A DNA stretch of 43,432 nucleotides from Selenomonadales bacterium (GTDB taxonomy: Bacteria > Bacillota > UBA994). The notes beneath the pieces were generated by a model. That model worked only from the letters and a program-made list of their open reading frames with translations. It did no database searches and was not told the DNA's origin. The DNA is taken from contig JAGXRZ010000002.1 in assembly GCA_018335585.1 (NCBI GenBank), positions 1 to 43,432 on the forward strand, given 5' to 3'. The translations under genes were made by a program, and so were the position numbers. The number at the start of each line of letters is the position of its first letter. Positions within the stretch are counted from its first letter, which is position 1. This document shows positions 1 to 43,432 of this stretch, one piece after another.

Positions 1-256
1 CCCCGGGGAGCTTGCACCTAACTCGCTATCACGCTAGATGCAATCTTGCCTTCTGCCGCACTGAAAGCATCGGCACTCCCATCGCTGCACTATTTCGGGG
101 CTCAATACCTTCACCTTTCGATTTCGGCCTGCTAGCTTGCTTGCCTACGCTTAAACGCAGTGGTTACCCCTTGCGCTCCAAGGCTAGCTATGGGTGGTTA
201 GCTATTCCTTTCCCAGCGGGATTCGCACCCGCTATGTAGTGCGACCTTGCTCGGTC
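1..256 (-). mobile_element. 5' part of a probable group II intron RNA (cut by window edge)
   Basis: Read on the minus strand this stretch is a dense set of short helices, not a protein gene. It has a hairpin with AGCGGG/CCCGCT arms near 220-238, paired AGCTA/TAGCT segments near 185-205, and purine-rich strings such as GCAGGCCGAAA and GGGAGTGCCG that I associate with domain I of bacterial group II introns. A GCGACC/GGTCGC hairpin at 241-258 lies just before its 5' end, the kind of site class C introns choose. The rest of the intron and any reverse transcriptase would lie outside the window to the left. The assignment is from remembered sequence character only; another structured RNA is possible. 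Confidence 0.5.
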
Positions 257-261
257 GCTCC

Positions 262-471
262 AGTGCTTAGTGCTCAGTGCTCAGTAGCTTACGGCGTACG
301 GCTTACAGCGTACAGCTGAAAGCCACTCGCTGGCAAATTGAAAGACCTCTCCTCTAACGCCTAAAGCCTATAAGCTGAGTGCTGACCGCCGAGAGCCGAT
401 AGCCCTCTCCCCGCAGTTCACGATTCATGATTCATGATTCACGATTGCTCACAGCTCACTGCTCACTGCTC
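262..471. repeat. Heptad repeat array A (30 x 7 bp)
   Basis: Thirty consecutive 7-bp words can be laid out without losing register: AGTGCTT/AGTGCTC words, then TACGGCG/TACAGCG words, a diverged middle, then ATTCATG/ATTCACG words and finally ACTGCTC words. Neighbouring words differ by one or two bases while the consensus shifts along the array. The last two to three words run into the 3' end of hutH. The arrays at 20465 and 31141 carry related blocks. Confidence 0.85.
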
Positions 472-1997
472 AACCTCACCAACTCGCCCGTGAAGCGCTC
501 TACCTCTGCCTGTAGTTCACCGGACTGCAGGAGAGCGTAGGCGGCGTTAAGGTCGGGGTACAGGACGCGGTCTTCTTTAAGCGTAGGTACGACTCGCCGT
601 AGGCAGTCGTAGGCTAGGCTGCTCGCGGGAGATAACTCGCCACCTGCCTGTAAGTCTATCGCCTGGCAGGCGGCCAATAACTCGATGCCTAGCACGCGCA
701 TAGTGTTCTCGGCAATTTGGCGCACTTTGCGGCAAGCCACCCCACCCATGCTCACATGATCCTCCTGATTAGCGCTTGAAGGAATGGAGTCCACACTCGC
801 AGGGTGACTTAGTACTTTGTTCTCAGATACTAATGCCGCCGCTGTGTACTGAGTAATCATTAGGCCCGAGTTAAGGCCGCCGTGCCGTGTCAGGAAGGCA
901 GGGAGTCCCGAAAGCTGCGGGTTAACCAGGCGCTCTATCCTGCGCTCGGAGATGTTCGCGAGTTCGGCCACAGCCAGCGCGAGGTAATCCGCGGCCAGCG
1001 CCAGAAATTCGCCGTGGAAATTGCCGCCGGAAATAACTTCGCCGTCGGCCGGGAAAACCAGTGGATTATCGGTCGCGGAGTTGCACTCGATAAGGAGAGT
1101 GTTGGCCACGTGCGCGAGCGCGTGCCAACACGCCCCATGCACCTGCGGGATACACCTTAGCGCGTATGCATCCTGCACACGCACCTCTCCCGGTAGGGTG
1201 ACAAGCGTGCTGCCAAGCAGCAACGTGCGCATCACCTCGGCCGCCTGCGCTTGTGTCGGGTGCGGGCGCACGGCACAGAGGCGCGCGTCAAAAGCGGCGG
1301 TAATGCCGCGCAAAGCCTGGTGACTAAGGCTCGCGGTAATAAAGCTGGCTTTAAGGGCCGTAAGGGCATCCAAAACGGCGAGGCTAAGATTCGCGGCCAT
1401 GGCCTGTGTGCCGTTAATTAGGGCGAGGCCTTCTTTGGCTGCCAAAGCGATAGGAGTTATGTTACGAGTAGCAAGTGCTTCCCGGCCCGACATGACTTGG
1501 CCGTCAACTTCTGCTTCGCCCTCGCCAATCATCACGAGCACAACGTGCGCTAAAGGCGCGAGGTCCCCGCTTGCCCCTAATGACCCTTGGGCGGGCACAA
1601 TGGGGTGAACACCCGCATTGAGCATGGCCAGCAGGCTCTCGACTGTACTCATGCGCACGCCGGAAAATCCTTTCGCCAGCGCATTCGCGCGCAGCAGCAT
1701 CAGCGCACGCACCGTCTCGGTCGGCAGAGGCGGCCCGACTCCGCAAGCGTGGCTGACGATAAGGTTGCGCTGTAGGGCAGCCGTCTGCTCACGACTGATG
1801 GACACTTCGGCAAACTTACCGAAGCCGGTCGTAATCCCATAGACCGGGCGGCCCTCTTGTACGTACGCGTCGACTAAGCGCCGCGCGGCATCAATGCGCT
1901 CTGGCGTGCCGGGGCCAAGCGACACCGGCGCGCGCTCGCGGCTGACGGCCCTAATCTCGGCGAGCGTCAGGGAATCTCCGGAAATAGTTACCTTCAT
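456..1997 (-). CDS. hutH: Histidine ammonia-lyase
   Basis: Deaminates L-histidine to urocanate and ammonia, the first step of histidine degradation, in the cytoplasm. The 513-residue length is normal. The Ala-Ser-Gly triad that cyclises into the MIO electrophile is at residues 142-144, and the conserved YGITTGFG segment with the catalytic Tyr is at 53-60, both where they are in the well-studied Pseudomonas enzyme. A GGGGTG ribosome site precedes the ATG. No hutU, hutI or regulator is next to it, so it stands alone here. Its last residues (SSEQ) and stop codon are encoded by words of heptad array A, so the C-terminus has been shaped by the repeat. Confidence 0.95.
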   Translation of the reverse strand: MKVTISGDSLTLAEIRAVSRERAPVSLGPGTPERIDAARRLVDAYVQEGRPVYGITTGFGKFAEVSISREQTAALQRNLIVSHACGVGPPLPTETVRALMLLRANALAKGFSGVRMSTVESLLAMLNAGVHPIVPAQGSLGASGDLAPLAHVVLVMIGEGEAEVDGQVMSGREALATRNITPIALAAKEGLALINGTQAMAANLSLAVLDALTALKASFITASLSHQALRGITAAFDARLCAVRPHPTQAQAAEVMRTLLLGSTLVTLPGEVRVQDAYALRCIPQVHGACWHALAHVANTLLIECNSATDNPLVFPADGEVISGGNFHGEFLALAADYLALAVAELANISERRIERLVNPQLSGLPAFLTRHGGLNSGLMITQYTAAALVSENKVLSHPASVDSIPSSANQEDHVSMGGVACRKVRQIAENTMRVLGIELLAACQAIDLQAGGELSPASSLAYDCLRRVVPTLKEDRVLYPDLNAAYALLQSGELQAEVERFTGELVRLSSEQ

Positions 1998-2092
1998 AGC
2001 TACACCCCAGTCAAATGTGCGTGTTCTGTTCCTCTGTCCTAGCTAATTATAGCGAGGCAAGAGCAGGGGGGCAACCGACGGGGGAGACTTTT

Positions 2093-2168
2093 CACCACAG
2101 AGGCGCAGAGAACACAGAGAAAGGACGAACTACCGTTCTCCCTCTGTGCCCTCAGTGACTCTGTGGTG
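2093..2168. repeat. Nested CACAGAG inverted repeat
   Basis: Perfect 10-bp arms CACCACAGAG (2093-2102) and CTCTGTGGTG (2159-2168) enclose a second pair, CACAGAG (2113-2119) and CTCTGTG (2142-2148). It lies in the 190-bp gap between ftsH and hutH and could fold into a long stem in either transcript. There is no T-run, so it is not a standard intrinsic terminator. It looks like a dispersed intergenic repeat. Confidence 0.7.
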
Positions 2169-2187
2169 CATAATCCAGTTCTTCGCG

Positions 2188-4023
2188 TTAGGCTTCAACT
2201 AACGGTGGCAAGGAGCCAGTCTTGAGCAGCATCTCAAACTCTTCACCCTTGAGCGTCTCGCGCTCTAGCAGGGCGTTGACTATTAGGTCTAGTTTATCGC
2301 GATTGTTTTTTAGAATTTCCTCCGCCCGGTGGTAGCAGCGGTCAACGATGCGCCGCACCTCGCGGTCGATGCTGTGCGCGACGGTTTCGCTAAAGTTGCG
2401 GTGACGCGAGATGTCGCGCCCTAGGAACACCTGCTCTTCTTTCTCGCCGTAAGTGACGGGGCCTAGCTCTTCGCTCATGCCGTATTCCATAATCATGCGC
2501 CGCACCATGCGGGTGGACTTGTCGAGGTCGTCTTGTGCCCCGGTGGAAATCTCGTTAAACACCAGCTGTTCGGCCACACGACCGGCCAAGGCATAGGTGA
2601 CGTTGTCTAGTATCTCTGTCTTGGTCATAACGAAGCGGTCTTCCGTCGGCAAAGAGATGACGTAACCGCCGGCCATGCCGCGCGGGATGATGCTGACGAG
2701 GTGCACAGGGTCGGAGCCCGGCGTGAGGTAGCGGCTTAGCGCGTGGCCTGCCTCGTGGTAGGCAAAGACCTTCTTCTCGTGCTCGGAAATTACGCGGGAC
2801 TTCTTCTTTGGCCCGGCAATCACGCGGTGAATGGCTTCTTCGAGGTCTCCCATGGCGATAGTGCGCCTGTCCTGACGGGCGGCTAACAACGCGCCTTCGT
2901 TGACAAGGTTCTCGAGGTCGGCGGCGGTAAACCCTGGCGTTAGTCCAGCTAGCACCGCGAGCCTTACCTCGGGGGCTAGGGGTTTGTTGCGCGTATGCAC
3001 CTTGAGGATGGCTTCGCGTTCCCTGACGTCAGGGCGACCAACAGTCACCTGCCGGTCGAAACGGCCGGGACGCAGTAAGGCGGGGTCGAGGATGTCGGGC
3101 CGGTTAGTGGCCGCCATGATGATAACCCCTTCGTTGCCCTCAAAGCCGTCCATTTCTACGAGCAGTTGGTTAAGCGTCTGTTCGCGCTCGTCATGCCCGC
3201 CGCCAAGCCCGGCGCCGCGCTGCCTGCCTACCGCATCAATCTCGTCGATAAACACGATTGCCGGCGCGCTCTTTTTTGCCTGGTCAAACGTGTCGCGGAC
3301 GCGGGAGGCGCCCACACCCACAAACATCTCTACAAACTCGGAGCCGGAAATACTGAAGAAGGGAACGCCGGCTTCTCCCGCTACGGCTCTGGCCAGCCAT
3401 GTCTTACCGGTACCCGGAGGCCCGTATAACATTACGCCTTTAGGTATACGAGCCCCAATTTCGCTAAATTTCTTAGGGTTCTTAAGGAACTGGACGATTT
3501 CGTCGAGTTCTTCTTTTACTTCTTCATACCCCGCCACATCGGCGAAAGTAATGCGTCTGCGGGCTTCGCTGTGCAGTTTTGCGCGCGATTTGCCAAAGCT
3601 CATTACTTTGTTGCCGCCGGACTGCGACTGCTGCATAAAGAAGTACCAAATGCCGGCGAATGCAGCAAACATCAGCCCATAGGACAGCAGGGTTGTCCAC
3701 CACGGTGGTTCCGCAGGTGGGCGATAGCTGTACTGCGTATTAGCGCGCAGCAATGGAATGAGCTCCTCATCGTCAGGCGGGACGATGGTGCGATACTTTG
3801 TCCCATCTCTGAGTTCCCCCGTGACGGTGCTCCCTACCTGGTCGGCCGTGCGCACCTCGCCTGTCTCGACCAAGGCAAAGAACTCGCCATAGGTAAGCTC
3901 GCGCGGCGCTGCGGTGCGCGCGGCGAAATATTGAATTAGTGATAACCCGATGAGTATCACCAACAGATACATGCTGGCGGTTCTAAGATTTCGATTCAAA
4001 TGTAAGCTCATCCTTCCGGTCAA
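2188..4023 (-). CDS. ftsH: ATP-dependent zinc metalloprotease FtsH
   Basis: Membrane-anchored AAA+ protease that extracts and degrades misfolded membrane proteins and regulators. Two membrane segments lie at about residues 17-35 and 112-130 with an extracytoplasmic domain between. The AAA module has Walker A GPPGTGKT at 201-208 and Walker B ending in FIDEID near 258-263. The zinc protease motif HEAGH is at 423-427. The 611-residue length is normal. The open frame begins at a TTG; an ATG four codons later follows GGAAGG with no spacing, so the start is uncertain by a few codons. It is the last gene of the tilS-hpt-ftsH order conserved in Bacillota. Confidence 0.96.
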
Positions 4024-4116
4024 AATACGTTTTACGCTATTTACCTTGGATTGGTTCGTTTATTTCGCATACCATAACTCAGCATATCTTATCACAGTGA
4101 ACTATATTCTGTAAAA

Positions 4117-4656
4117 CTATATTGAGCCTGACCCCTCCTGGTGGATGCAGATATCCGGCAGGTGGCGATAGCGCTGGTCCCAGTCTAGCCCGTATCCGAC
4201 GACAAACAGGTCGTCTATCGTGAAACCGACGTAATCTGGGCGTATATTGACGCGCCTGCGGCTAGGCTTGTCTAGCAGAGCACAGGTCTTTAGGCTCATT
4301 GGGCGACGGGACTTAAGGTTCTCAATCAAGTAAGTGAGGGTAAGCCCTGTGTCCACAATGTCTTCCACCACCAGCACGTGTCTCCCCTCTACCGATTCAT
4401 CGAGGTCCTTTAGGAATCTCACGACGCCGGAGGTGGAGGTAGACGACCCATAGCTTGAAACGGCGATAAAGTCCAGCACGACATCCGTAGAGATATGGCG
4501 GCACAGGTCGGCGGCAAACAGCGCCGCGCCGCGCAGCACTACTACCAGCAATACTTCTTGCCCGTGGTAGTCGCGGCTTACGGCTTCGCCCATCTCCTGC
4601 ACTTTGGCGGCAATGTCTTGGCGCGGGATAAGCACGCGCAAATCTAGTTGTTGCAT
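4117..4656 (-). CDS. hpt: Hypoxanthine phosphoribosyltransferase
   Basis: Purine salvage enzyme that joins hypoxanthine or guanine to PRPP to give IMP or GMP. The 179-residue protein has the PRPP-binding loop VVEDIVDTG at 96-104 and the usual LRGA and SSYG segments near 41 and 68. The ATG is preceded by GGGGGGAAG at good spacing. Its first 13 bases overlap the end of tilS, so the two are probably translationally coupled, an arrangement conserved in Bacillota. Confidence 0.96.
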   Translation of the reverse strand: MQQLDLRVLIPRQDIAAKVQEMGEAVSRDYHGQEVLLVVVLRGAALFAADLCRHISTDVVLDFIAVSSYGSSTSTSGVVRFLKDLDESVEGRHVLVVEDIVDTGLTLTYLIENLKSRRPMSLKTCALLDKPSRRRVNIRPDYVGFTIDDLFVVGYGLDWDQRYRHLPDICIHQEGSGSI

Positions 4657-6077
4657 GTATTCTTCCCCCCATGCAGGTACGTTAACTTAAATACGTACCC
4701 TAATCTAGTTTCCGGCACGCGAAATTCCTCGGCAATGCGGAGCCCAGGCACCCACACCACCCTGCCGTCGGCGACGACGACAGGGAGCCTATCCCGCCAG
4801 GGCAAGGGAATCTCGGCCTCACTCATGGACCGCTTGAGCTTCTTATGTCCTGACGCTCCTAAAGGTATGTACGTGTCGCCGGGCCGGCGGTTTCGCACCT
4901 TAAGCAAATGATTTAATCCGGCAACATAAGCCACCGGGGCAGAGGGCGGCGGGTAGCCTGCCGGCAGATGCTCCACCGGCTCCGCCGTAAGCGTGCTGCC
5001 GTCCGGCAAAGTCACCTCGCCGGGCAGGGTCAGCTCTAGCTCAAAAGGCGTGTCCGGCTCGCGCCGCTCGCGATAGAACACAAGGCAGTCGCGCGTGCGC
5101 AGTGCGGTAATATGGCCCGGCAAGTGGATTCTGCGCCCGGTCTGGCTGTTAAGCAGCCTCCGGCACGCTTCAATATGCACGGTCTCTAGGTCACCCTCCC
5201 CCTCGCGCTCCTTTGCGTATGCCCACGCGAGCAGACGCGCTCCGAGCGCGCGATGGCAAGCGAGCAGAACATCCGCCCGCAACCCCGTGCCATAGGGCAA
5301 CGACCGATACGACTCCTGCCAAGGCGAAGCTGCCTGCAGAGAGATATAGTCGTCGGCCGCGCGGGCGTGGTCCCCCACCCTAAGCAGGGCTCCCGCTACG
5401 TCACTGTTTATCCCGCTAAGCAGCGGCAAAACCTCGTGGCGCACCAGATTGCGGCGGTACTTGGTATCTAAGTTTGTGTAATCCTCCCTATATCCTTGCC
5501 CACGCTCCGCCAAAAAAGCCAGAATATCCACTCTGTCGACAGAGAGCAGAGGGCGAATAAGCGTAAGGCCAAAAAGTCCGCGCTCAAGCGGCTTCATGCC
5601 GGCAAGTCCCTGCAGGCCGGTGCCCCGAATCAGGTTAAGGAGTATTGTTTCGACTTGGTCCCCCTGATGGTGGGCCAACGCAATTTTATTCTGTCCTTGT
5701 TCGCGACAGATTGCGGCAAAGAAGCGAAAGCGCTCCGCACGCGCCGCCTGCTGCAGGGATTCATGACTCTCTTTGCGTCGCGCGGCTACGTCAACTTTGC
5801 CTATCATTACCGGGATTGCCAAGCGGGCGCACAAATCAGCCACAAAGTGCGCATCTTCATCTGCCGCTTGCCCTCGCAACCCGTGATTAAGATGCGCAAC
5901 GGTTAGCTTAACAGCCAAGGGCGCGGCAAGTTCGCAGAGGCACAGCAACAAGGCGACTGAGTCTGCCCCGCCGGAGACTCCGACGAGCAGGTGGTCGCCA
6001 TGGCTGATGATACTCTGCTCCGCGACAAACTGCCTTACCGCCTGCGCTACGTCCGCACGTGCTTTAGTCCTTTCCAT
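4644..6077 (-). CDS. tilS: tRNA(Ile)-lysidine synthetase
   Basis: Modifies C34 of the CAU-anticodon isoleucine tRNA to lysidine so that it reads AUA. The N-type ATP pyrophosphatase motif SGGADS lies at residues 35-40 of the 477-residue form. A TilS substrate-binding and C-terminal domain follow, with the RRPGD segment of the family near residue 415. The frame stays open upstream to a GTG at 6131, but that codon lies inside the hairpin terminator after spoIIE and would sit in its stem. The ATG at 6077, with AGG four bases upstream, is the better start. Expression may rely on a promoter between the terminator and 6077 or on read-through. Confidence 0.93.
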   Translation of the reverse strand: MERTKARADVAQAVRQFVAEQSIISHGDHLLVGVSGGADSVALLLCLCELAAPLAVKLTVAHLNHGLRGQAADEDAHFVADLCARLAIPVMIGKVDVAARRKESHESLQQAARAERFRFFAAICREQGQNKIALAHHQGDQVETILLNLIRGTGLQGLAGMKPLERGLFGLTLIRPLLSVDRVDILAFLAERGQGYREDYTNLDTKYRRNLVRHEVLPLLSGINSDVAGALLRVGDHARAADDYISLQAASPWQESYRSLPYGTGLRADVLLACHRALGARLLAWAYAKEREGEGDLETVHIEACRRLLNSQTGRRIHLPGHITALRTRDCLVFYRERREPDTPFELELTLPGEVTLPDGSTLTAEPVEHLPAGYPPPSAPVAYVAGLNHLLKVRNRRPGDTYIPLGASGHKKLKRSMSEAEIPLPWRDRLPVVVADGRVVWVPGLRIAEEFRVPETRLGYVFKLTYLHGGKNTCNN

Positions 6078-6106
6078 ATAACCTACTATAACACTAACCA
6101 CGGGGT

Positions 6107-6143
6107 AGTAAAAGCGCGGATGAGGCCGCACGCGGCCTCATCC
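6107..6143 (-). terminator. Intrinsic terminator after spoIIE
   Basis: A perfect 11-bp stem (GGATGAGGCCG with CGGCCTCATCC, loop of four) occupies 6118-6143. On the minus strand it is followed by GCGCTTTTAC. The spoIIE stop codon is inside the stem, so termination occurs right at the end of the gene and separates sporulation-controlled spoIIE from housekeeping tilS. Confidence 0.8.
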
Positions 6144-8543
6144 GACCAGAGGTATACTGACTGTCTTATCTAGGACTCGCAAGACGACTACCGTCATATC
6201 GTCGGGAATACTGCCGCCAAGGTTGTTTTTGGCGCGGTTGAGAATATACTCCGCTAGGTCTTGCGCTTTTTCCAGCGCGGCCTGCCTGAGAATGCGGCAG
6301 AGCCATTCTTCTTTGTCAGCAATGCCTTGCTGCCCCTCCAGGACGCCGTCTGACACCAAGACATAGATATCGCCGCGTTGGAAGGTCAGTTTCCTAGTCT
6401 CAACCTCTATGTTCGCCAAGATTCCGGCCGGCAACGAGTCTGCCCGAATCACCTCGACGCGGTCGCCGCGGCGCAGGTACGATGAGCTGGCGCCAATCTT
6501 CACGACTTCCACGTTCCCGTTGTAAAGGTCTACTAACGCCATATCTAGCGTGGCAAACGTCTCCGCATGTGACCTAAGAGATAGAACGGAGTTTATGGTC
6601 TGCACGGTAACTTCTTTGTCAAAACCGGCGCGCAGCATCTGCTCTAGCAAATTAACGACTGTGCGACTCTCCTGATGCGCCAGAGGGCCGTTGCCCATGC
6701 CGTCACTGACCATAAGGGCTAGTTTCCCGCCGATAATTTCCGTAACGCGGTAGCTGTCGCCCGAAATTTTAGGCGAGGCCGCCAGCTGCGCGATTCCCGT
6801 CTCGGTCGCCAGCACATGCGCTGTAGACAAGTGAACGGAGCACTTTGTCTTGCGCTGCAATGAGGCGCACCTTCCCTCGCGCGACACCTGCCTACCCACC
6901 AGGCTCGTGACCAAGGGCACGAGGACGGCAGCGCAGTGATTCTCGCCGTTGCCGCAGGCATGCTTGGTAATAGATACTCCTATTCTGCCGTTTTGGCTCT
7001 TTACTACTTCTACCTGTGGGGAGTAGATGCCCTGTGCGGCCAGCTCACGGATGATTCGTTCCTCGATATCGCGCAGATATTCCACACTTAAGTTAAGGTC
7101 TCGCGAGAGAGCGGCCATAATCTTGGCGACGCCCTGCAGCTGTATGCCCACTAAGCGGCGCGTGTCAGAGGCTCGCCTTTCCCAGTACAACCCCTGCCGG
7201 CACAACTCCGCGAGCGAGTTGACGCACCTAATTAGCTCACGCGGCCTTTGACATCGTCGTCGCAAGTGTGGGGGAAGGTGCTCCATGCTAATCTGACCGT
7301 GCGCATCGGTAAACGCTAAGAGCCCAAGCATATCCTGATAAGTCTTGTAGAATTCTTTGTCCCAGCACATTTGTTTGCCTTGGCACTCTTCACACACGTC
7401 GCAAGCGAGGCGCTCCATGAGTTTGTGTGCGGCCTCGGTTTGGTCGGGGCTGCGGCTTGCGTGTGCCGGTTCGCTAAACGTCTCGGACAGCTCGGTAAAC
7501 ACGGCACAAAGGTCGCTTAGCCTCTGTCCGGCTAACTGCTGCAGACGGGCAGAATACGTGGGTGCCGGGTCTGTCTCCTCGCGGGCCGCGAGCGGCAACA
7601 GCCGGTAAATCTTAGAGCAGGTGCCGCGGGCTGTTAAAACAAGTAGTATTCCGGCTACTCCCACCCCAAGTAGCATGCGCCAGATGTAATCTCGTCCGCC
7701 CATACTTGCCGCGGTCACGGCAGTAGCAGCGAAAAAGCCGAGGATTACGCCTGCTTTGCGCCATTCTCGCAGCGCCCCTCCGGCTAGTCCGGCGAAGGTG
7801 TACGCACCGACGAAAGACAGCGATAACGGATGGCCGAAGTAAGCGACGAACGGCACGGCTCCGCCTGCGGCTGCACCCCACGTGGCACCGCCTGTGTAGG
7901 CCGCGAGTAGCACGACGTAGTTTAGTGCTACGCCCCTGAGAGACATCCCACCGACATACACTCCGCCGAGTCCCAAAGCCAGAATGCCGCCTGTAATGGC
8001 TAAAGACAACATTTCTTCCGTCCGCCAGCTGCGGGTAGAACTTGCCGTCCCTACAATCTTGACGGCGTGAAAGAAGACTAAGGCTAACACCGCGGTGAGG
8101 CCCGCTTCCAGCAGGGTCACTATGCCCTCAAACAGTGTGGGTGTCTGCCACAAAAACAAAGGGATTCTAACGACTATCACCGCCAGGCCGGCAAAGCCCG
8201 CACGCAAGACGCTGCTGCGTGCCGCGACCATGGATTTTTCACAGGCGATATAGGCGAGAATGGTAGCCATAAACATCACTGTGGCCATAAAGCCGCCTCG
8301 CCACAGCACACCAAGGGTAAGAAACCCTCCTGTCAGCCATTCGCTGCCCGGCAAGGCCAGGCGCACAGCCGCGAGGAAACTAAGCGCAAATGGCGACAAC
8401 TCCCCATAAACCTCGGCACGCGCGAGAAAGAAGCCCAAGGCCCACAGCGGTGCCATACGGCTTAGTCCCGCCCGCCAGGACTTTGGCAGAACAAGCATGT
8501 TGTTTACTGCCGCTACAGATGCCCGCATCGCGTTAGCCTGCAA
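6138..8543 (-). CDS. spoIIE: Stage II sporulation protein E (PP2C-type phosphatase)
   Basis: Membrane serine phosphatase that dephosphorylates SpoIIAA and thereby activates sigma-F in the forespore; it also takes part in polar division. The 801-residue protein has a multi-pass membrane region at about residues 30-305 and a linker with a Cys cluster (CDVCEECQGK at 381-390). A C-terminal PP2C domain carries the metal-binding aspartates in DGMGNG (614-619), VSDG (730-733) and PDDM (780-783). The start is TTG with GGGGGG seven bases upstream. A promoter with Spo0A-like boxes precedes it and a terminator closes it. Confidence 0.96.
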   Translation of the reverse strand: MQANAMRASVAAVNNMLVLPKSWRAGLSRMAPLWALGFFLARAEVYGELSPFALSFLAAVRLALPGSEWLTGGFLTLGVLWRGGFMATVMFMATILAYIACEKSMVAARSSVLRAGFAGLAVIVVRIPLFLWQTPTLFEGIVTLLEAGLTAVLALVFFHAVKIVGTASSTRSWRTEEMLSLAITGGILALGLGGVYVGGMSLRGVALNYVVLLAAYTGGATWGAAAGGAVPFVAYFGHPLSLSFVGAYTFAGLAGGALREWRKAGVILGFFAATAVTAASMGGRDYIWRMLLGVGVAGILLVLTARGTCSKIYRLLPLAAREETDPAPTYSARLQQLAGQRLSDLCAVFTELSETFSEPAHASRSPDQTEAAHKLMERLACDVCEECQGKQMCWDKEFYKTYQDMLGLLAFTDAHGQISMEHLPPHLRRRCQRPRELIRCVNSLAELCRQGLYWERRASDTRRLVGIQLQGVAKIMAALSRDLNLSVEYLRDIEERIIRELAAQGIYSPQVEVVKSQNGRIGVSITKHACGNGENHCAAVLVPLVTSLVGRQVSREGRCASLQRKTKCSVHLSTAHVLATETGIAQLAASPKISGDSYRVTEIIGGKLALMVSDGMGNGPLAHQESRTVVNLLEQMLRAGFDKEVTVQTINSVLSLRSHAETFATLDMALVDLYNGNVEVVKIGASSSYLRRGDRVEVIRADSLPAGILANIEVETRKLTFQRGDIYVLVSDGVLEGQQGIADKEEWLCRILRQAALEKAQDLAEYILNRAKNNLGGSIPDDMTVVVLRVLDKTVSIPLVG

Positions 8544-8577
8544 ATCTACACCCCCCGCAATTGCTTGTTGTGGGAAT

Positions 8578-8645
8578 AGTGTAGAGGTGCGGCGGCGCGT
8601 AATCTGTCGCTTTGAGGCCTAGTTTTAGACAAAAATGACGACAAA
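8578..8645 (-). promoter_or_regulatory. Candidate Spo0A-controlled spoIIE promoter
   Basis: On the minus strand, GCGACA (8605-8610) and TACACT (8578-8583) are separated by exactly 21 bp, the long spacing known for sigma-A promoters of spoIIE and spoIIG that need Spo0A. Upstream lie TTTGTCTAA (8625-8633) and TTTGTCGTC (8637-8645), 8/9 and 7/9 matches to the 0A box TTTGTCGAA. The -35 match is poor, as expected for an activator-dependent promoter. Confidence 0.5.
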
Positions 8646-8683
8646 TTTGGCATGCATCTGGTAGTGTCCGCAAAGTACCCCTA

Positions 8684-9916
8684 CTAGAAGTTGTAGGTGT
8701 GGGAGGTGGGAGAGAAAAATGTGTCGGATGGCTTTTTTGACATAAGCGGAGCCAAACTGCGCTGCAGGATGCCGCTAAAATGTGCCAGTAACACCCCGTA
8801 GTTTACGATGGGAACCCCCGCTTCTCTTGCTACCTCTAGCCGAGACAGCATCTCGCGGCGGTTTAGCATACAGGCGCCGCAGTGGACGACTAGCCGATAC
8901 GCGGCAATGTCAGCGGTAAAGTTCGGGCCCATAGCCCACGTAAAGCGCAGTTCGCCGCCGGCCTTGCGCTCAAGCAGCCGCGGGACTTTAACGCGGCCGA
9001 TATCGTCCTCCTGACTATGGTGAGTACACCCCTCCACAATTAACACGCGGTCCTGTGGCTGCAAGCCGTCGATGGCGCGAACTCCTTGCACCAAGACTGG
9101 CAAATCTCCTTTGTAACGGGCCATCAGGAGAGAAAAAGAGGTTAGGGGGACATCGCCAGGCAAGATTTGCGCCACCAGAGAAAAGACCTGGCTGTCGGTA
9201 ATAACCAGCTCCGGCGGTTCACTTAAGCGAGCTAGCGCTGCGGCTAGTTCTGTTTCGCGGCAGACCAGCGCTATTTGGCCGCCGTCTAGGATGTCGCGCA
9301 AAACTTGCACCTGCGGGAGAATCAGCCTGCCCTGAGGCGCGGCTTTATCTATTGGGGTGACAAGTACTACCGCACCTTGGCCGGTCAGCAAATCGCGCAC
9401 TAACGGCACTTCCGCGACTGCGCTCTTGAGTGCTGCCGCAATGCGTTCCCTGAGCGCACGCACACCTTGCCCGCTTAGGGCATTGACCGCCATTACAGGC
9501 GCGGTGCTCCCGATTAGAGTCTCGCTGCTTGGTTCGGTGTGACAGTTTACGACCACTAAGACATGCGTGCCGCGTTTATTTAGGCGCGCCAGCATTTCTT
9601 GTTCGAGAGGATAGAGCGCGTGCGTTTCTACCACTAACAATACTAAGTCTGCTTTGCGTAGCGCACGTTCCGTGAGTTTAACCCGCTCTCTGCCGAGAGC
9701 TGTCTCGTCGTCTAGCCCCGCCGTGTCTACAAGCACGACCGGCCCGTAGGGCAACAACTCCATGGATTTACTCACCGGGTCGGTGGTAGTGCCGGGGTGT
9801 GCCGATACGAGTGCCACGCTCTGCTCGCACAGCGCGTTAATTAGTGTAGATTTGCCTACGTTGCAGCGACCCACAAGGACAACATGCGGCCTTACCGCCT
9901 GCGGCGCCTTGTTCAT
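8684..9916 (-). CDS. hydF: [FeFe]-hydrogenase maturation GTPase HydF
   Basis: Scaffold protein on which the di-iron subcluster of the H-cluster is assembled by HydE and HydG before delivery to the hydrogenase. A Ras-like G domain has the P-loop GRCNVGKST at 16-24 and DTAG at 64-67. The C-terminal [4Fe-4S] ligands are visible as CTH (297-299) and HCGAC (345-349). The frame is open further upstream, but the ATG at 9916 has GGAAGGGGG at ideal spacing and overlaps the hydE stop in an ATGA, giving 410 residues, the usual length. Last gene of the hyd operon. Confidence 0.95.
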   Translation of the reverse strand: MNKAPQAVRPHVVLVGRCNVGKSTLINALCEQSVALVSAHPGTTTDPVSKSMELLPYGPVVLVDTAGLDDETALGRERVKLTERALRKADLVLLVVETHALYPLEQEMLARLNKRGTHVLVVVNCHTEPSSETLIGSTAPVMAVNALSGQGVRALRERIAAALKSAVAEVPLVRDLLTGQGAVVLVTPIDKAAPQGRLILPQVQVLRDILDGGQIALVCRETELAAALARLSEPPELVITDSQVFSLVAQILPGDVPLTSFSLLMARYKGDLPVLVQGVRAIDGLQPQDRVLIVEGCTHHSQEDDIGRVKVPRLLERKAGGELRFTWAMGPNFTADIAAYRLVVHCGACMLNRREMLSRLEVAREAGVPIVNYGVLLAHFSGILQRSLAPLMSKKPSDTFFSPTSHTYNF

Positions 9917-10995
9917 GCTTGCGCCCCCTTCCGCAGGAGCCGTAACGCAGTGCCCCGCCCTTGACCGATAACTCTCCCGACGCTCCCGATGCGCCGGCCT
10001 AGGCAACCGCGGCAGTGTTCGAGCGTGTCGTCGATGCAGCGCTTGTTCTTGTACAGCTCGTATTGCGCCCGGTAAGGTGCGGGCGTAGCGTTAGGCATGA
10101 CGATGTTCGCACCGCGCATCCACCCCTTTTCTCTGCCGTCTTCTTCTAGGGTAGACAGCGCCGTCGTCACCGGGATATGCACGTCGCGCAGCACCAGGCG
10201 CGCTACAGCAATCATTTTGTAGGTCATTAGGGTACTTCCGGGGAGGGCAGCGGCCAAAGGCGTGGCAGGATGGGGAACAAACGGGCCTACGCCAAACATA
10301 TCTACGTCAAGTTCCCGCGCGAGGGCAATGTCGGCCGCGAGGTCTGCGACAGTCTGCCCGGGCAGACCGACGAGACAGCCGGAGCCTACTTCGTAGCCAA
10401 GCTCGCGCAAGTCGTTTAACTGCCGCACGCGGTCGGCAAGCGCGGACTCCGGATGGAACGCTCCGTAGAGCGTCTCATTAGCCGTTTCATGGCGAATAAG
10501 AAAGCGGTCTGCTCCCGCCTGCTTGAAGGCGCTAAGCTCAGACTTAGGCCGATAGCCGATGCTTAACGTAATAGCCATATCGAAGGAGTGCTCTTTAGAC
10601 TCCTTCTTTATGGCTTGCAGCAGCCGGACTAGCCGCTCCTCAGTAAAGAAAGGGTCCTCACCCGACTGCAAGACCACCGTGCCGATACCGAGGCGCCCTA
10701 ACCTTGCAACCGCTGCGAGGATTTGCTCCTCGGTCAAGCGATAGCGTGGCAGCTCCTTATTGTCGCGGCGCAATCCGCAGTAAAGGCAGTTGCAGCGGCA
10801 TACGTTCGAGAACTCAAGCAACCCGCGCAGCCAAATCTCCTCGCCAACTTCCCGGCGACGCACCGTGTCTGCGGCTTGCCAGAGCAGCTCCAGTTCACTG
10901 TCGGCGGCAAGAGCAAGTAGCTCCGCGATTTCGGCAACGCTAAGTTCCCCGCCCGCATTCTCGGCACGCTCGATTAGTGTACTAGACATAGACAT
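9913..10995 (-). CDS. hydE: [FeFe]-hydrogenase maturation radical SAM enzyme HydE
   Basis: Radical SAM enzyme of H-cluster assembly, acting on the organometallic iron product of HydG to build the bridging dithiomethylamine unit. The [4Fe-4S] cysteines CxxxCxxC sit in the segment CRCNCLYC at about residues 66-73. The 360-residue length fits the family. Three closely spaced starts exist: GTG at 10998, ATG at 10995 and ATG at 10989. I prefer the ATG at 10995, just after GGGGAGAG. The gene overlaps the end of hydG by 14 bases and overlaps hydF by 4. Confidence 0.94.
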   Translation of the reverse strand: MSMSSTLIERAENAGGELSVAEIAELLALAADSELELLWQAADTVRRREVGEEIWLRGLLEFSNVCRCNCLYCGLRRDNKELPRYRLTEEQILAAVARLGRLGIGTVVLQSGEDPFFTEERLVRLLQAIKKESKEHSFDMAITLSIGYRPKSELSAFKQAGADRFLIRHETANETLYGAFHPESALADRVRQLNDLRELGYEVGSGCLVGLPGQTVADLAADIALARELDVDMFGVGPFVPHPATPLAAALPGSTLMTYKMIAVARLVLRDVHIPVTTALSTLEEDGREKGWMRGANIVMPNATPAPYRAQYELYKNKRCIDDTLEHCRGCLGRRIGSVGRVIGQGRGTALRLLRKGAQA

Positions 10996-12337
10996 CACTC
11001 TCCCCGGCTAGCGCCTGTTTGAGCTTCTCGCGCGCGGCATGACGCATAGCGCCGACGGGAATGTCACTTAGCCAGCGTTCCCATTGTGCCTCGGCAGCTT
11101 CCCGCGTCGACGGGGAGGCAAACTGCAGGACAAATTCGGCCAGCGTCAGGAGCGCATTGGTCTGGCACATGTCCTTGATCTGCCCGTGCTCCACCAGATG
11201 CATAAACGTTGCACCGCGGCGCTCTTTGCGGTAACACCCGGTACAAAAGCTAGGCACGTATCCCCGCCTGATAATGCCCTCCACTACTTCGTCAAGCGAG
11301 CGGTGGTCTACCCCTTCAAACTGACGGCTGTCGGTCTCTCTGCCGTACCCGCCCGGTGCGGTAGATGATGCCGCGCTCATCTGCGACACGCCTACGTCTA
11401 GCAGGAAGTCACGCATCAAGGGAGCTTCGCGCGTGGAGAGAATAATGCCTGTGTACGGCAGTGCGAGGCGCAACACGGCGACAACGCGCGCAAACTGCTG
11501 GTCGTTCAATAGGTAGGTATCCGGCAGATGCGTGTTTTTGGCCGGGCGTAGGCGCGGCACGGAGACGGTGTGCGGGCCTAGGCCGTATTTTGACTTAAGT
11601 TCGCCGGCATGCGCGATTAAGCTTTGTACCTCTTGCCGATAGTCGTAGAGGCCAAACAACACGCCTAGGCCATAGTCCTCGATGCCGCCCTGTATTGCCC
11701 TGTCCATAGCCGTAAGGTGATAATGATAGTCGGCCTTTGGGCCGCGTGGGTGCATACGCTCATACGTGGGCAGGTGATACGTTTCCTGAAAGAGCTGGTA
11801 TGTGCCGATGCCGGCCGCCTTAAGCTCACGATAATCCTCCACGGTGGTGGCGGCAATGTTGACGTTAACACGCCTAATCTCGCGCCCCGGACAGCCAGCG
11901 CGGTAGATGGTGTGAATGGACTCTAGCACGTAGGCGAGGGGTGCGCCGGCTGGGTCTTCTCCCGCCTCAAGCAGTAAGCGTTTATGCCCCATGTTGATGA
12001 GGAACTCTGTTTGCTCGGCGATTTCTGCTTGGCTGAGTTTCTTGCGCGTCAACTGCGTGTTCTCTTGTCTAAACGAGCAGTACAAACAGCCGTTAGTACA
12101 CAGGTTAGAGATGTAAAGCGGCGCAAACAGCACCACGCGCGCGCCGTATAGCCTTTGCTTGACGCGCTTAGCGCTGGCAAAGAGGCTGTCGTCAAAAGAC
12201 GCGGGAAGAGCTAGCAATTCTGCCGCTTCCTCAGCAGAAAGCCCTGCGCAGGCCTCGGCTTTGGCTAGGATATCCGCGACGCGACCTTTATCTGGGTAGG
12301 GCTGCTCATTTATGCCTATATGCACGGTTGTCTGCAT
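10982..12337 (-). CDS. hydG: [FeFe]-hydrogenase maturation tyrosine lyase HydG
   Basis: Radical SAM enzyme that cleaves tyrosine to p-cresol and dehydroglycine, producing the CO and cyanide ligands of the hydrogenase active site. The radical SAM cysteines are in the segment CTNGCLYC, and a C-terminal cluster segment reads CTGCYRKERRG. The ATG at 12337 follows GGGGAAGGGGAGA, giving 451 residues, close to the usual length. The frame upstream of it runs antisense-like through the preceding small gene and is not coding. It follows the TM1266-type gene by 20 bases. Confidence 0.95.
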   Translation of the reverse strand: MQTTVHIGINEQPYPDKGRVADILAKAEACAGLSAEEAAELLALPASFDDSLFASAKRVKQRLYGARVVLFAPLYISNLCTNGCLYCSFRQENTQLTRKKLSQAEIAEQTEFLINMGHKRLLLEAGEDPAGAPLAYVLESIHTIYRAGCPGREIRRVNVNIAATTVEDYRELKAAGIGTYQLFQETYHLPTYERMHPRGPKADYHYHLTAMDRAIQGGIEDYGLGVLFGLYDYRQEVQSLIAHAGELKSKYGLGPHTVSVPRLRPAKNTHLPDTYLLNDQQFARVVAVLRLALPYTGIILSTREAPLMRDFLLDVGVSQMSAASSTAPGGYGRETDSRQFEGVDHRSLDEVVEGIIRRGYVPSFCTGCYRKERRGATFMHLVEHGQIKDMCQTNALLTLAEFVLQFASPSTREAAEAQWERWLSDIPVGAMRHAAREKLKQALAGESDVYV

Positions 12338-12357
12338 GGTTGTCTCCCCTTCCCCGG

Positions 12358-12612
12358 TTACAGAGTCATGGCGGCTTTTACTTTTACGCCTTCTATGTTG
12401 CCAAGCTTCCCCGTCAGTGCCCCGATTTCGTCTGTCGTAGCGTCGACAATCAGCGCGATTACCGATAGCTCCCTCTCGCGATATGGCACGCCCATGCGGC
12501 CGACAATAACCTCGCCGTGCTCGCTTAACACTGCGTTGACGCGCTTTGCCGCGTCGCTGCGGCGCAACACCACTATGCCAATCACGGCAATGCGATTCTC
12601 CGATGCGTTCAT
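12358..12612 (-). CDS. TM1266-family iron-only hydrogenase system regulator
   Basis: Small (84-residue) ACT-like/NikR-C-type fold protein of the family named after Thermotoga TM1266, found next to hydEFG genes and presumed to regulate the hydrogenase system. The segments IGIVV and GRMGVPYRERELSVI are typical. It starts at ATG with AGGAGG nine bases upstream. It is the first gene of the hyd operon and is preceded by a structured leader with a terminator, so its expression and that of hydGEF are probably set by that leader. Its exact biochemical role is not known to me. Confidence 0.85.
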   Translation of the reverse strand: MNASENRIAVIGIVVLRRSDAAKRVNAVLSEHGEVIVGRMGVPYRERELSVIALIVDATTDEIGALTGKLGNIEGVKVKAAMTL

Positions 12613-12637
12613 GTACTATTCCTCCTCTGCATAAAGC

Positions 12638-12760
12638 AAAAAACCTGCTCGCGAAAGCAGGCGTCAACCACGCATTGGTTTTCCCCTGCCCTCAGACTGC
12701 TCCTTGGACTTAGGCCTTTAGTTTTGCCCACAGCATCAGGTCGCCCCTTTGCTTCAGGCA
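12638..12760 (-). promoter_or_regulatory. Riboswitch-like leader and terminator of the hyd operon
   Basis: On the minus strand the leader starts near 12760 with TGCCTG, which can pair with AGGGCA/GGCAGG at 12685-12692 to close a 5' domain of about 70 nt. A hairpin AACCA/TGGTT follows. The final element is an intrinsic terminator: CCTGCT (12656-12661), loop, AGCAGG (12644-12649) and six U (12638-12643). GGCAGG can instead pair with CCTGCT, so closing the 5' domain and forming an antiterminator are mutually exclusive. This is the layout of a transcriptional riboswitch. I cannot assign a known class. Confidence 0.6.
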
Positions 12761-12765
12761 ACTAT

Positions 12766-12794
12766 ATTTTACACCGTGTTAAGTACTTTGTGAA
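12766..12794 (-). promoter_or_regulatory. Sigma-A promoter of the hyd operon
   Basis: TTCACA (12789-12794), a 17-bp spacer and TAAAAT (12766-12771) on the minus strand; each hexamer matches the consensus in five of six positions. Transcription would begin near 12760, exactly where the foldable leader begins. Confidence 0.65.
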
Positions 12795-12833
12795 GGGCTT
12801 ATCATGACCACGCACCGAGTTCCCTCAGAACCC

Positions 12834-12862
12834 TTGAGTGGAGAACAAATGTTTGATAAAAT
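12834..12862 (+). promoter_or_regulatory. Sigma-A promoter of the methyltransferase gene
   Basis: TTGAGT (12834-12839), a 17-bp spacer and TAAAAT (12857-12862), about 30 bp before the methyltransferase start. It is divergent from the hyd operon promoter, with 39 bp between the two -35 elements. Confidence 0.6.
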
Positions 12863-12893
12863 GAGCTCAGCGATGCTTTGGTGGTGAGGAGGG

Positions 12894-14090
12894 ATGCCTG
12901 TGGCGACGGGTGCAATCAGTTTAGTTAGGGAAGATGAACTTGTGTACCAAGAGCGTGCCTCTGGCACGCTCTCGTCTAAGCGCCATCAGTTCGCCTTAAT
13001 TGACTTGTTTTGCGGGGCGGGAGGAATGACGCTCGGCTTCACGGCAGGTCTTGGCCATGCCTTTAGACCGGTATGGGCAAATGACTTTAATAAGCATTGT
13101 GTGGCGACCTACAACCGAAACTTCGGCGAACACTGCGTCTTGGGGGACATCAATGACATTCTGGCCGACAACCGACATGAAATACCTCAAGCAGATGTCG
13201 TTATTGGTGGGCCGCCTTGCCAAGGGTTCAGCCTATTGAATAAAAACCGGCATGGCGATCCCCGCAATGAGCTGTGGAGGCCATTTCTTGAGGTGGTCAA
13301 GAGGTGCGGCGCAAAGGTTTTTGTTATTGAGAATGTGCCGCAGCTACTGCAGTCCGACGAATATAGCCGCATTGTGGAGGCTGCAGGGCAGTTAGGCTTT
13401 AGCGTCGTGTCGGACAAGCTATGCGCTGCGGATTATGGGGTGCCGCAAACGCGTGTACGAGCGGTCATAATTGGAGCCAAGTTAGACCCATCTGGCCTTT
13501 TCCCTCCTAGGAAGACCCATTTTAACCCTGCCAAGCGATTACAGAGCGAGCTGGCGTTCTTGTGGCCGGATGCATACTTGCCAACGGCCCAACCTTGGCG
13601 GAACGTCAGACATGCCATAGGCGATTTGCCGGATCCCCAGGGGACTGACCTTAGAGGGGATGAACCACCCCTAGACCTGCATTTTGGGCGGACTCCAACA
13701 CAAATTAGCATCCAGAGATATATGGCGATTCCGGAGGAGGGGATGAATCGCTTCGATTTGCTGCGAGTAGCCCCTGAGCTTACCCCCGACTGCTGGATAA
13801 GAAAGGAATCTGGTGGGACAGACCTCTTTGGCAGGCTGTGGTGGGACAGACCCGCATTCACCATTCGCACTGAGTTCTTTAAGCCGGAGAAAGGGCGCTA
13901 TCTCCACCCCGTGCAGCATCGGCCAATTACACACCGGGAAGCTGCCCGTCTTCAGAGCTTCCCCGACTCCTTTCGTTTTTCCGGCACAAAGACAGAGATT
14001 GCAAAGCAGATTGGTAACGCCGTCCCACCCTTGTTGGCAGCTAGAATCGCCGACATAGTATATGTGCTTCTCACACAGGAGCACGCTTAA
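12894..14090 (+). CDS. C5-cytosine DNA methyltransferase
   Basis: Transfers a methyl group from S-adenosylmethionine to carbon 5 of cytosine in DNA. All core motifs are present in order: FCGAGG (motif I, 39-44), GGPPCQGFS with catalytic Cys109 (motif IV), ENVPQ (motif VI, 146-150), then a target-recognition region, and REAARLQSFP and IGNAVPP near the C-terminus. An ATG directly abuts GAGGAGGG; the GTG two codons later (12900) has better spacing and may be the true start. The HNH nuclease gene 30 bp downstream makes a type II restriction-modification pair likely. It lies opposite to the neighbouring core genes, consistent with acquisition by transfer. Confidence 0.93.
   Translation: MPVATGAISLVREDELVYQERASGTLSSKRHQFALIDLFCGAGGMTLGFTAGLGHAFRPVWANDFNKHCVATYNRNFGEHCVLGDINDILADNRHEIPQADVVIGGPPCQGFSLLNKNRHGDPRNELWRPFLEVVKRCGAKVFVIENVPQLLQSDEYSRIVEAAGQLGFSVVSDKLCAADYGVPQTRVRAVIIGAKLDPSGLFPPRKTHFNPAKRLQSELAFLWPDAYLPTAQPWRNVRHAIGDLPDPQGTDLRGDEPPLDLHFGRTPTQISIQRYMAIPEEGMNRFDLLRVAPELTPDCWIRKESGGTDLFGRLWWDRPAFTIRTEFFKPEKGRYLHPVQHRPITHREAARLQSFPDSFRFSGTKTEIAKQIGNAVPPLLAARIADIVYVLLTQEHA
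12950..12972. repeat. GTGCC/GGCAC palindrome inside the methyltransferase gene
   Basis: Perfect 10-bp arms around TCT: AGAGCGTGCC (12950-12959) and GGCACGCTCT (12963-12972). The core is the same as in the intergenic palindrome at 25079-25099. It encodes part of the non-conserved N-terminal tail, before motif I. Confidence 0.6.
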
Positions 14091-14120
14091 CTGAATCCCA
14101 GCGTAAGGGAGCGTGGCCGC

Positions 14121-15089
14121 TTGAAGAGGGTATGTTCGGAGGGTTTGCGACGAGAACTGCAGCAGTTGATGAGCAACTATGAAGATGAGTTGCGTGGGGA
14201 CGAGTTGAGGCCCAAAGTGCTTTGCCTTGTCCACGTTTTGGTTAAGTTGCGGGAGCTCGGCAGTTCACTGTCTATTTCGGAGTCCGACCCCGAGCAGAAT
14301 AGTGCCCGACATAGGATTCTCTCCTATTTTAGAAAGTATCCGCTCACCGTTATTGACGGCGATGAGCTGCTAATCATTTCTGGCATACAGGAATATGCAC
14401 GACGCGTGCGGGAGCTAAGAGTCCAGTTTGGCTGGTTGATAGTCAGCGGATTGACTTTAAAGGAAATGCTTTCGGAGAATGAGTTTATCATTAGAGACCT
14501 GATTGTTAAGGATGTCAGGCCAAATCAGTATGTTTTAATGTCGCAAGTCCAGGACACTGAGGCGGCATTCAGATGGCACGTCGCCAATGAAATTCGTAAA
14601 AGTACAGGCCCTGTCAGGAACAAGCTGTTGCGGTACTTGCAGCATAACGTAGGAATGCCTGTTTCCGGCGAAGAACTCCGATACGTCTCCGGTGATAAAA
14701 CGGAGTGGGCGAGGCGTATTCGAGAACTGAGAACGGAGTTCGGTTGGTCGGTCATAACAAAGCACACGGGACGCCCCGACCTGCCTATAGGTACCTACCT
14801 TCTAGAGTCCCTGAGGCAAAGCCCTGAACATGACCGAGTTATCTCGGATTTTGTCAGGGGCAGAGTGTTGAGGAGAGACAACTACCAGTGTACTGCGTGT
14901 GGTTGGAATAAAGACCTCTGGGACAGGTCAGACCCGAGACACCTAGAACTGCACCACAACAGCCCCCATGCGAGCGGCGGAGAAAATACCGAGGAGAACT
15001 TGGTCACACTCTGTACGTTATGCCACGACCAAGTACACAGGAGTGGTGCGCCGTCAGGGAATCGCACTCCGGCGCTGAGCACTTTGTGA
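14121..15089 (+). CDS. HNH endonuclease, probable restriction enzyme
   Basis: A 322-residue protein with a C-terminal HNH nuclease domain: zinc cysteines C257/C260 and C298/C301, and the HHN catalytic segment at 278-280, preceded by RRDNYQC. The N-terminal part contains two copies of a roughly 48-residue module (about 63-110 and 165-214), each with a YF or YL segment, a (L/V)SG turn, then (A)RR(I/V)RELR and FGW. Such winged-helix-like modules would bind DNA. It starts at TTG with AAGGGAG upstream, 30 bp after the methyltransferase, so it is probably its restriction partner. The last dozen codons run through a tRNA-like sequence, so the natural C-terminus may have been replaced. Confidence 0.85.
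   Translation: MKRVCSEGLRRELQQLMSNYEDELRGDELRPKVLCLVHVLVKLRELGSSLSISESDPEQNSARHRILSYFRKYPLTVIDGDELLIISGIQEYARRVRELRVQFGWLIVSGLTLKEMLSENEFIIRDLIVKDVRPNQYVLMSQVQDTEAAFRWHVANEIRKSTGPVRNKLLRYLQHNVGMPVSGEELRYVSGDKTEWARRIRELRTEFGWSVITKHTGRPDLPIGTYLLESLRQSPEHDRVISDFVRGRVLRRDNYQCTACGWNKDLWDRSDPRHLELHHNSPHASGGENTEENLVTLCTLCHDQVHRSGAPSGNRTPALSTL
15044..15075 (-). other. Degenerate copy of a tRNA 3' end (possible attachment-site relic)
   Basis: Thirty-two bases align without gaps to the 3' end plus CCA of the intact tRNA-Lys gene at 19772-19803, with 25 identities and the first nine bases identical, in the same orientation. No tRNA body is present beside it. Intact tRNA at one end and a 3'-end copy at the far side is the geometry left by tRNA-targeting integrases. 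It overlaps the last codons of the HNH gene. Confidence 0.4.
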
Positions 15090-15174
15090 AGACGAGAACG
15101 ATGATTCATCGGCCACTTGCATTTGTCTCCCCATCATTGATACACTGCATGTAAGAGATTAGTGGAGGTGCCTT

Positions 15175-15510
15175 ATGCCGAGGAAGATTCTCAAGAACAT
15201 TGAGACCTCTAAAGTGCTTAGCATGAAAGACCTAGTGAGTTACCAGGATGGGCAAATCATCAGCAAAACGCTTATCCAGAACCAAAACCTAAGCATCACG
15301 CTCTTTGCGTTTGACAAGGGCGAGGAAATTAGCACGCATGCGTCCGGTGGCGACGCTTTGGTGCTGGTACTCGACGGCGTTGTAGAAGTGACAATTGCCG
15401 ACGAAAAGCATAGGCTATCGGCAGGCGAAGCCATTGTCATGCCCGCAGAAGTGCCGCACGCGGTGCTTGCCGCAGAGAAGATGAAGTTTATGCTGACGGT
15501 GGCATTCTAG
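15175..15510 (+). CDS. Small cupin-domain protein
   Basis: A single-domain cupin of 111 residues. The first cupin motif appears as STHASGGDALVLVLDG and the second as the PAEVPHAV region, giving a beta-barrel metal site with His at about residues 54 and 101. GGAGG lies five bases before the ATG. Small cupins of this kind can be binding proteins, isomerases or oxygenases; no substrate can be inferred. It stands between the HNH gene and the ABC-F leader. Confidence 0.85.
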   Translation: MPRKILKNIETSKVLSMKDLVSYQDGQIISKTLIQNQNLSITLFAFDKGEEISTHASGGDALVLVLDGVVEVTIADEKHRLSAGEAIVMPAEVPHAVLAAEKMKFMLTVAF

Positions 15511-15600
15511 CCTGCCGAGTGTAATTTTCCAGGCGATTGACAGGAAATCAAAGGCATGCGAGAATGACTTTAAGTCTATGAAGGAGGCCTGCTGTAATCC

Positions 15601-15624
15601 ATGAGTGGTAGACGCGCTAGATAA
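15601..15624 (+). CDS. Candidate leader peptide MSGRRAR
   Basis: A seven-codon open frame in the leader of the ABC-F gene, with AAGGAGG 13 bases upstream, a longer gap than usual. It ends in Arg-Ala-Arg, the '+X+' type of motif known to cause macrolide-dependent ribosome stalling in erm leader peptides. Its stop codon lies at the foot of the following stem-loop. Two other tiny frames (15564-15581 and 15578-15604) are chained to it by ATGA overlaps. The coding status is an inference. Confidence 0.35.
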   Translation: MSGRRAR

Positions 15625-15680
15625 GCACACAACGACAAGGCCTAATCCACAGCAGTGGGCTTTTTGTTGTGCTTATTTTG
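15623..15680 (+). promoter_or_regulatory. Upstream stem-loop of the ABC-F leader
   Basis: AAGCAC..CAAC (from 15623) pairs imperfectly with GTTGTGCTT (15666-15674), with further pairing of AAGGCC to GGGCTTTTT inside, and is followed by ATTTTG. It could act as a weak terminator or attenuator. A ribosome stalled on the small leader frame at 15613-15621 would cover its 5' arm. Confidence 0.45.
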
Positions 15681-15747
15681 CGCATAGTCATGGATACACT
15701 TGGTCGGCCGCTTTAGGCTAAGCCCTAGTGTTGCATGCTTATCGTAG

Positions 15748-15794
15748 AGCAGATCAAGGCCCGCTTCGTGCGTGAGCCCTGGTCTGCTTTTTTT
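15748..15794 (+). terminator. Intrinsic terminator (attenuator) before the ABC-F gene
   Basis: AGCAGATCAAGGC (from 15748) pairs with GCCCTGGTCTGCT (ending 15788) in a 13-position stem with one mismatch, followed by seven T. It lies 40 bp before the ABC-F start codon and in the same direction, so transcription must pass it to reach the gene. That is the usual attenuation layout for ribosome-protection genes. Confidence 0.75.
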
Positions 15795-15833
15795 GCGCTG
15801 TTCTAAGAGCCATGAAGATTGCAGGAGGTTCAT

Positions 15834-17282
15834 ATGGAACTTTTGATAAAGGCTAGTGACATTTATGTGGAATACCACGGGCGTGACGTACTGACCATAG
15901 ATGAGCTTGAGATTCATGCCTTTGACCGGATTGGACTGGTAGGCGGCAATGGTGCCGGCAAGAGCACGCTTCTAAAGGTGTTGCTTGGAAGCATTACCCC
16001 CTCTGGCTGCAGGATTAACCGCCTCGGCAGGTTCGCCTATATTCCGCAGCTAGAAGACGCATGCCTGAGCGATGTAGACACAAGTGCACTAATGAGTCGG
16101 CTAGGCGTTTTGGAGCTGCAGCATGATGGACTGAGCGGAGGTGAGGAAACTCGTCAGAAGATCGCACAGGCGCTATCCGAACAGGTACATGGGATTCTGG
16201 CGGATGAACCCACGTGTCATCTCGACAGGTCAGGCATTGAATTCCTCATAGGGCAGCTTAAGCGCTTCTCGGGTGCCCTTGTCGTCATCAGCCATGATCG
16301 CTATTTCTTGGATCAGGTAGTGGACAAGATTTGGGAGCTAAAGGACGGGAGAATCACCGAGTACTGGGGTGGATATTCTGACTACCTGCAACAGAAAGAA
16401 GAAGAGCGGCAGCGCAAGTCCATGCAGTATGAGCTACTAACGACAGAACGGGACAGGCTAACTCGTGCAGCTGAAGAGAAACAGAAGCAAGCCCGAAAGA
16501 TTGAGCAGAAGGCAAAGAGCACTGAAAGCGCCGGACGCATGGGGCATGAGAAAAGTGCGGGCAGCAAGCAAAAGACTCTCCATAATGCGGCCAAAAACAT
16601 TGAACATCGCATAGCGAGTCTTGGGAATATACGGGCGCCCGAAGCACTAAAGACCGTTCGCTTCCGGCAGAGCAAGGCCTTGGAATTGCACAACCCCTAC
16701 CCTATAATTGCATCTGACTTAAACAAGCAACTTGGCGAAAGATTGCTCTTCAAAGATGTAACGTTTCAGATCCCCCTCGGCGCAAAGGTGGCCTTTATAG
16801 GCGACAATGGGGTGGGAAAAACAGTGCTATTCAGAATGATTCTAAACCGTGAGGCGGGCATCTCAGTATCGCCCAAAGCGCAAATCGGTTACTTTGAGCA
16901 GCAGGGGTACAAAGTGAACCAAGAGCAGGTCGTCATGGAGTTTATGCAAGAGGACTGCGAATACCAGCATTCAGAAATACGTTCCGTGCTGGCGGCTATG
17001 GGATTCTCTCAGCAAGACATCCATAAACCCCTAGCAGTATTGAGTGGGGGTGAAATTATTAAGCTGCACCTAGCTAAGATGCTGCTTGGGAAGTACAACA
17101 TTCTCTTAATGGATGAGCCGAGCAACTTTTTGGACCTGCCCAGTATGGAGGCGCTAGAGACAATGATGAAGCGCTACTCCGGCACCATTCTCTTTGTTTC
17201 CCATGACAAGCGACTTATAGAGAACGTCGCAGATATGGTGTATGAGATAACGGATGGGAAGTTGGTGCGGAGGGAGGTCTGA
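15834..17282 (+). CDS. Msr-type ABC-F ribosomal protection protein
   Basis: Soluble protein with two ABC ATPase domains and no membrane segment, of the ABC-F group that binds the ribosomal E site and displaces antibiotics. Walker A motifs are GGNGAGKST (37-45) and GDNGVGKT in the second half. Signatures LSGGEETR and LSGGEIIK and Walker [10 protein letters not shown] and MDEPSNFLD are intact, and a charged linker lies between the domains. Length (482 residues) and sequence closely resemble Msr(D), the macrolide-resistance protein of the mef-msr locus, as I remember it. The ATG has AGGAGG five bases upstream. A leader with attenuator structures precedes it, fitting drug-induced expression. The actual drug spectrum cannot be read from sequence. 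Confidence 0.88.
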
Positions 17283-17306
17283 TTGCCACATGCTAGTATA
17301 ATGTCC

Positions 17307-17335
17307 TTGTGATACTAATAGACTTCCCTTATAAT
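17307..17335 (+). promoter_or_regulatory. Sigma-A promoter before the MFS remnant
   Basis: TTGTGA (17307-17312), a 17-bp spacer and TATAAT (17330-17335), followed by GGAGGAG at 17346-17352. The promoter and ribosome site look intact although the gene behind them has lost its 5' half. Confidence 0.6.
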
Positions 17336-17357
17336 TGGCATGACTGGAGGAGAGTGA

Positions 17358-18083
17358 GTTGGGGTCGCCTACCTCTGCTTTGCCACAGGGCACCCTTGGG
17401 CGTTTGGAGTGGGGCTTCTCTCAGTTGCGGCGACACTTTTGCCTCTTTGGTGGCTACCCACCAAGACGGGGAATGTCGGCATGACGACTCTGAACATGCG
17501 CGGGCAGTGGTCGCTGGTGACGAAGCCTATCGTCGTGATTGATTTGCTTATTTACTTGGCCGGTTGCCTGGTGCCGTTGGTTGTCTGGACGCTGTTTGTA
17601 GTTAATACCCTGCGCGGGACGTTTCTCTTAGTGGCACTAGTAGAGATTGGCGCTTCGATAGGTGTTATGGTCGCAGCTCGCTTCGTGTCGCAGGCAAATC
17701 GGGCCCGAGATGTGGTGCTTGGGCTGCTGCTAATGGGCGTTACCTCTATCGCTCTAATTACGCAGACAACACCCACCATCATGGTTTTGGCCTACGTCGT
17801 CAGCAGTATCGGCGCGACGCTCTGGGATCCACACCACACCGATATGCTGTACGCGTCAGTCCCGGCGGCTGAGGCACGGCGGTTTTTTGGCTCCCTGGGC
17901 TCCACCAAGAAGCTTGTATCACTGGCCTCCCTCCCTATCGCCACGGCTATCCTAGAGGTTGACGGCCGGATAAACTACGGACTATCTGCTGGCTTTACGA
18001 TACTGGCTCTAATCCTTTATAGTAGTCTGCTGGCAAACCGACTTACAGACCAAGGGCTAGAAGACATATCGAAAGGGGCATGA
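17358..18083 (+). pseudogene. MFS transporter remnant (N-terminal half missing)
   Basis: The frame reads as hydrophobic membrane segments from 17358 onward (from GVAYLCFATGHPWAFG through to SSLLANRL), corresponding to the C-terminal half of a major facilitator superfamily transporter. The usual roughly 400 residues are reduced to about 240, and a stop codon (17355-17357) closes the frame upstream. A GTG at 17409 could still start a 224-residue product. About six membrane helices can be counted. The intact promoter just upstream suggests an internal deletion joined it to the C-terminal half. Substrate unknown. Confidence 0.7.
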
Positions 18084-18087
18084 TCCC

Positions 18088-18471
18088 ATGTTGTGGCTAG
18101 GAGTCGTCTCCTTTAGGAACAACTTCAAGAAACACCTCTTAGGCATGATAGCGTTGGCTATGGCGGTTGTTGTCAGTAGCCTTGGCCTGTCTGCCGTTAA
18201 CCTGATGATATTCGCGCTCTTTTATCTCGCGCTACGTGAGCGATCCTACGAGCTTGGCGTTATGCGAGCCATCGGCCACAGCAAGGCGTTAATGATGGCT
18301 GTGCTTGCAGGCGAGGGGTTAGTTATGGCAGCCGCGGCAGCGGGGTTGGGATTGGCCGTAGTGTGGGCAGTGTGCGCCGTCGTACCCCACCTTGCCGACA
18401 GGTTTACCCTGGCACTATACCTGCTCGGTAACAGAGCCCCACATCTTTTCCCTGCAACGCCAACATCCTAG
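18088..18471 (+). pseudogene. ABC transporter permease (FtsX/MacB type) remnant with internal deletion
   Basis: The first 36 residues look like the start of an FtsX-family permease (LGVVSFRNNFKKHLLGMIA). The next part is the C-terminal FtsX domain (YLALRERSYELGVMRAIGHS, then a glycine- and alanine-rich helix). The large extracytoplasmic domain between them is missing, and the last 20 or so residues are read-through into the converging abiE remnant. It follows the MFS remnant by four bases, with AAGGGG before its ATG. The two fragments look like one decayed operon. Confidence 0.65.
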
Positions 18472-19024
18472 CACTTCGGTCTCCTCAACTACTGCCTGCC
18501 ATACGGGACGCAGGAACTTGTCGATGATAGCCATGACATCTTCTAGCAAAGGTTCCTCCAATTTCATTCGGCGCAGATATTGCCGCCATCGCAGCTGAAT
18601 GTCTTTGTTTTGCGCCAATGCAATCACCCGTGTGAAACTATCACTTTCATAGGATGTTGCGCGATTCTGCAGCGTTTCGAAAATCGCTTGCTGAAGGGCA
18701 CGGCCATCAAAGTCGCAAATGTTCGCCAGATAATAAATGTCGTGCATATCCTTCATTCGGCTAGTCAGTTCTAGCCGCTGTAGTAAAGCATCAAACTTCT
18801 CGGCAACAGTGCTTTCCAGAGAATATGTCATGACAGCAGGCGGGACAAAAGATAAACAATCCGCCCTTTAACACAAGATTGTCTCTAAATCTCGATGCTG
18901 CCAGCCGACGCAGGAACTCCTCCTGACAGAATAGCTGTAGATACAGCTGCAGCGGTTTCCTGGTTTCTTTGGATTTATGCTTCAGCCTCTCGATAACCGA
19001 TGCACCTACATCCATCAGAGCCAT
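18415..19024 (-). pseudogene. abiEii: AbiEii-type nucleotidyltransferase toxin, disrupted
   Basis: The N-terminal part (from the ATG at 19024: VGASVIERLKHKSKET, then RDNLVLKGGLFIF) and the C-terminal part (18831-18415: EKFDALLQRLELTSRMKDMHDIY) of an AbiEii/AbiGii toxin are both recognisable but lie in different frames. The segment between KGG and the EKF helix, which should hold the Gly-Ser and Asp-x-Asp nucleotidyltransferase site, is missing. The gene therefore cannot make an active toxin. Its start overlaps the end of the antitoxin gene by 10 bases, and its 3' end overlaps the permease remnant from the opposite strand. Confidence 0.75.
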
Positions 19025-19617
19025 ACCCCTATCCGATTCTTTACTTTTTTCAGGACCCTGCGTTTTGTGGCGTGCTCCAGGAGACGAGGCACATTCTTCC
19101 TTACATCTGCGACATACCCTTGGACAGCCTTGTTATACGATTCTCGATCCATCTTGTGTTCGTAATAGACGCACTCGCAGATAAGCCTATCCCTGTCGAA
19201 AATCTTTAGTGTGCAACCTTCGTATTCCGCCGTCGTTACACCAAAGTTGAGATACTCCGACTTCATGTAATAAGGATGCACAAAAGGGTAATCAAGCTTG
19301 AATCGTGATTTAGAGGTATCTCTGTCGAATGCGAGTTCCCACACCAAAGGAGTCCGATCGGAGTATCGGTAATAGAAGAGCGCCGTGTGCATACATAGAA
19401 CACCGTCGGGAAACAGTTGCGCTATTTGCATCGCTTCTGACACTTCGGTTGCCGACTCGTACAGTCGGTAGTAGCTAGGCTTTATGCGTTCGATAATGCG
19501 TTCGGCAAGCAGCTTGCGGATTCCATAAGTGGTATATCCAAGCGCAGCCAGATCCGAGGTTCGAAAGACTCCGCCGGACTGCAGTGCGAGAATTTCTAGT
19601 TGCTCTTTATGGACCAT
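19015..19617 (-). CDS. abiEi: AbiEi-type antitoxin / transcriptional repressor
   Basis: A 200-residue protein with an N-terminal winged helix-turn-helix (QSGGVFRTSDLAALGYTTYG and following) and the conserved antitoxin C-terminal domain of the type IV AbiE system. In that family AbiEi represses its own operon and neutralises AbiEii. The ATG at 19617 is preceded by GGTGA; the frame continues upstream into the tRNA-Lys gene, which is not coding. The gene appears intact although the cognate toxin is broken, so it is now an orphan antitoxin or repressor. It has a strong promoter and a nearby inverted repeat. Confidence 0.8.
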   Translation of the reverse strand: MVHKEQLEILALQSGGVFRTSDLAALGYTTYGIRKLLAERIIERIKPSYYRLYESATEVSEAMQIAQLFPDGVLCMHTALFYYRYSDRTPLVWELAFDRDTSKSRFKLDYPFVHPYYMKSEYLNFGVTTAEYEGCTLKIFDRDRLICECVYYEHKMDRESYNKAVQGYVADVRKNVPRLLEHATKRRVLKKVKNRIGVWL

Positions 19618-19633
19618 GTCATTCACCAACTTT

Positions 19634-19701
19634 CCGCACGCACATATAGTGTGCGGCAAAATTACAAAGTTGATTATAGCGGCAATGCCAATAATAGTCA
19701 A
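19634..19701 (-). promoter_or_regulatory. Promoter and probable operator of abiE
   Basis: TTGACT (19696-19701), a 17-bp spacer and TATAAT (19673-19678) on the minus strand form a near-consensus sigma-A promoter. An inverted repeat, CCGCAC (19634-19639) and GTGCGG (19651-19656), lies just downstream of the likely start site. AbiEi proteins are known to bind inverted repeats at their own promoter, which makes this the likely operator. Confidence 0.65.
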
Positions 19702-19728
19702 TAGTCGGAACTGCCGGTCACAAACGCC

Positions 19729-19762
19729 AAAAGGCTCTCCGGGCGAAACCCCAGAGAGCCTT
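19729..19762 (-). terminator. Terminator of the tRNA operon
   Basis: GGCTCTC/GAGAGCC arms (19754-19760 and 19733-19739) with a G/C-rich inner stem, followed on the minus strand by TTTT, starting about 12 bp past the tRNA-Lys CCA end. Confidence 0.8.
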
Positions 19763-19771
19763 GATTTTACA

Positions 19772-19847
19772 TGGTGCGCCAACAGGGACTCGAACCCCGG
19801 ACCCACTGATTAAGAGTCAGTTGCTCTACCAACTGAGCTATTGGCGC
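19772..19847 (-). tRNA. tRNA-Lys (anticodon CUU)
   Basis: Complete cloverleaf: 7-bp acceptor stem GCGCCAA/TTGGCGC, D arm with AGCTCAGTTGGTAGAGC, anticodon stem ACTGA/TCAGT with loop CTCTTAA (anticodon CTT), a T arm with GGTTCGAGTCC, and an encoded CCA end. It is followed by a terminator and lies five bases downstream of tRNA-Met. A partial copy of its 3' end occurs at 15044. Confidence 0.97.
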
Positions 19848-19852
19848 GGGAA

Positions 19853-19929
19853 TGGTGGCGGCGACTGGATTCGAACCAGTGACCTGGCGGGTATGAACCG
19901 CATGCTCTGGCCAACTGAGCTACGCCGCC
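19853..19929 (-). tRNA. tRNA-Met (elongator, anticodon CAU)
   Basis: Complete cloverleaf with perfect acceptor stem GGCGGCG/CGCCGCC, anticodon CAT within GCGGTTCATACCCGC, T arm GGTTCGAATCC and an encoded CCA. A paired first base and the strong similarity to Bacillus elongator tRNA-Met argue against the initiator and against the lysidine-modified tRNA-Ile. Confidence 0.95.
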
Positions 19930-19984
19930 TAGCGACAAGAGCTATTTTAGTACAAAATGCGCGCCAAAGCAACGGTAACTTTCG

Positions 19985-20353
19985 TTATTGGCCTGATTTT
20001 CTAAATGAAGTGCCGCGCCCACCGCGTTTAGCGTCAGTATGCTTGCGCAAATCGGTCTGGCGTTCTTCGCTGTCCTTAAGAAAGCGATTCATGCGCTCTT
20101 CAAAAGAAATAGAAGGACGACGTTTTGCCTGGCGAATGGAGAGGCCAATTTTGCCTTTGCTGTCAATGTTGATGACTTTGACGACAATCTTCTCGCGCAG
20201 CTTAAGGTGCTCATTGATGTCCTTAACATATGCGTCAGCTACTTCTGAGATATGCACGAGACCAGTTTCGCCTGTCTCCAGCTCGACAAAAGCACCAAAA
20301 CTAGTAATGCCGGTGACAATACCACTCAAAATGGTGCCTACTCCCAATGCCAT
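19985..20353 (-). CDS. yabR: S1-domain RNA-binding protein (YabR/GSP13-like)
   Basis: A 122-residue protein with one S1 RNA-binding domain at about residues 1-75 (VGTILSGIVTGITSFGAFVE, LVHISEVAD, VKVINIDSKGKIGLSIR), followed by a basic tail likely to bind RNA non-specifically. It occupies the position of yabR between divIC and spoIIE in the conserved Bacillota order. AGGAGG lies upstream of the ATG. A near-consensus sigma-A promoter directly precedes it. Its role is probably in translation or ribosome-associated stress response, by family. Confidence 0.88.
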   Translation of the reverse strand: MALGVGTILSGIVTGITSFGAFVELETGETGLVHISEVADAYVKDINEHLKLREKIVVKVINIDSKGKIGLSIRQAKRRPSISFEERMNRFLKDSEERQTDLRKHTDAKRGGRGTSFRKSGQ

Positions 20354-20394
20354 GAAAAACTTATTCCTCCTAGAATTGATTGTGTACCTTCAGT

Positions 20395-20424
20395 ATTATA
20401 CGGAACAAGGCGTGCAAATGTCAA
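20395..20424 (-). promoter_or_regulatory. Sigma-A promoter of the S1-domain gene
   Basis: Perfect TTGACA (20419-20424), an 18-bp spacer and perfect TATAAT (20395-20400) on the minus strand, about 40 bp before the start codon. Confidence 0.8.
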
Positions 20425-20464
20425 TGCATGTAGAGGCCGTCGGCCGTGAGCGGTGGACTGGGGC

Positions 20465-20653
20465 AATCACGAATCAGGAATCGTGAATCATGAACTGCAA
20501 TGACGGGAGTGGCTCTCCGCTTTCCGCCCTCCGCTGTACGCCGTACGCCGTAAGCAATCATGAATCATGAATCAGGAATCGTGAACAAGGAAGGGGCACC
20601 GGGCACCCCTCCCGTTTCCCCTAAGTGCGAAGTGCCAAGTGCAAAGTGCTAGT
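20465..20653. repeat. Heptad repeat array B (27 x 7 bp)
   Basis: Twenty-seven 7-bp words in unbroken register: AATCACG/AATCATG words, TCTCCGC/TTTCCGC words, CGTACGC words, AATCATG words again, G/C-rich words, then TGCGAAG/TGCCAAG words. Read in reverse complement it shows the TACGGCG block followed by the TTCATGATTCACGA block, as in arrays A and D. It fills most of the 327-bp gap between the S1 gene promoter and divIC. Confidence 0.85.
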
Positions 20654-20680
20654 GAAGCAAAAAGCTCCGTCCCTTTTGCT

Positions 20681-21046
20681 TCACTCACTGGGGCCGCGGG
20701 GGGTTACGAAAATGGGTGAGAAAATCTTGTCCTGTGGCAAGAGTAGGCCGAGGCGCTCGCGCGCTTCGCGCTCAATGTAGGCGTCGGTACTCTGGCGTGC
20801 AATTTCGCGCTGTAGACGAGCAGACTCCTGCTGCAACGCTGCCACTTGGGCGCGCAACTCGGCTTCGGCGCGGCGAAGCTGAAGCATTTCTATTTCTTGG
20901 TTAACATACACGACCATAAAGTAGGCCACGATGGCACACAAGCAACACAAAACCCAAGGCACCCGCCTGCGCTGCTTGCGCTTAGCTTTTAACGGTTGCC
21001 TAACGGGGAACGACACGATTTTCGGCAGGGCATGTGTGCTTGACAT
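20681..21046 (-). CDS. divIC: Septum formation initiator DivIC/FtsB family
   Basis: Small bitopic division protein that joins FtsL and DivIB at the septum. It has a basic cytoplasmic N-terminus, one membrane helix at about residues 29-47 (VPWVLCCLCAIVAYFMVVYV) and then a coiled coil rich in Leu, Glu and Gln (about 50-85). The C-terminal EREARERLGL segment is typical of the family. The ATG at 21046 lies six bases after GGAGG, whereas the upstream TTG (21061) and ATG (21052) overlap that site. Neighbours yabQ and yabP match the conserved order. Confidence 0.9.
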   Translation of the reverse strand: MSSTHALPKIVSFPVRQPLKAKRKQRRRVPWVLCCLCAIVAYFMVVYVNQEIEMLQLRRAEAELRAQVAALQQESARLQREIARQSTDAYIEREARERLGLLLPQDKIFSPIFVTPRGPSE

Positions 21047-21074
21047 AGCCATCCTCCGCAACTAGGTAAGTGTA

Positions 21075-21491
21075 TTACTTCTCTAGTTCGCGGGCTTTTC
21101 CTGCTATGCGCGAGAATATTTTTGCTTTCTGCGCCATGCCTAACAGGACACGTAAAAAACGAACCACGCGCAAGAGAGGCCATGCCATTACCCCTCCCAA
21201 CACGTCCGCGATGGCGGCAAGAGCCGTGACAACCACGCGCAGCAGTTTGGCTGATAAGCCCAGGGCGGCCAAGCCTAGGCGCCTGACATAATGCCCGATG
21301 GCCAGCTGCTCTGCGCCTACGCCGACGGCTAGCGCCAAGCCCATATAAGCCCGAACACCGGCGGAACTTGCCAAGAGATACTGAAAAGCAAGTAGGGCAC
21401 ATACTCCCCAAAAAATGAGGTCGAGTAGCGCCGCCAAGTACTTCCCGGGGTTAAATATGACAGAGACGACCCTATACAGGTCAATGGCCAC
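21075..21491 (-). CDS. yabQ: Spore cortex biosynthesis protein YabQ
   Basis: Membrane protein needed for spore cortex formation. Several hydrophobic helices and the DLYRV segment at its N-terminus match the family, as does its place between yabP and divIC. The first usual start is the GTG at 21491, but it has no clear ribosome site. The reading frame continues upstream to about 21560 with residues (EEQVARLAEILTLGVVLGVA) that look like the missing first membrane helix of YabQ. No ATG, GTG or TTG occurs in that extension before a stop, so either an unusual start (for example ACG at 21560, six bases after GGGGGTGG) or a sequence error must be involved. Confidence 0.8.
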   Translation of the reverse strand: MAIDLYRVVSVIFNPGKYLAALLDLIFWGVCALLAFQYLLASSAGVRAYMGLALAVGVGAEQLAIGHYVRRLGLAALGLSAKLLRVVVTALAAIADVLGGVMAWPLLRVVRFLRVLLGMAQKAKIFSRIAGKARELEK

Positions 21492-21544
21492 CCCGAGTAC
21501 GACGCCGAGCGTAAGAATTTCCGCGAGACGAGCGACTTGTTCCT

Positions 21545-21829
21545 CTACGAGAAAATCCGTTCAAGCCACCCCCGCCCTTTGCCCTTGCCGGTTCTCAGGC
21601 GGTCGTCGAGATAGTCGATGCTCCTTACCGCGCCGTCTACGACCATGCGCCCCTGATCGACGCTGATTTCCTTGATGTTTAAATCCTCGCCGCGAATGGC
21701 CATCATGCCAAGGTCGGTCTCAACTACAATCTCGTCCTCGTCAAACTTCTCGACATGCACCACGCCCTCTACTACCGCTTGCTCGCGGTTAGTAAGCAAT
21801 ACCCGGTGATTATAGGTTTCTTCGGCCAT
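21545..21829 (-). CDS. yabP: Sporulation protein YabP
   Basis: A 94-residue YabP/YqfC-family protein involved in spore coat or cortex assembly under mother-cell control in Bacillus. The body reads as alternating hydrophobic beta-strands (HRVLLTNREQAVVEGVVHV, VVETDLGMMAIRGEDLNI). The ATG at 21829 is preceded by AAGGAGGGGG, and upstream codons in the same frame overlap spoIID antisense and are not coding. The yabQ-like frame begins just before its stop, so the two probably overlap. Confidence 0.9.
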   Translation of the reverse strand: MAEETYNHRVLLTNREQAVVEGVVHVEKFDEDEIVVETDLGMMAIRGEDLNIKEISVDQGRMVVDGAVRSIDYLDDRLRTGKGKGRGWLERIFS

Positions 21830-21893
21830 GGTTCCCCCTCCTTGCTTCCTTACCCTCTCATGTATATTCAGGCAAAGGAGGAGACATGTCTGG

Positions 21894-22859
21894 CTAATCC
21901 CAAATTTGCGCGAGCTCAGCCTTAGGGAAGTAGTGCTTGACGATTTCTGCGTAGGCATCACCGCGCTCGGCTCTCGCCTTCGTGCCCCACTGGCAAAGGC
22001 CAACGCCGTGCCCATAGCCACTGCCGCGAAAAGTAATGCGGTCACCCGCTACGCTTACTTCCTGCCATTTGGTCGACCTAAGCCTGGTGCTGCCAATGGC
22101 GATGCGAAATGCAGGTGCCGAAACCTGAGCCCGTCCGATACGCACCGTTACGGCGCGGCCGGCGCGGTCTTTCTTCAAGACTTTAATTTCCGTGAAGTCC
22201 CCTGGGGTCTGCCCGATTTGCCTAAGCGCCTGCACTACCTCCGCGCGCGTAAAGGTCACGCTAAAGGTTCGCTCTTCTGCGGGTGTATACTGCGGACATA
22301 TGTCAGTGACAGGGGTAATAAAAGGTGTGGGGAACTCGCGAAAAGCTAGCCCGTCGGCGGCGGTGCTGGTGTGCCCGTCGCAATAGGCGTGAAACCAGGT
22401 ACGCACAAACTCGCCGCGATAGCTGAGCACTCTGCCGCGAGTCTTTTGCACGGCCTGCCGTACGTTGTCGTTAATGCGCTCGGCGTTATAGGCCTGAAAC
22501 TCCTCGATGTTGGTCGAGGCATGGGCGTTGCGATTTGGCACCCCACCCTGGCGCGCAATTTTGTCCAAGGTAAACGTCCTCGCCACAATGGCCTGTGCGG
22601 CTAGAGCTTCTATGTGCCAAGTCGGTACCATCTCGGCGGCGACGACACCCAGCAAGTACTCCTCAAAAGGCATGCTTACGATCTGTCCTGTTTCATGCAT
22701 ATACACGCGAATAGTAGGTTCCTGCCTGTCGGCGGCACGAATGGCCTCGGGAATTCTTACCCCTTCTTGACGGCGCAGCATAGGACAGGCAGTTAAAGCT
22801 AGCGACGTTATCACTGCCAGAGCGAGCAACCCCAACAACGGTTTCTTAGTGTGCAGCAA
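21894..22859 (-). CDS. SpoIID/LytB-domain peptidoglycan lytic protein (lipoprotein)
   Basis: Member of the SpoIID family of lytic transglycosylases that cleave glycan strands lacking stem peptides and drive forespore engulfment. The catalytic Glu sits in GVVAAEM at residue 76, followed by the family's EALAAQAIVARTF segment, and the C-terminal GYGHGVGLCQWG motif is complete. The N-terminus is a signal sequence ending in the lipobox LTAC (Cys25), so the protein is probably a lipoprotein outside the membrane. It starts at TTG with AAGGAGGG about seven bases upstream. It lies between rqcP and yabP, so it may be a SpoIID paralogue dedicated to this cluster. Confidence 0.88.
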   Translation of the reverse strand: MLHTKKPLLGLLALAVITSLALTACPMLRRQEGVRIPEAIRAADRQEPTIRVYMHETGQIVSMPFEEYLLGVVAAEMVPTWHIEALAAQAIVARTFTLDKIARQGGVPNRNAHASTNIEEFQAYNAERINDNVRQAVQKTRGRVLSYRGEFVRTWFHAYCDGHTSTAADGLAFREFPTPFITPVTDICPQYTPAEERTFSVTFTRAEVVQALRQIGQTPGDFTEIKVLKKDRAGRAVTVRIGRAQVSAPAFRIAIGSTRLRSTKWQEVSVAGDRITFRGSGYGHGVGLCQWGTKARAERGDAYAEIVKHYFPKAELAQIWD

Positions 22860-22917
22860 AAAAGTTCCCTCCTTGCTTTCACTCCTAGTATCCGCAAGGA
22901 GGCACGCTACAACTCGT

Positions 22918-23175
22918 CTAGAGCACCTTCACTTCCTCTATTATCTCGTACATCAGGGAGGCGTCGGCTTTACGTGCGGAGTCCTCAATTTGCAGGACGC
23001 GCGCCTTGATGATGCGGCTGCCGAAATGCAGCGTGATGACGTCCCCTACTTTCACGTCGTGCGCAGGTTTGGCAACTCTACCGTTTACCTCAATGCGACC
23101 TGCCTCGCTGACGTCCTTCGCTAACGTGCGGCGCTTGATTAGGCGCGAAACCTTTAGGTACTTATCTAGCCTCAT
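22918..23175 (-). CDS. rqcP: S4-domain ribosome quality control protein RqcP
   Basis: An 85-residue S4 RNA-binding protein (formerly YabO) that works with RqcH to elongate C-terminal alanine tails on peptides stuck in 50S subunits. The S4 fold covers about residues 1-60 (MRLDKYLKVSRLIKRRTLAK, then GRIEVNGRVAKP). A GGAAG ribosome site precedes the ATG. It sits between hup and spoIID in the usual Bacillota position. Confidence 0.93.
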   Translation of the reverse strand: MRLDKYLKVSRLIKRRTLAKDVSEAGRIEVNGRVAKPAHDVKVGDVITLHFGSRIIKARVLQIEDSARKADASLMYEIIEEVKVL

Positions 23176-23191
23176 CTGCTTCCAAACTCCC

Positions 23192-23230
23192 CAAATGCAG
23201 TGCAGGTTCGCGTACGAACCTGCACATTTG
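23192..23230 (-). terminator. Long hairpin between hup and rqcP
   Basis: TGCAGGTTCG and CGAACCTGCA pair perfectly around a 4-base loop, and flanking CAAATG/CATTTG extend the stem. On the minus strand it starts three bases after the hup stop codon. There is no real T-run, so it may be a weak terminator or an mRNA-stabilising hairpin. Confidence 0.55.
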
Positions 23231-23232
23231 CT

Positions 23233-23508
23233 TTATTTGTCTACTGCTTCTTTAAGCGTCTTAAATGGCCTGAAACTTGGCACTTTGCTTGCCGGTACAA
23301 TCAACTTCTCTTGTGTCTTCGGGTTGCGCCCTTCGCGCTCGCTGCGGTGCTTTACTGAGAAAGTGCCAAACTCGGCGATGGCAACTTTTTCTCCTGCCAC
23401 TAGGGCCTCGCTCATGCTGTCAAAGACCGCATTTACCACTACCTCGATATCCTTCTTGGTAAAATCCGTGCGCTGTTTAACTACGTCGATGAGTTGAGAC
23501 TTATTCAT
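23233..23508 (-). CDS. hup: DNA-binding protein HU
   Basis: A 91-residue histone-like protein that bends and compacts DNA as a dimer. The typical beginning MNKSQLIDVV, the FGTFSV turn and the RNPKTQEKL arm of the DNA-binding ribbon are all present. GGGAGG lies upstream of the ATG. It is placed between mazG and rqcP, as in many Clostridia. Confidence 0.97.
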   Translation of the reverse strand: MNKSQLIDVVKQRTDFTKKDIEVVVNAVFDSMSEALVAGEKVAIAEFGTFSVKHRSEREGRNPKTQEKLIVPASKVPSFRPFKTLKEAVDK

Positions 23509-23592
23509 GCCAATTTCCTCCCTTAAGAAATATTCGGGTTATGGCTACTTCTGCAGCCTACCACGCTTCTCCTGCTTCTCCGAAGGATTTTT

Positions 23593-25038
23593 CTAGAATC
23601 CTCTGCGTTTGACCTCATCCCATAGCTTATCCAGTGCTTCTAATCCACATGCCGCAGGGTTAAGGCCTTGCTCCCGAGCTAAACGCGCTACCTCGTCGAA
23701 TCTATGCTTAAAGCGGCGCGAAGCTTCCCGCAGAGCCGTCTCCGGTTCAACTTTAAGGAAACGGCAGACGTTGACTAGCGAAAACAGCGCGTCGCCCGCC
23801 TCGCCTGCAATCTCAGCCTGCTTGTGGCTATCGATTGCGCCTTCGAGTTCTCGTAGTTCTTCCCAAAGTTTACTCCAGGCTCCGTCAATGTTTGGCCAGT
23901 CAAAGCCCACCTGCTTGGCCTTGTGCTGCAGCTTGTAGGCCTCTGCTAGTGCCGGAAGCCCTTTAGGAATGCCAGCCAGCAAACCCTCCTGCGCTCTGGC
24001 CTCCCTTTCACCCTGTTTAATGAGCTGCCAGTTTGCCAGCACTTCATCGGCGCCGCTTACCTGCAGGCCGTCAAACACATGCGGATGACGCCGAATCAAT
24101 TTGCGGGAAATTGCTTCAATGCAGTCCACTAGGTCGAAACGGTTCTCACGGTGAGCAATGTGCGCGTGAAAGACTACTTGTAACAGCAGGTCTCCAAGTT
24201 CCTCGGCTAAGGCCTCGGAGTCGTCGTTGTCAATCGCCTCAAGCACCTCATAGGCCTCTTCAATGAGATAGGGCCGCAAACTAAGGTGGGTTTGTTCGCG
24301 ATCCCAGGGACAGCCCTGCTCTCCCTGCAGTATATCCATCAGACGCGCAAACGCCTCCATGGCGGAGCCAAGGTGGTGGGCGTCCTGGCAGGGTGGTATG
24401 TAGACGGTATCCTCATGTGTGAACTCCCGGTGGTCAAGCTCGGCCAAGGCGACATCAACTCTCACCGCAGCAGCTTGCCCTGCTGCACGCACGACGGACA
24501 CGCAGTGCTCGGGCGGATAGACCAGAAGCAACTTGAGTTTAAGCTCACTCGCCGTAAACCTGTCGAAGACTTGGGTAATCAATGTCCCCCACTGTGGGTT
24601 AAGCGAGAGGCTGTCCTCTAGGGCGTCGAGCGCGACGAGGCCGCGGGTGGGGTCAAGCTCAAGTTCGCCGCATACCGCCTCCAGGCTACTTATGGCCGGT
24701 AGGATGCGGATGCTTCTAGCGCACGCTTCTGCTCCCCGCCTAATAAGCGGCACGGTAGCCTCCGCCACCAAGGGACTTCCCGGCACCGCGTATACTACCT
24801 CACCGGGCAAGGCTAACACCGTGTCAGCTATACGTCGGTAAACTGCTGCAAAGTCGCTCTCACGCGTATAGAGGGCATCACAGGTCGAGAAATTAACCCC
24901 TGCCTCTCGCAGCGCGGCCACCGTTCCGTGCCGACTAGTGCGCAAGACGACGGTGACATTTGGTTTAGTTAAGAGCTCCCACGCACTCCGACTAATAGAG
25001 CCGGGGTCGCCCGGCCCTAGACCTACCACATAAATCAT
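23593..25038 (-). CDS. mazG: Tetrapyrrole-methylase-like / MazG nucleotide pyrophosphohydrolase fusion
   Basis: A 481-residue two-domain protein like B. subtilis YabN. Residues about 1-215 form a SAM-dependent tetrapyrrole (corrin/porphyrin) methylase-type domain starting with VVGLGPGDPG. Residues about 228-481 form a MazG domain that hydrolyses non-canonical nucleoside triphosphates to monophosphates, with metal-binding EExxE at 260-264 and EELGD at 279-283. The ATG at 25038 has GAGAGGTG upstream and removes a non-homologous extension. The cellular role of the fused methylase domain is not established. Confidence 0.93.
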   Translation of the reverse strand: MIYVVGLGPGDPGSISRSAWELLTKPNVTVVLRTSRHGTVAALREAGVNFSTCDALYTRESDFAAVYRRIADTVLALPGEVVYAVPGSPLVAEATVPLIRRGAEACARSIRILPAISSLEAVCGELELDPTRGLVALDALEDSLSLNPQWGTLITQVFDRFTASELKLKLLLVYPPEHCVSVVRAAGQAAAVRVDVALAELDHREFTHEDTVYIPPCQDAHHLGSAMEAFARLMDILQGEQGCPWDREQTHLSLRPYLIEEAYEVLEAIDNDDSEALAEELGDLLLQVVFHAHIAHRENRFDLVDCIEAISRKLIRRHPHVFDGLQVSGADEVLANWQLIKQGEREARAQEGLLAGIPKGLPALAEAYKLQHKAKQVGFDWPNIDGAWSKLWEELRELEGAIDSHKQAEIAGEAGDALFSLVNVCRFLKVEPETALREASRRFKHRFDEVARLAREQGLNPAACGLEALDKLWDEVKRRGF

Positions 25039-25078
25039 GCTGCACCTCTCACTCGTGGGACATGCGTTCGCTTCGAGC

Positions 25079-25099
25079 GGACGTGCCAGAGGCACGTCC
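25079..25099. repeat. GTGCC/GGCAC palindrome upstream of mazG
   Basis: Perfect 9-bp arms GGACGTGCC and GGCACGTCC around AGA, followed by CTACA. It lies in the spoVT-mazG gap and shares its core with the palindrome at 12950-12972. It looks like a dispersed palindromic unit rather than a terminator, as no T-run follows. Confidence 0.6.
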
Positions 25100-25181
25100 C
25101 TACACCGAGTACCGCGTTACAAACGTGGCGTTACGCACGGTCCGGCGTTTGCGCAAGAAGAGTATAGCATACATGGCAAAC

Positions 25182-25217
25182 AAAAGAGAGAGCCTGCAAT
25201 GCTTGCAGCACTCTCTC
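25182..25217 (-). terminator. Intrinsic terminator of spoVT
   Basis: AGAGAG/CTCTCT outer arms with an inner TTGCAG/CTGCAA stem, followed on the minus strand by CTTTTGTTTG. It begins about 12 bp after the spoVT stop codon. Confidence 0.75.
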
Positions 25218-25228
25218 GCGAAGAGCTC

Positions 25229-25789
25229 TTAATCCTGCATTTGCTTGGCGAGAAATCCTGCAGCGGTATCTACCAGTTTGCTTTCCATTTCACCCATGCT
25301 CATCCTAGGTTCCCGGCTACACAGTACTACCGCTCCTAACGGGTGCCCATCCGCAACGATCGGGGCAATTACTTGCGCGGTTAAGCGGCACTCTCCTTCG
25401 GGGTGAGCGATAGCACAGCTAGCACACGTGCTCCCCGGCTCTGCGTTTACCACGATGCCGCGCCTGTCTTCCATAGCTTGCTCCGCTAACTGGCCCACAG
25501 GCTGGTTCAAGAACTCCTTCTTGGGCGCGCCTGCCACTGCAATAACTGTGTCGCGGTCGGTAATAACTGCGATATGCCCTGTGGATTCGTAGAGCGAGTC
25601 TGCGTACTCCTTGGCGAAATCTCCTAATTCTCCGATGGGAGAATACTTTTTGAGAATGATCTCGCCATCGCGGTCCACGTATATCTCTAAGGGGTCACCT
25701 TCTCTGATTCTCAGAGTGCGACGAATCTCCTTAGGTATGACAACGCGACCGAGGTCATCAATGCGTCGCACGATACCAGTGGCCTTCAA
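25229..25789 (-). CDS. spoVT: Stage V sporulation protein T, forespore regulator
   Basis: Transcription factor that adjusts sigma-G-dependent gene expression in the forespore. The N-terminal AbrB-type swapped-hairpin domain (KATGIVRRIDDLGRVVIPKE) occupies about residues 1-50, and a GAF-like domain follows, containing CASC and the GECRLTAQVIAPI segment. A TTG at 25789 lies seven bases after GGGAGG and gives the family's usual beginning. The earlier in-frame codon at 25822 lies upstream of the predicted transcription start. A sigma-G-type promoter and a terminator bracket the gene, so it is probably monocistronic. Confidence 0.95.
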   Translation of the reverse strand: MKATGIVRRIDDLGRVVIPKEIRRTLRIREGDPLEIYVDRDGEIILKKYSPIGELGDFAKEYADSLYESTGHIAVITDRDTVIAVAGAPKKEFLNQPVGQLAEQAMEDRRGIVVNAEPGSTCASCAIAHPEGECRLTAQVIAPIVADGHPLGAVVLCSREPRMSMGEMESKLVDTAAGFLAKQMQD

Positions 25790-25825
25790 AGCATAACCTC
25801 CCTTACTGTCTGCACAGCCCATGCC

Positions 25826-25855
25826 TATTATTTGGCACGTCGGTTGCTTTTATGC
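25826..25855 (-). promoter_or_regulatory. Sigma-G-type promoter of spoVT
   Basis: GCATA (25851-25855), an 18-bp spacer and AATAATA (25826-25832) on the minus strand match the sigma-G/F consensus gyATr-18-cAtwmTA in all but one position. B. subtilis spoVT is also sigma-G dependent. Confidence 0.65.
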
Positions 25856-25862
25856 GAGTCGG

Positions 25863-26831
25863 TTAACGGATGAAAATGAAAACCCGGTAGCGGCGCCTAA
25901 GCTCTGTTAGGTGGTTCTCCCACAAGTTCGCTTCTCTCTCTTCCCTGAGTCGTTCGCGCACAAGCTCCTGCACTTCGGCAAAGACACGCTCGCGCGGCGG
26001 CAGTTTCCCCTCGAGCCTAATGATGTGGTACCCTTGGGCCGTTTGGACGACCGAGCTTAGGTCGTTAATCTCCGCTAAGGCCCAAGCCGCCGTTTCAAAG
26101 GCTTCCGGAAACTCTCCTCGCCGGCGCCAGTTGAGGTCTCCACCAAGTTCGGCGGACACGCCGTCGCGCGACCAGCGCCGGGCCAGCGCCGCAAAATCTC
26201 CGCCGGCCCGGATGTTTCGCAGTAGCTCTTCGGCCTGCGCTCTCTCGGCCACGAGAATGTGTCGCAGGCGAATCATCTCCGGCAAGCCAAAGGCCTGACG
26301 GTTAACATCGAAATACGCGCGCGCGTCGGCATCGCTGACGGTTATGTCCTCCGCCATTTGACTGCGCAAGCGATAAAGGACTAAGGCGTCCGCCACATAC
26401 CTGTCGAAGTCGGCGACACTAAGTCCGAGTTCGGCCAGCGCAGCCTGAAAGGCCGTGGGGTCATTGCCGAAGTGCTGCTCCTTAATCCAAGCCCGCACTG
26501 TGTTTACGTGGGCGGCGCTTTCTTCGCCTGTTACTGCCACGCCGCGCTCGGCAGCTTCACGCAGGAGAAATCTCTCCACGATAAGTTGTTCGAGAATGCT
26601 CTGGGCTCTCTCTTTAGCATAGTCCTTATCCTCTCTGCCTGTACCTCGCGCATGCAAGTTGTAGGCAAATTGCACGTGGCTTTGTTTTTCGGATAGCTCG
26701 CGGCGCGAGATAAACCCGTCGGCGTAGGCCACATAGAAGCGACTGACGGCAAACCACGCCGCCGCTACCAAGAGCAGCAGCCCTAGGGCTACGCCTATCC
26801 ATATCGTTGCCCTGCTGTATCTTTGCACCAT
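25863..26831 (-). CDS. Membrane-anchored PpiC-type peptidyl-prolyl isomerase (PrsA/SurA-like)
   Basis: Extracytoplasmic folding factor of 322 residues. One N-terminal membrane anchor (about 9-29) lacks a lipobox, unlike classical PrsA. A SurA-N-like helical region follows, and a parvulin domain lies at about 186-275 (MIRLRHILVAERAQAEELL, GGDLNWRRRGEFPEAF, VQTAQGYHIIRLEG). The ATG at 26831 has GGGAAGGG five bases upstream; codons further upstream belong to heptad array C. It is placed between mfd and spoVT, a common location in Clostridia. Confidence 0.88.
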   Translation of the reverse strand: MVQRYSRATIWIGVALGLLLLVAAAWFAVSRFYVAYADGFISRRELSEKQSHVQFAYNLHARGTGREDKDYAKERAQSILEQLIVERFLLREAAERGVAVTGEESAAHVNTVRAWIKEQHFGNDPTAFQAALAELGLSVADFDRYVADALVLYRLRSQMAEDITVSDADARAYFDVNRQAFGLPEMIRLRHILVAERAQAEELLRNIRAGGDFAALARRWSRDGVSAELGGDLNWRRRGEFPEAFETAAWALAEINDLSSVVQTAQGYHIIRLEGKLPPRERVFAEVQELVRERLREEREANLWENHLTELRRRYRVFIFIR

Positions 26832-26867
26832 TATCACCCTTCCCTCTACGTGAAACCCCAAATCCAC

Positions 26868-26951
26868 TCTTGCTTCTTGCTTGTTTCCTATTGCCTCTTG
26901 TATGCTAGCAGCCCCACTTGCTACTGGGCACTGAGCACTGGGCACTGGGCA
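26868..26951. repeat. Heptad repeat array C (12 x 7 bp)
   Basis: Twelve 7-bp words in register: TCTTGCT words, a diverged middle, then CTGGGCA/CTGAGCA words. It fills the 131-bp gap between mfd and the PpiC gene. It is shorter than the other arrays and lacks their TACGGCG and TTCATGA blocks. Confidence 0.7.
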
Positions 26952-26962
26952 CCCTTCCCAGA

Positions 26963-29900
26963 TCACGCCAACAGCCTAAGCGCCTTAGTTAACCGCTGTA
27001 CTTGTGCTGCCAGTTCGCCGTGCCCGCGCCAGAGCAGCGCATGCCCCTTGTGGTTCTCTACGGCTATCTCCTTATATTCCTGGAAAGCCCGCATAATGGC
27101 GCTCGCGTCAATCCGCGTGGCGGGTGAAAGCTTAAGCGTAATCGCTTGGTCGGTGCCTACTATACTCATGACGCCTAATTTCCCCGCGATAAGCTTTAAG
27201 CGGGCGACGTTAAGTAGGTTGTTTACCGGCTCGCTAGGCTCCCCATAGCGGTCAATCAGCTCATCTACCACATCGTCTAGCTCTGCTTCACTGTTTGCTG
27301 CGGCCACACGCTTGTACATTTCGATTTTTTGGCGCGAATCGCGGATGTACCGGCCTGGGAAGAACGCGTCTACCGGGAGCTTAATCTCCACTTCTACCGG
27401 TTTGACCGGCGTTATGCCGCGCAAGTTCTGAATTTCTTCTTCGAGCATCTGACAGTACAAGTCAAAGCCAACCGAGGCCATAAAGCCGTGCTGTTCCGGA
27501 CCTAGGAGATTGCCCGCGCCGCGGATTTCTAGGTCCCGCAGGGCAATCTTAAACCCGGCACCTAACTGCGTAAACTCCCTAAGCGCGCTTAGTCGCTTCT
27601 CGGCCACTTCGGTTAAGTTCTTCTCCGGATGATAAGTAAGGTAGCTGTATCCTACGCGCGTAGCCCGCCCTACGCGCCCGCGTAGCTGATAGAGCTGCGC
27701 TAGGCCGAACTTATCCGCGTCCTCCACAATTATGGTGTTCACATTAGGGATGTCTAGCCCGGACTCAATGATGGTCGTACTTAATAGGATGTCATACTCA
27801 CCCTCGAGGAAGTCAAGGAAAATGCGCTCTAGTTTCTCTTCCCCCATCTGACCGTGACCGATGGCAATGCGGGCATTTGGCACCAGGTTTTGCAGATGTG
27901 CGGCTACACTCTTAATCGTACGCACTCTGTTGTGGACGTAATACACTTGCCCGCCTCGCTCAAGCTCCCTTTCAATCGCGTGTTTTATCGCGCTGTCGTG
28001 GTATTCGCACACGTACGTCTGCACGGGATAACGGTCCTCAGGCGGGGTCTCGATTACGCTCACATCCCTAAGCCCCACCATGGCCATATGTAGCGTGCGC
28101 GGAATCGGGGTAGCTGACAGCGTCAGGACATCTACGTCGTGCTTAAGCATCTTTACTTTTTCTTTGTGTTGCACACCAAAGCGCTGTTCCTCGTCGATAA
28201 TCAGGAGGCCTAGGTCTTTAAACCGCACGTCGGCGCCAAGTAAGCGGTGTGTGCCGATAGCTAGGTCGACCGCCCCGGCAGCAATGCGTTTGGCTGTCTG
28301 CTTGTTGTCCTTGGTACCTTTAAAGCGGCTAAGTACAGCTACTTCAATGGGGAAACCGGCAAAGCGCTCGCGAAAAGTGTGAAAATGCTGCTCCGCAAGA
28401 ATGGTCGTAGGCACAAGCACCGCCACTTGTTTTCCGTCTAGGATAGCCTTAAAGGCGGCGCGCACAGCCACCTCGGTCTTGCCGTAGCCGACGTCCCCGC
28501 AGAGGAGTCGCTCCATGACCTTAGGCGTCTCCATATCTCGCTTGACTTCTTCGATGCTGCGCAGTTGGTCCGGAGTCTCGACGTAGGGGAAATTGTCTTC
28601 CATTTCCTTTTGCCAAGGTTTGTCGGGGCCAAATGCATACCCGGGGACTGAGGCGCGCCCGGCATAGAGAGCAACGAGCTCCGCAGCCATCTTCTGCACA
28701 GATTCCTTGACTCTTACCTTAGTTTTGGCCCACTCGGTATTGCCAAGCGAGTGCACTTTGGGTTCCTTGCCCTCGGCCCCCACGTATTTCTGCATTAAGT
28801 GCATTTGGTCGGTGGGGACATAGAGTTTGTCTTCCCCGCTGTAGTTTATCTCAATGTAATCCCTCTCTACCCCGCCGACCTGCAAGCTGCGTATTCCTAA
28901 GTATTTGCCGATGCCGTGGTGTACGTGCACGACGTAATCTCCGGGGACTAGGTCGCGATGCGACAAGAGACGCGCCCCTTCGGCCGCCGCCTTCGGCTGG
29001 CGCCGCCTGCGGGCTCGTGTCTTGCCCGAGACATCTCCCTCGGCTAGAATGAACAACTTGGCGTCAGGAAGCTCAAGCCCTTCTTCTAGCTCCGCGCTGA
29101 TGACAGCAAATACCCCACGCGGCGGCAATGTGTTCTCTGCCCAGAGTACCGCCTCGATGTCGGCCTCCCGCAGTTGCCGCACCAGTTCACTTTGCCGCTG
29201 TGGCGAACTAGCCGCGAGCAACAGCCGATACCCCGACTGCGTGAGCCGGCGGATGTCCTTGCGCAAGAGGTCGAGCTGGCCCCAGTAGCTCGGGGGAGTC
29301 TTCTGCAAGACGGCCAGTTGTGCGTTTATGCGAAAACGCGCCGGCCGCTTGGGCAAGGTGGCTAACAACACCGTTGGGAAGCGCTCTAGGGCGTGGATTA
29401 GCTCGAAATCTTGCAGAAAGGCTTTATGCTGCGCGGGAAGAATTTGCCCGCCCATTAGCATAGCCGCGTACTGCTCTTTTAGGTCACGCGCCGCACCTTC
29501 GGCTTTTTCGATGAGCCGGGTCGGCTCGTCTAGCACCACTACCGTATCGGCCGGCAGGTAATCCAACATGGTGGCTGCGTCGTCAAGGAAGAAAGGCCAG
29601 TACCGCATTCTCCCCGGAAACGAGACGCCGTTTTGCAGCCGCTCGCAGTCCTGCTCGATATTCTTTTTCAGCAGCCGCCCGCGCTCGACATCAAGGGAGG
29701 CTGAAGCTGTCTTAAGCGATGCTCGAATTTTCTCAAGACCTGCTTTAGTCTGGCTCTCCGGCCAAAACACCTCTACGGCAGGCGGCAAAATAACGCTAGC
29801 TTTGTTTAACTGCGAGCGCTGTGTCGTTAAATCGTAGACTCGGATGGAGTCGACTGTGTCCCCAAAGAACTCCAGCCGCACAGGCTCTTGGCCGCTGAGA

Positions 29901-30457
29901 GGAAAGACATCGACAATGCCCCCGCGCACCGCACACTGCCCCATCGTCTCTACCAGTTCGACACGCTCATATCCGCTGTTGATTAGGCGCAGCACAAGCT
30001 CGTCTCTACGCATAGTCTGCCCCACGGAGACGTTTAAGCAATGAGCGCGAAAGAGGTTAGGCGGCACCAAGCGGACAAGCAACGCATCCCATGTAGTTAT
30101 AACTACCGCCGGGCGCTCGCCGCTCACAAGGCGCGCTAAGAGAGCTAGGCGCTGCCCTAAAAGCTCCGGACTCTGCGCCGTGAGGCCGTAGAGCAAGGCC
30201 TCTTCGGCTGGAAAGAGAGCTACGTCAAGCCCGGGCAGCATGCGCTCGAGGTCGGCGCGCAGGCGCTCCGCATGCGAGGCCAAGGGAGCCACGATGAGGA
30301 GCGGCACTTTCCACTGCGTTCGCGCCGTCGCCAGTAACAACGCCTTGCCGAGCTGTGTGGCTCCGCTCACATACAGATGGCGATGACCTTCCTTTACGGC
30401 GCGCGCGAAATCGTACCAGCTGTCGCTCTCGATGTACTCATTAATGATGTGCTGCAC
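26963..30457 (-). CDS. mfd: Transcription-repair coupling factor
   Basis: Large ATPase that removes RNA polymerase stalled at DNA damage and recruits the UvrABC excision machinery. The 1164-residue protein has a UvrB-like N-terminal region, an RNA-polymerase-interacting domain near residues 500-560 (PGDYVVHVHHGIGKYLG), and RecG-like translocase motors with Walker A GDVGYGKT (654-661) and DEEQ (755-758), followed by SATPIPRT. The C-terminal TRCF domain covers about 1010-1110. It starts at GTG with GGAGGGG upstream. Its neighbours pth and spoVT are in the standard order. Confidence 0.97.
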   Translation of the reverse strand: MQHIINEYIESDSWYDFARAVKEGHRHLYVSGATQLGKALLLATARTQWKVPLLIVAPLASHAERLRADLERMLPGLDVALFPAEEALLYGLTAQSPELLGQRLALLARLVSGERPAVVITTWDALLVRLVPPNLFRAHCLNVSVGQTMRRDELVLRLINSGYERVELVETMGQCAVRGGIVDVFPLSGQEPVRLEFFGDTVDSIRVYDLTTQRSQLNKASVILPPAVEVFWPESQTKAGLEKIRASLKTASASLDVERGRLLKKNIEQDCERLQNGVSFPGRMRYWPFFLDDAATMLDYLPADTVVVLDEPTRLIEKAEGAARDLKEQYAAMLMGGQILPAQHKAFLQDFELIHALERFPTVLLATLPKRPARFRINAQLAVLQKTPPSYWGQLDLLRKDIRRLTQSGYRLLLAASSPQRQSELVRQLREADIEAVLWAENTLPPRGVFAVISAELEEGLELPDAKLFILAEGDVSGKTRARRRRQPKAAAEGARLLSHRDLVPGDYVVHVHHGIGKYLGIRSLQVGGVERDYIEINYSGEDKLYVPTDQMHLMQKYVGAEGKEPKVHSLGNTEWAKTKVRVKESVQKMAAELVALYAGRASVPGYAFGPDKPWQKEMEDNFPYVETPDQLRSIEEVKRDMETPKVMERLLCGDVGYGKTEVAVRAAFKAILDGKQVAVLVPTTILAEQHFHTFRERFAGFPIEVAVLSRFKGTKDNKQTAKRIAAGAVDLAIGTHRLLGADVRFKDLGLLIIDEEQRFGVQHKEKVKMLKHDVDVLTLSATPIPRTLHMAMVGLRDVSVIETPPEDRYPVQTYVCEYHDSAIKHAIERELERGGQVYYVHNRVRTIKSVAAHLQNLVPNARIAIGHGQMGEEKLERIFLDFLEGEYDILLSTTIIESGLDIPNVNTIIVEDADKFGLAQLYQLRGRVGRATRVGYSYLTYHPEKNLTEVAEKRLSALREFTQLGAGFKIALRDLEIRGAGNLLGPEQHGFMASVGFDLYCQMLEEEIQNLRGITPVKPVEVEIKLPVDAFFPGRYIRDSRQKIEMYKRVAAANSEAELDDVVDELIDRYGEPSEPVNNLLNVARLKLIAGKLGVMSIVGTDQAITLKLSPATRIDASAIMRAFQEYKEIAVENHKGHALLWRGHGELAAQVQRLTKALRLLA

Positions 30458-30497
30458 TGCTACCCCTCCAGATTAGCCGCCATTTCAAGCTTCATAA

Positions 30498-30519
30498 GCC
30501 CTAGCTTCTCCGCTAGGGC
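30498..30519. terminator. Hairpin between pth and mfd
   Basis: Perfect 8-bp arms GCCCTAGC and GCTAGGGC with a 6-base loop, 20 bp past the pth stop on the minus strand. No T-run follows, so termination would be weak. Confidence 0.45.
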
Positions 30520-30539
30520 GTAGTGCGCTTGCAGGCGCG

Positions 30540-31109
30540 CTATTTTGCACAACTATTATGTCGATTAGCCGCTGTCTCTACCCCATACAGCACAAATGTT
30601 TCCACCGCTTCTATGGCACGCTCCACGGTGCGCGCGAACAACGCCTTCTCGTCCTCGCTAAAGCGCTCCAACACATAGTCTTCGGTAGAAACGCCTAAGG
30701 GCGGCCTGCCTATGCCAACCCGCAAGCGCGCGAACTCAGTCGTGCCAAGGCAGTCGGCAATGCTTTGCAGGCCCTTCTGCCCACCCGCGCCGCCTTGGGC
30801 GCGGATACGCAGGCTGCCTAGCGGCAAATCAAGGTCATCGCTAATCACTAGCATGTCACTTAGGTCGATGTCTAGCCTCGCTACCGCAGCCTTAACGGCC
30901 TGCCCCGAGCGATTCATAAAGGTCAGCGGTTGCTGCAAGTAGACGCCGACACCGCAAATCTTGCCGCGCCCAAGCAGCGACTGGTGCGTGTTCATACTTA
31001 CACGCACACCATGTTTGGCGGCGAGCGCGGCTAGCACAGCAAACCCGGCATTGTGGCGCGTGCCGGAATACTCACTGCCCGGGTTTCCTAGACCGACGAT
31101 TAGTTTCAA
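30540..31109 (-). CDS. pth: Peptidyl-tRNA hydrolase
   Basis: Releases peptides from peptidyl-tRNAs that drop off the ribosome. The 189-residue protein begins KLIVGLGNPG and has the catalytic His19 in TRHNAGF, Asn68 in FMNRSG and Asp93 in the ISDDLDLP segment. The start is TTG at 31109, seven bases after GGAGG. The frame stays open far upstream only because it passes through heptad array D. Its place between prs and mfd is conserved. Confidence 0.95.
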   Translation of the reverse strand: MKLIVGLGNPGSEYSGTRHNAGFAVLAALAAKHGVRVSMNTHQSLLGRGKICGVGVYLQQPLTFMNRSGQAVKAAVARLDIDLSDMLVISDDLDLPLGSLRIRAQGGAGGQKGLQSIADCLGTTEFARLRVGIGRPPLGVSTEDYVLERFSEDEKALFARTVERAIEAVETFVLYGVETAANRHNSCAK

Positions 31110-31140
31110 GGGGGCACCTCCGTTTCGTGGAGGGGCTACC

Positions 31141-31357
31141 AGCCGCCGGCCGCCGGCCGCCAGGAGTAGGGAGCGTGCTCCGTGCTTCGTGCTTCGTGCT
31201 CCGTAGCTGATGGCATACGGCGCACAGCTTACAGCGGAAAGCGGAAAGCCGCTCCGCCGTTGCAGTTCATGATTCACGATTCACGATTCATGATTGCCCC
31301 GCTCACAGTTCACAGCTCACAGCTCACAGCTCACAGCTGGCGGCTGGCGGCTCACGG
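31141..31357. repeat. Heptad repeat array D (31 x 7 bp)
   Basis: Thirty-one 7-bp words in unbroken register: GGCCGCC words, TGCTTCG/TGCTCCG words, CGGCGCA/CAGCTTA words, TCATGAT/TCACGAT words, then CTCACAG and CTGGCGG words. It fills nearly the whole prs-pth gap and ends four bases before the prs stop codon. This is the clearest of the four arrays. Confidence 0.9.
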
Positions 31358-31360
31358 CCC

Positions 31361-32311
31361 TTAATCAAACAACTTACTTACCGATAAATCCTCATAGATG
31401 CGCAGTATGGCGTCTCCAAACAACGGGGCCACGGGGAGCACGGTAAATTTGGCAATCTGCTTGTCCGCGGGGAGAGGGATAGTGTCCGTGATTACCACTT
31501 CCGTTACCGGTGATGCCGCAAGGCGAGTCACTGCCGGCCCGGACAAGACGGCGTGCGTGCAACAGGCATAAACTTCGCTAGCACCGTGCGCAAGCAGCGC
31601 TTCTGCCCCTAAAGTGATTGTGCCGGCCGTATCGATAATGTCGTCAATCATAATGACGCGCTTGCCACGTATGCGCCCGATAATGTTCATAACTTCGGCG
31701 ACATTAGGCTCGGGGCGCCGCTTGTCAATGATGGCGATATCTACCCCAAGGCGGTTGGCCAAATCGCGCGCGCGCGTCACGCCGCCAAGGTCAGGCGATA
31801 CGACAACCATATCCTGCAGGCCTTTACTTTTGAAGTACTCGGCTAAGATAGGGACACCCGGCAGATGATCCACCGGAATGTCAAAAAACCCTTGGATTTG
31901 CCCGGCATGCAAGTCCATGGCCAATACGCGGTCTACTCCCGCTGTGGTCAATAAGTTGGCTGTAAGCTTGGCGGTAATAGGGTCTCTGGCCCTGGTCTTC
32001 CGGTCTTGTCTGGCGTAACCGTAATAGGGAATAACCGCCGTAATCCGGCGCGCCGAAGCGCGGCGCAGGGCGTCAATCATAATCAGGAGTTCCATTAGGT
32101 GCTCGTTAACGGGGGTCGAGGTGGGCTGCACGACAAATATATCCGCGCCGCGCACGCTCTCTTCAATCCGCACATGCACTTCGCCGTCGCTAAACCGCAT
32201 TACCTGCCCCTGCCCTAAGGGTATCCCTAGATGTTCAGCAATTTGTTTGGCCAAGGCGGGGTTAGCATTGCCGGTGAAGATCTTAAGTCGTCTGTCAGGA
32301 TATGCGATCAA
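31361..32311 (-). CDS. prs: Ribose-phosphate pyrophosphokinase
   Basis: Makes PRPP from ribose 5-phosphate and ATP for nucleotide, histidine and tryptophan synthesis. Typical segments are the flexible loop region [31 protein letters not shown], and the PRPP-binding loop [11 protein letters not shown]. The TTG at 32311 has GAGGAG eight bases upstream and gives the usual short N-terminus before LKIF. A GTG three codons earlier abuts that ribosome site. It follows glmU with a short gap, as in most Bacillota. Confidence 0.96.
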
Positions 32312-32345
32312 TCTGCCCACTCCTCACTACGCTACGCACTGTATT

Positions 32346-33743
32346 CTAGCACAAACTTTCGCCCGGTGAAACTTCCGTGGTCTTGCGCCGCTTGGCCCAG
32401 CCTTCTTTGTTTTCCTGTCGCGCGCGGCCTACCGCCAAAGCACCGGCCGGAACATCGCGCGTAATCGTGGAGCCCGCGGCCACAAAGGCTTCTTCCCCAA
32501 TATTAACCGGGGCCACCAAGTTGGCGTTACACCCCACAAAAGCGTCGTCGCCTATCGTCGTCGCATGCTTTTTTTGCCCATCGTAGTTGACAACGATGAC
32601 TCCGGCCCCGAGGTTGGCGCGTTTGCCAATCTCCGCGTCACCTACATAAGCGAGGTGAGGTACCTTAGCCCCCTCGCCAAGCGTAGATTTCTTTATCTCG
32701 ACAAAATTACCGACGCGCACAGCTTCGCCGAGCTCGCTTTGCGGGCGCAGGTGGGCAAACGGCCCGACGCGCGCGCCGCGCCCGATACAGGATTCTGTCA
32801 CCACCGAGTGCACTACGCTCGCGCCGTCATCGATGGTGCTGTCACTAATTATGCTGCTCGGGCCGATTTCGCAGTTGCGGCCGATACGCGTGCGTCCTTT
32901 AAGCAATGTGTGAGGCCAAATGACGGTATCCTCTAAGATCTCGACATCCGCCGCGATATATGTAGTCTGCGGCGCAATAATAGTCACCCCACGCTGCATT
33001 AACTCGAGTTGTTTGCGCTCTTGCCAAGCTTCCTCTGCCTTTGCCAACCAGATGCGGTCGTTAATGCCGATGGTTTCTTCCCACTGCGGCGTCTCTAAGG
33101 TGCCGATGTGACCCTGTTTAAGGAGCTCGGCAAAAACGTCGGTAAGCAGATACTCTCCTTGTGCGTTGGCGTTGTTTAGTTTGGCCAGCGCAGGCCACAG
33201 GTAGCGAGCAGAAAAGCAGTAGAAGCCGGCGTTTACTTCTTGAATGGCCAGCTCCTGCTCCGTAGCATCGCGTTCTTCGACAATACCGACAAACCTGCCT
33301 TGGCTATCGCGTTTGATGCGCCCGAGCCCGCGCGTATCCTTGGGTCGTCCGGTCAAAATTGTTGCCAAGGCGCCAAGGCTGTGGTGTGTGTCCAGCAGGC
33401 GCGTTAGGGTGGCAGGAGTAATCAGCGGGGCATCGCCGCACAACACTAAGACTGTGCCGGCAAACTCCCCAAGCACCGGCTCGGCCCGCTGGCAGGCATG
33501 ACCCGTGCCTAAGCGCTCCGCCTGTACGACAAAAGAGCACCCGGGCCCGGCTGCCTCGCGCACGACATCGGCATCTTTGCCTACAACCACGACTATCCTC
33601 TCTGCTTTGGCGGCTGTCGCCGCCCTGACCACATGGCGCACGATAGGCACTCCCGCCACTTTGTGCGCTGTCTTAACCAACTGACTTCGCATGCGCTTGC
33701 CCTCGCCGGCAGCCAAAATAACGGCGGCAATGTCATAACCCAT
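32346..33743 (-). CDS. glmU: Bifunctional UDP-N-acetylglucosamine pyrophosphorylase / glucosamine-1-phosphate acetyltransferase
   Basis: Catalyses the last two steps of UDP-GlcNAc synthesis for peptidoglycan. The N-terminal nucleotidyltransferase domain has LAAGEGKRM at 10-18. The C-terminal acetyltransferase is a left-handed beta-helix with hexapeptide repeats from about residue 250 onward (GRNCEIGPSSII, IGKRANLGAGV). The 465-residue form begins at the ATG at 33743, four bases after GGAGGGG. A sigma-A promoter just upstream overlaps the terminator of spoVG. Confidence 0.97.
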   Translation of the reverse strand: MGYDIAAVILAAGEGKRMRSQLVKTAHKVAGVPIVRHVVRAATAAKAERIVVVVGKDADVVREAAGPGCSFVVQAERLGTGHACQRAEPVLGEFAGTVLVLCGDAPLITPATLTRLLDTHHSLGALATILTGRPKDTRGLGRIKRDSQGRFVGIVEERDATEQELAIQEVNAGFYCFSARYLWPALAKLNNANAQGEYLLTDVFAELLKQGHIGTLETPQWEETIGINDRIWLAKAEEAWQERKQLELMQRGVTIIAPQTTYIAADVEILEDTVIWPHTLLKGRTRIGRNCEIGPSSIISDSTIDDGASVVHSVVTESCIGRGARVGPFAHLRPQSELGEAVRVGNFVEIKKSTLGEGAKVPHLAYVGDAEIGKRANLGAGVIVVNYDGQKKHATTIGDDAFVGCNANLVAPVNIGEEAFVAAGSTITRDVPAGALAVGRARQENKEGWAKRRKTTEVSPGESLC

Positions 33744-33782
33744 AGCGCCCCTCCTCGAGTCAAGGTAACTACTGTCGCCTCC

Positions 33783-33810
33783 ATTATACTGCAGAGCAAG
33801 CAAAAGACAA
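33783..33810 (-). promoter_or_regulatory. Sigma-A promoter of glmU
   Basis: TATAAT (33783-33788) with TTGTCT (33805-33810) at 16-bp spacing on the minus strand. The -35 element lies in the T-rich tail of the spoVG terminator. Confidence 0.55.
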
Positions 33811-33835
33811 GGCGCAACCTTAGGGTAGGCTGCGC
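33805..33835 (-). terminator. Intrinsic terminator of spoVG
   Basis: GCGCA.CCT (minus strand, from 33835) pairs with AGG.TGCGC (ending 33812), followed by CTTGTCTTTTG. It lies about 37 bp after the spoVG stop codon. Confidence 0.65.
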
Positions 33836-33872
33836 TAAATGGCGGCTTCTTAACTTATGTATCTCTTGGCAG

Positions 33873-34142
33873 TTACGAGACTACTCTCTCCAACTCCCGG
33901 CGATAGGCCTCCAGCACTTCGCTCTGGATTCTCTCGCGCGTCGTAGAGTTGATAGGATGCGCTATGTCGCGGAATTCCCCAGCCGGAGTCTTCCGACTTG
34001 GCATCGCTACAAACAGCCCGTTGTTGCCGTCGACAACGCGCACGTCGTGGATGACGAAAGCGTTTTCGATGGTAATCGAAACTATAGCCTTCATACGTCC
34101 TTCGTTGCTGACCTTGCGGATACGCACATCAGTAATATTCAT
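33873..34142 (-). CDS. spoVG: Septation/sporulation regulator SpoVG
   Basis: An 89-residue RNA/DNA-binding regulator that influences asymmetric septation and many genes in Bacillota. The start [11 protein letters not shown], the [11 protein letters not shown]-like strand region (here [19 protein letters not shown]) and FRDIAHPI are standard. The ATG at 34142 follows GGCGGTGA. An ATG ten codons upstream lies at the transcription start predicted from the sigma-H promoter and is not used. Confidence 0.97.
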
Positions 34143-34181
34143 GGTCTCACCGCCTTTCTCCACGCTGTCCATTTATTGCCT

Positions 34182-34208
34182 CAATTCTACCTCCACGCAA
34201 GATTTCCT
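34182..34208 (-). promoter_or_regulatory. Sigma-H promoter of spoVG
   Basis: AGGAAAT (34202-34208) and GAATTG (34182-34187) on the minus strand, with 14 bp between. This matches the sigma-H consensus RnAGGAwWW and RnnGAATww and has the same spacing as the B. subtilis spoVG promoter as I remember it. Confidence 0.75.
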
Positions 34209-34313
34209 TCTTTTTTGCGCAAAGTTTTGTGATTTTGTGCTATCCCGCGCATATCCCCCTGCTGTTGGCACACACTACTAGCGGTTCCCAAAACAATTTG
34301 AGGAGTGGTTAGC

Positions 34314-34844
34314 ATGCAGAGGACAGTAATCGGTCTGTTCAGCACAGAAAGTGAAGCCGAGCGTGCGGTGCGCGCGCTGCGTGACAGCGGCTTCACCGAG
34401 CAGGAGATCTCCCTTATCTCCAAAGACAGAGGTCAAGGGAAGACGACAGGCGGCGGGCGCGGCGGCGGTATGGGCCGCGACACCCAGACGTCGATGCGGC
34501 AAGACAACATCAGTGACGGCGTTACCTCGGGTGCGGCTTGGGGCGGGTTGGCAGGGCTAGCCCTCGGTGCCGGCGCTATAGCCATCCCGGGACTTGGCCC
34601 CATCGTCGCCGCCGGCCCTATAGCCGCCGCTCTCACAGGCGCCGCAACCGGTGGACTGGCGGGGGGGTTGCTTGACTGGGGCATTCCCGAAACACGCGGA
34701 CGCCAACTGCAGGAAGAAGTCCGTCAGGGCAAAATTCTAGCCGTACTTAGGTGCAGTGACAACAAAGTGGACCGGGCCTCAACCATACTGCGCGAAAACG
34801 GTGCGCGCGACGTAGAATCGCATTCCGCCACTACCCGTAGATAA
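34314..34844 (+). CDS. YflT-like/general stress family protein with glycine-rich membrane hairpin
   Basis: A 176-residue protein with an N-terminal RTVIGLFSTESEAERAVRAL domain (about 1-40) typical of YflT and heat-induced stress proteins. A Gly/Arg/Ser-rich linker follows, then a glycine- and alanine-rich hydrophobic stretch (about 78-125) that resembles a membrane hairpin (glycine zipper), and a C-terminal domain similar in pattern to the first (GKILAVLRCSDNKVDRASTIL). The ATG at 34314 has GAGGAG eight bases upstream. It is transcribed opposite to its neighbours, divergently from spoVG, and ends at its own terminator. The function is unknown; stress-related by family only. Confidence 0.75.
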   Translation: MQRTVIGLFSTESEAERAVRALRDSGFTEQEISLISKDRGQGKTTGGGRGGGMGRDTQTSMRQDNISDGVTSGAAWGGLAGLALGAGAIAIPGLGPIVAAGPIAAALTGAATGGLAGGLLDWGIPETRGRQLQEEVRQGKILAVLRCSDNKVDRASTILRENGARDVESHSATTRR

Positions 34845-34854
34845 TGGTCGCAAA

Positions 34855-34893
34855 AGGGCTGCTCTGCTTTAGGCGGAACAGCCCTCTTCTTTA
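34855..34893 (+). terminator. Terminator after the YflT-like gene
   Basis: AGGGCTG (34855-34861) pairs with CAGCCCT (34879-34885), followed by CTTCTTT. Its reverse side could also serve the converging minus-strand genes. Confidence 0.75.
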
Positions 34894-34903
34894 GTCACAA
34901 ACC

Positions 34904-35653
34904 TTACGCCCCCGCCAGAATGCGGCGCGCAATGTCTAGGTCGCTGTCTTTGTCAATGTCTGTACCAATCTCAGGGTATGGACAGACTACAGCGACGCAC
35001 TTGCACTCTAAGAGCTCCGACATGCGCGCTTCGACTTCAGCAATGGAGAGCTGTCCGGCCAAAAGCTTAAACAAGAACCGGAGCCCGATCAGCGAGCCTA
35101 GGCCCAAGACGCTCTTGCGCAAGGCCACAAACTCCCGCATCCGACTGCCGACGCGCTCGGCGACGGCTGCATTGACTACGCTCAGATTCCCCCCGGTAAA
35201 AGTGCCTTCGCGCAGCGTCGCGTAAGTACGCTTGACGCCGGGATATTGGCGTTCGTTGGTCTCCTTGCTGATAATGGGGTAGAAGAAGTCGCCTTCTCTG
35301 TCGGCTATACTCGTTAAGTAGCTGTCGAGCACGGGCGTGGTGAGCATGGGTATGTCTGAGGTCACGACAACTACGCGCTCGCTTCCCGGCAGGGCGCGCA
35401 CTGCCGTCAGGCAGTTAGCCACCATGTCGCCGCTGTCCTCGATTAAAGTGACGCGAGGCCCTCTGTAGTGCACTAGGTCGGCGACAGGACCTACCGCGAC
35501 GATTGTCTGTATCAACTTAGAACCGAGCAACGCCTCGAGTACGTGCGCAAACATAGGCTTGCTCCCAATGGGGATCAGCGCCTTGTTACTAGCTCCATGC
35601 CGACGCGCAAACTCGTCGTGATGAGACCCACCGGCGAGAATAATTGCATTCAT
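34904..35653 (-). CDS. MobA-like NTP transferase family protein
   Basis: A 249-residue nucleotidyltransferase-fold protein. The N-terminal NAIILAGG loop (2-9) and the metal-binding Asp in VVTSDIPML (about 99) resemble MobA, IspD and other sugar or cofactor nucleotidyltransferases. A C-terminal part (IGTDIDKDSDLDIARRIL) is typical of the group found next to gntR-ispE in clostridial genomes. GGAGGG lies upstream of the ATG. It is probably co-transcribed with ispE and gntR. The substrate is not predictable from the sequence. Confidence 0.8.
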   Translation of the reverse strand: MNAIILAGGSHHDEFARRHGASNKALIPIGSKPMFAHVLEALLGSKLIQTIVAVGPVADLVHYRGPRVTLIEDSGDMVANCLTAVRALPGSERVVVVTSDIPMLTTPVLDSYLTSIADREGDFFYPIISKETNERQYPGVKRTYATLREGTFTGGNLSVVNAAVAERVGSRMREFVALRKSVLGLGSLIGLRFLFKLLAGQLSIAEVEARMSELLECKCVAVVCPYPEIGTDIDKDSDLDIARRILAGA

Positions 35654-35667
35654 AGCAGCCCTCCTGT

Positions 35668-36336
35668 CTACGCCTTGCGCTCTTTGACCCAGTCCATCAG
35701 TGAATGCTCGGCATTCTCGATGTGTTCTCTAGCGAGCGCCTGCGCGAGTGAGCTGTTGCGGTCAGAAATAGCCTCGACAATGCTCTTATGTTCTTGAAAC
35801 ACTGCCTTTATCCTGCCCGGTGTAGACAGGGATGAGCGCCGAAAGCGGGCGATTTGCTCGCGCAAGTTGCTAATAATCTGCGACAGGCGGCTGTTGCGGG
35901 TAGCGGCAAAGAGCAAGGCGTGGAACTCCTCGTCTAATTCTACCATGCGTTCGATGGTCCCCTGCTGCTCACACGTCCCAATCTCCACCAAAACGCGTTC
36001 GAGTTGCTCTAACTCCTCCGGCACAATGCGCTCGGCGGCAAGGCCAGCCGCTAAGGATTCGAGGGCGGCACGCACTTCAAAAGTCTCGGCGATATCGCGA
36101 ATGCTCAGGTCGGAAACGTATGCGCCGCGTCGCGCCACCATGCTTACGAGCCCCTCAAGCTCTAGCTTGCGTATGGCCTCGCGCACGGGCGTACGGCTCA
36201 CGCCCATGTCTTCGGCTAGCTGCAGCTCCATCAGCCGCTCTCCCGGCTTGAGAGCCCCCGAAATAATCGCCGCGCGCAGGTGCTCAAAGACAATATCGCG
36301 CAGCGGCTTGTAGTTTTCGAGTTTAATGGGAATCAA
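35668..36336 (-). CDS. GntR family transcriptional regulator (FadR/FCD type)
   Basis: A 222-residue regulator with an N-terminal winged helix-turn-helix (about 10-75; MELQLAEDMGVSRTPVREAI) and an FCD ligand-binding domain (about 80-215) containing the Asp and His residues that usually coordinate a metal. It starts at TTG, overlapping the ispE stop by four bases, with GAGG upstream. It occupies the place of purR in the Bacillus order. It may respond to a small organic acid, as FCD proteins often do; the effector is unknown. Confidence 0.9.
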   Translation of the reverse strand: MIPIKLENYKPLRDIVFEHLRAAIISGALKPGERLMELQLAEDMGVSRTPVREAIRKLELEGLVSMVARRGAYVSDLSIRDIAETFEVRAALESLAAGLAAERIVPEELEQLERVLVEIGTCEQQGTIERMVELDEEFHALLFAATRNSRLSQIISNLREQIARFRRSSLSTPGRIKAVFQEHKSIVEAISDRNSSLAQALAREHIENAEHSLMDWVKERKA

Positions 36337-37172
36337 ATGACCTCACACTCCTTAACTGCGGTAGCTCGGCTGTACTCTAGGCGCGTCATGGTACGCGCAA
36401 GAAACTCACAGTAACCGTCGCCTAGCGACAAAACGCCGACCGGAGGCGACGCGTAAAACCCACACACCGCCGAGCCGCTGCCGCAAAGCAGGACTCTCTT
36501 AGCTCCGTCTAATCTGAGCACCTGATAGATATCGGCGAGCGGCGGCAAAAGCTCCTGCGCCGCCTGCTCGAGGTCATTATAATACCCGTCGTCCCCACAA
36601 ACTTCGCGGGTGCCTGTATGGGGACGCCACGCCGCATACACCTCGGCCGTAGACAGGCCGGCGTAGGGCTTTATAATCCGTAGCCACCACTGTCTGGCAT
36701 CCGGCAACGCTTCAAGCTGCTCACCCCGTCCGCGCGCACGCGCCGTGCCGCCGGCAAGAAAAAAGGGGACATCCGAGCCTAGTCGCGCTGCTAACAGCCC
36801 CAGTTCCTCCGTACTTAGGGGGTTGTGGTGTAACTGGTTTAGCCCAAGCAAGACCGCTGCGGCATTGCTGCTCCCGCCGCCTAGCCCCGCTTGCACGGGG
36901 ATGCGTTTGGTGAGCCAAAGCGTAGCACCGGGAACGCGTCCTAAGCGGGCAAAAAAAGCCTGCGCAGCTTGGTAGCAGAGGTTCCCTTCCCCAGACGGCA
37001 AGTGCGGGGGGGCATGGAGGCGCAGGTCTTCATTAGAAAGTGCAATAGTTACTTCGTCGCAGAGGTCCATCGACTGCAGGATTGTGTCTACTTCGTGGTA
37101 GCCGTCTGCCCTCTTTCCGAGAACTTTCAGGCGCAAGTTTATTTTGGCGGGGGAAAGGAGCCTTACAGCCAC
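36333..37172 (-). CDS. ispE: 4-diphosphocytidyl-2-C-methyl-D-erythritol kinase
   Basis: GHMP-type kinase of the non-mevalonate isoprenoid pathway that phosphorylates CDP-methylerythritol. It begins with LLSPAKINLRL, and the ATP-binding PVQAGLGGGSSNAA loop lies about 92 residues in. The C-terminal VLLCGSGSAVCGFY segment is typical. Two GTG starts compete: 37181 abuts GGGGGAGAG, while 37172 has it at eight-base spacing and is preferred. It is followed directly by gntR with overlap. Confidence 0.95.
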   Translation of the reverse strand: MAVRLLSPAKINLRLKVLGKRADGYHEVDTILQSMDLCDEVTIALSNEDLRLHAPPHLPSGEGNLCYQAAQAFFARLGRVPGATLWLTKRIPVQAGLGGGSSNAAAVLLGLNQLHHNPLSTEELGLLAARLGSDVPFFLAGGTARARGRGEQLEALPDARQWWLRIIKPYAGLSTAEVYAAWRPHTGTREVCGDDGYYNDLEQAAQELLPPLADIYQVLRLDGAKRVLLCGSGSAVCGFYASPPVGVLSLGDGYCEFLARTMTRLEYSRATAVKECEVI

Positions 37173-37216
37173 AACATACACCTCTCCCCCATTTTAATAC
37201 ACCGGCGCTCACATTT

Positions 37217-39823
37217 CTAGTGGAGCAATGGCGCGCCAAACTCCTCGGCTAGAGAGCTGAGATGGTCTAGCGTAGCCGGCAGCGACTCATAGAACACCAC
37301 TACCAGGTCGTCGGATTTGGCGCTAGCTAAGCTCTCGCGCAGGGCCTGCCTTTCGTCAAGCACGACGGCTATATCGGCCGCAGCACCGCCTGCCGAGGCT
37401 CCGGCCTGAAGCAGTGCCGCTACCTCGCCCGGCTTACGCCCGCGCAAATCCTTGTCTTCTTTAATGCGGAGAGAATCAAACCTTTCGCCGGCAGTTTGCC
37501 CTAGCTTGACAATGCTCTCATCTGTGCGGTCGCCGGGAGCACAGACGACCCCGAGCAAGCGACCGCGACACAGCCCACGCGCTAACTCCGTCACATATTC
37601 GAGACCCTTGACGTTATGCCCGTAATCAACCAGTACCGAGGCGTGCGCAACTTTGATGAGATTCTGCCGCCCGGGGTTGTGAGCTAGATCCGGCTGAAAC
37701 GCTGTAAGTGTCTCTCTGCATGCGTCTAGAGGCACGCCTATGCTGTAGAGGGCCGCAAGCGCCGCCGCGCAGTTTTCTAGGTTGTGGCGAGCCTTGCCGC
37801 CAAAGACGAGCGGCACGACGTTTACGTCTAAGGTGAGCAAAAGCTCCCCCGCCTGCACCACGCAAAACGAGCCGCTGTCGACGAAGACCGCACAGCCGCC
37901 TCGCGCTAAGTGTTCGTCGAGCAGTGCGCTTCGCTCCTTGCCGAACAGCACCATTTCCCGCCCGGAGCGCAGGCCCGCCCGCAGGCTGTATTCGTTCTCG
38001 GCGTTTACAACCACCTTCCCACCGGGGCGCACGGCTTCGGCTACGAGTGCTTTGACGTGGCAGAGCTCGTCGAGATCCCGCACTCCGTCTTGGCCTAGAT
38101 GGTCTTCCGTGACGTTAGTGACCACGGCGACGTCGGCAAGATTATAGCCGAGGCCGCCGCGAATAATCCCGCCCCGCGCTACCTCCAAAGCTACTGCCTG
38201 CACGAGCGGGTCGCCGAGCAACACGCCTGCACTCCACGGACCGGTCGTATCCCCGCTGACGAGCAGGCGGTCGTTGATGTAGATGCCGGCCGACGTTGCA
38301 TACCCTACGTAGGAATAGGCGCGGCGAAGCCCGGCCGCAATCAGGCGCGTGGTCGTGGTCTTGCCGTTAGTGCCGGTTACGGTAATGAGCGGCACTTCTG
38401 TTCTTTGCCCCGGCGGGAAAATCATGTCTACGATAGCACCGGCTACGTCGCGCGTTTGTCCTTCTGAGGGATATAGGTGCATGCGAATGCCCGGCGCGGC
38501 ATTAACCTCTATAATCGCGCCCTGCGTGAGCGGGCAGGCGATGTCCGGCATTACTAAGTCGATGCCGGCGATATCGAGCCCAATCAGTCGCGCCACTCTC
38601 TCCGTCAGTTCGGCGACGCTCTGATGCACAAGGGCAGTGACATCAGTCGCGGTGCCGCCGGTGCTCAGATTAGCGCTCCCGCGCAAAAACACCGCCTCGC
38701 CGCGGGCAGGAACGGTTGTCGGCGCATGCCCTTGCTTGCGCAAGACGCCGAGAGCCAGTTCGTCGATGGCCATGCGTGTTAGGGGCTTCTCGTGCTTTTC
38801 GCCTCGCCGCGGGTCTTGATTAGCGATTGCGACTAGCTCCTCGACAGAGTGGCGCCCGTCGCCTACCACATGCGCGGGAGTGCGCTCGGAGGCAGCTACG
38901 AGCTTCCCCCCTACGACGAGCACCCGGTAGTGCCTGCCGACAATGTACTCCTCTACGATTAGCTTACTGCTGTGCCGTCTGGCCAAGGCAAAGGCTTCGA
39001 TTACGTCTGCTTCGGAGTTGACGTTAAGACTCACGCCGCGCCCCTGATTGCCGTCACTGGGTTTGATGGCGACCGGCTTGCCTATCGTGCGCCACGCTTC
39101 GATGGCCTCCGGCAGTGTGGCAACAGCATAGCCAAAGGGCACTGGTACACCGGCTTTGGCTAGAATGTACTTGGTCATGGTTTTGTCGGCGGCGATATCT
39201 ACGGCGATACACGACGTGTCGTGCCCAACTGTCGCCTGCACGCGCCGCGCGAAACAGCCGGTTCCCAGCTGCAGCAGGCTTTCTAGTCCTAGGCGGCGAA
39301 CGGAAATCCCTCGCTGTGCGGCCGCACACGCAATCGCGGACGTGCTTGGCCCGAGCTGCCCGGCAGTGATCTGCGAGCGAATAGGCTCTAGCTTGCTTGC
39401 CAGCTCAAACTCCCGGTTATCCAGGCAAGCCGCGATTAGATCAACGGCGAGAGCAGTGAGCGGCGCCACAGCCTCCGGACACGCATGCTCTACTACCACG
39501 GCATACAGAGAACCGTCGCCTATCTGCCGCGTCTGGCCAAAGTTCTTGGCCGCGCCCACGCTCGCCTGCAGCTCAAGGAAAACATGTTCCAGAACATGGC
39601 CAAAGTACGTGCCAGACCTAAGGCGCGCGGCAAACCCCCCGGGCTTACCTGCACAGCGGTGGTCTCTGAGCCCCGGCAGTAGCTGTTCGAGCCGCTCGGC
39701 AAAGCCTGCGTACTCCGCGCTTTCGCGCTCGGTTAAGGATCCTAGGTCAACCGTAATCTTGGACACGGGAAAGTGCGCGTAAATGTTTCTTCCCTCGAAA
39801 ACTTTAATGTCTTGAACTTTCAT
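37217..39823 (-). CDS. cphA: Cyanophycin synthetase
   Basis: ATP-dependent ligase that polymerises aspartate and arginine into the storage polymer cyanophycin. The 868-residue protein has the usual three parts: an N-terminal domain (about 1-160), an ATP-grasp domain (about 210-465; VAIKPSDGNQGRGVS) that adds Asp, and a Mur-ligase-like domain with P-loop TGTNGKTTTT (483-492) that adds Arg. Its ATG overlaps the cphB stop in an ATGA, so the two genes are translationally coupled. It lies between veg and ispE, inside the otherwise standard core order. Confidence 0.96.
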   Translation of the reverse strand: MKVQDIKVFEGRNIYAHFPVSKITVDLGSLTERESAEYAGFAERLEQLLPGLRDHRCAGKPGGFAARLRSGTYFGHVLEHVFLELQASVGAAKNFGQTRQIGDGSLYAVVVEHACPEAVAPLTALAVDLIAACLDNREFELASKLEPIRSQITAGQLGPSTSAIACAAAQRGISVRRLGLESLLQLGTGCFARRVQATVGHDTSCIAVDIAADKTMTKYILAKAGVPVPFGYAVATLPEAIEAWRTIGKPVAIKPSDGNQGRGVSLNVNSEADVIEAFALARRHSSKLIVEEYIVGRHYRVLVVGGKLVAASERTPAHVVGDGRHSVEELVAIANQDPRRGEKHEKPLTRMAIDELALGVLRKQGHAPTTVPARGEAVFLRGSANLSTGGTATDVTALVHQSVAELTERVARLIGLDIAGIDLVMPDIACPLTQGAIIEVNAAPGIRMHLYPSEGQTRDVAGAIVDMIFPPGQRTEVPLITVTGTNGKTTTTRLIAAGLRRAYSYVGYATSAGIYINDRLLVSGDTTGPWSAGVLLGDPLVQAVALEVARGGIIRGGLGYNLADVAVVTNVTEDHLGQDGVRDLDELCHVKALVAEAVRPGGKVVVNAENEYSLRAGLRSGREMVLFGKERSALLDEHLARGGCAVFVDSGSFCVVQAGELLLTLDVNVVPLVFGGKARHNLENCAAALAALYSIGVPLDACRETLTAFQPDLAHNPGRQNLIKVAHASVLVDYGHNVKGLEYVTELARGLCRGRLLGVVCAPGDRTDESIVKLGQTAGERFDSLRIKEDKDLRGRKPGEVAALLQAGASAGGAAADIAVVLDERQALRESLASAKSDDLVVVFYESLPATLDHLSSLAEEFGAPLLH

Positions 39824-40638
39824 AACTTTACCTTTCCGAAGGAAGGCTTTCTCGTCATCAGGTCAAAAGAGTACCCTGCGGGCAGGATGTGCAGCGTAAC
39901 ATCCGTAAGCGCTAAGGGTTCGTCTGCAGAGGTGTCAGATACCGTGCTGTGCGTTAAAGTGCGCCCATCTAAGACCGTGACGCAGCCTGAGCCCACTACT
40001 GTAAACCTCCCACTAGTCGACACTTCAATTGCGGTGTCTTCGTCAATGCCTAGTCCCATTACATATGGGTTCTGTGCCATCGCGCCTAGGAGCCTGCCGA
40101 TTCTTCCCCGCTGCGCAAAGTGCTGGTCAATGACCACTTGGCTGATGAGTCCAAGACCGGGTGCTAAGCGCAGGGAGTCCTGTTTAGGTTCCGCCTGACC
40201 CATACCTGCCACGATCATAATGTCGCTCATGACAGAAGCGCCGGCGCTGGTTCCCGCGATGACCGCTCCGCGCCGACTTACTTTCTTTAGTTCATCGTCG
40301 AGCGCAGTTCCGCCCACCAGGCTCGTAATGCGGAGTTGATCGCCTCCGGTAAAGTACACGCCCGTAGCCTTTTCTACGAGGGCTACGCTCCTTTTGTCAT
40401 TAGCCTGTTCGCGGTCGGCAACATGCAGCAGGCGAACTTTCCCTGCTCCCAAGCGGCTAAACAGCTCTTCGTAGCGGTGTCCCGCCTCACCGGGACGCTC
40501 TGTAGCGGCAGTTACCACCGCGATAACCGCTTGACTCGCTCCGGCGAGAGTTATAAAGCGGCGCAGGATGGTACACTTACCTTCCTTGTCTTCGGCCCCG
40601 CCAATGACAAAGAGATACCCCTCGATGTCTTTGACCAC
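39820..40638 (-). CDS. cphB: Cyanophycinase
   Basis: Serine exopeptidase (family S51) that cleaves cyanophycin to beta-Asp-Arg dipeptides. The nucleophile Ser131 lies in GTSAGAS (129-135). FVIGGAEDKEG at the N-terminus, YFTGGDQLRI (95-104) and the VIDQHFAQRGR segment with the catalytic His are as expected. The 272-residue length is normal. It is the first gene of a two-gene operon with cphA, so synthesis and mobilisation of the polymer are co-expressed. The AAAAGGAGATTGG region upstream gives a ribosome site. Confidence 0.95.
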   Translation of the reverse strand: MVKDIEGYLFVIGGAEDKEGKCTILRRFITLAGASQAVIAVVTAATERPGEAGHRYEELFSRLGAGKVRLLHVADREQANDKRSVALVEKATGVYFTGGDQLRITSLVGGTALDDELKKVSRRGAVIAGTSAGASVMSDIMIVAGMGQAEPKQDSLRLAPGLGLISQVVIDQHFAQRGRIGRLLGAMAQNPYVMGLGIDEDTAIEVSTSGRFTVVGSGCVTVLDGRTLTHSTVSDTSADEPLALTDVTLHILPAGYSFDLMTRKPSFGKVKL

Positions 40639-40704
40639 TTTTCCAATCTCCTTTTGTCATCTAGTCTAGAGTTGCCCTTGACCGCAGGTGATATACCGCA
40701 CACA

Positions 40705-40744
40705 AAAGCCACTCCGCGAATTGAGAAATTCACGGAGTGGCTTT
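40705..40744 (-). terminator. Intrinsic terminator after veg
   Basis: Perfect 12-bp arms AAAGCCACTCCG and CGGAGTGGCTTT around a 16-base loop, followed on the minus strand by TTTTGTGTG. It separates veg from cphB. It could also work in the other direction, but no plus-strand gene needs it. Confidence 0.85.
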
Positions 40745-40767
40745 AGAAACATATGGGGTGAATTTGC

Positions 40768-41031
40768 CTAACCTCGCAAGTTCACTACTCGTTGCTCAGG
40801 TCCGATAGACAGCTCTACTGATTGGGTTAAGACATCGGCATAACTGACGGAGATACGGCTGACACAGTGCTGCTCTCCCATCCGCACGAGGAAATGAGAG
40901 GTGTACGTGCTCTCGATAATGCCTTCGCGTACTGTCGCCTTGCGTCGGCCTCGGTTGGCCCTTAACCAAACCTTTTCCCCGATGTGCAGTTCAAGGTCGC
41001 GGCGAATGTCCGCAATGACATTGCTATTCAC
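40768..41031 (-). CDS. veg: Veg protein
   Basis: An 87-residue Veg family protein. In B. subtilis Veg promotes biofilm matrix expression and is made at very high levels. IADIRRDLELHIGEKVWLRA, NRGRRKATVREG and the SYADVLTQSVEL segment match the family. The GTG at 41031 lies six bases after AGGTGG and gives the exact family length. The longer open frame begins in the -35 element of a promoter and cannot be the start. Two consensus promoters precede the gene. Confidence 0.93.
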   Translation of the reverse strand: MNSNVIADIRRDLELHIGEKVWLRANRGRRKATVREGIIESTYTSHFLVRMGEQHCVSRISVSYADVLTQSVELSIGPEQRVVNLRG

Positions 41032-41045
41032 AAAAACCCACCTTC

Positions 41046-41082
41046 CCTGCTTGTCTAGCATGATTATACCAAGACAAGCAGG
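41046..41082. promoter_or_regulatory. 11-bp inverted repeat over the veg proximal promoter
   Basis: CCTGCTTGTCT (41046-41056) and AGACAAGCAGG (41072-41082) are perfect inverted arms whose 15-base centre contains the -10 element at 41063-41068. It could be an operator, or, in transcripts from the distal promoter, a 5' hairpin beside the ribosome site. Confidence 0.6.
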
Positions 41083-41133
41083 CGGTGTCAACCGGAAGTT
41101 AATTATTATAGCAACGCCACTAGGCACTGTCAA
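41063..41133 (-). promoter_or_regulatory. Tandem consensus sigma-A promoters of veg
   Basis: Two promoters with perfect hexamers and 17-bp spacing on the minus strand: proximal TTGACA (41086-41091) and TATAAT (41063-41068), distal TTGACA (41128-41133) and TATAAT (41105-41110). Tandem strong promoters are a known property of B. subtilis veg. Confidence 0.9.
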
Positions 41134-41176
41134 GCAAAATTTCGCGCACTTAAACGGACAGTGATAATGTCACGCC

Positions 41177-42358
41177 CTACGCCTCGAAGTAGCGCGCCAA
41201 AGCGCGACAGAGCGCCTGCGCAGCTTTTTGTTGCGTAGCTTCTTTGGCTAAGAACAGCTCCTCCGCCGGATGCGTAAGAAACCCAATTTCGACGACAACG
41301 GCCGGCACCTCCGGTTGCGTGCGCAGCACGTAGAACGCCGCCTGCTTAACGCCGCGGTCACGCAGTTTCAGTGCGGCGATGAGCTCGTTGTGCACTAGGC
41401 GCGCTAAGTCTCGGCCCTGGGTGTTCTCCGCGGAGTGATAGGTCTCCGTACCGCAGACCTCACTGCGTTCGTGAGCGTTAAAGTGCACGCTCAGAAAGGC
41501 CTCGGCCCCGCCTTGCCGCGCGCGGTTGACGCGCTCCGCCAATGATAGCGATTGGTCATTTGGCCTAATGTCGAGAACTTCCACCTGCAGCTCCCGCAGT
41601 TCTGCCGCTAATCTATCTACCACTTGCCGGGCGAGGTCCTTTTCTAGGTAACCGGCAGGCCCGATTGCGCCGGGCTGCTGTCCGCCGTGCCCCGCGTCAA
41701 GCGCGATGCGGCGCCCTCTGAGTCGATGCGGACTGGCTTCCCACTCGAACTTGACGCCCTGCTCCCCTCTTTTGCTCGCCACGTGGCCACCCCGCACGTC
41801 GACTTTGACCGCGACATGGCCTTCGGGCGTTCGCTCCATAGTTACGGCGCGTAGTGCGGCCGGCCACCCCGTTCCTTCGAGGCAAAGACCTTGCGCTGAG
41901 GGCAACGCGGTAGTGCGTTGGTTCCCGCTCCAACTGAACACGAGGGAGTTGTGCGCAAACTGCAGGCCGAGCAGGCGCCCAAGCGACAGGTTCAGGTGTA
42001 GCGTGCCGTCCACAAAGCGTACACTGCCCAAGAAGGCCTCCGCCAAAGACTCTAGGCACACGTATAACTTCCCCTCGTAGACTAGCGTCTCGCGTGCCAA
42101 TATGACCTTCTCGCCGTTTAGCGCGGCGCCCTTTTCATTTACGGGCACGACGAAGAGATTATTTCGCCATGTCACGACCGCCGGACTGTCGTTCCCTGCC
42201 CACACCGTGTTGCCACCTAGAGCGCGAAAGACCTCGCTCAGCTGTGCGTAGAGCGCACCTTGGTCATACTCAAGCAAAGCATAGTCACTCGGCGGCTGGC
42301 CGTTAACGACTATGGCTGCCCTTGTTGTTTTCACCCCCAAAGCTTTCCCTGACAACAC
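41177..42358 (-). CDS. N-acetylmuramoyl-L-alanine amidase (Amidase_3) with copper-amine-oxidase-like N-domain
   Basis: Zinc amidase that cuts the bond between MurNAc and L-Ala of peptidoglycan. The C-terminal Amidase_3 domain (about 215-393) shows the zinc ligands in LDAGHGG, the Glu in GYLEKDLA, His in SVHFNAH and the catalytic Glu in VVVEIGFLTHP. The N-terminal part (about 10-130; YEGKLYVCLESLAEAF) resembles the copper-amine-oxidase N-domain used as a wall-binding module. The GTG at 42358 has GAGGGGG seven bases upstream. No signal peptide or membrane helix can be seen, and a stop codon three codons upstream of the open frame rules out a longer N-terminus. The protein may be non-classically exported, released at mother-cell lysis, or 5'-truncated. 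Confidence 0.85.
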   Translation of the reverse strand: MLSGKALGVKTTRAAIVVNGQPPSDYALLEYDQGALYAQLSEVFRALGGNTVWAGNDSPAVVTWRNNLFVVPVNEKGAALNGEKVILARETLVYEGKLYVCLESLAEAFLGSVRFVDGTLHLNLSLGRLLGLQFAHNSLVFSWSGNQRTTALPSAQGLCLEGTGWPAALRAVTMERTPEGHVAVKVDVRGGHVASKRGEQGVKFEWEASPHRLRGRRIALDAGHGGQQPGAIGPAGYLEKDLARQVVDRLAAELRELQVEVLDIRPNDQSLSLAERVNRARQGGAEAFLSVHFNAHERSEVCGTETYHSAENTQGRDLARLVHNELIAALKLRDRGVKQAAFYVLRTQPEVPAVVVEIGFLTHPAEELFLAKEATQQKAAQALCRALARYFEA

Positions 42359-42473
42359 AAACACTCCCCCTCATAGCAGTGTATGAACGGGAGTGCGACA
42401 TTGCGCCTGCGGGTGTGCTACTTTGTGAAATGCGTCGTAACCGTCAAGTGGCCGACCTTACCCACACACTACG

Positions 42474-42986
42474 TTAGGGCCTCCATACCCATGATCTATT
42501 GTCACCGACACCCAGTTCATAGGACGTTGCACCACGATTCCAAACTTCCCATACGCTTTCGGTCTCAGTCGTATGCCTCACAGACAGATTGAGTTGCATA
42601 AAGAGAACAGTCGCACTGAAGCCGCTTTCAAACTCATCCATCTCGGACGTTGACTTCTTCTGCCCTGCATGTGGTCCTATTGAGTTCCCTGTCCACGCTG
42701 CATGAGGCGCGGCGGCAAGGGTCTCAATGTAACCAGCGGCTGTAGCGTTGGCATTCAATTGACGGGCATAGAACTTGTTCTCGGTCCCTATGCGGACCCA
42801 CACCCATGTATCTCCATTGTCTTGGTACTGCTCGATGACATACTCTTCGAGGCGGTAATCGTACTGTGTCTGACACGCTCTCTGTCGGAATACCGTATCG
42901 TTCCCTGACACTGGCAGGGTCCATGTGAAGCCCGTACCAGAACCAAGTTGACGCCCACGGGTCACTTCCCCAGCACCGTCCCACAC
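42474..42986 (-). CDS. Hypothetical protein
   Basis: A 170-residue frame without a family I recognise. It is rich in Trp, Tyr, Thr and Asn, with no clear membrane segment or Cys pattern, and looks like a beta-rich, possibly extracellular or phage/transposon cargo protein. The GTG at 42986 lacks a ribosome site. The frame continues open upstream to about 43059 with plausible protein sequence (LTPSAAGQIALAVTLGVWDG), but no ATG, GTG or TTG occurs before a TAG. The gene is therefore likely missing its 5' end or starts at a rare codon. It lies between the amidase gene and the transposon-type ATPase. Confidence 0.4.
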   Translation of the reverse strand: MWDGAGEVTRGRQLGSGTGFTWTLPVSGNDTVFRQRACQTQYDYRLEEYVIEQYQDNGDTWVWVRIGTENKFYARQLNANATAAGYIETLAAAPHAAWTGNSIGPHAGQKKSTSEMDEFESGFSATVLFMQLNLSVRHTTETESVWEVWNRGATSYELGVGDNRSWVWRP

Positions 42987-43105
42987 CCCAAGTGTTACTG
43001 CTAACGCAATTTGTCCCGCAGCAGACGGCGTAAGTTGACCGAGGATTGCCGTGAAGCGTGGCCGAAACTACTGGTTCGGGTGGCCACTGCTAGAGTTAGG
43101 CATAT

Positions 43106-43250
43106 CGGGGGCTTTGCCCCCGAACCCCCAAGGTTTACCGCTTTGGTTTTCCAGAGGGATGAAGAAAGGACGATGCAACGCATCATCCCTCTGCTAAACC
43201 TCCGACGCCGCTCAGGTTGCTCCTCAGCATTGCCCTACCCTGTGTCGGAG
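43106..43250. repeat. Cluster of three hairpins between the ATPase and the hypothetical gene
   Basis: CGGGGGC/GCCCCCG around TTT (43106-43122), CAGAGGGATGA/TCATCCCTCTG (43152-43193, with an inner GATGC/GCATC stem) and CTCCGAC/GTCGGAG (43200-43250). They fill most of the 271-bp gap after the ATPase stop codon. They may be terminators or the end region of the transposon. Confidence 0.5.
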
Positions 43251-43257
43251 TAAAAGC

Positions 43258-43432
43258 CTAAGTTAGTTCTCCTTGTATCACTCGCTTTACCATGTGATCG
43301 TCAATTATACGTTGCCGGTTCTGTGAGGCGTACATTAGGCAATGTGTGCAGAGCTTGTTAATTACCCGTGCCGACCCGCCTGAGAAACGGTAGATTTCAT
43401 CAACGGCGTTCGCGGTAAAGATGTCCCTCGTC
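43258..43432 (-). CDS. AAA ATPase of ExeA/transposon-partner type (C-terminus, cut by window edge)
   Basis: The last 57 residues of a minus-strand frame run to the window edge without a stop. They include IFTANAVDEIYRFSGGSAR, VINKLCTHCLMYAS and RQRIIDDHMVKRVIQGEL. This is the sensor-2-like end of the ExeA-type AAA+ ATPases that accompany DDE transposases (IS21/Tn7/Mu-like helper ATPases) in Clostridia. The rest of the gene and the transposase would lie outside the window to the right. The identification rests on remembered family pattern. Confidence 0.65.
   Translation of the reverse strand, partial: TRDIFTANAVDEIYRFSGGSARVINKLCTHCLMYASQNRQRIIDDHMVKRVIQGELT

Follow-up and report, generated by a model that had tools for sequence, protein, structure and literature searches.

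The spacer between prs and pth in this Selenomonadales bacterium is filled by an array of 7-nt repeats. This array is probably a truncated example of a dispersed composite repeat, non-coding and about 400 bases long. Judging from the sequences compared here, the composite repeat is likely to have spread recently and to have been reshaped internally through slippage in steps of 7 nt and the deletion of blocks. The new part is the fixed order of many heptad words; heptad repeats themselves are a known bacterial class. Below, the window is the whole stretch of 43,432 nt that was analysed, G000 is its genome, about half of which was read directly, and G001 to G007 are the family genomes compared with it, all as draft assemblies.

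Period-7 signal in the window and beyond

At positions 31141-31357, bases matched at lag 7 in 139 of 210 positions, compared with a mean of 55.6 (s.d. 6.3, maximum 83) in shuffled sequences, so that the strong period 7 described in the initial annotation was borne out. Identity within the array was 0.66, 0.55, 0.47 and 0.34 at lags of 7, 14, 21 and 28, respectively, and about 0.17-0.34 at the remaining lags. The array occupied the spacer from immediately behind the stop codon of prs up to the vicinity of the pth ribosome-binding site. Its parts and flanking genes were as follows.

31122-31385, minus strand (forward orientation): the array, one composite-repeat copy; edges from the lag-7 scan, slightly into prs
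31361-32320, minus strand: prs, ribose-phosphate pyrophosphokinase, flanking (Pfam PF13793, PF14572)
31336-31353, minus strand: block M2, CGCCAGC (sequence and parsing)
31301-31336, minus strand: block M3, TGTGAGC (sequence and parsing)
31265-31296, minus strand: block M4, ATCGTGA or ATCATGA, flanked by the linkers GGGGCA and ACTGC (sequence and parsing; linker counts)
31233-31257, minus strand: block M7, TTTCCGC (sequence and parsing)
31205-31234, minus strand: block M8, TGTAAGC, TGTGCGC or CGTATGC (sequence reading)
31172-31204, minus strand: block M12, ACGAAGC or ACGGAGC (sequence and parsing)
31138-31165, plus strand: block M2, inverted, at the array end (sequence and parsing)
30540-31109, minus strand: pth, peptidyl-tRNA hydrolase, flanking (Pfam PF01195)

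The lag-7 scan detected four arrays within the window; parsing resolved the blocks of the second and third copies.

250-491, minus strand: second copy, M3-M4-(M5, M6)-M8-M11, order as in the prs-pth array; adjoins an aromatic amino acid lyase gene (Pfam PF00221)
20429-20666, plus strand: third copy, M4-M7-M8-M4-M14
26834-26985, plus strand: fourth, short copy, M15-M11; peptidyl-prolyl isomerase gene on one side and mfd on the other, with the orthologous spacer of G003 empty

In the 1.10 Mb of G000 that were scanned, 130 lag-7 segments were found, whereas lags of 5, 6, 8, 9 and 10 gave 0-5. The congener G003 (0.91 Mb scanned) gave 39 lag-7 segments versus 0-4 at control lags. The initial annotation had staked its claim on a period-7 excess and on further copies in the genome, and both were present. 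The excess is not general, because 1.4 Mb surrounding prs homologues in other genomes yielded 4 segments at lag 7 versus 10 at lag 6. Drifting period-7 arrays alone are no evidence for a new polymerase or scaffold.

Two neighbouring elements were seen beside the window arrays. Positions 1-225 on the minus strand, at the contig end, held the 5' portion of one group II intron (RF02005, 136.5 bits); just upstream of it lay the hairpin GCGACC-GAGCAA-GGTCGC, with the array beyond. A hairpin repeat, GTGAAGCAAAAAGCTCCGTCCCTTTTGCTTCAC, occurred once next to the third array, at 20652-20684.

Blocks, phase and slippage

The arrays were built of blocks, each a short run of one word, separated by linkers of irregular length. 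A division into 31 consecutive heptads with no slip had been proposed for the prs-pth gap, but it follows only from the length of the interval (217 = 31 x 7): the GC anchors of successive blocks on the minus strand lay in phases 1, 1, 5, 6 and 3. Throughout G000, the phase changed at most boundaries between single-word blocks, and 31 of 139 adjacent block pairs were in phase compared with about 20 expected. A strict heptad register was thus rejected. Nor did neighbouring words always differ by one or two bases, as several junctions of the prs-pth array shared only 1-2 of 7 bases, and the palindromes TCATGA and GTAC, said to recur once per heptad, were confined to particular words (ATCATGA and TGTACGC). 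Because phase is not maintained from block to block, a protein scaffold stepping by 7 nt is without support.

Within blocks, the marks of slippage were clear. Run lengths ranged from 2 to 16 words, identity decayed from 0.59 at lag 7 to 0.50, 0.42 and 0.35 at lags 14, 21 and 28 (n = 71), and a higher-order array with a 14-nt unit was found at C20:1-269 of G000. The argument that slippage cannot change a motif in register was therefore mistaken; 7-nt slippage and point mutation suffice within a block.

Words, order and linkers of the composite repeat

When the arrays were set in one orientation, they shared a vocabulary of about 14 words: M1 TTGTCGC, M2 CGCCAGC, M3 TGTGAGC, M4 ATCGTGA/ATCATGA, M5 ACTCAGC, M6 TTTAGGC, M7 TTTCCGC, M8 TGTAAGC, M9 GGTTAAA, M11 ACTGGGC/ACTGAGC, M12 ACGAAGC, M13 CAGGAGC and M14 TAAGTGC, with CTCTTGC (M15) in some arrays. 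M10 was a unique linker (CACTGCGACACCGCTCT). The majority of words took the form NNNNNGC once aligned at GC. The longest copy, at C10:38297-38671 on the minus strand, ran from M1 to M14 with few blocks absent and was the sole near-full-length copy; nearly all other arrays were ordered subsets of its series.

The order was examined across G000, where 286 ordered block pairs ran with the majority order and 19 against it; when blocks were shuffled inside arrays, 215 pairs ran with it on average and never more than 234. The parser words were picked after the arrays had been read, and the block counts depend on that choice whereas the order test does not. Paired blocks had the same orientation in 318 cases and opposite orientations in 50. 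The order was less extreme in G003, where 39 pairs kept to the majority order against 3 exceptions and permutations reached at most 38; the two genomes agreed in 31 of 34 testable pairs. Linkers were conserved as well: over 825 kb and allowing at most 3 mismatches, CACTGCGACACCGCTCTACTGGGCAC had 9 matches and its reversed string 0, and GGGGCAATCATGAATC had 29 matches and its reversed string 2. A few arrays, including that between prs and pth, started with M2 and finished with an inverted M2; most arrays had no terminal inverted repeats.

These results bear on the idea that the arrays are independent microsatellites, in which polymerase slippage would have grown the runs of each spacer separately and similar words would be convergent. 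The slippage marks within blocks agree with it, as does the report that heptanucleotides are the commonest long simple repeats in most bacterial genomes, for which a 7-nt slippage preference was proposed (Mrazek et al. 2007, as cited in PMC4679880 and PMC4692102). It is contradicted by the fixed order, the common orientation and the non-repetitive linkers, and by the sister-genus copy; all of these demand common descent, and we consider the idea scarcely credible.

A third dispersed repeat, mainly palindromic (TAGGGACGTGCC...GGCACGTCCGCGGACGTGCGAACGCACGTCCCTA), was observed within two heptad arrays of G000 (L059, C40 at about 21300-21355, and L072, C23 at about 5920-5975).

Gain and turnover at orthologous spacers

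An alignment of orthologous gaps had been proposed earlier; carried out between genomes of the genus, it revealed presence and absence of arrays at the same sites. The prs-pth gap was about 250 nt in G000 and about 20-30 nt, free of heptads, in G001, G002 and G003. In 23 syntenic comparisons picked for an array in G000, the G003 spacer lacked a heptad signal in 11 and had one in 12. Among 212 orthologous spacers not picked for arrays, 186 had an array in neither genome, 14 in G000 only, 3 in G003 only and 9 in both. Spacers with an array only in G000 measured 262 nt compared with 81 nt in G003, and array-free spacers measured 80 nt in both; spacers with an array were about 180 nt longer. At sites shared by the two genomes, block content differed and the orientation was inverted at some.

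Turnover was also seen within G000. The RAYT-like genes on C60 and C64 are paralogs with flanks of about 400 nt each that are 96-97% identical, but the arrays in the spacer before them differed and measured about 310 and 130 nt. The content of the arrays thus turns over at a far higher rate than the sequence around them.

On another account, old arrays would occupy an unchanging set of spacers, where rapid slippage and gene conversion between arrays would swap blocks and keep the order. Co-occupancy far above chance favours it, since 9 of the 12 array-bearing spacers of G003 also carried an array in G000 (odds ratio 40); the different arrays in the same spacer of the C60/C64 paralogs are likewise consistent with it, and in Xanthomonas heptad repeats between the same genes are reported to be highly variable in length and sequence (PMC4692102). 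However, the short, heptad-free spacers of G003 and the length gain described above, together with the opposite orientations at some shared sites, speak against it, and the seeding of new sites would be left unexplained. We regard this account as rather unlikely.

The comparisons show directly the shared words, order and linkers, the turnover and a gain of arrays at numerous sites in recent times. According to the favoured reading, that of a dispersed composite repeat, copies would enter intergenic spacers in either orientation, each arriving as a unit. As the copies suggest, 7-nt slippage would alter the number of words within blocks, and deletion between similar words would remove whole blocks with the order kept. 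Spacers would tolerate the insertions, and arrays would thereby build up between genes. Orthologous full and empty sites offer a natural series for separating 7-nt slippage, block loss and insertion.

Distribution across genomes

With the near-full-length copy C10:38297-38671 as query against the eight family genomes, composite-repeat matches numbered 69 in G000, 16 in G003, 12 in G002, 5 in G005 and 1 in G004, and zero in G001, G006 and G007. The single locus of G004 (L162), a sister genus whose prs is 84% identical, carried M1-M2-M3-M9-M14 in the same order. Counts of word patterns were in line with these matches: trimers of M8 numbered 51 in G000, 37 in G003 and zero in the 13 other genomes of the class; trimers of M11 numbered 144 in G000, 12 in G003, 3 in G002 and 9 in G005. 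Among 398 genomes of the phylum outside the family, 4 matched, each across one short word run only. One genome would thus have been invaded about 200 times, with few or zero copies detected in its closest relatives.

Two other explanations were rejected. An assembly artefact was discarded on the grounds that separately assembled genomes carry arrays at syntenic positions, and viral carriage on the grounds that, although viral contigs matched the patterns exactly 13 and 2 times, none of the matching loci held a lag-7 array.

Placement of the arrays and possible function

The 1.10 Mb of G000 contained 93 merged arrays, which extrapolates to about 200 genome-wide. With genes called by a simple codon-usage script, array midpoints fell inside called genes in 3 of 93 cases, compared with a random expectation of 89%. 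The spacers lay between co-directional genes in 61 cases, divergent genes in 16 and convergent genes in 10. Of the spacers that were 200 nt or longer, 160 in all, 63 held an array. The median distance from the scan edge of an array to the nearest stop codon was 5 nt.

This intergenic position close to stop codons would fit a functional element placed after genes, such as a protein-binding array, an RNA element or a terminator. Against it, the repeat lay on the gene strand in 26 co-directional spacers and on the opposite strand in 34, so strand-specific placement was rejected. Folding gave no general signal (median z -0.53 and -0.58 by strand; n = 40, 12 shuffles each), the exceptions being arrays that contain inverted blocks, and a hairpin function in RNA or DNA was rejected with z-scores centred near zero. 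The arrays gave no match in Rfam, and the orthologous spacers beside the same genes are often array-free. We therefore give a functional element little probability. The lack of a fold signal, strand preference or Rfam match, together with the absence from many orthologous spacers, points to a tolerated repeat. These data argue for a selfish-looking repeat family and not a regulatory device, although single copies may have a function.

Candidate mobilisers

Of the sources suggested in the initial annotation, only a mobile repeat is supported, and that indirectly, by the many copies, both orientations, fixed order, empty orthologous gaps and copy in another genus. The evidence stops short of strict transposition, because the analysis turned up no enzyme that would mobilise the arrays, no duplicated target sites and, for most arrays, no terminal inverted repeats; at the empty sites of G003, where flank identity is roughly 70-85%, no duplication was discernible.

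Copying by a template-switching polymerase, also suggested there, found no support, since the assembly contains no reverse transcriptase (no match to RVT_1 in the G000 draft). Matches to group II intron domain V lay near contig starts of G000, and with intron pieces at contig ends the intron reverse transcriptase may be missing from the assembly. Intron number does not track the arrays, as G006 had 13 intron matches and zero composite-repeat matches. A further possibility is a new kind of mobile DNA with a chain of heptad blocks as its body, spread by an enzyme whose copying or recombination advances 7 nt at a time and which would so also make the words; this we consider highly improbable.

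RAYT was rejected as a mobiliser. Genes for Y1 transposases were present in all eight family genomes, including G001, which had no composite-repeat match, and those inspected in G000 have hairpin repeats of their own. The RAYT-like genes on C60 and C64 were flanked by GTGAAGCAAAAGGGACGGAGC-type hairpins, and arrays adjoined these and many other genes. The 14-mer AAAAGGGACGGAGC, a hairpin core, had 80 matches in G000, including both sides of the C60/C64 genes, and this hairpin repeat is probably their REP. Two identical reading frames for a Y1 transposase of 282 residues were observed in G000 at C33:14516-14851 and C52:82208-82543 (L302 and L303), flanked by another short repeat, of the GAACAAAAGGGACGGTTCTTC type.

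Comparison with known repeats

STRR are heptanucleotide repeats of heterocystous cyanobacteria. The initial annotation knew of no equivalent in a spore-forming member of the Bacillota; that comparison was too narrow. In the majority of bacterial genomes studied by Mrazek et al. 2007 (as cited in PMC4679880 and PMC4692102), the most frequent long simple repeats are reported to be those with units of seven nucleotides. These LSSR resemble the present arrays in their 7-nt unit, intergenic position and slippage-variable run length, but are runs of one word, whereas about 14 ordered words with conserved linkers are dispersed here as a whole. Head-to-tail repetition of a single unit, which defines LSSR and STRR, was found within blocks only, as a whole array strings together several words and shifts phase between them; length variation through slippage was evident from run lengths, lag decay and the 14-nt array, as a comparative signature only.

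The P6b element of the Nostoc tRNA-Leu intron contains degenerate heptad repeats that base-pair into a hairpin (PMC3488679). Like STRR, it shares with the arrays degenerate 7-nt repeats of variable copy number in non-coding DNA, but the arrays have no general fold. Marine Beggiatoaceae have abundant intergenic heptamers, namely direct repeats of the one invariant word TAACTGA, mostly a handful of copies directly before a start codon (PMC4679880); the arrays differ in their many other words, both orientations and occupation of whole spacers, and do not belong to that type. Geobacter metallireducens has heptad-containing repeat families (GGACCGG x4 and MTYCTGA x5), which are likewise multi-copy dispersed elements with tandem heptads, but these have a single word per family, and an ordered composite was not reported (PMC2700814).

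REP/RAYT systems and MITEs are similarly short, dispersed, non-coding and intergenic, with lineage-specific bursts, whereas the arrays lack a general palindrome and most of them have no terminal inverted repeats. The dispersed presence and absence at orthologous sites that is typical of MITEs was found for the arrays. The palindromic repeat flanking a RAYT (Y1) gene that is typical of REP was not, as the arrays have no general fold. Searches of the open-access literature turned up no ordered composite built from many heptad words. The composite repeat joins simple sequence repeats and dispersed mobile repeats, which are usually studied separately.

Short degenerate heptad arrays of other words were observed in a deltaproteobacterial, a cyanobacterial and a clostridial MAG (L143:9761-9863, L151:10929-11009 and L088:8338-8414, respectively), which suggests that drifting heptad arrays occur elsewhere.
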